Positions 1 through 48,699 of a stretch of 48,699 bases of DNA are shown one piece after another (positions within the stretch are counted from its first letter, which is position 1; each line of letters begins with the position of its first letter). The stretch lies in assembly GCA_007128425.1 (NCBI GenBank), contig SKXL01000105.1, positions 1 through 48,699 of the forward strand, read 5' to 3'. The DNA is from Balneolales bacterium (GTDB lineage Bacteria > Bacteroidota > Rhodothermia > Balneolales > Natronogracilivirgulaceae). The notes beneath the pieces were generated by a model. It did no database searches. It saw only the letters and a list, made by a program, of their open reading frames with translations, and was not told the origin of the DNA. Made by a program: the position numbers and the translations under genes.

Positions 1-641
1 ACAACCATATCCGAGTACATGGCAACGTACACATCCTCCCAGGTGTCCTCGCTGTTATTGGTTATATTGTAGCGCAGGATGCTCATCCCCTCGGCAAAAC
101 CGAAGTTCCAGTTGTAGCTCTCCAGACGCACATCGGCAAACAGGGGCTGCTCATGGCCGGAGATGGGAATGTTGTTGACTGTGGTGTTGCGGTCGGTGAA
201 ATGGGCAATCAGATCCTGGTGGCTCACGGCGCGCGGACTGAATGATTCGGAATCGGGAAAGCTCGAGCGCTCCTCAACATGCCTGCCATCGTTGGTGAAT
301 TCAAACCCAGCCTTCCCTGTTGAATAACCAGATGGATCGGTAACGGCTGCAGTGGATACAAGTGTTGCTCCAGCTACTCTTGCACCAACCCAGATACCGG
401 CCTCAAAGAGGTGTTCTGTTCCTGTTCCACGGGGAAACTCCATGCTTGGAAGACCGATGGGCTGGTTGCGCACATTGGGACGGCCAAGCGTACCGGAATT
501 GGTGACGGATAGTCCAAGATTGCTTACTTCAACTGCCTTGCGATCGAAACGATGTTGCGCCTGAGTGAAGGCGGCTGTCGCCATCCATGCTAATAAAACC
601 AGTGCCAGGGAGACGGTAGAAAGAGCGTAACAATTACTCAT
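1..641 (-). CDS. Secreted surface protein, N-terminal part (runs off left edge)
   Basis: Reading the minus strand from an ATG at 639-641 gives an open frame of 213 codons that leaves the window without a stop. The N-terminus has a signal peptide: a short start, a hydrophobic stretch (VSLALVLLAWMATAAF) and a likely cut near residue 28. The mature part starts with a segment containing GRPNVRNQPIGLPSMEFPRG and later GLY/ASN/TRP-rich beta-type sequence. This style is common in very large surface proteins of Balneolota and Ignavibacteria that end in a T9SS tag, but the C-terminus is not visible here. It is divergent from the secreted enzyme pair that follows. No enzymatic motif is visible and no function is assigned. 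Confidence 0.75.
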   Translation of the reverse strand, partial: MSNCYALSTVSLALVLLAWMATAAFTQAQHRFDRKAVEVSNLGLSVTNSGTLGRPNVRNQPIGLPSMEFPRGTGTEHLFEAGIWVGARVAGATLVSTAAVTDPSGYSTGKAGFEFTNDGRHVEERSSFPDSESFSPRAVSHQDLIAHFTDRNTTVNNIPISGHEQPLFADVRLESYNWNFGFAEGMSILRYNITNNSEDTWEDVYVAMYSDMV

Positions 642-1153
642 TTAGTAAATAGTGGTCGTGTCTTTTTTGATTTTATGATACTTGCGGGGTCGGTGACCGG
701 TGGTATTTCCGATAGTCATTCCGGGCAGCCTGTGTTTCCGAATTGGAGATAAAATTAGATCTTTTGATAACGAAAAAAAAATCGGCTTTCCAGTTTCTGG
801 AGATTATCACACAATGGTAATATGCACTTCACCGTTCCATTTCAATTGCATGTAATCCGCCCTGGGCAGCATCGGTCATCCCGACCGGCTCAACGGTGTG
901 ACTGTGATTGCCATATCTTTGAATATCTCAAAAAACCGGCAGCTTTGCAAAGCGCTTCCATCTACCCGGATCAAAAAAATAATTTCAGCTCTGCCGTGTA
1001 ATCTTTATTTTATCATTCCCATTTCAAGGCACATGAATTAGACTACAGAGGCCGACCAAGTCTTATCTGCATAGCAAGTCCGATCCATAAATTTCAATCC
1101 GGTTATTAAGGTCGCATCACTCCATTTAAGTAATTCACAATCCTTTCTCTATC
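642..1153. other. Divergent intergenic region, 512 bp
   Basis: No convincing ORF, tRNA or terminator was seen. The region separates two divergently transcribed secreted-protein genes and must hold both promoters. One TATCTTTG sequence at 914-921 fits the Bacteroidota -7 consensus TAnnTTTG on the plus strand, but no good -33 TTTG is placed before it. It lies about 230 bases before the next gene, so I do not call it a promoter. A small perfect 5-bp hairpin (CGGTC/GACCG) lies near 873-887. Confidence 0.5.
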
Positions 1154-4100
1154 ATGAAGCAATTTTCCTACGGTATTCCTTTGATCACGCTACTATTGCT
1201 GGTTTTATCCCACCCCCTGACCGCGCTCGGACAGTTTTTCGAGGATTTTGAGAGTGGTTCCAAAGGTGGATATGCACCCGCGACCGTCGAACTGGCCTCC
1301 GGGCCCTGGATGTTAAATGATGCCCTGCTCGGGCGACAGGACGGAGACAAGCGAATCGGCACCCAATCGGTCCGTCTCAGAAATGGATATGTCGGCATGG
1401 AATTTGACATTTCTGGAGCCGGTGAAGTGCGTTTCTTTCACGCCAATGCCGGTTTTTCTGGTGATACCGGTGGGAAGATCCAACTGCAGTATTCCCAAAA
1501 CGGTGGCAGCAGCTGGTCTGATGCCGGGCCCGAGCTCACTTCCCCGGAGGATGACCTTGAACAGGCAAGCATACCGGTCAACCTGAACGGTGACATTCGG
1601 TTCCGAATTATCCGGACTGCCGGAAACCGGATCAGCATCGACAACTTCGAGGTAACGGTGTTCGAGGAGATTTCCGAGGATCCCCGTCTGCGCGCCGAAG
1701 TGGGTGGCACCCTGGTCGATAGCGACGGCACGGTCGCTTTTGGTTCCGTGATGACCGGCAGCGAGGAATCCAGAATCCTCACACTCACCAACACCGGTCA
1801 GGAGACGCTTGTCTTCTCCAGTGCGGCTGTTTCCGGCAGCGAGGCCTTCAGTCTGGAGGGGGAAACCGGCGGAGAACTTGCCTACGGCGAAAGTATCCAG
1901 ATGACCCTCACCTTTTCACCTGAGACGCTTGGTGATTACCAAAGTGTATTCACCCTTGAAACCAATGACCCTGACCGCGAAACCTTCACTCTGAACCTGA
2001 CCGGACGCGGACTTCCTTCCGATGAGCCTATTTCCATTGCCGAGGCGCGAGGCTTACCCCTTGGAACCGTGGTCACCGTGGCCGGCTGGGTGACGGTAAC
2101 CGATGAACTCTCCGGCCCGATCTATTTTCAGGACGATACGGCCGGACTCGCCTCCTACTATGGACCGCTTATGCGGGATGAGGAAGTCGGTTTTTCGCTT
2201 GGCGTGTCCCATGGCGACTCCATTGTCGTCACCGGTCCCCTCACCACTTTCAACGATCTGTTGCAGATCGCACCGGTGGAAGGCGTCATGAACACGGTAG
2301 AATTTGAAGTCTTTCCCGTAGCAAACCGCGAGATCACACCACGCGTAATCACCATTGCCGACCTCAATACAGGAGATTATGAAGGACAGCTGGTGCAGCT
2401 TGACAGTGTGTTGATCGAAGAAAGCGGTGCTTTCACCGGCCAGGAAAACTACAAAATAACCGACGGGGTGAATACGTCAGAAATCCGGATCTCAGAATTT
2501 ACAGATCTCCCCGGTGCGGTAATCCCCAACGTACCGGTAAACATCGTGGGGGCCGCCAGCCGGTTCCGCCAGTTTGTCCAGGTATTCCCGCGCTCCCGGG
2601 TCGATATCATCCAGATTGGCGACGCCCCGCTTTTCCTCTCTGCAGCACCCTTTGAAACAGCGGCGACCCATACGAGTATCACCTTCCAATGGGAAACCGA
2701 CCGGCCCGGCACCACCGAACTGTGCTACGGACTTACAGCCGCACTGGAAATGGGATGCGTCGAGGATCCCGGTCCCAAGGAGGAGCATACACTGATCCTT
2801 GAGGATCTGGAAGCAGCCACCATCTACAAGGTTCAGCTACGCTCAGCGGCAGGAACAGATACCAGCCATACAAACCCCTATTTCGTAACAACCTCCTCCC
2901 CGCCACAATCCACCCAGGAAATAAACGTATATTTCAACAAGAGTGTGGACCACACCCTTGCCGTCGGAGAACAGGCAACTCAAAACTTCAGCTTCCCGGA
3001 CCATTACATCCGACGCATTTTCGAAGCGCAACATTCCATCGACATCGCATTTTACAGCACCAGCGGCAGTGTCGGCACGCAGATCGCCAATTTCCTCGGC
3101 CAGGCGCACAACCGCGGGGTCGAAGTCCGGGTGATTCTGGATCATACCACCAGCACCGCCGCGGTGGAAACCGAGCTTCAGGCCAACGGTGTGCCCTTCA
3201 TCCTCAGCAACTACGGCAGCCAGAACAGCGGCAGGAGCGGTATCCATCACAACAAGTTTGCCGTCATCGATTATAAGGGCGGCGATCCCGACGACGTCTG
3301 GCTGGTCACCAGTTCATGGAATGCCACGGACCAGGGTTCCGAGCAGCAGTACCAGAACATGATCGAATTCCAGGATGTGGCTATTGCCGGCGCCTACACT
3401 CGTGAGTTTGACCAGATGTGGGGAAGTACCACCACCACGCCCAGTTCCGCCAACGCCCGTTTCGGCGAAAACAAGCAGGTGGTGAACCCGATGCTGTTCT
3501 GGATCGGCGACAGCCACGTGCGGCTACACTTCAGTCCGCAAGGCGGCACGGAGGATGCCATTGTCCAGGCGATCAACCGGGCCGAGCACAGCGTGAACGT
3601 AGGCACCATGCTGATCACCCGGTTTACCATCGCCAACGCACTGCGCGACAGACACGACGCCGGGCTTGCCGTCCGTGGTGTGATCGGGAATATCAGTGTC
3701 ACCGGCAGCCAGTTCGAAACCCTCTCATCCTGGGGCGACTTCATCCACTTCCCTGAGGGTCAGTTCGGCCTGCTGCACCACAAGTACGCTGTGATTGATG
3801 GCGAGCAGACTTCCTGGAACGGTACGGTGATCACCGGATCGCACAACTGGTCCGGCGCCGCCAACCAGGTCAACGACGAGAACACCATCATCATCACCGA
3901 TCCGCGCATCGCCAATCACTTTATCCAGGAGTTTGGCGCCCGTTACAAGCAGGTCGGGGGTGAAAACGAGATTATAGTCCGTTCCGAAACCGAACTCACC
4001 GCACTTCCTGAGCGCTTCACAGTGCACCAGAACTATCCGAATCCCTTCAATCCATCAACGGTAATCTCCTTTGAACTGCCATCCGATCAGAGCGTGAGCA

Positions 4101-4279
4101 TCAGGCTGTTCGATACCCTGGGACGCGAAGTGGCAACACTGGTTTCCGGCGAAACCCTGTCCGCGGGGCGCCATGAGGTGACCTTTGACGCATCCCCTCT
4201 TTCCAGCGGTATCTATATCTACCGGGTGGAGCTTGGCGACGGACAATCCATGACCCATAAAATGACACTTATCAAATAA
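1154..4279 (+). CDS. Secreted phospholipase-D-like (HKD) protein with T9SS sorting tail
   Basis: A 1041-residue multidomain exported protein. Residues 1-26 are a signal peptide. A beta-sandwich-like segment follows (to about 173), then a choice-of-anchor-D/HYDIN-like domain (about 175-287), an OB-fold-like segment (about 288-487, containing TVAGWVTV) and a fibronectin III-like domain (about 490-585). The PLD-like catalytic region (about 586-945) has both half-motifs: H699-x-K701-x4-D706 and H875-x-K877-x4-D882, the second followed by GSHNWSGA. The last 90 residues (YPNPFNPSTVISFELP onward) are a type A T9SS sorting domain. PLD-family enzymes cleave phosphodiesters in lipids or nucleic acids through a covalent phosphohistidine. 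The substrate cannot be read from sequence. It lies 28 bases before a second secreted phosphodiesterase-type gene, which favours a nuclease role by context only. Confidence 0.85.
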   Translation: MKQFSYGIPLITLLLLVLSHPLTALGQFFEDFESGSKGGYAPATVELASGPWMLNDALLGRQDGDKRIGTQSVRLRNGYVGMEFDISGAGEVRFFHANAGFSGDTGGKIQLQYSQNGGSSWSDAGPELTSPEDDLEQASIPVNLNGDIRFRIIRTAGNRISIDNFEVTVFEEISEDPRLRAEVGGTLVDSDGTVAFGSVMTGSEESRILTLTNTGQETLVFSSAAVSGSEAFSLEGETGGELAYGESIQMTLTFSPETLGDYQSVFTLETNDPDRETFTLNLTGRGLPSDEPISIAEARGLPLGTVVTVAGWVTVTDELSGPIYFQDDTAGLASYYGPLMRDEEVGFSLGVSHGDSIVVTGPLTTFNDLLQIAPVEGVMNTVEFEVFPVANREITPRVITIADLNTGDYEGQLVQLDSVLIEESGAFTGQENYKITDGVNTSEIRISEFTDLPGAVIPNVPVNIVGAASRFRQFVQVFPRSRVDIIQIGDAPLFLSAAPFETAATHTSITFQWETDRPGTTELCYGLTAALEMGCVEDPGPKEEHTLILEDLEAATIYKVQLRSAAGTDTSHTNPYFVTTSSPPQSTQEINVYFNKSVDHTLAVGEQATQNFSFPDHYIRRIFEAQHSIDIAFYSTSGSVGTQIANFLGQAHNRGVEVRVILDHTTSTAAVETELQANGVPFILSNYGSQNSGRSGIHHNKFAVIDYKGGDPDDVWLVTSSWNATDQGSEQQYQNMIEFQDVAIAGAYTREFDQMWGSTTTTPSSANARFGENKQVVNPMLFWIGDSHVRLHFSPQGGTEDAIVQAINRAEHSVNVGTMLITRFTIANALRDRHDAGLAVRGVIGNISVTGSQFETLSSWGDFIHFPEGQFGLLHHKYAVIDGEQTSWNGTVITGSHNWSGAANQVNDENTIIITDPRIANHFIQEFGARYKQVGGENEIIVRSETELTALPERFTVHQNYPNPFNPSTVISFELPSDQSVSIRLFDTLGREVATLVSGETLSAGRHEVTFDASPLSSGIYIYRVELGDGQSMTHKMTLIK

Positions 4280-4307
4280 TTACATAAAGCAATTACCCCT
4301 TTCATCG

Positions 4308-5552
4308 ATGAGTTTGCAAACACGAATCTCTATTGCCGGCATCCTGGTATTTCTCATATCAGGACCGGCCACAATGTTCGCCCAATACAGCGATGATTGG
4401 GCCCAAATCCCCCGCTCCAAAACGTTTGACGTGGTCACCTGGAACATTGAGTGGTTTGGCGATGAAGAAAGAGGTCCAGACGATGAAGAAAAACAGTACA
4501 CTCATGTTCGGTGGATCATCGAGGATCTTCAACCCGACTTGATGGCGGTCCAGGAGATTGCCAATCCGACACAATTTCAGCGCCTCATCAGCGACCTGGA
4601 TGACTACCGGGGATTTATCACCAATTATTCCCAGCCTCAGCAGGTCGGCTTTCTGTACAACACCAACACAGTGGATTCGCTTTTCAGCGGTCTTGTTGAT
4701 AGCGACAAAGGTCAGAATTCATTTTCCTGGGCCGGTCGATTTCCGCTGGAATTTGTGATTCAGGCACGGGTGGATGGGTCCAGCCGTATCATCTATGCGG
4801 TAGGGATCCATGCAAAGGCGTTCTCAGATCCCGAATCATACGACCGCAGGGTGGCCGCATCGCAGGATATCAAGACCTACTTCGACCAGTCCGTGACCCC
4901 GCACAGTGCCCTGATATTCCTGGGCGACTACAACGATGACGTCATACGGTCCACCCGTGGTCCCAATTTCGACTCCCCATACAAGAATTTCCTGGACGAT
5001 CCAAACTACACCATAGTCACTGAATCTCTCAGTTTGAAGGACGCCGAATCGTGGAAACGGGGTACCAACCCCGGCAGCATGATCGACCATATCACAGTCA
5101 ACCACCATCTGACCGACAAGTGGCTACTGGGCTCCGAGATGGTCTATGTGCCCGACTACATCAGTGACTTCAGCAGTACGACCTCCGATCACCGGCCCGT
5201 ACACGCCCGATTTGATCTTTCAGGGACTTTGAACGCAACTTCATCGGGTCAGGACGACGCCAATGGCCTCCAGGAGACACCCGTGCATACGGAACTGCTG
5301 GGAAACTATCCCAACCCGTTTAATCCGGTGACCGTTATTCCATTCAATCTTGGTGAACCGGCTAGCATTTCACTGACAATCTACAATGCCCTGGGCCAGC
5401 GTGTTGCACGCCCAGTTTCGGAAACGCAGTACCGTGCCGGATCGCATTCCGTGTTATTCGATGCCCAAAACCTGCCCAGCGGTTTCTACTTTTATAAGCT
5501 GGAAAAAGACAGCGGATGGTACCAGACCCGGAAGATGATCCTTGTCAGGTAA
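4308..5552 (+). CDS. Secreted endonuclease/exonuclease/phosphatase-family protein with T9SS tail
   Basis: A 414-residue exported enzyme of the EEP (DNase I-like) fold. A signal peptide ends near residue 26. Family motifs appear in the right order: WNIEWF near 45, MAVQEI near 80 (metal-binding Glu), FLGDYNDD near 204 and TSDHRPVH near 294 (catalytic Asp-His). From about residue 328 the protein carries GNYPNPFNPVTV followed by a beta-rich stretch ending in KMILVR, the T9SS type A sorting tail. EEP members cut DNA, RNA or other phosphodiesters with a divalent metal. It shares an apparent transcription unit with the PLD-like protein upstream. Both are predicted to be exported through the same outer-membrane route. 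The exact substrate is unknown. Confidence 0.85.
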   Translation: MSLQTRISIAGILVFLISGPATMFAQYSDDWAQIPRSKTFDVVTWNIEWFGDEERGPDDEEKQYTHVRWIIEDLQPDLMAVQEIANPTQFQRLISDLDDYRGFITNYSQPQQVGFLYNTNTVDSLFSGLVDSDKGQNSFSWAGRFPLEFVIQARVDGSSRIIYAVGIHAKAFSDPESYDRRVAASQDIKTYFDQSVTPHSALIFLGDYNDDVIRSTRGPNFDSPYKNFLDDPNYTIVTESLSLKDAESWKRGTNPGSMIDHITVNHHLTDKWLLGSEMVYVPDYISDFSSTTSDHRPVHARFDLSGTLNATSSGQDDANGLQETPVHTELLGNYPNPFNPVTVIPFNLGEPASISLTIYNALGQRVARPVSETQYRAGSHSVLFDAQNLPSGFYFYKLEKDSGWYQTRKMILVR

Positions 5553-5676
5553 GACCCGCGTTCATCTGCTGATAAAAGAGAAAAACAAAGAATTATTCTG
5601 CAGTTTGGTCAGTTATGGCTTTCGGCTGGATACATCTTCGGCTCTGTGAGATTGCCAAAGCGAAGATTTCTAACTG

Positions 5677-6648
5677 TCAGTAATCCGAGGAAGCGGTCAG
5701 ATATTCAAGCCGCTCACGACTGCGATCCCGGATGGACGGCAGGTCGGGGTGGTTGCGATCCACTACGATCCGGTACTGTTCTGCCGCGTTTTGTGCATCC
5801 CCCGACTTCTCCAGTGAAATGGCAAGAAAATAGCGAAAAATTACATTTTCGGGCCATTTTTCCACCAAAGGCTCCACCACCTTGAGTGCATCATCGTACA
5901 ACTCCTCCTGGTGGTAAAGGTAGGTGAGGATCATCCGGGCATCGGTACTGGTGTAGGTGTCGCTTTCAGCCGCCTCTTCCAGCATCCGGATCCCGGTTTC
6001 CCTGTTCCCCGATAGACCGACCATGCTCGTCAGCCACCGCACCTCTCGGGGTATGGTTCCCATCATGTAGTGGAACACGCCTTGCCCGATAAGCACATCC
6101 GGATTCTCGCCACTCATGGACATGAGTTTCCGGGTGTAGGAAAAACCGCTGGCCCCGCTTCGCACTGCTGTCCGGTACTGCTGCTCGCTGGCCGCCACGA
6201 GTCCGCGGTATCCATACAGTCCTCCCATCATAAGCACGGTTGTAGTGTCCTGCGGCATTGTTCTCATCCTGGATTTACCGACCTCGATTGCAATTTCAGA
6301 TTTTTTCAGGAACTGTTCGGCCGCATCAGAACTTTCATCGGCAAAAAAATATTGCCAGAACGGTACCATGGCTTCGAAAAAGTAGGGTCTAGGATCATTT
6401 ACTTCTTTATTCTGCAATTCCTGGAATATGGATCGTGCGTTATCCCAGTCGGTTTTGTAGAAAGAGGATATGCCGTTGTCGAGTTGATGTTCAAAAGCGG
6501 TGTAGAGGTCACGCTCTCCGCCCTCCGCCTCCACATATCGATTCATGCCGGATATCAACATCATTACGGTAATGAGCAAGATCGTGTACATACATTGAAG
6601 CCGGTTTGATTTGTCTGATGGTAGCATCCAGAATAGTCTGGTTGACAT
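5677..6648 (-). CDS. Exported TPR-like helical protein of unknown function
   Basis: A 323-residue protein with an N-terminal hydrophobic segment (MYTILLITVMMLISG) and then helical, tetratricopeptide-like repeats rich in Tyr, Ala and Glu; the clearest are in the second half (for example YHQEELYDDALKVVEPLVEKW and a repeat containing YFLAISLEKSGDAQNAAEQY, each described here by short key runs). The start is uncertain: the first ATG is at 6648, and a second ATG at 6591 lies directly before the hydrophobic segment and would give a conventional signal peptide. No catalytic motif and no T9SS tail are visible. It converges with the EEP gene and follows the symporter gene on the same strand after 143 bases. 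Likely a periplasmic or membrane-attached scaffold, but this is inference. Confidence 0.7.
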   Translation of the reverse strand: MSTRLFWMLPSDKSNRLQCMYTILLITVMMLISGMNRYVEAEGGERDLYTAFEHQLDNGISSFYKTDWDNARSIFQELQNKEVNDPRPYFFEAMVPFWQYFFADESSDAAEQFLKKSEIAIEVGKSRMRTMPQDTTTVLMMGGLYGYRGLVAASEQQYRTAVRSGASGFSYTRKLMSMSGENPDVLIGQGVFHYMMGTIPREVRWLTSMVGLSGNRETGIRMLEEAAESDTYTSTDARMILTYLYHQEELYDDALKVVEPLVEKWPENVIFRYFLAISLEKSGDAQNAAEQYRIVVDRNHPDLPSIRDRSRERLEYLTASSDY

Positions 6649-6708
6649 TAATTGATAATAATCGCTTTATGATTCTATATTATTGTGTTCCTGTCGGTTT
6701 GTTGCCCC

Positions 6709-6736
6709 CAGACCAGTTCAATTACTTACCGGTCTG
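6709..6736. other. 9-bp hairpin between symporter and TPR gene
   Basis: CAGACCAGT (6709-6717) and ACCGGTCTG (6728-6736) pair over nine positions with one wobble and a 10-base loop. Neither strand has a following U-run, so it is not a standard intrinsic terminator. It could be a 3' end stabiliser or processing structure for the leftward symporter transcript. The rest of 6649-6791 shows nothing else. Confidence 0.3.
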
Positions 6737-6791
6737 TTATACAAAACTGCTGCCCGGTGGAGTTGCAAATCAGCCGGTTGCCCGCTCAGAT

Positions 6792-8093
6792 TTAATCGTC
6801 GTAATGACCCGGGCCAAGGCGACCTTCTGTGCTGGCAACAGCTACGGAGACGGCGGCATCACCAGTAATATTGACCGCCGTCCGGACCATATCCAGAATC
6901 CGGTCCACTCCCAGAATCAATGCGATACCCTCAACAGGCACTTCCACGGCCTGGAGCACAATGACCAGCATGATGATCCCGGCGCCGGGCACACCGGCTG
7001 TTCCAATGGAAGCGAGTGTTGCTGTTATTACGATGATCAGCTGCTGCGATACGGTCAGATCTATCCCCACCGCCTGCGCTATGAACACCGCTGCTACGGC
7101 CTGATACAAACTGGTGCCGTCCATGTTGATGGTCGCACCAACAGGCAGCACGAAGCTGGCCACTTCCTCATGCACACCCAGATTTTTTTCGACACGTTCC
7201 ATGGTAAGTGGAAGGGTTGCCAGGCTTGAACTTGTGCTAAAGCCCAGAAGCTGTGCCGGGCGGATGCCTCGCAGAAAGTTCCACATGGTCATATTACTGA
7301 ACATTTTAAACAATGTCGTATAAACGATGGCGACATGCAGCAGCAGTCCTGCAATAACAACAAGAACATAAACCAACAGGGCCTGAAGCAGCTCAACGGT
7401 ACCCCGCAGATCGTCTCCACCCAAATCCACAATTACAGCAGCAATCAGTGCAAAAACACCGTAGGGTGCTATTTTCATGATCATCTCGACAATTTTTATG
7501 ATCACGTCATTAAGGGCATCGAAAAAATCAACCAGGATCTTCGATTTCTCTGATGGAATCTTCATCAGCCCGATGCCGATGATCAGCGCTACAAAGACAA
7601 TCTGAAGCATGTTTGCGTTTTCAGAAGCTGCTGCAAAGAAATTGGAGGGGACAATATCGACAATGAACTCAAGTGGACTTCGGTCGAGCACCTCCGTAGC
7701 TGCTTCCTCCTGCCCCTCAATGTTTTCCTGGTAGCTCATAAAAAGGCTGTCCCTGGTCTCTTCGGGAAGCACTTTCCCGGGTTGAAAGATATTGACCACG
7801 GTCAGACCGATGGTAATGGCAAAGACAGTGGTGACCATGTAGATCCCTATCGTTTTGCCGCCCATGCGGGAAAGTTTTGTGAGATCATTGAGGTTAGTGA
7901 TACCGACAATAAGTGAAGCAATTACCAAGGGGATGGCTACCAATTGAAGCATGCGTATGAAAATGGTACCAAACGGCTGAATAAAATCCTGGGTGAATGC
8001 CTGAAGACCAACCAATGAGGCAAAAATTCCCCAGATGAGACCTGTGATCAATCCGATTAATATTTGCCAGTGAAGCGTTTTATACCATTGCAT
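6792..8093 (-). CDS. Dicarboxylate/amino acid:cation (DAACS) symporter
   Basis: A 433-residue inner-membrane carrier of the DAACS/GltP family, which imports glutamate, aspartate or C4-dicarboxylates together with Na+ or H+. Family hallmarks are visible: the serine-rich reentrant loop GFSTSSSLATLP, the NMDGTSLYQ motif that forms part of the substrate and cation site, and GTAGVPGAG in the second reentrant loop. There are about eight hydrophobic segments, and the length is normal for the family. The start ATG at 8091-8093 gives the typical short N-terminus before the first membrane segment. It lies 12 bases after the DUF92 gene and is probably co-transcribed with DUF3098 and DUF92. Substrate and coupling ion cannot be settled from sequence. 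Confidence 0.9.
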   Translation of the reverse strand: MQWYKTLHWQILIGLITGLIWGIFASLVGLQAFTQDFIQPFGTIFIRMLQLVAIPLVIASLIVGITNLNDLTKLSRMGGKTIGIYMVTTVFAITIGLTVVNIFQPGKVLPEETRDSLFMSYQENIEGQEEAATEVLDRSPLEFIVDIVPSNFFAAASENANMLQIVFVALIIGIGLMKIPSEKSKILVDFFDALNDVIIKIVEMIMKIAPYGVFALIAAVIVDLGGDDLRGTVELLQALLVYVLVVIAGLLLHVAIVYTTLFKMFSNMTMWNFLRGIRPAQLLGFSTSSSLATLPLTMERVEKNLGVHEEVASFVLPVGATINMDGTSLYQAVAAVFIAQAVGIDLTVSQQLIIVITATLASIGTAGVPGAGIIMLVIVLQAVEVPVEGIALILGVDRILDMVRTAVNITGDAAVSVAVASTEGRLGPGHYDD

Positions 8094-8105
8094 ATTGTAA
8101 ATCAG

Positions 8106-8933
8106 TTAATAGAGCAGAACAGCTATTGCCGATGCGAGACCGGCGGCAAGAAACAAACTTCCCTGCCTGTCTGGAACAAGACGTTGCAATCCGGCCAGTT
8201 TTGTTTTTTTTACGGGATCAGACAACCAGCGTTTTGCCGATTTGTGAACAATAAAAATCGCACAAAGATAGGAATCCGCGAAACAACCTGAAAATCCCGC
8301 GAGGACAATGATCGCTGCCGCTCGAAAATCCAGTGATGGCGTAGCAAAAAGAAAGATGAGAGCCACTATCAATACGGCTGCAGCAGCAGCCAATGTTCCC
8401 TTATAGCTGACAGAGCCGGCAGTCCCGGAAGGCACGTGCTTTAGTGTTGTTACAAGTTTGGCATTGTAAGCAAGGCTCCTGTCGGTTATAGCTCTCCATG
8501 TGACTGCTGCACTGGAGGCCAATGCAGCAGATGCCGCTACAATAAGCCAGGTCTGTTCAAATGTGTAGTAGAGAGCGATGAAAAGAACAAACCAGAATGA
8601 TTCGGACCAGATCTGCATGCCATGCTTTCGGGCTTCCATTTCCGGATGTTCCGGCATCTCAAACCACCAGGCCAAAACATGGGCGCCGGCATAAAAAAAA
8701 ATCAGTATAAAAGTTCCAAACCAGCCTCCCAGTCCGACTGACAGGATACCAACCATTAGAGCTGCTCCTGCTCCGTCAATGGTAAAATAGTTGTTGATGT
8801 ATGCCACAAAAACAATTGCACTGCAGAGTAGTACAGAACCAAGTATCCAGACGCGTTCCGCTGCTCCTGAATACAGCACCAAAAGGGCTATAAGTACAAT
8901 TGCAAACCCATAATTGAGCAGTCGATCGATCAA
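8106..8933 (-). CDS. DUF92 family integral membrane protein
   Basis: A 275-residue multi-spanning membrane protein. The N-terminal part has FTIDGAGAALMVGILSVGLGGW, matching the LTxxGALAAxxVGxxxxGxGGW signature of DUF92 by eye, and the middle has VPSGTAGSVSYKGTLA, matching the VPPGTxGGVSxxGTLAG block. GFSGCFADSYLCA fits the late GxxGSxxDSLLGA block. A DUF92 member in plants (VTE6) is a phytyl-phosphate kinase; the bacterial role is not established and I do not assign it. The frame has no ATG near the start; TTG at 8931-8933, two bases after the DUF3098 stop, is the only sensible start. That spacing suggests translational coupling. Confidence 0.75.
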   Translation of the reverse strand: MIDRLLNYGFAIVLIALLVLYSGAAERVWILGSVLLCSAIVFVAYINNYFTIDGAGAALMVGILSVGLGGWFGTFILIFFYAGAHVLAWWFEMPEHPEMEARKHGMQIWSESFWFVLFIALYYTFEQTWLIVAASAALASSAAVTWRAITDRSLAYNAKLVTTLKHVPSGTAGSVSYKGTLAAAAAVLIVALIFLFATPSLDFRAAAIIVLAGFSGCFADSYLCAIFIVHKSAKRWLSDPVKKTKLAGLQRLVPDRQGSLFLAAGLASAIAVLLY

Positions 8934-8935
8934 GG

Positions 8936-9244
8936 CTATGGGGAGGTAGAAGTCGGAGTTGTGTCTCCGGACTGATCCCTGGTCTCTTCTTCCCGGGCCA
9001 GTTTCGGGTCGGTTCTGAAAACAGCAATGGCAACCAGGATGAAGCCGGTCATTACAAGCAGCGGTGCAATATAAAGTGAATAGATTCCATACTGTTGTCC
9101 CTCAATGTACATGCCACCAAATCCCAGAATAACAAGCAACACACCGAGTGCAAGAATTTTATAATTGTACGCCGAAAGCAGCATCGGCATTACAGGTCCT
9201 TTTTTTCGTCTGCGTGAACGTTCTTTTTTTCTTGCTTTACTCAT
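8936..9244 (-). CDS. DUF3098-like small membrane protein
   Basis: A 102-residue protein with a basic N-terminus (SKARKKERSRRRKKG), two predicted membrane helices (YKILALGVLLVILGFGGMYI and LYIAPLLVMTGFILVAIAVF) and an acidic, Thr/Ser-rich tail. The arrangement N-basic, TM, short loop, TM fits DUF3098, a family found in Bacteroidota that is often near cell-envelope genes. No catalytic residue is evident. It is the first gene of a likely three-gene leftward unit with the DUF92 protein and the symporter. Function unknown. Confidence 0.65.
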   Translation of the reverse strand: MSKARKKERSRRRKKGPVMPMLLSAYNYKILALGVLLVILGFGGMYIEGQQYGIYSLYIAPLLVMTGFILVAIAVFRTDPKLAREEETRDQSGDTTPTSTSP

Positions 9245-9337
9245 GTATTGATGTTCTGTTTACACTAAATGGGTAGCCCGTACTGAATTTGCCGGCTGCT
9301 GTACCGGACTCGCTTTGATTGTTTTTTTCTCATAGTC

Positions 9338-9371
9338 CAAAAATATAAATTCTATTGGTATGGTTAGCAAA
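9338..9371 (-). promoter_or_regulatory. Possible Bacteroidota-type promoter for the DUF3098-DUF92-symporter unit
   Basis: On the minus strand TATTTTTG (9345-9338) fits the -7 consensus TAnnTTTG, and TTTG (9371-9368) lies 22 bases before it, near the usual 19-21 spacing of the -33 element. It would start a leader of roughly 90 bases before the ATG at 9244. This is consensus matching only. Confidence 0.3.
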
Positions 9372-9399
9372 CATTTTTTATGTCAACGGATGGAACCCC

Positions 9400-9606
9400 G
9401 TTGCATTTCAGGAGGTGTTTCGTTAAGTTAAACAAGTGATTGAATCCCGTAGTTGTCGCACCTGTTTTACCATATCAACCTCAAGCTGTTCTTCTTGAGA
9501 GGACCACGTACTGTTGCAGTTTAATGTGCCTCGGTGCGTGTGATCGCAAACCCTAAAAAGGCATCCGCCTTGGCTCCTGTTGTCGACCCGCAGCAGGAGC
9601 TTTTTT
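9400..9606 (+). ncRNA. Candidate structured small RNA or leader RNA upstream of aguB
   Basis: The 470-base gap between the DUF3098 gene and aguB has no convincing coding frame but holds a series of compact plus-strand hairpins: CTCAAG/CTTGAG (9480-9499), ACTG/CAGT (9510-9520), TGCG/CGCA (9535-9548), AAGGC/GCCTT with loop ATCC (9558-9571), and a terminator stem with six Ts (9573-9606). AGGTG (9413-9417) can also pair with CACCT (9459-9463), and the overlapping CAGGAG (9409-9414) can pair with CTCCTG (9574-9579) in the terminator. These are competing partners of the kind seen in attenuators. I do not recognise tmRNA, SRP RNA, RNase P RNA or a known riboswitch. It may be an independent RNA or a conditional leader for aguB, which starts 111 bases further on. 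The 5' end is a guess. Confidence 0.4.
9573..9606 (+). terminator. Strong intrinsic terminator
   Basis: GCTCCTG (9573-9579) pairs perfectly with CAGGAGC (9594-9600); the stem extends inward by further bases including one wobble, leaving a loop of about eight, and TTTTTT follows directly (9601-9606). It directs termination of a plus-strand transcript although no plus-strand protein gene precedes it. Confidence 0.75.
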
Positions 9607-9717
9607 ATTCTTATCTTCCGAATCAGCAGTTTGTTCTGCAAGGAGAAGAGATACAGGCAAACTGGATGGTGAGATCACTCCTCGCTGCATAAACACCAAA
9701 TCCATACTTTTCTTTTC

Positions 9718-10599
9718 ATGACACCCACACCGGTAAACATTGCACTCATTCAGGTTTCGTGTTCTGATGACATTATGTCCAATTTAGACAAAACATTCTT
9801 GCGCATTCGCGATGCCGCGGGGAACGGAGCGCAAATCATACTTCTTCAAGAGCTTTTTGCATGGCCCTATTTCTGCCGCGAAATTGACGAACGTTACTTT
9901 GAATGGGCGGAGCCTGTTCCGGGACCGATAACGACACGTCTTGAGAAGCTTGCCTCAGAGCTGAATGTGGTAATCGTAGCGCCTCTGTTTGAGAAGCGAG
10001 CTCCGGGCCTGTATCATAATTCAGCCGCAGTTATTGACGCCGATGGCAAATATCTTGGCAAGTATCGCAAGACACATATCCCGGAAGATCCCGGATTTCA
10101 TGAAAAGTTTTATTTTACACCGGGTGATCTGGGCTATTCGGTATTTGCAACCCGTTATGGTCGCATCGGTGTCTTGATCTGCTGGGATCAGTGGTTTCCG
10201 GAGGCAGCGCGTCTCACCGCTATGATGGGTGCGGATCTTTTGGTTTATCCGACGGCCATAGCCTCTTTGCCTGAGGAGGCCGGTAATAAATCGAGACAAT
10301 ACCTTGAAGCGTGGCAAACCATTCAAAGGAGCCACGCTGTAGCCAATGGCTGCTATGTCGCTTCGATCAATCGTGTGGGTACAGAAAACCGGTTATCTTT
10401 CTGGGGTCATTCTTTTGTAAGTGGGCCATTCGGAGAAGTACTGGCCGAGGGGGGTGACGGTGAAGAGACCATCGCATGCCGCATTGATCCTTCAACCATC
10501 GATCGCCATCGAACCACATGGCCGTTTTTCAGGGATCGGCGCACCGATACCTATGGACCTGTCACGTTACGCTGGCTTGATTCAAACGAGGATTTGTAA
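9718..10599 (+). CDS. aguB: N-carbamoylputrescine amidase
   Basis: A 293-residue cytosolic enzyme of the nitrilase superfamily that hydrolyses N-carbamoylputrescine to putrescine, CO2 and ammonia. The catalytic triad is in place: E45 in LLQELFAWPYFC, K118 in KYRKTHIP and C155 in VLICWDQWFPEAAR. The blocks ELFAWPYFCREID, HIPEDPGFHEKFYF and ICWDQWFPE are those of AguB rather than of general nitrilases. Length is normal. It stands alone on the plus strand, stop-to-stop with the Omp85 gene, and faces the speD-pdaD-speE operon. With that operon it supplies the putrescine step of arginine-derived spermidine synthesis. The preceding step (agmatine deiminase) is not in the window. A structured RNA candidate with a terminator lies upstream. 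Confidence 0.92.
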   Translation: MTPTPVNIALIQVSCSDDIMSNLDKTFLRIRDAAGNGAQIILLQELFAWPYFCREIDERYFEWAEPVPGPITTRLEKLASELNVVIVAPLFEKRAPGLYHNSAAVIDADGKYLGKYRKTHIPEDPGFHEKFYFTPGDLGYSVFATRYGRIGVLICWDQWFPEAARLTAMMGADLLVYPTAIASLPEEAGNKSRQYLEAWQTIQRSHAVANGCYVASINRVGTENRLSFWGHSFVSGPFGEVLAEGGDGEETIACRIDPSTIDRHRTTWPFFRDRRTDTYGPVTLRWLDSNEDL

Positions 10600-12387
10600 T
10601 CAAAAACCGGCAGTCAGACTGAAATGAACTTTTCCATTATGGAGCGGGTCTTCGGCTGAGACGGCATAGGTAAATTGCATCATTCCGATGGGTGTCTGAT
10701 AGCGGAAACCAAACCCGCCAGAGTAGATCCAGGCTGAAGTACTTTGCTCTTCGCGGCCAAGCATTGCGGGACGCTCATATCCACCCAGCGTACCAAACAG
10801 GAATGCATGCGAAACCGGATCAAGCAGGTAACGATATTCAAGGTCAGCCCAGGCTGCTCTGGCAACACGAAATTGTTCCTCCCGGTATCCGCGAACGGAT
10901 CGGGCTCCGCCAATTGGCATGACATCGGTCTCGGTGTATTCCGGCGACTCGACAATGGCCCCATTCAGCTGGAAAGCAATAACATGTCTGGAAAAAGGGC
11001 TATGGAATGTTTTAAATGATGAACGTACACGCTGCTGAAGCATGGTGCCGCGGCTATTAAGCTCTTCGACCCGATTATCTGTAATACGTCTGAGTCCGGA
11101 TTCAACATAGAGGTCAAAAACCATTCCCCGCTGTGGCGATATTCTGCTGTCCGTATTATCAAACCGGAAACCGAAACCTGCGGCGCGCCTGACACCGTCC
11201 AGCACACTGACAGCCAATGCCGGGTGGTCGTTGGCTGAGGTATTCTGTTGACTCAGATGCACCGAATACATGCGCTCCGGGGTGCGGTGGTAACTTCCTT
11301 TCACCTGGAGTTCCCGGACCTGATAACTGGTATCCTGCTGAACAAAGCGAAAATCGATACCGGCCCCAACCGGCAGTCCCATTATCCACTGTCGGTCAAG
11401 GCCCGATTCCAGCCGGGTTACCATGTCATCCAGCCGCTCAAACACCAGATGCATGGCACTTCCCGCCCATCCCACATTTCTGATGAGCATTTCACCGCGA
11501 CCAACGATATTGTAGCCGTCCATCGGACGTGGCACATATCCAAACATGAGGTCAAAATGGTTGGCTCTGCGCTCGGTTACATCGTAGTGAACATAGGTTT
11601 CCTCATTTCGAATTACGATATCGCCACGGCTTATTTCGCTGAAAAACCCGGTGTTCTCAAGATTTCGACGCCCCCTTTGGAACAGGTCGGGTGTGATGAT
11701 CTCGCCCTTGCGAATGCCTGTAGCCGTTTCCACATAGTCGGCATTGAACTGTCTGAGGCCACCCGTTAGTACGCCGTCAACACGAAATACCTCTCCCGTC
11801 CATATCCCGACGTCCATCGATACCCGGCAGGTTCGGCTGTCCGGATGAAGATCGAAGATCTCAAGACGTGCCAGCGGATAGCCTTGCTGCTCCAGATGGC
11901 GTACCATGCGCCTGAACTTACTTTGCAATGCTTCCTGATCGAACAGATCATTTTCACCGTAAAAGCTGGTAAAATTCTGCATCAGCTCCTGACGGTTGTC
12001 CTGCAACTCGATATCTATTTCACCGAGTCTGTAGCGGCATCCGGGAGATGAATATACGGAAACGGTATTTCTGCCATTTTGTGGTTTATTAAATACTTGC
12101 GAAAAGACAATACTGTCAATTTCCGCAGAAAAATAACCTGAATCTGCATAGTTTCGCGCAAGAACAGTGCGAATGCGGCTGCCGGCCTGTTCCGGTCCGG
12201 CTGCTAAAAAAACTTCAAGGGAATCCCGTAACACGGCTGGTGATGCTGAGTTTCGGGCATCCTGAAAATATCGGAGTTGCACCTGCTCAGGATCCGTATG
12301 ACGGATATCCTCATAAAATCTTACTGATGCATTGCCCTGTGCTGAAAAAGCAACAAGCATTGCAAATACAATAAGAAGTTTTGGCAT
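10600..12387 (-). CDS. Omp85/BamA-like outer-membrane protein
   Basis: A 595-residue exported protein with a signal peptide (cut near residue 20), POTRA-like segments (about 110-280, with the pattern NADYVETATGIRKGEIITPDLF and RGRRNLENTGFFSEI) and a C-terminal beta barrel. The barrel shows the Omp85 loop-6 signature as IGGARSVRGYREEQF and ends in alternating residues with a terminal Phe (HFSLTAGF). Omp85 members insert or export outer-membrane or periplasmic proteins. This one is shorter than BamA, with about two POTRA units, so it is closer to TamA/Sam-like or surface-antigen-type members. It lies nine bases after speE on the same strand, which is unexpected for a polyamine operon. Its stop codon directly abuts that of aguB. 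Confidence 0.85.
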   Translation of the reverse strand: MPKLLIVFAMLVAFSAQGNASVRFYEDIRHTDPEQVQLRYFQDARNSASPAVLRDSLEVFLAAGPEQAGSRIRTVLARNYADSGYFSAEIDSIVFSQVFNKPQNGRNTVSVYSSPGCRYRLGEIDIELQDNRQELMQNFTSFYGENDLFDQEALQSKFRRMVRHLEQQGYPLARLEIFDLHPDSRTCRVSMDVGIWTGEVFRVDGVLTGGLRQFNADYVETATGIRKGEIITPDLFQRGRRNLENTGFFSEISRGDIVIRNEETYVHYDVTERRANHFDLMFGYVPRPMDGYNIVGRGEMLIRNVGWAGSAMHLVFERLDDMVTRLESGLDRQWIMGLPVGAGIDFRFVQQDTSYQVRELQVKGSYHRTPERMYSVHLSQQNTSANDHPALAVSVLDGVRRAAGFGFRFDNTDSRISPQRGMVFDLYVESGLRRITDNRVEELNSRGTMLQQRVRSSFKTFHSPFSRHVIAFQLNGAIVESPEYTETDVMPIGGARSVRGYREEQFRVARAAWADLEYRYLLDPVSHAFLFGTLGGYERPAMLGREEQSTSAWIYSGGFGFRYQTPIGMMQFTYAVSAEDPLHNGKVHFSLTAGF

Positions 12388-12396
12388 ATCATTACA

Positions 12397-13242
12397 TTAA
12401 CGAAGAAGTTCCCGGACAAAAACGGGAAGTGCGAATGAACCCTGATGAATGTCAGGATTATAATAACGTAACGCAGCACCCATGGATGTGGTGCCCTTGA
12501 CAACACGGTCAATAACTTCAGGATCATGAGGTTGAATGCCTTTGGAAGCGTAAGCAAGAGACCACATTCCTGACGGATAAAGTGGTATGAATGCCAGATA
12601 CATGCGGGAAACTTCGAAGATGGCATCCAGGGAGTGAAACAGGTTTCTGATTGCCGGATGATAGGAGGCCACCCATGGACTCTCGGTTTGGGAAGTCAAA
12701 ACCCCTTGCGGAGTCAAGGCCTTGTAGCAGTTCCTGTAAAATGCCTCGCTGAAAAGATCAACTGCCGGTCCAACAGGGTCGGACCCGTCAATAATGATCA
12801 CATCATATGGTTCGGCGACGCGTTCAACGAATGCAATGCCATCTTCGTAGTGTACGTTCAATTTGGGGTTATCGAAATCACCGACCATCGGCATGAACTG
12901 TTTGGCAGCCTGGACGACAACTTCATCGATCTCCACCATATCCACATGCTCCACCGATGGGTGCCTAAGCACTTCGCGGGCTGTTCCACCATCGCCACCA
13001 CCGATGATCAGCACCCTTTTCGGGTTCGGGTGGGCAAACATGGGTACATGAGAAAGCATCTCATGATAGACAAATTCGTCTTTTTCCGACAGCATGACCA
13101 TTCCGTCAATGGTCATCATTTTCCCCCAGGTATCGGTATCAAAAATTTCCACTTTTTGATATGGGGTCTGCCGTGAAAACAGGGTTTTATTGATCCCGAC
13201 GGTCAGTCCCGTGCGACCGTTATAAAATTCATTGAATTGCAT
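12397..13242 (-). CDS. speE: Spermidine synthase (putrescine aminopropyltransferase)
   Basis: A 281-residue cytosolic enzyme that transfers the aminopropyl group of decarboxylated S-adenosylmethionine to putrescine. The Rossmann-like methyltransferase fold is clear: VLIIGGGDGGTAREVLRH binds the adenosyl moiety, DMVEIDEVVV gives the acidic ribose-binding residue and IIDGSDPVGPA carries the catalytic Asp. The N-terminal beta-strand domain (QKVEIFDTDTWGKMMTIDG) is complete. It is 17 bases downstream of the pyruvoyl arginine decarboxylase gene and nine bases before the Omp85 gene, indicating one transcription unit. Some homologues act on agmatine instead of putrescine; the presence of aguB nearby leaves both options open, with putrescine more likely. 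Confidence 0.95.
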   Translation of the reverse strand: MQFNEFYNGRTGLTVGINKTLFSRQTPYQKVEIFDTDTWGKMMTIDGMVMLSEKDEFVYHEMLSHVPMFAHPNPKRVLIIGGGDGGTAREVLRHPSVEHVDMVEIDEVVVQAAKQFMPMVGDFDNPKLNVHYEDGIAFVERVAEPYDVIIIDGSDPVGPAVDLFSEAFYRNCYKALTPQGVLTSQTESPWVASYHPAIRNLFHSLDAIFEVSRMYLAFIPLYPSGMWSLAYASKGIQPHDPEVIDRVVKGTTSMGAALRYYNPDIHQGSFALPVFVRELLR

Positions 13243-13259
13243 CTCAAATGATCATTAGA

Positions 13260-13733
13260 TTATTCATACCATAAAACGGCTCCGGCAAAAACGGCTCCGC
13301 ATTGTTCGACTGTGTGCTCCACGCCGGTTGAAAAAAGGGTTCCCAGTTTTCGGTTCCGATAGTCAAATGCGTCCTGAGCCATCTGTCGGACTTTTTCTTC
13401 CACTTCTGCAAGCGGGGCCTTTCCCTCATATTCCATGATAACCCCCGCCATTTCCGGGTCTTCGGGCAGTGCAACCGCAATGGCGGCTGACAGTAACTCT
13501 CCCGGAGCATCAGAATCGATATGGGCATAGGCTACAGGTATCAAACCACCCTTGGGCAGCGTAACCGATTTTCTTTGTTTTGCCCCTGGCGGGACGATAC
13601 TGCTCATACGCACAAGATTGGTATCACCTACCCCTGCATTAAGCAAAGCCTGGTCAAAAGCATTCAACAACATCCTCCCTTCCCCGGACCCTTTGACCAG
13701 GCAGAAGATGTTAGGGGTGCGAATCATGTTCAT
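13260..13733 (-). CDS. pdaD: Pyruvoyl-dependent arginine decarboxylase
   Basis: A 157-residue proenzyme. Arginine decarboxylase of this family cleaves itself between two serines to give a beta chain and an alpha chain with an N-terminal pyruvoyl group, and makes agmatine. The cleavage context is visible: LLNAGVGDTNLVRMSSIVPPGA, with the Ser44-Ser45 pair as the expected site. GVEHTVEQCGAVFAGAVLWYE at the C-terminus fits the family, and length is typical. The start could be the first or third codon (both ATG). It sits between speD and speE, so the operon makes agmatine, decarboxylated AdoMet and spermidine. This replaces the PLP-type SpeA of enterobacteria. Confidence 0.93.
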   Translation of the reverse strand: MNMIRTPNIFCLVKGSGEGRMLLNAFDQALLNAGVGDTNLVRMSSIVPPGAKQRKSVTLPKGGLIPVAYAHIDSDAPGELLSAAIAVALPEDPEMAGVIMEYEGKAPLAEVEEKVRQMAQDAFDYRNRKLGTLFSTGVEHTVEQCGAVFAGAVLWYE

Positions 13734-13909
13734 GGTTAACTCCGATTAATAATGGTAAAAAGTGGTTTATAAAGTCTGCAGGGCGCCTTTTGACTTTCCG
13801 GCTTAGGTTGATGCATCAGAATTATCGTGTTTGCCGGGAAAAATGGAACTCCAGCCAAAAGCCATGCTCAGCATCGGGATACGGAATAGATATCTACAGT
13901 CGTTGTTTA

Positions 13910-14317
13910 TCAATTGTTGAATTTTGCCGCATTTTCGGGCTTGAAAAGCAGTTTTTGTCCCTCCGCCACTTTGAACATGCCACGCTTCAATTCCATCGCT
14001 GATGTGTTTCTGGATTCAAAATGCTCTTTAAGATGTTCCTGTATAATCCACGGGTCGATCGTATCTCCGCAAGTAAAGATGTCGACAGCAGCATAGGAAT
14101 ATTCCGGCCAGGTATGGATTGCAACATGGGATTCAGCAATCACAACCATTCCACTGACTCCATGGGGACTGAACTTGTGGAATTTGTGGGAAATTATGGA
14201 AGCACCGGATGCCCGTGTTCCCTCAAGTAAGATTGCTTCAATTTGTGCAACATCATTGAGCACTTCGTCATTGCATTCGTAAAATTCAACAAGTATTTGT
14301 CTTCCTAATGCTTCCAT
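13910..14317 (-). CDS. speD: S-adenosylmethionine decarboxylase proenzyme (class 1b)
   Basis: A 135-residue proenzyme that self-cleaves to form a pyruvoyl cofactor and supplies decarboxylated AdoMet, the aminopropyl donor for SpeE. Cleavage should occur between E62 and S63 in the run AESHVAIHTWPEYSYAA; H68 and C83 (FTCGD) are the proton donor and processing residues at the exact positions used in the small Thermotoga/Bacillus-type enzymes. The start MEALGRQILVEFYEC aligns with known N-termini. It is first in the polyamine operon, 176 bases before pdaD; that gap has no clear terminator, so a second promoter is possible. A TATACT (-10-like) lies at 14375-14370 upstream. Confidence 0.95.
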   Translation of the reverse strand: MEALGRQILVEFYECNDEVLNDVAQIEAILLEGTRASGASIISHKFHKFSPHGVSGMVVIAESHVAIHTWPEYSYAAVDIFTCGDTIDPWIIQEHLKEHFESRNTSAMELKRGMFKVAEGQKLLFKPENAAKFNN

Positions 14318-14860
14318 TTCATTGAGCTCTAGTGGGTGGTTTGTTCAGTGATCGCTGCATGAAACAGCAAGTATAAAAAAAGCAACCCTTTGCACACAGC
14401 CACCCCGCTTGTATCGCATGCGCTTGTGTGAAAAAGTCGCGTTGAAACGCAGCAATCAATCTCTTGCACAGAATTTGATCGCACTATCACAATAAAGTTT
14501 CGAATTTGAGAAGCTATCTTTGAACCAGCATATTTCAATTTCGTAATATCTTCTATGCGTTTTTCTTGTTTCCGAGGAAATTATCCAATAAACGACAACA
14601 TACTAACACCGTAACATCTGGTTCGCATTCCTTTTGCGATTATCAAGCAACGGAACCTGTTTTTTACAGACTCCAAAATTAAAGATTTTTTTTGAATTTA
14701 ATACGCTTCTGTAATTTTTTTTTCCACCCGGATCCATTAACATGGTATGTGATGCTGAACCAGTAGTTACGATCTGTATTTGCTAAGTCGATTTTTTTTT
14801 ATTAAGTAGAACTATGGGTAGTTAAGGGCACGTTCTGCTAACTAATTTGGAGGCGGAAAA
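14318..14860. other. Divergent intergenic region between speD and cfa, 543 bp
   Basis: No ORF, tRNA or terminator was recognised. On the minus strand TATACTTG (14375-14368) resembles a -10/-7 element and would give a leader of about 45 bases for speD, but its upstream element is poor. On the plus strand TATCTTTG (14515-14522) fits TAnnTTTG without a well-spaced -33. AT-rich T-tracts fill 14680-14810. A 6-bp inverted repeat TAGTTA/TAACTA (about 14819-14844) sits just before the cfa ribosome binding site and could hide part of it; this is weak. Confidence 0.4.
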
Positions 14861-15973
14861 ATGGACGCGTTTTATAAGAAAACTGAAAAGCTACTTGATA
14901 TGGCAGGAATTTCCATAAACGGAGTACGTCCTTATGACTTCCAGGTACACAATGATCTGTTGTTCCAGCGAATATTTGCAGAAGGTTCTCTGGGACTTGG
15001 TGAAGCGTACATGGACAAATGGTGGGATTGTGATGCATTGGACGAATTCTTTTACCGGGTTACATCAGCAAATCTGGACAGGAAAATTAAACCATTTCGC
15101 GAGCTGGGTACCTTTCTGAAGGCAGCCATTCTGAACCTTCAGCATCCCTCTCGGGCCTTTGTCATTGGTGAGCATCACTATGATATCGGAGAGGATCTAT
15201 ACGAAGCCATGCTGGACAGCAGAATGATATACAGTTGTGCCTATTGGAATAATGCAAAATCTCTGGAACAGGCCCAGCAAAATAAACTGGACCTGGTTTT
15301 TAAAAAACTTGGGTTAAAGAAAGGGATGCGGGTTCTCGACATCGGATGCGGCTGGGGAGGCGCACTCAAATATGCCGCCGAAAAATTTAATGTTGAGGGA
15401 GTGGGCGTAACCGTATCGGTCAACCAGGCTAATAGGGCAATGGAATCATGTAAAGATCTGCCTGTCGAGATTCATCTTAAGGATTACAGAGATCTGAATG
15501 GCAAATTTGACCGGATCTGGTCTATCGGCATGATTGAGCACGTCGGTGTGAAAAATTATCGCACATTCATGAGAGTCGTCCGTCGCTGTCTCAATACGGA
15601 CGGATTGTTCCTGCTCCACACCATCGGCGGTAATCGATCTGTGCACAAAAGCGATCCATGGATTGAAAAATACATCTTTCCGAATTCCATGATTCCATCA
15701 CTCAGGCAGCTTGCGCTGTCATGGGAAAAACTGTTTGTGCTGGAAGACCTGCACAATTTCGGCCCTGACTATGAAAAAACACTTAAGCAGTGGCATCAAA
15801 ATGTTATATCCAGCCGCAATAAACTCAAAAAGAATTACAGCGAGCGGTTTTTCCGAATGTGGCGGTATTACCTGATGAGTTGTGCCGGAACATTCAAGTC
15901 CCGCAAACTGAATGTCTGGCAGATGGTACTTTCACCGAATGGCATTCCGGGCGGATACGCGCCGGTCAGGTAG
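14861..15973 (+). CDS. cfa: Cyclopropane-fatty-acyl-phospholipid synthase
   Basis: A 370-residue enzyme that uses S-adenosylmethionine to add a methylene bridge to unsaturated acyl chains of membrane phospholipids, usually raising tolerance to stress. The N-terminal lipid-binding domain carries GSLGLGEAYMDKWWDC. The SAM site reads VLDIGCGWGGALKYAAEKF, followed by GVGVTVSVNQ and the IEHVGVKNY active-site segment; HTIGGN and the basic C-terminal part (MSCAGTFKSRKLNVWQ) are also family traits. The start is supported by a good Shine-Dalgarno (GGAGG) about seven bases upstream. It stands alone and its 3' end overlaps that of holA by eight bases. Confidence 0.94.
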   Translation: MDAFYKKTEKLLDMAGISINGVRPYDFQVHNDLLFQRIFAEGSLGLGEAYMDKWWDCDALDEFFYRVTSANLDRKIKPFRELGTFLKAAILNLQHPSRAFVIGEHHYDIGEDLYEAMLDSRMIYSCAYWNNAKSLEQAQQNKLDLVFKKLGLKKGMRVLDIGCGWGGALKYAAEKFNVEGVGVTVSVNQANRAMESCKDLPVEIHLKDYRDLNGKFDRIWSIGMIEHVGVKNYRTFMRVVRRCLNTDGLFLLHTIGGNRSVHKSDPWIEKYIFPNSMIPSLRQLALSWEKLFVLEDLHNFGPDYEKTLKQWHQNVISSRNKLKKNYSERFFRMWRYYLMSCAGTFKSRKLNVWQMVLSPNGIPGGYAPVR

Positions 15974-17126
15974 TCATTTTTTTGACGGTCATGAGCAGCA
16001 CCGACTCCGGAGATTGCCGGCTGAATCCCTTGATCGCCTTGTCCGCATCGAGTAGCACTTCAAACAGCCATGGACAAGCAGCAAGCGGGTAATTATGTCC
16101 CGCCCTGGCCAGTTTGTTGTAGTAGAAATTGCTTTTTATTCCCACCGACTCCTGTATCTGCTTTTGTGACAATCCCTTACGGGTCAGCCGCTGAATATGC
16201 CATATTTTTCCGAATGTTCCGTACAAATAGCTTATGATTCTGATCACCTCACCGGCTGGTGAATCTGCATTGTGCAAGAGTTGGTGGGCAACCATCATCG
16301 CTTTGCCGGTGTTGCGTTCGAAAAGCGCATCCTGAAAATCAAACATCGAGAATTCTCTGGAGAGTCCGACAAGATCTTTCACATCCTGGACACTGACCGG
16401 TCTATCCTGCTTGCAACTGGCAGCAAGTTTCTCAATCTCAACCGTCAACTGCTGCAAATGATTACCCACATGAAAAGCCAAAAGCGGAACGGCATTCTCC
16501 TCAAATGTCAGATTGTGCTCGATTGATGCCCAGTCCATAATCCACTGCGATAAATGGAACTCTTCCAGCGGATCGAAAGTGTGCGACGTCACCGTTTTAC
16601 TTTTTTTAAGCGCACTTCCCAGTTTACTGTTTGCGGCAGGCCGCTTTTCACTTGTAAGAAAAAGCAGTGTGGTTGGATTTGGTTGTTTCAGATACGCTAC
16701 AAGGTCACCCACGGTACCGCCACCCGTCTCAGGTCCATCCAGGGACTTTACGTCTGAGTCTGCACCGGTTCCCTTTAGATTCGATTGTCCGCCATCGGCT
16801 TTTTCTCCTCCCTGCTGATCTGTACCGGTTTGCCTGGCATCAAACATTTTCATGAAATCCCGTACCACAACCACCCGTCGTTCTGCCATCATCGGATAAC
16901 TGCGGCAAATGTCTATCACCTTATCCACCTTCACCTCAAGTCCGTACAGCACATCCAGGTTGAAATCCCTGGCCTCTTCGGGTACAATAGAGATGGCTGC
17001 GTCCTGCAGGCGGTCAGGGAAAAAACCCTCTTCCCCGAAAAAGGCGTAGACCGGTTTGATCCCGGTTCCACGCAACTCCTCCATAAATACTTTGAATTGT
17101 TCCAGGCTGGATGTTTTTTTTGCCAT
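15966..17126 (-). CDS. holA: DNA polymerase III delta subunit
   Basis: The clamp-loader delta subunit, which opens the sliding clamp. The N-terminal segment (GIKPVYAFFGEEGFFPDRLQ, then FNLDVLYG and MMAERRVVVVRD) and the C-terminal part (FDFQDALFERNTGKAM, then ISYLYGTFGKIWHIQRL) match HolA. ATG at 17124-17126 (MAKKTSS) is preferred; a longer frame would need TTG at 17144. The protein has 386 residues, longer than the usual 330-345, because of a low-complexity Gly/Asp/Thr/Gln-rich insert at about residues 98-137 directly after the FMKMFD strand. It follows asnS by 33 bases. Assignment is by motif and overall pattern, since HolA sequences are poorly conserved. Confidence 0.88.
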   Translation of the reverse strand: MAKKTSSLEQFKVFMEELRGTGIKPVYAFFGEEGFFPDRLQDAAISIVPEEARDFNLDVLYGLEVKVDKVIDICRSYPMMAERRVVVVRDFMKMFDARQTGTDQQGGEKADGGQSNLKGTGADSDVKSLDGPETGGGTVGDLVAYLKQPNPTTLLFLTSEKRPAANSKLGSALKKSKTVTSHTFDPLEEFHLSQWIMDWASIEHNLTFEENAVPLLAFHVGNHLQQLTVEIEKLAASCKQDRPVSVQDVKDLVGLSREFSMFDFQDALFERNTGKAMMVAHQLLHNADSPAGEVIRIISYLYGTFGKIWHIQRLTRKGLSQKQIQESVGIKSNFYYNKLARAGHNYPLAACPWLFEVLLDADKAIKGFSRQSPESVLLMTVKKMTT

Positions 17127-17159
17127 GGCAAGGTTTTTTTTCAAAGCTGGTGCTTTCCG

Positions 17160-18653
17160 TTACGGATAGAGGCGTCCCATCATGCGAGGGAACGGGATGG
17201 TTTCACGTACATGCTGAAGCCCGCACAACCAGGCGACCGTGCGTTCCAGACCAAGGCCAAAACCGGAGTGCGGTACAGATCCATACTTGCGCAGTTCCAG
17301 ATACCAGCGAAATTGCTCTTCCGGTAGATTATGCTCCTTAAGCCGCTGCATCAGGATTTCATGATTATCTTCGCGCTGACCTCCTCCGATGATCTCACCA
17401 TAGCCTTCCGGAGCGATCATGTCCACACCCAAAGCGATTTCATCGTTCTGGGGATCACGCTTCATGTAAAATGCTTTCACTTCGGCCGGGTATCCATACA
17501 CCATCACCGGTGTGACCTCGTCCATGGTCAACAGGGTCTCGTCGCTGCCGCCAAAATCTTCACCCCACTTTTTCCCAAGCGCTGAATTTTTCCAGACCGG
17601 GATATTGCGCAAATCCTCCTCGATCTGGTCGAGGCGGGCATTGATCTCCCCTCTCTTGCGGTCGATTTGAAATTTTCGGCCCTTTTTTGCCTGGCCAAAC
17701 TCGGAATTAAGCGCAGTCAATGCATCTTTAAGCTCTTCGGCTTCCCGTTTTCGATCTCTTTTCATAGTGTCAAGTTTCTCTTGCATTTCGGGAGAATTGA
17801 GCTTCTTGACAGCCTCGGTGTAACTGATTCTGGGAAAAGGCGCTTTGATGTGTTCGAGTTTCCCGACATTTCTCTCAAGTATTTCAAGCTCCTCCCGATT
17901 GTTTTCAAGTACTTCCTGAACGATAAAGACGATCATCTCCTCTGCCAGTTCCATGTTCATGGGCAGATCGTAGAATGCCATTTCAGGCTCTATCATCCAG
18001 AATTCGGTGAGGTGCCTGCGTGTCTTGCTTTTTTCAGCGCGGAATGTGGGTCCGAAGGTGTAAATCTTGCCGTGCGCCATGGCCATGGCCTCGCCGTAAA
18101 GCTGGCCCGACTGTGTCAGATATGCCTTGCGATCAAAGTAGTCCGTTTCAAACAGATTGGTGGTTCCTTCAGCGGCATTGCCTGTAAAAATGGGCGCATC
18201 CATCTGTATGAAGCCCCGCTCCTGAAAAAAACGGTGGATGGCATAGATAATGGTATTTCTGATGCGCATGGCGGCCCATTGCTTGCGGCTGCGCAGCCAG
18301 AGGTGACGATGCTCCATCAGGAACTCAATGCCGTGTTCTTTCGGTGTTATGGGGTACTCTTCTGCAATGGAAAATATGTTGATATCGCGTACATGCAGTT
18401 CGTGTCCACCGATGCTGCGCTCATCGACATTCACCATACCGGTAATCTCAATGGCGCTTTCCTGCTGGAGCCGTGAGGCCTTCTCCCAGACCTCCTGCGG
18501 AACGTCATCCTGGGCTACAACGGACTGGCAGAGTCCGGATCCGTCTCTTACAATAATGAATATCAGCTTTTTGCTGGTCCGTATGTTATACACCCATCCT
18601 TTGAGGGTAACCTGCTTGCCGGCATGTTCCGGAATTTCGTTGATGTAAACCAT
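17160..18653 (-). CDS. asnS: Asparaginyl-tRNA synthetase with coiled-coil insertion
   Basis: A 497-residue class IIb synthetase that charges tRNA-Asn. The N-terminal OB-fold anticodon-binding domain (TLKGWVYNIRTSKKLIFIIVRD) is followed by the catalytic core: motif 2 TFRAEKSKTRRHLTEFWMIEPE (about 203-224) and motif 3 GFGLGLERTVAWLCG near the C-terminus. GNAAEGTTNLFETDYF and LTQSGQLYGE fit AsnRS and not AspRS. Residues about 286-358 form an extra, highly charged, heptad-like segment (EKLDTMKRDRKREAEELKD and further) between ISYTEAVKKL and WGEDFGGSDE. The family norm there is short, so total length exceeds the usual 430-466. It lies between the M16 peptidase and holA. Confidence 0.95.
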   Translation of the reverse strand: MVYINEIPEHAGKQVTLKGWVYNIRTSKKLIFIIVRDGSGLCQSVVAQDDVPQEVWEKASRLQQESAIEITGMVNVDERSIGGHELHVRDINIFSIAEEYPITPKEHGIEFLMEHRHLWLRSRKQWAAMRIRNTIIYAIHRFFQERGFIQMDAPIFTGNAAEGTTNLFETDYFDRKAYLTQSGQLYGEAMAMAHGKIYTFGPTFRAEKSKTRRHLTEFWMIEPEMAFYDLPMNMELAEEMIVFIVQEVLENNREELEILERNVGKLEHIKAPFPRISYTEAVKKLNSPEMQEKLDTMKRDRKREAEELKDALTALNSEFGQAKKGRKFQIDRKRGEINARLDQIEEDLRNIPVWKNSALGKKWGEDFGGSDETLLTMDEVTPVMVYGYPAEVKAFYMKRDPQNDEIALGVDMIAPEGYGEIIGGGQREDNHEILMQRLKEHNLPEEQFRWYLELRKYGSVPHSGFGLGLERTVAWLCGLQHVRETIPFPRMMGRLYP

Positions 18654-18672
18654 AGAAATAATTATTTGAGGA

Positions 18673-19926
18673 TCAAGACGCTTCCTTATCCTCAGGCATC
18701 AGAACCGTCTCTGTAAACTGTTTTTCATCGAAATAGGTCTCGCAAAGATTGCGAATTTGCTCTGCATCCGCACTATCAATTTCAGCTACCAGCTCATCCA
18801 GTGTAATATAACGGTCATAAAATATTTCGCTTTTGGCGAGTCGTGTCATCCGGTTACTCATACTTTCCTGTGCAAGAAGCAGTTTCCCTTTGAGCTGTGA
18901 TTTTGCCTCGTTCAACTCTTTATCGGGGATGCGTTCATCACTGAGTCGCCGGAGTTCAACCAGCACCAGGTCCCTGACATGATCGAGATACCCCCGATCG
19001 GTGCCGGCATAGATGCCAAACAGTCCGCTGTCCCGAAAAGCTTCCATGAACGACTGAATGTGGTAGCAGTAGCCGTATTTTTCCCGGATGTTCTGATGAA
19101 GGCGCGAGCTCATCCCGGAACCCAGGACGGTATTTGCAAGCAGCAATTTGTACCGGTCAGGGTCAACCGCCGACAATGCCCGTCGACCGAGCATAAAATG
19201 GGTCTGCTCGATAGGCCGTCGGATGAGCGACCTGGTAGCCTTGTACGGGGTCATGGGCTGATCTCCGTTGGCAACAAACTCATTGTCAACCGGCTGAAAA
19301 TATTTTTCGGTAAGGTCTACAACCTGATTATGGTCCGCGTTTCCCGCCACTGCAATAATCACATTGAGTGGATGATAATGCTCCCGCATGTAACTAAAGA
19401 GCGATTCCCTGCTGAAGTTTGAGACCGTTGATTCATACCCGATGATCGGTCGTCCAAGCGGATGAGGCAAAAACAACTGCTTGTGAAACTCCTCAAAGAT
19501 GAAATCTTCCGGATTGTCACGATACATCTTCATCTCCTCGATCACCACCTTTTTTTCCTTTACGATCTCGTCTTCCGGAAACCGGGAATGAAGCACCATG
19601 TCTGTAAGCACATCGAGTGCGGTATCCAGCTCCGAATCCAGACATCTTGCATAGTAGCACGTCAGCTCGGGCGAGGTAAAAGCATTCAGGTAGCCGCCAA
19701 CAGCCTCCATGCTTAGTGCGATGTCGTAGGCGGACCGTTTATCGGTCCCCTTGAAGAGCATATGCTCAAGAAAATGGGTGATGCCGGCTTCGGGTTCTTT
19801 CTCATGGCGACTGCCTGTTTTGACCCATATGCCTACTGAAAGACTTCGCACGGTTCGGATCGATTCGGTAACGACACGCAGCCCGTTGGGCAGTACGGTT
19901 TTCTGAATTCGGTCAGGTGTGCTCAT
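18673..19926 (-). CDS. M16 family zinc metallopeptidase (processing-peptidase type)
   Basis: A 417-residue pitrilysin-family protease. The inverted zinc motif HxxEH is present as HFLEHMLFKGT, and the distal zinc Glu is in VVIEEMKMYRDNPED about 75 residues later. The N-terminus LPNGLRVVTESIRTVRSLSVGIWVK is the standard start of bacterial mitochondrial-processing-peptidase-like members. ATG at 19924-19926 is preferred over a TTG two codons earlier. The C-terminal M16 half (SGMSSRLHQNIREKYGYCYH) carries the substrate-binding R/Y pattern. No signal peptide, so it is probably cytosolic, although such proteins are often found near pnp in several phyla. It begins about 90 bases after the pnp terminator and is 19 bases before asnS. 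Confidence 0.9.
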   Translation of the reverse strand: MSTPDRIQKTVLPNGLRVVTESIRTVRSLSVGIWVKTGSRHEKEPEAGITHFLEHMLFKGTDKRSAYDIALSMEAVGGYLNAFTSPELTCYYARCLDSELDTALDVLTDMVLHSRFPEDEIVKEKKVVIEEMKMYRDNPEDFIFEEFHKQLFLPHPLGRPIIGYESTVSNFSRESLFSYMREHYHPLNVIIAVAGNADHNQVVDLTEKYFQPVDNEFVANGDQPMTPYKATRSLIRRPIEQTHFMLGRRALSAVDPDRYKLLLANTVLGSGMSSRLHQNIREKYGYCYHIQSFMEAFRDSGLFGIYAGTDRGYLDHVRDLVLVELRRLSDERIPDKELNEAKSQLKGKLLLAQESMSNRMTRLAKSEIFYDRYITLDELVAEIDSADAEQIRNLCETYFDEKQFTETVLMPEDKEAS

Positions 19927-20015
19927 TTGCAAGTTTTAATTTTTAAATTCAATCGGGAAACTGTGATCTGACAAGCACGGGAAGTGCCACAAACAGTACA
20001 AGTGCCCAAATATAC

Positions 20016-20048
20016 AAAAAGCGCCGCCATAAACATGACGACGCTTTT
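20016..20048 (-). terminator. Intrinsic terminator after pnp
   Basis: AAAAGCGCCGCCAT (20017-20030) pairs with ATGACGACGCTTTT (20035-20048) over 14 positions with two wobbles and a four-base loop. Read leftward it ends in a run of five Ts, so it fits termination of the pnp transcript. The plus-strand reading also has a TTTTATTTT tail, so it may work in both directions. Confidence 0.8.
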
Positions 20049-20131
20049 ATTTTGTTGCGTAAAGGCTGAACGGCATCCCCGAGAGTATGCCAGTGGGACG
20101 ACCGTTTCCTTATATCACAGCTAAATCCCCC

Positions 20132-22231
20132 TTATTCTTTGGGAATCAAAGCTTTGCGAGACAGGCGAAGCTTGCCGCCATCTTCCACCTTGAGCAGTTT
20201 GACCTCAACCTGATCTCCTTCCTGAAGCACATCGGTAACTTTGTTGATGCGCTTGTGGTCGATTTCAGAGATGTGAAGCAGTCCGTCACGGCCGGGAAGT
20301 ATCTCTACAAAGGCTCCGTATTCCTTGATGGAACGGACGGTACCCGTGTAGATCTCACCCTCCTCCAGATCGCCGGTAATGGCTTTTATCTTCTGGATGG
20401 CCGCATCGATCTTCTCCCGACTGTCTGCCGAAATCGTTACAATGCCTTTGTTACCAACTTCTTCGATCATGAGTTCCGCTCCGGTCTCCCTCTGGATAGA
20501 CTGGATGACTTTTCCACCGGGGCCGATGATACCGCCGATCTGATCGGTTTCCACCTCCAGCTTTTCGAATGAAGGTGCATATTGGGAAATTTCAGGACGA
20601 GGAGCAGATATGCTTTCGGCCATTTTTTCCAGGATATGAAGCCGGCCCTCACGAGCCTGTCTCAGGGCTTCAACCATTACCTCATAAGAGATGCCTTTCA
20701 CTTTGATATCCATCTGGCAGGCCGTGATACCATCCGTTGTGCCGGTCACCTTGAAGTCCATATCACCCATGTGATCTTCTTCACCCTGGATATCCGATAG
20801 AACAACGTGCTTGCCGTCGCCCACAATCATGCCCATGGCAATGCCCGCCACCGGCTTTTTAACGGGAACACCGGCATCCATGAGCGCCATGGATCCGCCG
20901 CAGACGGAGGCCATGGAGGATGAGCCGTTGGATTCAAGTACATCCGATACCACACGAATGGTGTAGTCGAACTCATCGGTGCTCGGCACCATTTTTTTCA
21001 ATGACCGCTCGGCAAGATTACCGTGACCGATTTCGCGTCGGGAAACACCACGCATAAATTTGACCTCGCCAGTGCAATAAGGCGGAAAGTTGTAATCCAG
21101 CATAAACCGCTTGGAACTGTTATGGAACAGGGTATCGATCATCTGCTCATCACGCTTCGTGCCAAGCGTGACAGAGACTAACGCTTGTGTTTCCCCCCGG
21201 GTGAAGATGGCAGATCCGTGGGTCCGCGGCAGATAGCCGACTTCGGTCCAGATCGGACGGATATCGGAGGGCTTTCGGCCGTCAATTCTTTGGTCTTCTT
21301 CGAGAAGGACCTTGCGCATGGCCTCCTTCTGGATGGCATAACAGATTTCAGAGATGGCATCCTCCTGCTCCGGAAACTCTTCAGCGAGCTTTTCCTTTAC
21401 CTCGGTACGGATCTCCTTGCCGGCCAGTCCGTAGTCTTTCTTTGCCAGTTTTTGGCGGCTGATTTCAACAAACCGATCACCGACAAGCTCACGAACTTTG
21501 GCATCCAGTCCTTCAACCATTTCCGTCACCGGATTCTCCCACTTCTCTTTCCCATATTCATCGCGGAGATCAAGCTGGAACCGGCAGAGTTTCTTGATGG
21601 CTTCATGTGCCTGGCGGATCGCATCCACCATTTCTTCTTCCGATGCCTCATCAAGCTCACCTTCGACCATGACAACACTCTCGAGCGTTCCGCCAACGGT
21701 CAATTCAATATCAGCGGCCTTGAGTTCGGTAACGGTTGGATTGACGACTATTTCGCCATTGATCCTTGCAACACGAACCTGCGCCATGGGGCCTTCAAAT
21801 GGAATATCCGACAAGGTAAGTGACAGCGAGGCAGCCACGGCACCGATCACATCACCGTCATTTTCACCATCAGATGAAAACACCTGGCAGATAATCTGGG
21901 TTTCGTTCATGAATCCTTCGGGAAACAGCGGCCTGATGGTTCGGTCAATCAATCGTGCGGATAAAATTTCTTTTTCGGAAGGACGTCCCTCTCTTTTAAT
22001 AAATCCACCGGGGAACTTCCCGCCGGCAGCAAAGGTTTCCCTGAATTCAACGGTCAGCGGGAAAAACGGCTGGCCAGGTTTGGCTTCCCGTGCCGCAGTG
22101 GCTGTTGCCATCACAACGGTATCTCCAATACGAAGAAAGGAGCTTCCATTTGCCTGTTTTGCGAGTCGCCCGGTATCAACGGTAAGCTCTTTACCGGGTG
22201 CGTATTCAATTTTTCTAAAATCAGCTTTCAT
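20132..22231 (-). CDS. pnp: Polyribonucleotide nucleotidyltransferase (PNPase)
   Basis: The 3'-5' phosphorolytic exoribonuclease of the RNA degradosome. Domains in order: first RNase PH core (FFPLTVEFRETFAAGGKFPGGFIKREGRPS), all-helical linker, second RNase PH core with the active-site run (RREIGHGNLAERSLKKM and GSSSMASVCGGSMALMDAGVP), KH domain (IGGIIGPGGKVIQSIQ) and S1 domain (GEIYTGTVRSIKEYGAFVEI). ATG at 22229-22231 (MKADFRKIEY) is chosen because it matches known N-termini; an upstream ATG at 22270 would add 13 poorly conserved residues. The result is 699 residues, normal for the family. It follows rpsO, as in many bacteria, and is bounded by hairpins on both sides. Confidence 0.96.
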   Translation of the reverse strand: MKADFRKIEYAPGKELTVDTGRLAKQANGSSFLRIGDTVVMATATAAREAKPGQPFFPLTVEFRETFAAGGKFPGGFIKREGRPSEKEILSARLIDRTIRPLFPEGFMNETQIICQVFSSDGENDGDVIGAVAASLSLTLSDIPFEGPMAQVRVARINGEIVVNPTVTELKAADIELTVGGTLESVVMVEGELDEASEEEMVDAIRQAHEAIKKLCRFQLDLRDEYGKEKWENPVTEMVEGLDAKVRELVGDRFVEISRQKLAKKDYGLAGKEIRTEVKEKLAEEFPEQEDAISEICYAIQKEAMRKVLLEEDQRIDGRKPSDIRPIWTEVGYLPRTHGSAIFTRGETQALVSVTLGTKRDEQMIDTLFHNSSKRFMLDYNFPPYCTGEVKFMRGVSRREIGHGNLAERSLKKMVPSTDEFDYTIRVVSDVLESNGSSSMASVCGGSMALMDAGVPVKKPVAGIAMGMIVGDGKHVVLSDIQGEEDHMGDMDFKVTGTTDGITACQMDIKVKGISYEVMVEALRQAREGRLHILEKMAESISAPRPEISQYAPSFEKLEVETDQIGGIIGPGGKVIQSIQRETGAELMIEEVGNKGIVTISADSREKIDAAIQKIKAITGDLEEGEIYTGTVRSIKEYGAFVEILPGRDGLLHISEIDHKRINKVTDVLQEGDQVEVKLLKVEDGGKLRLSRKALIPKE

Positions 22232-22362
22232 AGTTTTTCGTTCTATTCTTCTTTCGTCTTTAGCGTACATGCAATAGCCGGAGGGATATTCTCCCGTTGT
22301 GTGCCAAACACCCGCAAGGCAGGATTCCGGTATATTGCTGGATCAATGGGTGTTTATACAAG

Positions 22363-22388
22363 AAAGGCACGAGAATATCGTGCCTTTT
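22363..22388 (-). terminator. Hairpin after rpsO, before pnp
   Basis: AAAGGCACGA (22363-22372) and TCGTGCCTTT (22378-22387) form a perfect 10-bp stem with loop GAATA. Leftward it is followed by TTTCTTG, a weak T-run, six bases after the rpsO stop. It may attenuate transcription between rpsO and pnp or act as a processing site in the pnp leader, as RNase III does in enterobacteria. Both readings are inference. Confidence 0.65.
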
Positions 22389-22393
22389 GGTGT

Positions 22394-22663
22394 TTATTTC
22401 CGGATACCAAGTTCCTTGATCAGTTTTCGATATCCTTCAATATCTTTCTTCATTACGTAATTCAGAAGGCGACGGCGTTTACCGACCAATCGAAGCAACC
22501 CGAGGCGCGTGGAATGGTCTTTTTTATGAGATTTGAGATGGTCCGTCAGCCTGTTGATGCGCTCGGTAAATAGTGCAATCTGTGCTTCCGGCGATCCGGT
22601 GTCTTCAGCGGTTTTGCCGAACTTTTTGAAAATTTCCTTCTTTTCTTCAACTGAGATATTCAT
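22394..22663 (-). CDS. rpsO: 30S ribosomal protein S15
   Basis: An 89-residue ribosomal protein that binds 16S rRNA and nucleates the central domain of the small subunit. The conserved blocks [44 protein letters not shown] and the C-terminal ERYRKLI-type segment ([13 protein letters not shown]) are intact and length is exactly that of the family. It lies 67 bases after ribF and precedes pnp, the common rpsO-pnp order. Confidence 0.98.
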
Positions 22664-22730
22664 GTATGTAGTCTCCGCTTTAGATTATATCATACTAAAG
22701 TAGATAATGGTTATAAATGAGAGTGATAAT

Positions 22731-23678
22731 TTAAAGGTTTTCAGTGCTATTTCCAAACTGCCGGCATATCTCACGGTCCCTGACCAGCTGCGCCACAAGT
22801 GCCTCAACCGAATTGAATTTTTTTTCTCCTCTGACGCGCCGGTTGAACCGAACCTTCATACGGTTTCCGTACACGGTTCGACTGAAATCAAACAGATGGA
22901 CTTCCGGAACCACCTTTTTTTCGCCCTCGAATGTCGGCCTGATACCTATGTTCATCATTCCACTGTACATCTGTCCTTCCAGCATAGCTTCCACACAATA
23001 GACACCGTTTGCCGGAAGGATCTTCCTGCTGCTTTCGGGTTCCAGATTGGCGGTCGGAAATCCGATGGTACGACCGCGCTGGTCTCCTTTTACAATAGTA
23101 CCACTCACCTCATAACGACGTCCCAACATCTCCGCTGCAGCACTCACATCGCCCTCCGTCTCAAGCAGCCTGCGAATCACGGTACTGCTTACCGTGACAT
23201 GACCTACCTCGTGTGCCTTCTCAACGTGGATGGAGAAACCCAGCTCCTTTGCAAGTTTCCGGAGTGTGTATATGGATCCCTTGCGATCCCGTCCAAAATG
23301 GTGGTCATACCCAATTACGAATTTATCCACTCCGATACGCCTGAAAATATATTCTCTGATAAACTCATCAGATGTCAGAATGGAGAAGTCTCTTGTGAAC
23401 GGTATTACAACCATCTGATCGATCCCATAATCCTGCATGATGGAGGCACGCTCTGTCAGGGTGGTGAGAAGCCGGATACTATCAGATGAGGGATTGATCA
23501 CTTCTCTTGGATGAGGATCAAATGTGACCACAACAGCGGGTGCCGACTTTTTACGGGCCAGGTCAACTACATTCCGAATCAGAGCCTGGTGTCCGAGATG
23601 TACCCCGTCAAACGTACCTACCGTTAGTACATTGGCCTGATTTCTCTTATAATCCTGAATAAAAACGGGTCTGCTCAT
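22731..23678 (-). CDS. ribF: Bifunctional riboflavin kinase/FAD synthetase
   Basis: Converts riboflavin to FMN and then FAD. The N-terminal nucleotidyltransferase domain starts with VLTVGTFDGVHLGHQALI, containing the HxGH-type nucleotide site, and includes VIGYDHHFGRDRKG. The C-terminal flavokinase domain has RGRTIGFPTANL, MMNIGIRPTF and VEVHLFDF-type (PEVHLFDFSRTVYG) motifs. The start is taken at ATG 23676-23678 (MSRPVFIQDY); upstream codons to 23765 overlap truB and look non-conserved. Length is 315 residues, normal. It is inserted between truB and rpsO; in many bacteria these are neighbours or ribF lies in exactly this place. Confidence 0.95.
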   Translation of the reverse strand: MSRPVFIQDYKRNQANVLTVGTFDGVHLGHQALIRNVVDLARKKSAPAVVVTFDPHPREVINPSSDSIRLLTTLTERASIMQDYGIDQMVVIPFTRDFSILTSDEFIREYIFRRIGVDKFVIGYDHHFGRDRKGSIYTLRKLAKELGFSIHVEKAHEVGHVTVSSTVIRRLLETEGDVSAAAEMLGRRYEVSGTIVKGDQRGRTIGFPTANLEPESSRKILPANGVYCVEAMLEGQMYSGMMNIGIRPTFEGEKKVVPEVHLFDFSRTVYGNRMKVRFNRRVRGEKKFNSVEALVAQLVRDREICRQFGNSTENL

Positions 23679-23706
23679 AAAGGGTTTAACATCATAATAT
23701 CCATAA

Positions 23707-24447
23707 TCATGCCTCCTGATCGTAAATGCTGCGAATCTGCTCAATTGTGATGGCATCATCAGCATCGTAGGGGCCGATAGCGGTTCTCCTTAGATTCGAC
23801 AGGCTTGCCAGCGATCCCAGCGCAATTCCAAGATCGTGCGCCAATGTTCTGACATAGGTTCCTTTGCTGCAAAGTATATCAAGCACAAGATGGTCATTAT
23901 CAAAGGAGACAAGTTCAATATCAAACACTTCAATCTGCCTGGGCTCTCGTACAACCACTTCACCTTGCCTTGCAAGTTTATACAACCGCCTGCCATCTTT
24001 ATGTAAAGCGGAATACATTGGTGGAATCTGGTTAATTTTTCCAGTAAACCGCCGGGCCAACATGTTTTCAACATCCCTCTTTTTTATATGATCTGTCGGT
24101 GCAAACGCATCAGGTTCGGTCGCTGCGTCCTGACTGGGTGTCGAGACGCCAAGTCGCACCTGGGCACAATAGCGCTTGGGAAATTCCTGGATGCGGGATA
24201 TTGCTTTCGTGGCCTTTCCGGCACAGATAACCAACAAGCCGGTTGCAAGAGGATCCAGTGTGCCGGCATGACCCGTTTTGCGAATTTTGATTCGGTAACG
24301 CAGGAATTTCACCACATCAAAACTGCTCCAACCGGCAGGTTTGTCAATCAAAAAAAGAGAACCTGAAGCATGATCGGTATCGGGTGAAGGTAGCCGGTTG
24401 CGGTCATAAACCGGCAAACTGGTAAGTGAGATCGTATCCTTGCCCAT
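23707..24447 (-). CDS. truB: tRNA pseudouridine(55) synthase
   Basis: Makes pseudouridine 55 in the T-loop of most tRNAs. The key segment GHAGTLDPLATGLLVICAGKATK contains the catalytic Asp; the start of the domain is LFLIDKPAGWSSFDVV, and YSALHKDGRRLYKLARQG and CSKGTYVRTLAHDLG are further family blocks. The 246-residue length matches short bacterial TruB proteins without a large PUA extension. The ATG at 24445-24447 precedes about 27 less conserved residues before the family domain, and a later start is possible. Placed after rbfA and before ribF. Confidence 0.95.
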   Translation of the reverse strand: MGKDTISLTSLPVYDRNRLPSPDTDHASGSLFLIDKPAGWSSFDVVKFLRYRIKIRKTGHAGTLDPLATGLLVICAGKATKAISRIQEFPKRYCAQVRLGVSTPSQDAATEPDAFAPTDHIKKRDVENMLARRFTGKINQIPPMYSALHKDGRRLYKLARQGEVVVREPRQIEVFDIELVSFDNDHLVLDILCSKGTYVRTLAHDLGIALGSLASLSNLRRTAIGPYDADDAITIEQIRSIYDQEA

Positions 24448-24521
24448 TGACCGATTACATTCTGTTGTTACTTGTACCGGGTTTTACAAACTGTTTCAAA
24501 TGAATCCATACCTTTCCTTGC

Positions 24522-24896
24522 TCAAACAGAATCGTCATTTTGATCTTCACCAGATTTTCCGGAGTGTATTTTCCGGAATAACGAATCCATTTTTTCTACG
24601 TACTCTGCCGTATCATCCGGATGAAAGTGGATTTCGGGTATACGTCGCACCTGATGTCTAATCCTTCCGGCAAGCTTTTTCCGAATTTCCGGGGTTTTTT
24701 CCTGAATGAAATCAAATGTCTCGCTTTTATCATCACGAGTGGTAAATATACTCAGATAGACATGTGCCTGCATCAGGTCAGGTGAGACACGAACACTTGT
24801 TACGGTGAGCATGGCATCATGCTGATAATCCTGCTGCAGTATATCACCAAGGTCCGACTTCAGAAGTGCCGCCACCCGCTCGGTTCTGATACTCAT
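24522..24896 (-). CDS. rbfA: Ribosome-binding factor A
   Basis: A 124-residue 30S assembly factor that helps 16S rRNA maturation and cold adaptation. It starts [22 protein letters not shown], has the KH-like core (LTVTSVRVSPDLMQAHVYLSIF) and ends with RIRHQVRRIPEIHFHPDDTAEY, the conserved RxxPxLxFxxD segment. The start codon overlaps the infB stop by one base (TAATG), implying coupled translation. A run of acidic residues closes the protein. Confidence 0.95.
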   Translation of the reverse strand: MSIRTERVAALLKSDLGDILQQDYQHDAMLTVTSVRVSPDLMQAHVYLSIFTTRDDKSETFDFIQEKTPEIRKKLAGRIRHQVRRIPEIHFHPDDTAEYVEKMDSLFRKIHSGKSGEDQNDDSV

Positions 24897-27826
24897 TAAC
24901 TTGTTTCTTGCTTAAGTTTGCGTTTGGTCTCAATTACTTCGTAGCCTTCAATGACATCACCTTGTTTTATATCATTGTAATTTTTGATACCAAGTCCGCA
25001 TTCGTAACCGCTAGTAACTTCCTTGACATCATCTTTAAAGCGTTTCAGGGAAGACAATTCTCCCTCATAAATCACAATTCCATCGCGGACGAGTCGCACT
25101 TTGGTGTTTCGGGTGATTTTACCATCGGTGACTTTGCAACCGGCCACTGTGCCGACTTTGGGAACCTTGAAGATTTCAAGTACCTCAAGTGTTGCAATGG
25201 TTTTCTCGTTCACCTCGGGTGAGAGCAGGCCTTCAAGGGCATCCCGAACCGCATCTACGGCATCATAGATGACACTGAATAATCGGATATCAATTTCCTC
25301 GTTTTCAGCGAGTTTCCGGGCGTTGGTTGACGGTCTGACCTGAAAACCTATGATAATCGCCTCTGACGCGGATGCCAGCAATACGTCAGATTCAGATATC
25401 GCTCCGATGCCGGTATGAATGATATTGACCTTGACTTCTTCATCGGACAGTTTCTGGAGTGAACCGGCCAATGCCTCAATCGATCCGTCAACATCCCCTT
25501 TTATGATAATATTAAGCTCAGCCATTTCGCCAAGCGCCAATCGTCTTGAAATGTCGTCCAGTGTTACGTGTTTGACTTTCCTCAGTGATTGTTCTCGCTT
25601 GATTTGCTGTCGCTGCTGGGAGATCTCTTTTGCCGTTCGGTCATCCGCTACTGCCACAATCCTGTCACCAGCCTGCGGAATACCATCAAAACCGGTCATC
25701 TGCGCCGGTTGTGCCGGACCAACTTTATCAATACGCTCTCCAAACTCATTTTCCAGTGCTCTTACTTTTCCGGAAAAGGAACCGGCCACAAAGGGATCTC
25801 CCACACGGAGTGTACCGCGCTGAATGAGGATATTGGAAACCACTCCCTTTCCACGGTCTACTTTAGCTTCCAGAATGATTCCACTGGCTTTCCGATTCGG
25901 GTTGGCTTTGAGTTCCATCAGTTCGGCTTCAATGAGAACCTTTTCTAGCAGCTCATCTATACCCTGTCCGGAATGCGCCGAAACCTCGGCTATCTGCACA
26001 CTTCCACCCCATTCCTCGACAATAATATTGTGATCAGAAAGCTGCTGCTTGATCCGATCCGGATTTGAGCCTTCTTTATCAATTTTATTGATCGCTACAA
26101 CGATGGGCACGCCTCCGGCTTGTGCGTGATTGATGGCCTCGACAGTCTGAGGCATTACGGCGTCGTCAGCTGCCACTACCAGAATGACCATGTCGGTTAC
26201 CTGGGCACCACGGGCCCGCATGGCGGTAAATGCTTCGTGTCCGGGTGTATCCAGGAATGTGATATTACGTTTGTCAGCCAGCCTTACTTCGTAGGCTCCG
26301 ATATGCTGTGTAATCCCACCCGCTTCTCCTGCTGTGACCTTGGTTTTCCGTATATAGTCAAGCAGTGACGTTTTTCCATGATCAACATGCCCCATCACCG
26401 TTACTACTGGTGATCGGGGTTCAAGATCTTCGGGCTTGTCCTCATCCACCTCAGCGACATCTTCGGAGAGCTCTTCGGCATCCACAAAAACCACTTCCCT
26501 GTCATATTCTTCGGCAAGCAGTTCAATTGTTCCGGCCTCCAGTCTCTGGTTAATGGAGACGACCATGCCAAGATTCATACAGTGCATGATAATCTCGTTG
26601 GGAGAAACATTGAGTAGATCAGCCAAATCACTAACTGTAATAAACTCTGTAACCTCAAGTATGCGCTGCTCCTTCTCTGATTTTTCGGTTTGCTGGATTT
26701 CGCGCTCTGCAGCCATCTCCTCTCGCTTTTGCTTGCGACGCTTCTGACGCTTGCGTCCGGCAGATCCACCGGTACTCAGTATTGCGAGCGTTTCCTTCAT
26801 TTTGGTTTCTACATCAGACTCATCGACTTTGGGGGCCTTCCGTGACTTGATGCGTTTTTTCTTTTTCTTCGGTTTGAGTACCTCCTCAGCTTCCTTGCCC
26901 GTCGGGGCATCCTCTTTTACACGCTTGGCTGCAAGTTTCTTTTTCTTTGGCTTGTCGAGGTCATCGACCTGATCCTTTTTAGTGGCAACAGATGTGTCAT
27001 CTTTTTTTGTTTTCTTCCCTTTTTTCTTTCTTCGACGACCACCCGTCTCATCTTCGGGTTTTGCTATCTGGATTTTTCCAAGCACCCTGGTTCCAGCCAG
27101 TTTCTCTTTGTGTCCCCGTATAATGCTGATCTGATCCTCATCCTCGTCCTGGAGCTCATCATCAGCGGCAACTTCTTCCTCAATTTCAGGTTCCGATTCA
27201 TCCTCTTCCAGGTCTGCAATATCAGTGGCCTGATCAGCTTCCAATGGTTCTTCTTCCTCTTTTTCCTCTACTTCAGCCGCTGTTTTTGAGGATTCCTTCT
27301 GCTTTTCAGCAGCCTCATCCTGACGCTTGTCATCAGCTGCTTTTTCATCAACCTTTTTATCCGCTTTGGACGTCTCCTTTATTTCAGGCGCTTTTGCATC
27401 CGGAACTGTATCTTCGACCGACTCTTCCTGTCTCTCCGTTTTCTCTTTCGCTTTTGGGTCGGACGTGTCGGTGTCAATGGGTTCCAGTGGCAGGACCTCT
27501 TCTGGACCAGAAGCGGTGTCGCTGGGTTCAAGATCATCCATCGGCTCAAGGAAGTTGTCGATGGTCACTGATTCGTTTCTGCTGGTCCGGAATGTGCTTC
27601 TTCGCTCTTCGTACTCCTCACGGGCCCGTACATGATCCTGACTTTTTGCTTTATCCTCACCGTAAACCGACTCCAGGGCAGAATACATCTCAGGTGTGAT
27701 TTTCACATTGGGTTTGTTCTCAATGGAAAAACCATTGTCATTCAAGGAATCCACAATCGACTGTGTGGAAACATTGAATTCCGATGCAACCTTGAATAAA
27801 CGTTTCGGTTTACCAGCTTCTGTCAT
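24896..27826 (-). CDS. infB: Translation initiation factor IF-2
   Basis: A 976-residue GTPase that places initiator tRNA on the ribosome. A first IF2_N domain (residues about 8-60) is followed by a long low-complexity region that is first Glu/Asp-rich and then Lys/Arg-rich (to about 385), and a second IF2_N domain ([18 protein letters not shown]). The GTPase core begins with [18 protein letters not shown] near residue 480, with switch [18 protein letters not shown] and the base-recognition motif AINKID. The C-terminal IF2 domains 2-4 are intact. It lies between nusA and rbfA, the classical order. The N-terminal linker is long compared with E. coli IF-2. Confidence 0.97.
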
Positions 27827-27878
27827 ATATAATTTTCTCTGTTCTGATGGTTACTGCAACTTGGCGGCATGTGCCGGG

Positions 27879-29135
27879 TCAGACTTCATCTTCCTCAAAT
27901 TCCTCTTCAATGGTTCGGATGATGTGTTTGGCATCTTTTAGTGCAAGTTTGCCTTCGGTCCGTCGTTCCAGCTCTGCGGGGCTAAGCTCCAAAACGGCCC
28001 TTGCCGTATCACAACCTATATCATAGAGCAGCTGTACTATCTCGTCACCAAAATCGTCGGCAAATTCGTAAATATCGATGTCATCTTCATCTTCGACTTC
28101 ACGATAGACATCGATTTCATAATTTGTGAGTTGAGTGGCCAAACGGATATTGACCCCGCCTTTTCCTATCGCCTTGGAGACCTGGTCGACAGGAACGACC
28201 ACTTTGGCGCGACGATTCGCCTTGTCCAGCTCTACCGATTGTACATAAGCAGGCTGGAGTGCGCGTTTGATAAATTCATGATCATCATCGCTAAAATTGA
28301 TGACATCAATGTTTTCATTACATAGTTCACGCACGATGGAGTGAATCCGAATTCCTTTCATGCCAACGCAAGCGCCGACAGGATCCACCCGCTCATCATT
28401 CGAAATGACGGCAACCTTGGAACGATCGCCGGGCTCACGGACGGTTTTAATGATCTCAATGACGCCGTCAAATACTTCAGGAATTTCATTTTCAAAAAGC
28501 CGTTCAAGAAACAGCGGCGACGTTCGTGAAATTATTACAGCCGGGTTACCTTCCTGACGCTTTACTTCCACCACAACAGCCCGGATGGTATCTCCTTTGC
28601 GATAGCGATCTTTGTAAATCTGATGTCCCTTCGGCAGGACCAGTTCCACCCCGTTATGGTTCACCAGAATATCCCGGTTGCGAACCTGGTATACATCTCC
28701 AAGTACGATCTCGCCGATGCGATCGCTGTATTCCTCAAATATATTATCCTTTTCGATTTCACGTATGCGCTGTGCCAGGGTCTGGCGTGCCATCATCACT
28801 GCTCTGCGGCCGAAATCCTCGATTTTGAGTTCCTGTGCAAATTCATCATACAGCTCCAATTCCGGGTCCAGCTTTTTGGCTTCGGTTATGCCGATCTCAT
28901 TAACCGGATCACTGAGCTCCTCATCCGGCACTACCTCACGGATATGCATGATCTGGATCTCTCCCCGATCGGGATTCAGAATAACTGAAAAAGCTTCATC
29001 CGATTCGTATTTTTTGCGAATCATGGATCGGAATACATCCTCAAGAATAGACAGCAGCAAATCTCTGTCTATTCCCTTGTCCTTGGCAATTTCAGCAAAA
29101 GACTGAATGATCTGTTTTGAAATATCCGTTTGCAT
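27879..29135 (-). CDS. nusA: Transcription termination/antitermination factor NusA
   Basis: A 418-residue RNA polymerase-binding factor that affects pausing, termination and antitermination. The N-terminal domain, S1 domain (GEIVLGDVYQVRNRDILVNHNGVELVLP-type segment; key residues from GEIV to HNGV), KH1 (VGACVGMKGIRIHSIVRE) and KH2 (VSKAIGKGGVNIRLATQL) are present. The C-terminus is a short helix-hairpin-helix-like segment followed by acidic residues and lacks the two acidic repeats of E. coli. It follows rimP by 30 bases and precedes infB by 52. In several bacteria NusA acts on its own operon, which is relevant to the hairpin ahead of rimP. Confidence 0.96.
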   Translation of the reverse strand: MQTDISKQIIQSFAEIAKDKGIDRDLLLSILEDVFRSMIRKKYESDEAFSVILNPDRGEIQIMHIREVVPDEELSDPVNEIGITEAKKLDPELELYDEFAQELKIEDFGRRAVMMARQTLAQRIREIEKDNIFEEYSDRIGEIVLGDVYQVRNRDILVNHNGVELVLPKGHQIYKDRYRKGDTIRAVVVEVKRQEGNPAVIISRTSPLFLERLFENEIPEVFDGVIEIIKTVREPGDRSKVAVISNDERVDPVGACVGMKGIRIHSIVRELCNENIDVINFSDDDHEFIKRALQPAYVQSVELDKANRRAKVVVPVDQVSKAIGKGGVNIRLATQLTNYEIDVYREVEDEDDIDIYEFADDFGDEIVQLLYDIGCDTARAVLELSPAELERRTEGKLALKDAKHIIRTIEEEFEEDEV

Positions 29136-29165
29136 GTGTTTTTTTCGAGAATGCCGTTGTTGTAG

Positions 29166-29624
29166 TTAAAATGGTGGTAGAATGTACGTTTCCACAATAT
29201 CAGAAAACGGAATTGTCAACTCTTTCTTGCTTTCTGTTTGCAGTATGATGGCGTTTGATTCTGCGTGCACCAACATTCCTTTCGCACGCACCGGTTCGCC
29301 GTCTTTGAGATAAACCACGCTGGTTTTTCGTCCGATGTTACTGGCGTATTGCCTGACATCCTTAAGTGGCCGATCCAGCCCCGGCGAAGATACGTTCAAC
29401 GTGTATTTCTTGTTGTGCCATCCGGACGCGTCCAGAAGAAAGTTCACTTCCCGGCTTACGCTTGCACAGCGATCAAGCGAAATATTGCCTTTATCAGATT
29501 CAACATAAATCCACACCACACGATTTCCGGTTGAACCTTTCAGTTCAACATCCACCAGATACATATCATCGTGGTCCTGTAATACCTGCTCTGCCGTGGT
29601 ATGTATGAGTTCGAGCTCTTCCAA
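29166..29624 (-). CDS. rimP: Ribosome maturation factor RimP
   Basis: A 152-residue 30S assembly factor. The family pattern is visible: YLVDVELKGSTGNRVVWIYVESDKGNISLD is summarised by its key VDVEL, VVWIYVE and DKG positions, followed by CASVSREVNFLLD and YTLNVSSPGLDRPL, the best-conserved RimP block. No ATG is available: an in-frame TAA lies four codons before TTG at 29622-29624, so TTG is the start. It heads the rimP-nusA-infB-rbfA-truB-ribF-rpsO run. A promoter-like sequence and a hairpin with seven Ts lie immediately upstream. Confidence 0.93.
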   Translation of the reverse strand: MEELELIHTTAEQVLQDHDDMYLVDVELKGSTGNRVVWIYVESDKGNISLDRCASVSREVNFLLDASGWHNKKYTLNVSSPGLDRPLKDVRQYASNIGRKTSVVYLKDGEPVRAKGMLVHAESNAIILQTESKKELTIPFSDIVETYILPPF

Positions 29625-29654
29625 ATACGCTTGTTATTTCCAATTTCCAAATAC

Positions 29655-29683
29655 AAAAAAAGTGAGCTTTTACGGGCTCACTT
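29655..29683 (-). terminator. Terminator-like hairpin in the 5' leader of the rimP operon
   Basis: On the minus strand AAGTGAGC (29683-29676) pairs perfectly with GCTCACTT (29667-29660) around an eight-base loop, and seven Ts follow (29661-29655). It has the full form of an intrinsic terminator but stands only about 30 bases before the rimP start, with no minus-strand gene in front. It may be an attenuator or a 5' stabilising hairpin. Confidence 0.65.
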
Positions 29684-29693
29684 ACAAAGTTTA

Positions 29694-29722
29694 AATATAC
29701 GCTAAAATTTGGCAATACCCAA
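29694..29722 (-). promoter_or_regulatory. Probable promoter of the rimP-nusA-infB operon
   Basis: Read on the minus strand, TTGGGT (29722-29717) and TATATT (29699-29694) are separated by 17 bases, a good sigma-70-like arrangement. TAAACTTTG directly after it also resembles the Bacteroidota -7 element. Initiation would fall near 29687, only a few bases before the hairpin at 29683-29655. Confidence 0.4.
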
Positions 29723-29837
29723 AAACTATGCCAACCGCGGCACCAGCATTCAGTGAATATAACCACCCGGCCTCATCGTACTAAAAAATGTGAAAATTAT
29801 CTTCATATTGCATAATTTCGCAATACATTTCAACCAT

Positions 29838-30332
29838 ATGCAACATATGAGATACCTCCTGCTTTTTATGATTCTGTGTACCGTGGTTTTCGGTTCCTCC
29901 TGTAATACAGATGATACCGAAGAATCCAGAAACCATATTGCTGGTCGCACAATTGAACTCACCCATATTGTCGAAATTCTTGATGAACAGCAGGACCACA
30001 CCGTGGCAACAGCCAGAGTAGCACTGGCGCAAACCGAAAGCGAGCGCAATGCCGGACTGATGGATGTCCGTGACCTTCCTTATGATGCGGGCATGTTTTT
30101 CATATTTGATGAAGAGGAGCCACGCAGCTTCTGGATGGCAAACACCCCGCTATCGCTGGATATTCTGTTTATCAACCGTGAAGACCGCATTGTCCGGATC
30201 CATACCCGGACGACACCCTACTCCGACCGCCAGATCCGCTCGGATTACCCGGCCATGTATACGCTTGAAGTGAATGCCGGTTTTGTAAACGAACATGATA
30301 TTCGGGAAGGCATGTATGTCAGGTTGAAGTAG
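29838..30332 (+). CDS. DUF192 family lipoprotein
   Basis: About 164 residues with a hydrophobic leader (RYLLLFMILCTVVFG) ending in SSC, a probable lipidation Cys, so the mature protein is likely anchored in a membrane facing the periplasm. The mature domain matches DUF192: VALAQTESERNAGLMDVRDLPYDAGMFFIF is represented by its ERNAGLM and GMFFIF motifs, followed by RSFWMANTPLSLDILFI and the C-terminal YTLEVNAGF. No biochemical role is established for this family. The start is ATG 29838 or 29847; an upstream frame to 29790 adds non-signal-like sequence. It diverges from rimP and converges on coaE with 20 bases between stops. Confidence 0.85.
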   Translation: MQHMRYLLLFMILCTVVFGSSCNTDDTEESRNHIAGRTIELTHIVEILDEQQDHTVATARVALAQTESERNAGLMDVRDLPYDAGMFFIFDEEEPRSFWMANTPLSLDILFINREDRIVRIHTRTTPYSDRQIRSDYPAMYTLEVNAGFVNEHDIREGMYVRLK

Positions 30333-30352
30333 ATTTAACCCTGGAAATCCGT

Positions 30353-30985
30353 TCAGCCTGTGTTTTGGGCTATCTCCTCTATTTCTCTCAACAGTTGTTC
30401 GGACTTCCGCTTCAGATCATCGACCGTTCCGTCATTGCGGACAACAAGATCTGCCCTGGCAGCAAGTTTATCAAAATCAGGCTGCCTGGTCATTCGATTT
30501 TGCACCTCCTCGGAGCTGACCTTATCACGCCCGGTGACACGCCTGATTCGGTCCTTTGCAGAGGAGGCCAGCAAAATCACAATATCACACATTTTACTGC
30601 TACCGGCAGATAGCAGCAGTGCCGATTCGTGAGCAAAAAGCAGAGCACCATCATATTCCGCTTTTTTCCTTCGTATCTCCAGCTCGCGGAAAACCACCGG
30701 ATGAACGAGCTTGTTGAGCTCATCGATGCGCCCTTCTGAGAATGCTTCCCGGGCCAGGTAGGATGTATTAAGTGACCTGTCGGGGTGATATGCTTCGGCG
30801 CCAAACTGAGAGGCAATCTCCATTCTCAACGCATCATCGGCAACCATCAACTCTTTGGCAAGATCATCGGCATAGACCACGGGCACGTTGTGCTCTTCCC
30901 AGACTTTCAAAAAAATTGTTTTCCCACTACCTATTCCACCTGTAACTCCGATATGAAGCATAAACACCCCTTTCTTGCTGTTCAT
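30353..30985 (-). CDS. coaE: Dephospho-CoA kinase
   Basis: The last enzyme of coenzyme A synthesis, phosphorylating the 3'-OH of dephospho-CoA. The P-loop GVTGGIGSGKT is followed by VPVVYADDLAKELM, the acceptor-site Asp, and by the LID segment RIRRVTGRDKVSSEEVQNRMTRQ. ATG at 30985 overlaps the nadB stop by one base (TGATG), a coupled arrangement. An internal ATG at 30961 (MLHIGVTGG) has AAAGGGG just upstream and matches typical N-termini; either may be used, and the shorter form has about 202 residues. Third in the prfB-nadB-coaE unit. Confidence 0.93.
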   Translation of the reverse strand: MNSKKGVFMLHIGVTGGIGSGKTIFLKVWEEHNVPVVYADDLAKELMVADDALRMEIASQFGAEAYHPDRSLNTSYLAREAFSEGRIDELNKLVHPVVFRELEIRRKKAEYDGALLFAHESALLLSAGSSKMCDIVILLASSAKDRIRRVTGRDKVSSEEVQNRMTRQPDFDKLAARADLVVRNDGTVDDLKRKSEQLLREIEEIAQNTG

Positions 30986-32571
30986 CAGATGACCGTATCT
31001 CTGCAGGCTTCCTCTATCCGGCAGGGATAATCTGTCGTGTAGTGAAGGCCTCTGCTCTCCTTTCTGCTCATCGCGGAGCGGATAATGATATAGGCATTGG
31101 CAATAAGGTTCCGCAATTCACAAAGCTCGACACTGACCCTGGTTCTACGATAAAAATCTTCTGTCTCTTCATAGACCAAACCGGTGCGCCGAAAAGCACG
31201 CTGCAATCGCAGGTCACTTCGAACAATTCCTACGTAATTCCACATAACCTGTTGCAGTTCTTGCTTGTTGTGAGATATCAAAATTGATTCTTCCACATTG
31301 GTGGTGCCGCTGTCATCCCATTCCGGAACACCTGTCACCCATTGTGAATCCTTCATATAGTCTGCCGCTACCACTGCAGCTCGCTTAGAAAATACCATGG
31401 CCTCAAGCAGACTGTTTGAAGCAAGCCGGTTGGCACCATGCAGACCGGTGCAGGCCGATTCACCCGCACAGAACAGTCCGTTTATCGAGGTCCTGCCATC
31501 CTGGTCGGTAAGCACCCCGCCACACAAATAATGGGCAGCAGGTACAACCGGAATCCATTCACTTGCAATGTCGATGCCATACTTCCGGCAAGTCTCCATA
31601 ATATGTGGAAAGCTCTCCGTAAGTATATTTTTATCTATATGTGTCACATCAAGATATACCGTATTATCTCCGGATTTTTTCAGGTAGTCGTCAATGGATC
31701 TTGCCACGATATCCCTTGGTGCAAGCTCGGCTCGTTTATCGTAATCCTTCATGAAAGTCTTGCCGCTGCGATCGCGCAGAATGCCACCTTTGCCGCGCAC
31801 CGCTTCGGAGATCAAAAACGAATTGGCTTCCGGAACATTTAGTGTTGTGGGATGGAACTGCATGAATTCCATATTCGCCACCCTGGCTTTGGCTCGGAAT
31901 GCCATGGCAATGCCATCACCCGTAGCAATGGAAGGATTGGTAGAATGCAGGTAAACTTCCCCGACTCCTCCGGTAGCCAGCAGCGTTGCTTTGGCCAGTA
32001 TGACACCCACCTTTCTCGTTTGTGTGTTGAGGACGTAGGCTCCGTAGCATGAGATGTCATTATCATATCTGGTGACAATTCTGCCGAGATGATGCTGCGT
32101 TATGAGCTCAAGCGCAAAATGATGCTCGAAAATACTGATATTCGGATGGTCATCCAGTGCGGTAAGCAGAGTCTGTTCTATCTCCTTTCCGGTTCTGTCG
32201 GCGGCATGGACAATTCTGTTGTGTGAATGTCCTCCTTCGCGTCCCAGATCCAGAATGCCATCCCTGGTCGAAAACCGTGCACCCCAGTCCAGCAGCTCCT
32301 TCACAACATCAGGTCCTTCTCGCACTACCATTTCGACAATCCCGGGATGGCACAGACCGGCACCGGCTACAATCGTATCATTGACGTGATCTTCAAACCG
32401 GTCCCGGCGATCAAGGACACTCGCCAGTCCTCCCTGTGCATAATTAGTATTCGATTCAGTCGAGTCTTTTTTTGTGACAATCGCGACCGTTCCATACCGA
32501 GCAACCCTGAGAGCAAAAGAAAGTCCCGCTCCACCGCTGCCAAGAATCAGGAAATCATATTTTTCAGGCAT
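30985..32571 (-). CDS. nadB: L-aspartate oxidase
   Basis: A 528-residue FAD enzyme that oxidises aspartate to iminoaspartate, the first step of de novo NAD synthesis. The dinucleotide site is [54 protein letters not shown] and the fumarate-reductase/succinate-dehydrogenase-like core with [13 protein letters not shown] are typical of NadB. The C-terminal helical domain contains [14 protein letters not shown]. NadA and NadC are not in the window. It overlaps prfB by eight bases at its start and coaE by one at its end, so the three are probably translated from one message. Confidence 0.95.
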
Positions 32572-33680
32572 CAGACATTAAATAGGCTTTGATTAATTCA
32601 TCGATTTTACCGTCCATGACCGCTTCAACATTGGATGTTTCGTATCCTGTTCGATGATCCTTGACCATATTGTAGGGATGGAACACGTAGGAGCGTATCT
32701 GAGATCCCCACTCGTTCTTCATTTTGGTGCTTTCCAGTTTATTCTTCTGCTCTTCCTTGATGCGCTTTTCGAGGTCATAAACCCGTGACTTGAGCATAAT
32801 CATAGCCTTTTCCCTGTTCTGCAACTGAGACCGCTCCTGCTGACATTCAGCAACCACACGCTCCTCCCGGCCATCGGAAAGTTTGCCGGTCCAGATCAGG
32901 CGCACTCCGGTTTCGACCTTGTTCACGTTCTGTCCCCCCTTGCCACCCGCGTGAAAACGCTGGAGCTCAATATCATCCTGATTCAATTCAATCTCGATCT
33001 CGTCATCGACGAGCGGCGTGACGAATACCGAGCAGAACGAAGTATGGCGCCGGGCATTGCTGTCAAATGGTGAGATGCGAACCAACCGGTGTACCCCGTT
33101 TTCCGCTTTAAGGTAGCCATAGGCAAAATTCCCTTTCACTTCAATACTTGCACTTTTTATGCCGGCCACATCCCCGGGCTGATACTCCAGCACCGTGGCT
33201 TCCATATGGTTGTCTCCAGCCCATCTCACGTACATCCGGTAGATCATTTCGGCCCAATCCTGGCTTTCTGTACCCCCAGCTCCGGGGTTGATCGTCAGGA
33301 GCGCATCACGGCGGTCATCGGGTTCATCCAGCATGTTTTTGAATTCAAGGTCCTCAACTTCCTTTTTGATCTGATCGACCTCCCTGTTCAATTCCTCGGT
33401 AACATCATCTCCTTCTTCCATTATTTCACGAAAAAGAATGATGTTTTGCCTCATTTCGTCCAGTTTATCCCACTGACTGACCCAGGACTTCTCGTGATTG
33501 ATATCTTTCATGAATTTCTGGGCCTTTTCTGCATCATCCCAGAAATCAGGCTGTTGAGCCTGGTATTCGAGTTCGCCTATTCTTTCTTTGCGTTTGTCGT
33601 AGTCAAAGATACCTCCTCAGCGCATCAACGCGCTGCAGCAAGTCTTTTACCTGTTCGGTGGTGTGTTTAAGTTGCGTCAT
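32564..33680 (-). CDS. prfB: Peptide chain release factor 2, expressed by programmed +1 frameshift
   Basis: RF2 recognises UGA and UAA. The first frame starts at ATG 33678-33680 and reads 25 codons ([20 protein letters not shown] and so on to RRYL) to an in-frame TGA at 33605-33603. After the +1 shift on CTT-T the second frame continues [15 protein letters not shown] to the stop at 32564, giving about 371 residues. The RF2 codon-recognition tripeptide SPF appears in [16 protein letters not shown], and the peptidyl-hydrolysis motif GGQ in [19 protein letters not shown]. Taking only the second frame from its first ATG (33511) would lose the N-terminal domain. Upstream of nadB in the same unit. 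Confidence 0.95.
33602..33617 (-). promoter_or_regulatory. prfB: RF2 programmed frameshift site
   Basis: On the coding strand the sequence AGGAGGTATCTTTGAC combines an internal Shine-Dalgarno (33617-33612), the slippery CTT codon and the in-frame TGA followed by C. Only one base differs from the enterobacterial site (AGGAGG in place of AGGGGG). The stop is codon 26, the same position as in E. coli. Known mechanism: low RF2 slows termination and favours slippage, an autoregulatory loop. Confidence 0.97.
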
Positions 33681-33830
33681 TCCAGGTTGGTGTAATTATT
33701 AGTTAAAATTCAAGGTGATGAGTTCACAAAACTCGGCATGCGCCTGCCGGCGGATGATGCAAGGTGCAACGGCACAGTATTCCTATAAAAGTAATATCTT
33801 CTGCAATCCCATAACGTGCTGGTTGCCTGT

Positions 33831-34073
33831 TCAGCGTGAGAAGATTTTTGCCAGGATCAAACCGCACACAACTCCTCCCAAAAAGGAGTAGGCCAAGCCC
33901 TCTTCCGGATGTGATCTGACATATTTTCGGGCGTTTCTGTACTCCCGGCGAATCTCATTTTCAAGTCGCTCTTTCTCTTCGTACAGTTTTTCGATAATAT
34001 CCCCGTTAGTACCACTGCTTTTTCCAGGTATTGCATTCATATCAGCTGTTGTTTTGGTTTTGTCTTCAACCAT
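33831..34073 (-). CDS. Small membrane-anchored protein, DUF883/YqjD-like
   Basis: An 80-residue protein with a helical, charged central part (IIEKLYEEKERLENEIRREYRNARKYV summarised by its E/K/R heptads) and a C-terminal membrane helix with glycine zipper (AYSFLGGVVCGLILAKIF) ending in a basic SR. YVRSHPEEGLAYSFLGGV resembles the YVRENPxxxxxxAxGxG segment of YqjD/ElaB-type proteins, which tether ribosomes to the inner membrane in stationary phase in E. coli. That role is not shown for this protein. It lies 150 bases upstream of prfB on the same strand and diverges from the phosphatase gene. Confidence 0.55.
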   Translation of the reverse strand: MVEDKTKTTADMNAIPGKSSGTNGDIIEKLYEEKERLENEIRREYRNARKYVRSHPEEGLAYSFLGGVVCGLILAKIFSR

Positions 34074-34189
34074 AAAAAAAAACCTGAACTATGTATGTTA
34101 TGTGATCGGAAATTATACGAACTTTGCAAGATATGAAATTTTAGATACACGAAACAGACAGAACAGAATGAGAATCACGTCAAAAGGGA

Positions 34190-35005
34190 ATGTCTGAAAA
34201 GGAATTCAATTTACGATTCAATTGGCTCTACCCGCATTTAGAGGAGGCTGGACGACGGCTTCGGCTCCAGCAGCACAATCGGAGCTTCAGTGTGGGTATG
34301 AAGAGTGACGGCTCCAAAGTCACGGACAGTGACCAGGAGATGAACGATTTCTGGATGGAGTTGCTGAAAAAGGCATTTCCGGGTGAAACGGTGGTTAGTG
34401 AAGAGGATGAGCATTCGCATGTTTATACACCCAAAACCTCCGTTGTATGGTATATTGATCCCATTGATGGAACCAGCAAGTTTGCCGAGGGTTCACCGAA
34501 TTATTTTGTACTTATCGGTATGTGCATTGACGGCAAACCCAGTTTCGGCATTCTCTATCAACCCGAGAGAAATTGTGTCCTCTATGGAAATTCATACATC
34601 AGAACCCGGCTTTACACATCGCCCGGAGATTTCAGAGAAATTCATCAGACCATCAGCTGGCGACATCAGATGCCATTGGTGGTAAAGGGCGCACATCCGG
34701 CTTTGAGAGATCGGCTGGAGTCGATAACCCACCTGCCGGTACGCCGGTCATCAAATGCGGCACACAACATCATTGGTCCACTTAACGGGCCCAGCACAGG
34801 ATTTGTAAGCTTCCGCAGATCGGCATACTGGGATATTGCGGCGCCGGCGGCTATCATGGAGTCCGCCGGATTCCAGACTCGCATTTTCAATCATGGCGAG
34901 GCGGCCAACTATAATGATGGAAATATCTTCTGCAACAGATTTTACTGTCTGCCGCCTGACACGCCGGATGAGGTCATCGACTATGTCATCAATGTTACCG
35001 CTTGA
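34190..35005 (+). CDS. Inositol monophosphatase family phosphatase
   Basis: A 271-residue Mg2+-dependent sugar-phosphate phosphatase. The metal site is visible: VSEEDEH (Glu residues), WYIDPIDGTSKFAEGSPNY (DPIDGT) and the distal AYWDIAAPAAIMESAGFQ (WDxAA). KVTDSDQEMNDFW near the N-terminus is another family motif. Members act on inositol-1-phosphate, histidinol phosphate, 3'-phosphoadenosine 5'-phosphate or fructose-1,6-bisphosphate; sequence alone does not separate these. Start ATG is preceded by AAAGGGA. The gene is isolated, diverging from the DUF883-like gene and converging with the ABC transporter gene. Confidence 0.88.
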   Translation: MSEKEFNLRFNWLYPHLEEAGRRLRLQQHNRSFSVGMKSDGSKVTDSDQEMNDFWMELLKKAFPGETVVSEEDEHSHVYTPKTSVVWYIDPIDGTSKFAEGSPNYFVLIGMCIDGKPSFGILYQPERNCVLYGNSYIRTRLYTSPGDFREIHQTISWRHQMPLVVKGAHPALRDRLESITHLPVRRSSNAAHNIIGPLNGPSTGFVSFRRSAYWDIAAPAAIMESAGFQTRIFNHGEAANYNDGNIFCNRFYCLPPDTPDEVIDYVINVTA

Positions 35006-35044
35006 ATTCAGAACGCCGGATTCATCCTAAGCAATGGAAGCGCA

Positions 35045-36859
35045 TTAGCGTGGGGCCGGTTTTAGCTGATCGCGATACTGCAATTCATATAGTCTCCGGT
35101 AAATTCCGTCTGTCCTGGTAACAAGTTCACGGTGGGTTCCTGTTTCCCGTATGCGCCCCTTGTGCATCACCAGAATTTTATCCGCATGTTGTATGGTGGA
35201 TAGTCTGTGTGCAATAACAATTGTGGTACGCCCCTTCATCATGGTATCAAGTGCCCTGGACACCAGATATTCGGTTTCGGAATCAACATTTGATGTTGCC
35301 TCATCAAGGATGAGTATGGTTGGATCGTAAACCAGGGCCCTGACAAAACAGATCAGCTGACGCTGACCCATAGACAGCGAGGCGCCCCTTTCGGTAATCC
35401 TGTGCATGTATCTGCCGGGCAGTCTTGTGATGAATCGATCGGCCTGAACCAGTTTTGCAGCTTCCACCACCCGCTCGCGAGAGATGTTGCTGTTGCCCAG
35501 TGTGATATTATCCATAATCGTACCGGCAAATAAAAGGTTGTCCTGAAGCACAAGACCGAAGTAGGATCTTAGCGTCGACTGTTTCATGTCGCGGATGTCC
35601 ACACCGTCAATGGATATCTTTCCGGTAGAAACATCATAAAAACGGAGCAATAAATTGATGATGGTTGTTTTTCCTGCTCCCGTTGCACCTACTATGGCAA
35701 CAACCTCTCCGGGTTTTACCTCAAAATTCGACTCTCTGAGTACTTCATGCTCGTCCTTGTTATAACGAAACGATACATTATCAAATCGGGTGTGTCCCTC
35801 CATGCGCGCCGGCTCGATGGGTTCAAGGGGTTCGGGTATTTCATTTTCCGTATCCAGTACACCAAAAATCCGCTCGGAAGAGGCAAGCGCGCTTTGAAGT
35901 GTATTGAACTTTTCGGATAAATCACGAATCGGGACAAAAAACTGGCGTACATACTGAATAAAAGCAAGCAGCACTCCGAAAGTAACCTGGCCGGCCAATG
36001 CCTGTGCACTGCCATACCAGATCACCAGGGCCATGGCCAGAGAAGCGATTACTTCCACGGCGGGCCAAAACAGGGCAAAGTAGAAAATCGTCCTGATATG
36101 AGCATCCGCGTGGTCTTTGTTGATGCTTTCAAACTTTTCTTTCTCTCTCTTTTCTCTGCCGTACAACTGAACAATACTCATTCCTCCAATATGTTCCTGT
36201 ACGAAAGAGTGCAAACGGGCGATCTGGTCTCTTACATTCAGAAAAGCAACCCTGACCCTGGCCTTGAACCAGAATGTAGCGTATACAAGTATGGGCAGAA
36301 CGCTCAGGCTAACCAGCGACAACTCCCAGCTCATGGAGAGCATGAATCCTATAATAAATACGATTCGGAAAAGATCGCCAATGATATTGACTACGCCAGT
36401 GGACAGAAGTTCATTAAGGGCTTCGATATCACTGGTCGAGCGTGTGATCAGACGGCCGATCGGATTCTTGTCGAAAAACTGCACATGAAGGTTTTGAATT
36501 TTTTCAAATACAGCATTTCGAAGCCGAAACAGCGCACCCTGACCAATCCAGCGCATCAGATAGGTGTTACCTATCAGAAGTATGGTTTCCAGCAGCAAAA
36601 TGCCTAAAAAAAGCAGCATGATCCTGCCCAAACCGACGACATCACGATTGGCTATGTAATCATCGACTGCTATCTGGGTGAGATAGGGGCGCAACGGTCC
36701 GAGAAAAGCGACCGACAAAGTCATCGCCAATGCAAAGATGAGGTGCCATTTATAGGGCGCCAAAAAGAAGTAAAGCCGTCGGATAAGGTAGGTATCGACG
36801 GCTTTACCGGTTGAAGATTTGCTTTTATCGGAACGCTTGTCAGAAGCGGTCGAAGTCAT
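35045..36859 (-). CDS. ABC exporter half with non-canonical signature (heterodimer partner candidate)
   Basis: A 604-residue type I ABC exporter: six-helix membrane domain followed by an ATPase domain. Walker A is GATGAGKTTIIN (near 390), Walker B is ILILDEATSNVD with the catalytic Glu, and the H-loop is TIVIAHRLSTIQH. The signature reads LSMGQRQL instead of LSGGQ, the deviation found in the catalytic-Glu-bearing partner of heterodimeric exporters such as TM288 and BmrD. ATG at 36857-36859 is chosen; a longer frame would need TTG. The start overlaps the 3' end of the ribonuclease Z gene by 20 bases. Substrate unknown; lipid or drug export are possible. Confidence 0.92.
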   Translation of the reverse strand: MTSTASDKRSDKSKSSTGKAVDTYLIRRLYFFLAPYKWHLIFALAMTLSVAFLGPLRPYLTQIAVDDYIANRDVVGLGRIMLLFLGILLLETILLIGNTYLMRWIGQGALFRLRNAVFEKIQNLHVQFFDKNPIGRLITRSTSDIEALNELLSTGVVNIIGDLFRIVFIIGFMLSMSWELSLVSLSVLPILVYATFWFKARVRVAFLNVRDQIARLHSFVQEHIGGMSIVQLYGREKREKEKFESINKDHADAHIRTIFYFALFWPAVEVIASLAMALVIWYGSAQALAGQVTFGVLLAFIQYVRQFFVPIRDLSEKFNTLQSALASSERIFGVLDTENEIPEPLEPIEPARMEGHTRFDNVSFRYNKDEHEVLRESNFEVKPGEVVAIVGATGAGKTTIINLLLRFYDVSTGKISIDGVDIRDMKQSTLRSYFGLVLQDNLLFAGTIMDNITLGNSNISRERVVEAAKLVQADRFITRLPGRYMHRITERGASLSMGQRQLICFVRALVYDPTILILDEATSNVDSETEYLVSRALDTMMKGRTTIVIAHRLSTIQHADKILVMHKGRIRETGTHRELVTRTDGIYRRLYELQYRDQLKPAPR

Positions 36860-38066
36860 CAAACGGTGTTCGAGGAGTTATGGGTAACGGCTTGCTCGGG
36901 CGATGCGGACTTGGCTTGCCCTGGTCTTCGTCAGGTCGCTTGTATGGCTTGCTGAAGCGTGATTTTTGGGGCCGATCCGATTCGCCGCTTTTGTAGTAAC
37001 GCGCATTTGCCGGTTTCCGTTTGAATCGCTTTTTCTTGAATCCGCCTTTGCGCTTCGCAGCCGGCTTGAAGGTTTTTTGAGGCCGTTGAGACTTTTTGTC
37101 CTTGAGATCAATAATTTCGACACGCGGACTGATAATCTCCTTCTCCTGCTCGGGATTGGTGAAAATTGGTCGCAATTCGTACGCAAGCCATGTTTTTTCA
37201 AATACCCCGCGAGCCTCTTTGAGCAACAGGAACTGGTTGGAATAGCGTGCAGAAAAATGACCAATCACAAGTCGCTCCACCTTGGCTGTCTTGGCTACGA
37301 TGGCAGCATCCTGGGCGCTGGAGTGGCCTGTGTCTTCGGCTTTTTCTTTCAACGGTTCGCCGAAAGTGGCTTCATGATAGAGAATGGTTGCGTTTTCAGC
37401 CAGTCGGATGGCATTTTCACAGAATTCGGTATCCGTGACATAGACAAAGCTCTCACCGGGCCTGGGATCACCTACAATGTCAGCCGAATGAACCACAGTG
37501 CCATCTTCAAGAGAGACATCATCTCCACGTTTGAGGGCCTTGTACTGTTCATCTTCGGTAATACCCGCTTCCCCAGCTTTGGCAGCATCAACCTTGCCGG
37601 GCTTGTCCTTTTCCTGGAAACGGTAGCCTATGCAAAACTTGGTATGCTTGAGTGGCCTGGCTTCCACGTAAAAGTCCTCATCCTCCATAACCACTTCATG
37701 ATCAAAATCACTTTTGATTTCTTTGTACTTGATGGGGAATTCCAGATCAATCTGTGCCACATTGAAAACCGAATCAATCATTTTCTTGATTCCTTTCGGA
37801 CCAATGACTGTCAGCTCTTTCTCGCGTCGTTGCAGCTGAAAGGTGCTCAACAGTCCGAAGAGACCAAAAATATGATCTCCGTCAAGGTGCGATATAAATA
37901 TGGCATCTACTTTGGAACGTTTGACACCGGCCTGTAGCAAACGCATTTGGGTATTTTCACCACAATCAAAAAGAAAAATTGAGCCATCTCTCCACAATGC
38001 TACTGATGGCAAATGGCGCACGGCAGTCGGTGTTGCCGACGAGACACCCAATGGTATTACAATCAT
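36840..38066 (-). CDS. rnz: Ribonuclease Z with altered metal motif and basic C-terminal tail
   Basis: A 408-residue metallo-beta-lactamase-fold enzyme related to tRNA 3'-end processing endonucleases. Family motifs: LFDCGENTQMRLL, the metal block HLDGDHIFGL (residues 60-65), LKHTKFCIGYRF with H141, YVTDTEFCENAI with D212, LYHEATF and HFSARY with H270. In canonical RNase Z the first metal block reads HxHGDH; here the second His is D62. Residues about 322-408 add a Lys/Arg/Pro-rich tail that most bacterial RNase Z proteins (about 305 residues) lack and that could bind RNA. The gene lies between the two ABC exporter halves. The altered motif leaves open a different activity. Confidence 0.88.
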   Translation of the reverse strand: MIVIPLGVSSATPTAVRHLPSVALWRDGSIFLFDCGENTQMRLLQAGVKRSKVDAIFISHLDGDHIFGLFGLLSTFQLQRREKELTVIGPKGIKKMIDSVFNVAQIDLEFPIKYKEIKSDFDHEVVMEDEDFYVEARPLKHTKFCIGYRFQEKDKPGKVDAAKAGEAGITEDEQYKALKRGDDVSLEDGTVVHSADIVGDPRPGESFVYVTDTEFCENAIRLAENATILYHEATFGEPLKEKAEDTGHSSAQDAAIVAKTAKVERLVIGHFSARYSNQFLLLKEARGVFEKTWLAYELRPIFTNPEQEKEIISPRVEIIDLKDKKSQRPQKTFKPAAKRKGGFKKKRFKRKPANARYYKSGESDRPQKSRFSKPYKRPDEDQGKPSPHRPSKPLPITPRTPFDDFDRF

Positions 38067-38128
38067 GTTGTTATCCTCTCCAATTTTATTTTGGGGATTT
38101 CGCTTTCAGACGAAGTATTCCCTTGTGT

Positions 38129-39991
38129 TTATATGTTTTCAAGTTCTTCTTCTATCAATTGCTTCCGGTACATATTTGTGAAGTGCCCATCCAATTCCAT
38201 AAGTTCATCATGTGAACCTTCTTCTACAATCCTTCCTTCATCCAATACAAAAATTTTGTTTGCATGTTTGAGTGATGACAAACGATGACAAATAATAAAC
38301 ATTGTTACGTTTTCATGATCCGTATCAAGATGCTGTATAATCGCATCTTCCGTTTTCGTATCCACAGCGCTTAGTGAATCATCCAGAATAAGAATTGACG
38401 GTTTGCGTATGAGCGCTCTTGCGATACTGGTCCGTTGCTTCTGCCCACCCGATAACGTGATACCACGTTCTCCCAATATAGTGTCAAATTTTTTCCCAAA
38501 TTCCAAAATATTTTCTAAAACTTCTGCCTGTTCTGCTGCTTTTCGAATTTCCTGATCGGATGCGTTCTCCTTGCCAAAGGTGATATTCTCTCGAATGGTA
38601 TCGGAAAACAGGAAATTATCCTGCGGAACGAAACCGATACGGGAGCGCAGCTCGTGCACTGGAAGTTCGCGTATATCCGTGCCGTCCATCAAAATTCTTC
38701 CCTTTTGCGGATCATAGATTCTGGGCAATAGCTGAATGAGCGTGGTCTTTCCCGCCCCGGTTTTACCCACAATTCCAATCCGGTCACCTTTTTTGACTCG
38801 CAAACTGATATCCTGTATTGCAGGATATTCGGCACCGGGATAGGTGAAGCTCACGTTCTCATATACGATCTCGCCCCGGAATGTGTATCCGGGCCGATTA
38901 TCCATTCCATCAGAACTGTCATCTCGCAAGGTCAATTTTTTACCATTATCATCAGCAGGCTGCGTTATTTGTGCCTTGTTTGCCGCAATCGGCTCCCGAA
39001 GCAGTTTCTGAATCCGGGAATTTGAAGCTGCCGAGCGCTGAAGCAGATTGAGGGTGTACCCAAGCGACGCCACCGGCCACGTAAGGTAGGTGACATAAAT
39101 GATGAATTCAGCAATATTTCCGACAGTTACCGCACCATCCATCACCATGAGACCTCCCTGCCATACCACAAGTATAATCGAGCATCCAATCAGCAGCAGC
39201 AGCATCGGATGAAATAGTGCTTCAACAAGGTCCAGACGCAGTTTTTTTTGTCTGTACTGCTGGTTCTCTCTGTCAAACTGATCTTGTTCATTCAACTCCC
39301 TGTTGAATGCCTTGATAACCCGGATACTGGAGTAAACTTCCTGCACCTTGCCCGCCAATATTGCGTATTGCTGTTGGATTTCGTTGGATCTCCTGTTGAT
39401 ATACCGGCTCACCCAGTAAGCCATAATGGCGAGAAATGGCAGAGGTAGCAGTGCCCATAATGTGAGTTTCGCATTGACCATCAACATTATGGTGATGATA
39501 ATAGCCGATCGCGACAGCGTATTTATGGTGTACATGAAAGCCGGCCCAAAATACTCACGTACTCTTACGATGTCTTCAGTAGCCCTGGTGTAGGTGTCGC
39601 CGGACCGGGTACTGTCATAATATGATTTCGGGAGTCTCTGCAAATGATCAAATATCTCATTTCTGAGATCAAATTCAATCTTTCTGGAGGTCACGATGAG
39701 TGTTTGCCTCGTCGCAAAAAGCAGTATTCCATAGAGAAAAACCGCACCGACAAGAAACCCCGTATTTTGTGCTATAAACCAGCCCGTATCAGATGAAAGC
39801 AATGCGGCGAGAACACTCTCATGAGGCTCCGGCATCTGCTCAGCTATACGCTCAACTTCGTCCATGGTCATCCGGATGAAAATGGGGATCCAGATGAGAA
39901 AGAAATTGGCCAGAATAAGCAGAATCGACCCGAGTACAAGCGTCCATTTGTACTTCAGAAAAAATCGATTCAGTTTTAAGAGTTCTTTCAC
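38129..39991 (-). CDS. ABC exporter half with degenerate Walker B (heterodimer partner candidate)
   Basis: A 620-residue fused membrane-ATPase protein. The N-terminal membrane domain has six hydrophobic segments. Walker A is GKTGAGKTTLIQ (near 407), the signature is canonical LSGGQKQR (near 512) and the H-loop is FIICHRLSSLKH. Walker B reads ILILDDSLSAVD, with Asp where the catalytic Glu should be, as in TM287 and BmrC, the subunit carrying the non-hydrolysing site. Start codon is GTG at 39989-39991. It is 62 bases upstream of rnz and 14 bases after the oxidoreductase gene. A residue insert (DDNGKKLTLRDDSSDG) lies between membrane and ATPase domains. Confidence 0.92.
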   Translation of the reverse strand: MKELLKLNRFFLKYKWTLVLGSILLILANFFLIWIPIFIRMTMDEVERIAEQMPEPHESVLAALLSSDTGWFIAQNTGFLVGAVFLYGILLFATRQTLIVTSRKIEFDLRNEIFDHLQRLPKSYYDSTRSGDTYTRATEDIVRVREYFGPAFMYTINTLSRSAIIITIMLMVNAKLTLWALLPLPFLAIMAYWVSRYINRRSNEIQQQYAILAGKVQEVYSSIRVIKAFNRELNEQDQFDRENQQYRQKKLRLDLVEALFHPMLLLLIGCSIILVVWQGGLMVMDGAVTVGNIAEFIIYVTYLTWPVASLGYTLNLLQRSAASNSRIQKLLREPIAANKAQITQPADDNGKKLTLRDDSSDGMDNRPGYTFRGEIVYENVSFTYPGAEYPAIQDISLRVKKGDRIGIVGKTGAGKTTLIQLLPRIYDPQKGRILMDGTDIRELPVHELRSRIGFVPQDNFLFSDTIRENITFGKENASDQEIRKAAEQAEVLENILEFGKKFDTILGERGITLSGGQKQRTSIARALIRKPSILILDDSLSAVDTKTEDAIIQHLDTDHENVTMFIICHRLSSLKHANKIFVLDEGRIVEEGSHDELMELDGHFTNMYRKQLIEEELENI

Positions 39992-40005
39992 AGTCCCGAT
40001 TTGAT

Positions 40006-41043
40006 TCAGGAGAATTTTTCTGCCCAGTGCGTTCCAAGCCGCAACCCTGAAAGATAGGCAGCTTCCATGGAACGTCCCTGGAAGTAGTCGCCAATGAGTG
40101 CAATAGGCGCAAGGTCGTCTTCCGACTCAAGAAATGGGGTGTCCAGATGCTTCCTGGGCAGATGGTATCTCCACATGTGCGATTGTTGCCATTCTGGTCG
40201 GGCGGCCCAGGATCCAAGCACTTCACCCAGCGCTTTCATGATCTGGCGGCGCGCAATGGCTGGATCATCTTCCTCAGTCATTTTCTTTGCAAATGTGTCT
40301 GTCGAATGTGCAATGATGTTCATATCACCTGAAAAATTGCGTTTGCTGCTCTCGTTGCATATCCATGCAAGTACCGGATGATCACACACAATAGCCTTCC
40401 ATTCCACCGGGTTCCTTTCGCCATAGCCAGCCATAAAGGAGATGGTTGAGGTATATGATATATCATCCAGCACGGTGATCATTTTTCTGAGGTCCAGTTC
40501 ATCCTGAGCCGTTGAGACCAGGCCGTAGGCCTGAATGGCGGGTGTAGCAATGACAACAGCATCTGCTTCAAAAACGTTTATTGAGGATGAGTTGATCATC
40601 CAGGGGCTTTTTTTGATGCGGGATCCACCTATATGGGTAATTCCCCCCACTTTTTCTGAAAAGTAGAAATCCATCCACCTGCCGAGGTACTTGCCAATAC
40701 CGTTCATTCCATCCGGAGCTATGTACTGCTCCCGGGGTTCTCTTCCGGGCATTTCAGGAAGAATTTGTCCCTCGGTATAACACGAAACCGTATCTGTCCA
40801 ACGGTTTATAAGCCCCTTTTCCAGAAGTTCATCAATAAAGTTGCGAAAGTCGGGCGAAGTTCCTGTCAGATAGGGAGCACCATGGTCCATCAATACAGCG
40901 GATGCTCCGTCTCTGCGACGTGTTGACATCCGCCCTCCATATCCTTTGCTCTTTTCAAATACAACTACTTCGTGCCCTGCCTTCGCCAGGATCCTGCCGG
41001 CTGTCAGACCGGACAATCCGGCACCGATTATTGCAATCTTCAT
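40006..41043 (-). CDS. FAD-dependent amine oxidoreductase (renalase-like)
   Basis: A 345-residue cytosolic flavoprotein of the NAD(P)/FAD-dependent amine oxidase type. The dinucleotide site is IAIIGAGLSGLTAGRILAKAG with an acidic end in VVVFEKSKGYGGRMSTRR, and the GG doublet is typical. HGAPYLTG and the C-terminal FAD contact IALIGDYFQGRSMEAAYLSGL complete the pattern. Bacterial relatives of renalase act on dihydronicotinamide isomers, but substrate is not predictable. The membrane ABC gene follows after 14 bases, so the four leftward genes from here to 35045 may form one unit. The upstream region is shared with the Fur-family gene. Confidence 0.8.
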   Translation of the reverse strand: MKIAIIGAGLSGLTAGRILAKAGHEVVVFEKSKGYGGRMSTRRRDGASAVLMDHGAPYLTGTSPDFRNFIDELLEKGLINRWTDTVSCYTEGQILPEMPGREPREQYIAPDGMNGIGKYLGRWMDFYFSEKVGGITHIGGSRIKKSPWMINSSSINVFEADAVVIATPAIQAYGLVSTAQDELDLRKMITVLDDISYTSTISFMAGYGERNPVEWKAIVCDHPVLAWICNESSKRNFSGDMNIIAHSTDTFAKKMTEEDDPAIARRQIMKALGEVLGSWAARPEWQQSHMWRYHLPRKHLDTPFLESEDDLAPIALIGDYFQGRSMEAAYLSGLRLGTHWAEKFS

Positions 41044-41203
41044 CCGTTTCGATTAATTCTGACTGTTTGAATTGGACAGCTAGTTTTTTTTACCGACACA
41101 AAGATAAGCGGTGAAAATACATCCGCCAAATCATTTAATGGTCTTATGGAAATGTCTTACCTGAGCCGGTCTGTGCAAGTAACACGATTCATAAAAATAT
41201 TAT

Positions 41204-41218
41204 TGCAACAAAGTTGCA
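41204..41218. promoter_or_regulatory. Palindromic operator candidate for the Fur-family regulator
   Basis: TGCAAC-AAA-GTTGCA is a perfect 6+6 inverted repeat, centred on 41211, 20 bases before the regulator's ATG and within the expected promoter. A palindrome directly before a metalloregulator gene is typical of self-regulation; the binding protein has not been shown. Confidence 0.6.
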
Positions 41219-41238
41219 TTTTTGCTATTATCTGACCT

Positions 41239-41670
41239 ATGTATTCAAAGAAATCACCAAAAGAAATTTTGCATCAGTACGGCTTGAAGGTAACTAATGC
41301 CCGGGTAAAAGTCCTGCACGTTTTGATGCAGTCACAGGTGGCGTTATCCCATGGCGATATCTTTTCGCGCATCAATGGAAATGGGCTGGACAAAGTTACC
41401 CTGTATCGTACGTTAAGCAGTTTTGTTAATGCCGGTTTGGCGCATAAAGTGGCAACGGAGGACCGAACCTGGCTCCACGCGCTTCACATGCCGGAGGAAC
41501 GCGACGAAGGAGTTGAGGATCATGCCCATTTTGTCTGCGATACCTGCGAACGCATTTACTGTCTACCGCTGGTGACAGAAGCAGCGGCTGCTGTTCCCAT
41601 AAAGGAATCAGGATTCCAAGTCAAATCACATGAATACCGTTTGCATGGCACGTGTCCGGAGTGCCATTGA
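41239..41670 (+). CDS. Fur-family transcriptional regulator (zinc-type candidate)
   Basis: A 143-residue metal-responsive repressor. The winged-helix DNA-binding domain carries SPKEILHQYGLKVTNARVKVL and DKVTLYRTLSSFVNAGL. The dimerisation domain contains HFVCDTCERIYCLP (C100 and C103) and CPECH (C139 and C142), a four-Cys structural zinc site. The usual HHHxHxHC site of iron Fur is replaced by an acidic run EERDEGVEDHAHF, so metal choice is uncertain. The next gene is a MerC-like membrane protein, a Fur/Zur pairing often seen in Bacteroidota, which points to zinc by context. Upstream is a palindrome suited to self-repression. Confidence 0.85.
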   Translation: MYSKKSPKEILHQYGLKVTNARVKVLHVLMQSQVALSHGDIFSRINGNGLDKVTLYRTLSSFVNAGLAHKVATEDRTWLHALHMPEERDEGVEDHAHFVCDTCERIYCLPLVTEAAAAVPIKESGFQVKSHEYRLHGTCPECH

Positions 41671-41726
41671 CCGTTTTTAGTCACTTCCTGTCATAAACCC
41701 ATGTCGGTTCTTATTTTATCCAATGC

Positions 41727-42194
41727 ATGCCCATGAGCAATTTTTTTGCCAGAATCAGTATTTTCCTGTCTTCGCTATGCGTACTGCATTGTCTTGCAAC
41801 ACCGTTTGTTCTACTGTTGCTTCCTGCACTGGCAACGTTCTTTTCTGAAACATTCGAACGCATTCTGGTGCTTTCGGTAGTACCGCTCAGTTTTGCCGGC
41901 TTTGTGCCCACCTGGCTTCGTCACAAAAATTACCGGTTAATGCGCTATTACATCATAAGTATCATTCTCATCCTTTTCAGTCAGTTTGTATTGCATACAG
42001 GTCATGCGCATACGGCGGGAGGATCTGTTACTCTGCTGAGCTGGTTGAAAGCCGGAGTCACATTTTCCGGAGCACTCTTGCTTGCGTGGGTAGTGTTTCA
42101 AAACAACAGACATACACACTACTGCACACACCCACATCACCACCAGGATACGGCCCGGCCCCTCCCCGAACCTCATGAAGAAGCTTCGACATGA
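41727..42194 (+). CDS. MerC domain membrane protein with His-rich tail
   Basis: A 155-residue inner-membrane protein. The first helix holds a CxxHC-type site (SSLCVLHCLATPF, C18, H21, C22) characteristic of MerC metal carriers. Three further hydrophobic segments follow (about 47-63, 73-92, 105-125) and the C-terminus is His/Pro-rich (HTHYCTHPHHHQ), likely a metal-binding tail. MerC proteins carry mercury in resistance operons, but no other mer gene is near. The position directly after the Fur-family gene suggests zinc or another divalent metal. Alternative start at the third codon ATG. Confidence 0.8.
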   Translation: MPMSNFFARISIFLSSLCVLHCLATPFVLLLLPALATFFSETFERILVLSVVPLSFAGFVPTWLRHKNYRLMRYYIISIILILFSQFVLHTGHAHTAGGSVTLLSWLKAGVTFSGALLLAWVVFQNNRHTHYCTHPHHHQDTARPLPEPHEEAST

Positions 42195-42196
42195 TA

Positions 42197-42230
42197 TGCC
42201 GCTGACAAAAATACAGCAACGGCAGATAAT
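42197..42230 (+). terminator. Weak terminator candidate after the MerC gene
   Basis: TGCCG (42197-42201) pairs with CGGCA (42220-42224), extended by CTG/CAG with an unpaired stretch on the right arm. TTTTT follows near 42230 after a short gap. The stem is imperfect. Confidence 0.3.
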
Positions 42231-42293
42231 TTTTGGGAATTCCAGGCGTAAGATGTAGGTTACTAATGTGAAAATGCTAATTTCGGACTCTAC

Positions 42294-43742
42294 ATGAACA
42301 CATCCTCTCTTCCCTTTTTGCACCGGTCCCGTGCTCTGAGCCAAAGCATCACGGCTTGTGTTTTTTTCGTTGCGATTCTGATGATACCACTGTCTGACTT
42401 GTTGGCACAGAGGATCTCATACGAATATCTTCGAACGCGCGATCGCCAGCCCAATGTATTTTTTGAACATCATGTTGTTCCGGGAACCGATGCAACCGGG
42501 ATGAATCTTGTCACCACATTTCGTCTGGAGAACAACTTTTTGTCGTTTCGCAGAATGCGGGAGGAACAGCAGGGCGACCGGATGCGACGCTTTTATGCCG
42601 AACCCACGGTTCGTCTGGATATCCGCAGGAGAGTCGGCAATGCAGACAACAACGGTGAAATCGGTGAACCCGATCCGGTGATCACGCGAACATGGAGCGA
42701 AACCATTTATGCCGGAACATACGAACAGACCCAATCGGCAACCTCTTTTCATCAAAATCTCATTACGGAGTTGCTCCAGCCCGGGCAGTACCGGATTGAA
42801 AGCCGTGCCCGGGCCAACAGCCGCACGCGTCGTGGCATTGCCCCCTCATTCCGCATCCCCGACACTACAGATTCAGATCTGGCGTTTTTCTACTTTCTGG
42901 ATGAGCAATCCGACTTGCATCCCCCTTTTACATCTCCTTTAATGAATATGGGACGCAATGTCTATTTTGGGCGTGATCATATGCTGGCCGTATGGTTTCC
43001 CAATTTACAGGAAGATGCCGAATACGCATTGGATATCCACAAGGTGCGTATCAGCCGGAACGACACCACAATCCAGAATAACGTTTTTGAATATGATTTT
43101 GATCCGGATCACATGGTTACCGGCTATGTTCATGATATCACCATGGTAGATGACAGGCCCCAACTGACATTGAAAAAACTTGACGAGGAGCGCTCAAGCG
43201 GCACTTTCTACCTGCTGAAGATCCCCAACAGTACCTTTGAAAATGCCCATTACAGAATCCGCCTGAATAAGAACACAACCGATGGAAGCACAAAAACCAT
43301 TGCAAAGCGCACCTACCAAAGTCTGTGGCTTGACATGCCGGTGAGCCTTTTGAATCTGGATGTGGCTGTTGACATGATGCGTTATATCGTTGATGACGAT
43401 ACGCACCGCGAACTGCGCAGAGGCAACCGGCAGCAACGAGAGGAGCGGTTTCGTCGGTTCTGGTCGGAAAGAGACCCGAGCCCGGAGAGTGAATACAACG
43501 AACTGATGGTAGAGTTTTACCGTCGTATTGACTATGCCTACGATAACTTTACAACACCTCAGAAACCCGGTTACGAATCGGACCAGGGCAAGATATATGT
43601 GCGTCACGGTGAGCCCGACAGCAGAGAGCGCACATTCCCGCCAAATCAGCCCGCACGTGAAGTATGGCATTATTCGGACAGGAGTTTTGTATTTGAAGCC
43701 ACTACCGGATTTGGTGATTACAGGCTAATTGATCGGCAATGA
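42294..43742 (+). CDS. GWxTD domain exported protein
   Basis: A 482-residue protein with a signal peptide (hydrophobic CVFFVAILMIPLSDLLA, cut near 40) and a C-terminal GWxTD-type domain: FRRFWSERDPSPESEYNELMVEFYRR is summarised by its FW, RDP and EFYRR positions, then GYESDQGKIYVRHGEPDSRE (Tyr replaces the Trp of the motif) and WHYSDRSFVFE. The middle is beta-rich. GWxTD domains occur in uncharacterised exported proteins, mainly in Bacteroidota, Acidobacteriota and related phyla. No enzymatic function is known. Its stop overlaps the pdxA start (ATGA), so the two are co-translated. Confidence 0.85.
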   Translation: MNTSSLPFLHRSRALSQSITACVFFVAILMIPLSDLLAQRISYEYLRTRDRQPNVFFEHHVVPGTDATGMNLVTTFRLENNFLSFRRMREEQQGDRMRRFYAEPTVRLDIRRRVGNADNNGEIGEPDPVITRTWSETIYAGTYEQTQSATSFHQNLITELLQPGQYRIESRARANSRTRRGIAPSFRIPDTTDSDLAFFYFLDEQSDLHPPFTSPLMNMGRNVYFGRDHMLAVWFPNLQEDAEYALDIHKVRISRNDTTIQNNVFEYDFDPDHMVTGYVHDITMVDDRPQLTLKKLDEERSSGTFYLLKIPNSTFENAHYRIRLNKNTTDGSTKTIAKRTYQSLWLDMPVSLLNLDVAVDMMRYIVDDDTHRELRRGNRQQREERFRRFWSERDPSPESEYNELMVEFYRRIDYAYDNFTTPQKPGYESDQGKIYVRHGEPDSRERTFPPNQPAREVWHYSDRSFVFEATTGFGDYRLIDRQ

Positions 43743-44851
43743 CAAGCGATTCCATCCCGCCATCATATGCAAACCAAAGCCGCGATCATCCTGTTTTGGC
43801 CATAACAATGGGTGACAGAAACGGTGTTGGACCGGAGATTATTTTGAAGGCGCTTTCAGAGTTGAAAAAGAACAACCCCGGAGTCAGTTTCGGGATACTT
43901 CTGTTGGCATCCCGGGACGCTATGCAATTCTACTCGCAGCTTTCCAGTTCGTTGTCCGGGCCGGCTTTCCTTTCCGTCAAACAGGATACGTACTCCTGGA
44001 TTTACAGCGGTGAGCATGCTTATCCGTCCAACATGGATGACCACCCTTGCCCGGATCCGGGGGAAGTGCTACTGGTCCCATGCCGGGAACCGCAGGAAAA
44101 AATCAAGCCGGGTTCCATTACAGCAGCATCGGGAAAACTGGCCATGGATGCTGTCGCTGCCGGCGTAAACGCTTGCCGGACGGGGTTGGCAGATGCCGTT
44201 GTAACTGCGCCTGTTTCCAAGGAGGCAATACATATGGCGGGATTCAGGGTTCCGGGTCACACCGAATTTCTTGCCCAGCTTACCCGAACGGATGCTGTCG
44301 GCATGATGCTGGTCAACCGCTTCATGCGAATCGGGCTTGCAACCATTCACATACCGTTGGGAGAGGTGGCCGGGGCACTCAGCACCGACCTCATTCTGTC
44401 GCGTCTTGAACTTTACCACCGTGCACTTAGGCAGGATTTTGGCATAGCAAATCCTTGCATCGCAGTTCTGGGCCTCAACCCGCATGCCGGAGATGGCGGT
44501 GTCCTGGGGTCGGAGGAACAGGAACTGATCACTCCGGCCATTGAAGTAGCAAAAAAGCGGAATATGAATATTGACGGTCCATGGCCTGCCGATGGTTTTT
44601 TTGGTCGCAGAGCGTTTGAGCGTACCGACCTGGTATTTGCCATGTACCATGACCAGGGGCTGATTCCACTCAAGCTGGCAGGTTTTGGAAGTGGTGTAAA
44701 TGTAACGGTCGGACTCCCGATTATCCGGACTTCACCGGATCATGGTACGGCGTTTTCCATTGCCGGCAAGAATCTGGCCGATCCGGCATCGATGCTGGCG
44801 GCATGTAAACTGGCCCTGGAGATGATCGAACGAAGAGATAAATCCAACTAA
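43739..44851 (+). CDS. pdxA: 4-hydroxythreonine-4-phosphate dehydrogenase
   Basis: A 370-residue NAD-dependent enzyme of the DXP-dependent pyridoxal phosphate pathway. The N-terminal block LAITMGDRNGVGPEIILKAL, the substrate and metal His in VPGHTEFLAQL, NPHAGDGG and AMYHDQGLIPLKL are the PdxA signatures. It has about 18 extra residues before the conserved start. Pathway partners (pdxJ, pdxB) are not in the window. It overlaps the GWxTD gene by four bases and is followed by the methyltransferase after 16 bases. Confidence 0.94.
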   Translation: MTSDSIPPSYANQSRDHPVLAITMGDRNGVGPEIILKALSELKKNNPGVSFGILLLASRDAMQFYSQLSSSLSGPAFLSVKQDTYSWIYSGEHAYPSNMDDHPCPDPGEVLLVPCREPQEKIKPGSITAASGKLAMDAVAAGVNACRTGLADAVVTAPVSKEAIHMAGFRVPGHTEFLAQLTRTDAVGMMLVNRFMRIGLATIHIPLGEVAGALSTDLILSRLELYHRALRQDFGIANPCIAVLGLNPHAGDGGVLGSEEQELITPAIEVAKKRNMNIDGPWPADGFFGRRAFERTDLVFAMYHDQGLIPLKLAGFGSGVNVTVGLPIIRTSPDHGTAFSIAGKNLADPASMLAACKLALEMIERRDKSN

Positions 44852-44867
44852 CACCTGCCGGTCTGAA

Positions 44868-45656
44868 ATGCAAACGGAAAGAGACCTTAAGAAAAGTGAA
44901 CTCATCTATCACAAGCTTGCACCTGTCTATGATCACATTATGAAAGATGTGGATTACGAGGACTGGACCGACTACATAGACGCCATTATCCAATATCATC
45001 ACCCATTCGGAAACCGGGTGCTTGAATTGGCTTGCGGAACCGGTACAATGGCACTGGCCCTGGAAAATCGTGATGATTATGATATTACCGCCTCAGATAT
45101 TTCTTCTGAAATGATCCGCATGGCCCGACGGAAGGCCAAACAAAGAAAAAGCAGCATCACATGGGTGGTTCAGGATATGTGCCGATTGAACGTCGGCAAA
45201 ACCTTCGACATCATATACATGGTTTTTGACAGCCTGAATTATCTGCATGCCAAAGAACAGCTTCTTTCTGTGTTCATGGGAGTAACGGAACATCTGGCTG
45301 ACGACGGCATTTTTGTTTTTGATTTCACCACACCAAACTATTCGCCAAAAATCGCACCGTTGCTCGATGGAGAACAACACACTCATCGCAGCTACTTTTG
45401 TACCCGAAGCAGCACCTACGATCATGAAAACGGGATTCACACAAATCATTTTGTTGTGGAAAAGAAGGATCCCGTGACGGGCCGCTCCATCGACCGTTTT
45501 GAAGAAATTCACAAACAGAAAATCTGGAGGTTCCGGGAAATTAAAACCATGATTATGCAGTCGAAATTACGTATTATAGCCGCTTATGAGGATTTTGATT
45601 TCAGTGAAGCCTCTGAAAAAAGCGACCGCATAACCATGGTGCTCCGTCATGACTGA
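44868..45656 (+). CDS. Class I SAM-dependent methyltransferase
   Basis: A 262-residue methyltransferase with the Rossmann SAM site (RVLELACGTGTMALALENRDDYDITASDIS), motif II/post I acidic residue (ASDIS), and WVVQDMCRLNV in the motif III region. N-terminal YHKLAPVYDHIMKDVDYEDW resembles the family of uncharacterised MT found near ftsE and related genes in several phyla. Substrate cannot be inferred. It lies 16 bases after pdxA and its last seven bases overlap ftsE, so the four genes from 42294 to 46323 form one unit. Confidence 0.85.
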   Translation: MQTERDLKKSELIYHKLAPVYDHIMKDVDYEDWTDYIDAIIQYHHPFGNRVLELACGTGTMALALENRDDYDITASDISSEMIRMARRKAKQRKSSITWVVQDMCRLNVGKTFDIIYMVFDSLNYLHAKEQLLSVFMGVTEHLADDGIFVFDFTTPNYSPKIAPLLDGEQHTHRSYFCTRSSTYDHENGIHTNHFVVEKKDPVTGRSIDRFEEIHKQKIWRFREIKTMIMQSKLRIIAAYEDFDFSEASEKSDRITMVLRHD

Positions 45657-46323
45657 CCATTCTGTGATATCTTTTAAAAATGTGACTGTCCGATTTGATG
45701 ACAGATACATTTTCCGCAACCTCAATTTTTCACTTGAGCATGCAGAGTTTGTCTATCTGATCGGCGCTACGGGATCCGGCAAGAGTTCTTTCCTCAAGTT
45801 GATATATCGTGACCTGCTTCCTGTGGAGGGCACGGTTCATGTTGCCGGTAAAAATGTCACTGCCCTCAAGGAGCGCTTGGTTCCTCAACTGAGAAGAAGT
45901 CTGGGCATCGTATTCCAGGATTTTCAACTTCTGCCCGATCGGAATGTGTATGACAATGTCGCATTTGCAATGGAGGTTACCGACAGAAAACGCAGTTATA
46001 TTAAACAGAGGTCGCTTGAAGTCCTCTCCATGGTAGGTTTGAGCCACCGGCGATTTGATATGCCGGATGAACTTTCCGGCGGAGAGCAGCAACGCGTTGT
46101 GATCGCCAGAGCACTGGCCAACGAGCCGCGCCTGATGCTGGCCGACGAGCCCACGGGCAACCTGGATCCCGAAGCAGCGCACTCCATTATGGAGCTATTC
46201 CGGCAAATCAACAATCGCGGCATGGCCGTTCTGATGGTCACCCATAACTACGACATGGTCAAGCGATACCCATACCGAACGGTAAAAATTCAGGACGAGA
46301 CGATAGTTGAGGTCGGTTCCTGA
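45649..46323 (+). CDS. ftsE: Cell division ATP-binding protein FtsE
   Basis: A 224-residue ABC ATPase which with FtsX regulates septal peptidoglycan hydrolysis. Walker A GATGSGKSSFLKLIYRDLLP, signature LSGGEQQRVVIARAL, Walker B LMLADEPTGNLD and H-loop VTHNYDMVK are intact. The FtsE-type SFKNVTVRFDDRYIFRNL start and LIYRDLLPVEG segment separate it from LolD-type ATPases, but not beyond doubt. The membrane partner FtsX is not in the window: the next gene is convergent. In several Bacteroidota ftsE and ftsX lie apart. It overlaps the methyltransferase by eight bases. Confidence 0.85.
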   Translation: MTDHSVISFKNVTVRFDDRYIFRNLNFSLEHAEFVYLIGATGSGKSSFLKLIYRDLLPVEGTVHVAGKNVTALKERLVPQLRRSLGIVFQDFQLLPDRNVYDNVAFAMEVTDRKRSYIKQRSLEVLSMVGLSHRRFDMPDELSGGEQQRVVIARALANEPRLMLADEPTGNLDPEAAHSIMELFRQINNRGMAVLMVTHNYDMVKRYPYRTVKIQDETIVEVGS

Positions 46324-46398
46324 GGTAACAGTTAGATAAAGGGTAATATGGGTGTCTTGTTAGTTCAGATACATGCACCACCGAAATGCGGGACAATC

Positions 46399-46431
46399 AA
46401 AAAAAGTCCCGGTTTCTTTAAACCCGGTCTT
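46399..46431 (-). terminator. Intrinsic terminator after the DoxX gene
   Basis: AAGTCCCGGTTT (46404-46415) pairs with AAACCCGGTCTT (46420-46431) over 12 positions with two mismatches, and leftward the stem ends in seven Ts (46405-46399). It overlaps the DoxX stop codon and separates the convergent ftsE and DoxX genes. Confidence 0.65.
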
Positions 46432-46897
46432 ATAGATCTTCTTGTTCTTCTTGTTCTTCTTGATTCTTCCTGAGGATATAATGGTCTACCGAGCATTTGC
46501 CTGATCCGTAGAAGAAAAAGACGATCAATAACACAAGAACCAGAAGGGAGTATTCCAGCTCTGCAGTCGGACCGAAAAATGTACTTCCCTGACCGGTGTA
46601 GTATATCGCCCCCAGAATTACAATCGGCATCTGGGCAAATACGGCAATACGAGTTAACATGCCGAATATGATCATGAGTCCTCCGGCAAGATGCGCAAAA
46701 ACGACATAATGGGATACCACAAAAGCTGAAAGTGGCATGGTCTCATCGATGTAGTCGTAGATAAGTGCGAGATTTTCAACGAAATAATATCCCTTGTAGA
46801 TAAGCAGCAAGCCAAGAAATACCCGAAGACCCTCAATCCAATAGTGGCGTTTTTCGACAATCTGCTGGTTTAATGTTGTACTGGCTGTAGCAGTCAT
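46430..46897 (-). CDS. DoxX family membrane protein
   Basis: About 155 residues with four predicted membrane helices (LRVFLGLLLIYKGYYFVENL, FVVSHYVVFAHLAGGLMIIF, IAVFAQMPIVILGAIYYTG and SLLVLVLLIVFFFYG). The layout and the first-helix pattern with LL-x-GxxF fit DoxX, a family linked to quinone-related or thiosulfate oxidation functions in some members but mostly unassigned. ATG at 46895-46897 (MTATAST) is chosen since GAGAGG lies about ten bases upstream; a longer frame to 46963 is not supported. The C-terminus is an acidic Gln/Glu repeat. It follows the MtfA-like gene after 67 bases. Confidence 0.75.
   Translation of the reverse strand: MTATASTTLNQQIVEKRHYWIEGLRVFLGLLLIYKGYYFVENLALIYDYIDETMPLSAFVVSHYVVFAHLAGGLMIIFGMLTRIAVFAQMPIVILGAIYYTGQGSTFFGPTAELEYSLLVLVLLIVFFFYGSGKCSVDHYILRKNQEEQEEQEDL
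46436..46468. repeat. Short 9-bp tandem repeat inside the DoxX 3' end
   Basis: CTTGTTCTT is repeated at 46441-46449 and 46450-46458, with a diverged third copy to 46468. It encodes a QEEQEEQE acidic tail. Such arrays can change length by slippage, here in whole codons. Confidence 0.7.
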
Positions 46898-46964
46898 ACG
46901 ATTTCCTCTCTGTTTTTGTGAGAAAAAAATACTGCAACTGGTCCTGCAACTCGTCAATTCCAAT

Positions 46965-47726
46965 TTACAAAAAATCGGGATTCAGGTTATAGAAGTCGGA
47001 AAGAACTTTTTCCACCTCTGGCCAGTCGGTGCGAATGCGATCGGGCCGTTCCAGCCAGGTCTCCGTCATCACGGCAAAAAATTCATGAATATTGGTTGCT
47101 GCATACTCATCAATACGTGTCGGTCGCCCACTGTCCAGTTTTTCCAGCAGCTTCTTGTAGGAGGATTTCAAAACAGAAGCCAATCCCGGTTCTTTTGCCA
47201 TTCGATGCCAGGAGAAACTTTCCATCGTTGCACCCCACTCATAGTCAAGCTGATGGGCACACTCATGGAATACGATATTGGCTCCATCGCGTGGGTGTCG
47301 CAGGTCGTAGGCTACTTCATCCCATGAGAATACCAGCACCCCCTGATCCCAGGATTCTCCGCTTCTGCTTTCCACACCTTCGGAAACAACCCCATCAATA
47401 CCCGACTCACGATAGGGTGCCCTGTATTCCGAGGGATAGACCAATACGGATCGGAGATAGGGGTAGAGATCGGAAACATCACCCATAAGCGGAATGCAGG
47501 CAAGCGCTGCAATAAGCAGGTTTTTTGCTTCGTCCAGTTCCATTCCACCACAACCTTCAAAGCTCTTTTCCTCCATAAAGTAGCGTACTTTTGACTCAAA
47601 CTTTTCTCGCTGATGTGAATCCATTTTTTTGTATTGGATAACATTATCGGAAAGAATACGTCTCCATGGATCAGGAAAAGGAGTCCGGTCCAGTTTTTTT
47701 CGTCGCCAATTCCGAATCATTCCCAT
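46965..47726 (-). CDS. mtfA: MtfA-like (M90) zinc metallopeptidase
   Basis: A 253-residue soluble peptidase related to MtfA/YeeI, which in E. coli modulates glucose uptake through the repressor Mlc. The zinc motif HECAHQLD (HExxH) and the third-ligand segment NIHEFFAVMTETWLERP are present, and the C-terminus fits the M90 pattern. A longer frame extends to 48101 but its extra part lies inside the aldo/keto reductase gene on the same strand and is out of character, so ATG 47726 (MGMIRNWRRK) or 47720 is preferred. Whether an Mlc partner exists cannot be seen here. Confidence 0.85.
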   Translation of the reverse strand: MGMIRNWRRKKLDRTPFPDPWRRILSDNVIQYKKMDSHQREKFESKVRYFMEEKSFEGCGGMELDEAKNLLIAALACIPLMGDVSDLYPYLRSVLVYPSEYRAPYRESGIDGVVSEGVESRSGESWDQGVLVFSWDEVAYDLRHPRDGANIVFHECAHQLDYEWGATMESFSWHRMAKEPGLASVLKSSYKKLLEKLDSGRPTRIDEYAATNIHEFFAVMTETWLERPDRIRTDWPEVEKVLSDFYNLNPDFL

Positions 47727-47772
47727 TATACTCTGGTAATTGTGCCTTCGGTGAATGTTAATTCCTGTTGCA

Positions 47773-48699
47773 TCAGGGAACGCCGGTACCGGTGGAGGCG
47801 CTCCAGATCCGATACCACTGCTCACGGCTGAGTGTGATATTGAACGCATCCACAGCGGTACGAACCCTTTCTGTTTTGCCGGTACCAAGCACAGGAAATA
47901 CCCCGGATGGATGATGGAGCAACCAGGCCAGAGCAACCTGGTCAATTCCAAATCCACCGGTTTCCTCACCAACGGTTCCGAGGGTTGTCCGCAGCCGTTC
48001 TTGCCGCTCAGAGGATTCGGAAAAAAGCCTGCCACCAGCCAGGGGTGACCAGGCCATTGGTGCAATGCGAAGCTCCTGGCACTGATCAAGCGTGCCGTCA
48101 TGCAGCGATTCGACCGCCATCACAGAGCATTCAATCTGATTTGTAACCAACGGAAATGAAAGCCGGCTTTGCAACAATGAAAGCTGGGAAGGAGTGAAAT
48201 TAGAGACTCCGAAATATCTGACCATTCCCTTCTTTCGCAACTTCTCAAAAGCTCCGGCGGTTTCATCCGCATTCATCAGGGCATCGGGACGGTGGATGAG
48301 AAGCACGTCAATATGGTCGGTATGCAGATTTTTTAGGGACGCTTCGACAGTTTTAATAATATATTCAGCGTCTGTGTTGTAATGCTGATGGGTGACTCCG
48401 GGCCGTGTCTCCGAATGCTTCAGGCGTATTCCACACTTGGTTACAATCTGTATTTGACTTCTTAGGGAATCCGGGATAGTGGTTTGCCCTTCAGCCAGCG
48501 CCTCACCGAAAATCCGTTCACAGGTATAATCTCCATAGATGTCTGCATGGTCCATGGTGGATACACCCAAATCCGTGCATTTCCGGACAAAGTCCCGAAT
48601 CTGTCCGGGCCCCTTATCCCAATTTTTCAACCGCCAGAAGCCCGCAATGATGCGGGAGCAGTCAGGTCCGTCAACACCCAGTTTCATTTTCAGATTCAT
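47773..48699 (-). CDS. Aldo/keto reductase
   Basis: A 308-residue NADPH-dependent oxidoreductase of TIM-barrel fold. The catalytic tetrad positions are visible: Asp in VSTMDHADIYGDY, the following Tyr, Lys in VTKCGIRLK and His in LLIHRPDALM. The C-terminal NADP-binding run VLGTGKTERVRTAVDA is complete. Best fit is the YdhF-type group of general aldo/keto reductases. The first codon visible (ATG at 48697-48699) is at the window edge, so the true start could lie upstream. Substrate unknown. Confidence 0.85.
   Translation of the reverse strand: MNLKMKLGVDGPDCSRIIAGFWRLKNWDKGPGQIRDFVRKCTDLGVSTMDHADIYGDYTCERIFGEALAEGQTTIPDSLRSQIQIVTKCGIRLKHSETRPGVTHQHYNTDAEYIIKTVEASLKNLHTDHIDVLLIHRPDALMNADETAGAFEKLRKKGMVRYFGVSNFTPSQLSLLQSRLSFPLVTNQIECSVMAVESLHDGTLDQCQELRIAPMAWSPLAGGRLFSESSERQERLRTTLGTVGEETGGFGIDQVALAWLLHHPSGVFPVLGTGKTERVRTAVDAFNITLSREQWYRIWSASTGTGVP

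Follow-up and report, generated by a model that had tools for sequence, protein, structure and literature searches.

A tandem pair of T9SS-tagged PLD and EEP proteins, probable secreted nucleases, inherited within one Balneolales family

Two adjacent forward-strand genes in a 48,699-nucleotide stretch of a Balneolales draft genome (the window, i.e., the whole stretch of DNA that was analyzed) probably encode a co-transcribed pair of nucleases exported by the T9SS. The upstream gene (1154..4279, +) encodes a T9SS-tagged PLD-superfamily protein of 1041 aa with two HKD motifs, and the downstream gene (4308..5552, +) a T9SS-tagged EEP-fold protein of 414 aa. Based on open reading frame, domain, tail, alignment and model evidence (an AlphaFold2 model for the EEP protein), these are a probable secreted nuclease and a probable secreted DNase-like enzyme, respectively. 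The open reading frames occupy exactly these positions, which agrees with the preliminary description of two genes 28 bases apart, and no terminator-like hairpin was found in the 28-bp gap (4280..4307, +). Conserved open frames, invariant motifs and inherited adjacency place the pair beyond chance. Its parts are most likely ordinary and its arrangement new. None of the literature searched described a T9SS-tagged PLD and EEP pair in Bacteroidota, and a plasmid search returned nothing beyond remote LTD/EEP proteins and matches to T9SS tails alone. As an arrangement of known enzyme types the pair is new to a modest degree; it is inherited in one family with losses. The source draft genome (G000) comprises 263 contigs and is 91% complete, the contig with the pair measuring 48.7 kb.

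Both proteins carry export signals at their two ends. The signal peptide of the PLD protein (aa 1-27, ending in ...TALGQ; 1154..1234, +) was recognized from its sequence and modeled as a helix at residues 7-18 followed by disorder, and that of the EEP protein (aa 1-26, ending in ...ATMFAQ; 4308..4385, +) was likewise recognized from sequence. Type A T9SS sorting tails span aa 956-1041 of the PLD protein (4019..4276, +) and aa 333-414 of the EEP protein (5304..5549, +), with the motifs QNYPNPFNPS and GNYPNPFNPV in the window proteins. The tails scored 39.4 and 42.1 bits, respectively, against TIGR04183, both exceeding its curated cut-off of 23 bits, and the genome encodes the T9SS translocon protein SprA (TIGR04189, 1565 bits vs a cut-off of 200). 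The YPNPFNP-type tails first noticed from the sequence were thereby confirmed, and both proteins are predicted T9SS type A cargo. Two neighboring T9SS tails are by themselves unremarkable, however, because the genome holds at least 37 T9SS-tail search matches, nearly all of them to the tail.

The PLD protein is modular. Its N-terminal scaffold comprises a jelly-roll-like all-beta module (JR, aa 27-170; 1232..1663, +), which was also modeled, a choice-of-anchor D/HYDIN-type Ig-like module matched by Pfam/NCBIfam (aa 187-286; 1712..2011, +) and a DUF5689-like module presumed to adopt an OB fold (aa 289-490; 2018..2623, +); the first and third of these are common to EEP proteins of relatives. The sequence of the DUF5689-like module gave no OB-fold match among solved structures (best E 0.3, to a catalase; the EEP protein 9sf9 followed at E 0.45). 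An fn3-like module (aa 503-573; 2660..2872, +), weak in the window copy and clearer in relatives, leads into the catalytic double PLD module (aa 593-935; 2930..3958, +), which was delimited by domain, profile and fold searches and matches PLDc_2 in two stretches (4.5e-39). Membership of the PLD superfamily follows from two intact HxK(x)4D...(G/S)SxN motifs in 20/20 aligned sequences (43-88% identity to the window protein). Motif 1 (H699-N-K701...D706, S720-S721-W-N723; 3248..3322, +) and motif 2 (H875-H-K877...D882, G895-S896-H-N898; 3776..3847, +) are invariant throughout this alignment. At 41 bits the protein misses the NucT equivalog cut-off of 297; it would work like NucT while standing outside that family by score.

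The EEP protein has a simpler layout of signal peptide, EEP domain and tail, with the LTD and OB-like module of the ExeM-family layout absent from the chain. Alignment, model and profile place the catalytic domain at aa 37-305 (4416..5222, +), with N46, E83, R144, H168, D207, N209, D260, D294 and H295 among its catalytic residues. PF03372 matched the window protein at 5.7e-5 and 23.4 bits, 1.1 bits below the 24.5-bit cut-off, which was passed by relatives (34.7 and 46.4 bits). Eleven catalytic residues are invariant across 20 aligned sequences (31-84% identity to the window protein), and the AlphaFold2 model (pLDDT 84) has the EEP fold with a fold probability of 1.00. Two unrelated phosphodiesterase folds, as originally proposed, are therefore present side by side. 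In a search of the whole source genome, an incomplete draft, nothing matched PF03372 at E<=1e-5, and hence no ExoIII-type EEP of the ordinary kind was seen.

Following these features, both proteins would cross the inner membrane via their Sec signal peptides and the outer membrane via the T9SS. The EEP domain would then cleave nucleic acid in the metal-dependent manner of DNase I, and the PLD module, with two HKD motifs in one chain, would do so independently of metal through a covalent histidine. The JR/choice-of-anchor D/OB-like scaffold, borne within the pair by the PLD protein alone, presumably holds the substrate or a surface. The two genes are probably transcribed together, and their enzymes may cooperate in using extracellular DNA or RNA as food or in removing it.

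The pairing was traced through 20 genomes of the window's Balneolales family. Both genes are adjacent and intact in six of them (G000, G001, G006, G007, G013 and G017), separated by 14-132 bp, and a seventh (G019) has the pair adjacent with the EEP gene cut by a contig end. Contig ends also interrupt the locus in G004 and G009, where the EEP 3' end stands at the contig start, ahead of the same TPR and GltP genes, in G008, where PLD lies at the contig end, and in G016. PLD occupies the same site with EEP absent there in G011, G012 and G014, and an OB-EEP gene is present but unlinked to PLD in G015 and G018. Neither gene had a clear match in G002, G003, G005 and G010, genomes that are 51-74% complete. 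At the EEP site of G011 lies a gene for a short protein with an LTD and a CotH-like C-terminal stretch (L100:5469-6035), perhaps a remnant. Tandem PLD gene duplications were seen in three family genomes (L043:9903-14924, L098:3-3834 and L109:6265-10800). In the other Balneolales families the PLD and EEP genes lie apart; a phylum-wide conserved pairing was therefore rejected, and of the adjacency looked for across Balneolota what stands is its inheritance in one family.

The same data bear on whether the two are simply separately useful exported enzymes that are neighbors by chance, with general synteny holding them together. Most family members retain the divergent upstream gene as well as the TPR-GltP-AguB-BamA run. 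Since conservation extends to these flanks, general synteny accounts for part of the adjacency within the family; the loss of EEP at the site in three genomes and the separation of the genes in other families also fit this explanation. Conversely, G017 retains the pair despite a differing downstream flank, the paired EEPs form one clade sharing the loss of a scaffold, and EEP-PLD neighbors recur elsewhere with different EEP families. Beyond the window's family, 6 of 128 PLD genes have an EEP gene no more than 1.5 kb away, where 0.86 would be expected from the EEP density in 61 genomes (Poisson 3e-4, ignoring the relatedness of genomes; P = 0.056 if just three of these cases are independent). 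One of the six (L225) is of PF03372 type and lies 22 bp upstream, and five (L292, L301, L310, L323 and L330) are of PF19580 type. This recurrence is supportive and falls short of decisive, given few independent events and the relatedness ignored. Taken together, a pair without any functional link appears unlikely.

A scaffold shared between the two enzyme types adds to the case for a pair of exported nucleases. Across the order, PLD proteins have the layout JR-choice-of-anchor D-OB-like-fn3-PLD-PLD-tail, and many EEP proteins read JR-choice-of-anchor D-OB-like-EEP-tail or OB-like-EEP-tail, i.e., both enzyme types usually bear the same N-terminal scaffold of jelly-roll, choice-of-anchor D and OB-like DUF5689 modules, which, together with its loss in the paired EEP clade, is the new observation here. 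In a tree of the full scaffold, the PLD side splits cleanly from the EEP side (support 97/97). The two enzyme types have therefore long shared it and each combination is old, which led to rejection of the idea that catalytic domains had recently been exchanged on a single scaffold. In a tree of 66 EEP domains, the six paired EEPs form one clade (100/99), which is joined, at moderate support, by OB-EEP proteins from the same family and from f4/f5 (92/89, 91/96). From this nesting it follows that the paired clade lost its scaffold, and within the pair the scaffold is kept by the PLD protein only. A stronger reading, that PLD and EEP are the two parts of one secreted nuclease, with the PLD scaffold holding substrate for both active sites, is quite unlikely on present evidence; if true, it would explain why the paired EEP clade, unlike unpaired relatives of the same family, lost the OB-like module. 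The scaffold common to PLD and EEP proteins also offers a testable idea on how such enzymes hold their substrate.

With respect to substrate, the preliminary description had offered DNA or RNA degradation with action on lipids as the alternative. The EEP model superposed on DNase I with TM-scores by target of 0.77-0.80 and rmsd of 3.1-3.6, the upper value being the highest among the EEP fold matches listed, and TDP2 and nocturnin were also matched. The best PDB match to the EEP domain profile was DNase gamma (1.9e-7), with the H, D/N, D and SDH motifs and the R-x-P motif aligned. No sphingomyelinase appeared in the top 50 of the fold search or at E<=0.05 in the profile search. Within the EEP superfamily, the closest kin by fold and profile among the matches listed are DNase I-like enzymes. 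A phosphatase-like EEP acting on small phosphodiesters or nucleotides downstream of a PLD nuclease is very unlikely: nocturnin, an EEP-fold phosphatase solved with NADPH, does rank 2-4 in the fold search, but DNase I fits better (up to 0.80 vs 0.61-0.67) and the profile matches DNase gamma.

For the PLD module, profile searches returned Zucchini (1e-19), Nuc (3.5e-19), NucT (6.8e-13) and PLD3 (6.9e-7). The fold search ranked a phospholipase D (7e0m, 8e-18) first and chains of PLD3 and PLD4 at ranks 3-9, and with phospholipase D first and PLD3 next, fold alone is undecisive on the PLD substrate. Domain company leans to nucleic acid, as a scaffold-free PLD relative in the order (L113:6224-8152) carries C-terminal SNase (7e-9) and HHH_3 (2e-21) domains; three further relatives of similar length (L112, L114 and L116) had no scaffold module found. 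In Crocinitomicaceae, L323:4449-9175 encodes closely packed EEP (PF19580), PLD, 5'-nucleotidase C domain and metallophosphatase proteins, beside a divergent gene for a TonB plug domain protein (L323:1791-4331). 5'-nucleotidase-like neighbors were seen at only 3 of about 200 loci, with no clear enrichment. Separately, in the order of the window, L189:7651-11913 encodes a T9SS-tagged protein of 1420 aa (choice-of-anchor I, LTD and 5'-nucleotidase C domain) and lies divergent from an OB-EEP gene.

These matches also allow a lipid-acting set, in which a genuine phospholipase D (the PLD protein) and a sphingomyelinase or lipid phosphatase (the EEP protein) attack membranes of dead or competing cells. 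Such a set would account for 7e0m as top PLD fold match, for its recurrence in the profile search (1.3e-9) and for Streptomyces PLDs and phosphatidylserine synthase among the structures listed. Against this, the PDB entries most strongly related to the PLD by profile comprise nucleases and the piRNA factor Zucchini/MitoPLD, SNase/HHH domains are fused to a PLD relative, the EEP domain matches DNase gamma with the sphingomyelinases missing as above, and the shared OB-like scaffold resembles the layout of ExeM, an LTD-OB-EEP nuclease whose activity was abolished when its OB-like part was deleted (PMC6085458). A lipid-acting set is thus very unlikely. The substrate evidence favors nucleic acid: DNA or RNA degradation is suggested by DNase I/DNase gamma kinship, PLD nuclease profiles and the SNase/HHH fusion, and the proposed action on lipids is less favored, the PLD module's best fold match being what speaks for it.

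Both putative nucleases have known counterparts. The window EEP, predicted to be exported, resembles ExeM of Shewanella oneidensis (PMC6085458) as an extracellular EEP-fold enzyme; in most of its relatives in the order an OB-like module precedes the EEP domain, which is also the ExeM arrangement. The window EEP differs from ExeM in having neither an LTD nor an OB module, in bearing a T9SS tag instead of GlyGly-CTERM, and in being paired with a PLD protein that carries the OB-like module. It shares its fold and catalytic residue set with DNase I and DNase gamma, but is a bacterial, T9SS-tagged, putative nuclease with 15-17% identity in the structural alignments. HKD chemistry links the window PLD to Nuc, NucT, Zucchini and PLD3 (profile matches 1e-19 to 7e-7), from which its large N-terminal scaffold and T9SS tail set it apart; two HKD motifs per chain are found as in PLD3, unlike in Nuc, NucT and Zucchini. 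The extracellular nucleases EndA1 and EndA2 of Flavobacterium johnsoniae are induced by phosphate starvation (PMC8115612). They resemble the pair as exported nuclease genes lying close together (Fjoh_4721, Fjoh_4723) in a member of Bacteroidota, with fn3 and LTD domains, yet belong to a different nuclease family (PF04231). Bacteroidota are reported to be important in breaking down extracellular DNA in marine sediments (PMC8289736). A T9SS-exported pair in which one enzyme depends on metal and the other presumably does not would extend this picture by a further nuclease layout.

The surroundings of the pair did not support the phosphate and nucleoside use suggested at the outset. Its neighbors are a TPR protein, a GltP-type symporter, and polyamine and housekeeping genes, and no phosphate or nucleoside uptake genes were found around it within the window; two 5'-nucleotidase-type genes lie on other contigs of the genome. 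The rest of the window encodes spermidine synthase, arginine decarboxylase, N-carbamoylputrescine amidase, PNPase, IF-2, NusA, PrfB and two ABC transporters, among others. The divergent upstream gene (3-641, -) is cut by the contig end; its full, family-conserved form of 701 aa (L039:3055-5160) matched no Pfam family. The prfB frame (32564-33511, -) starts at model position 47/353, which fits the usual programmed frameshift of prfB, if present.
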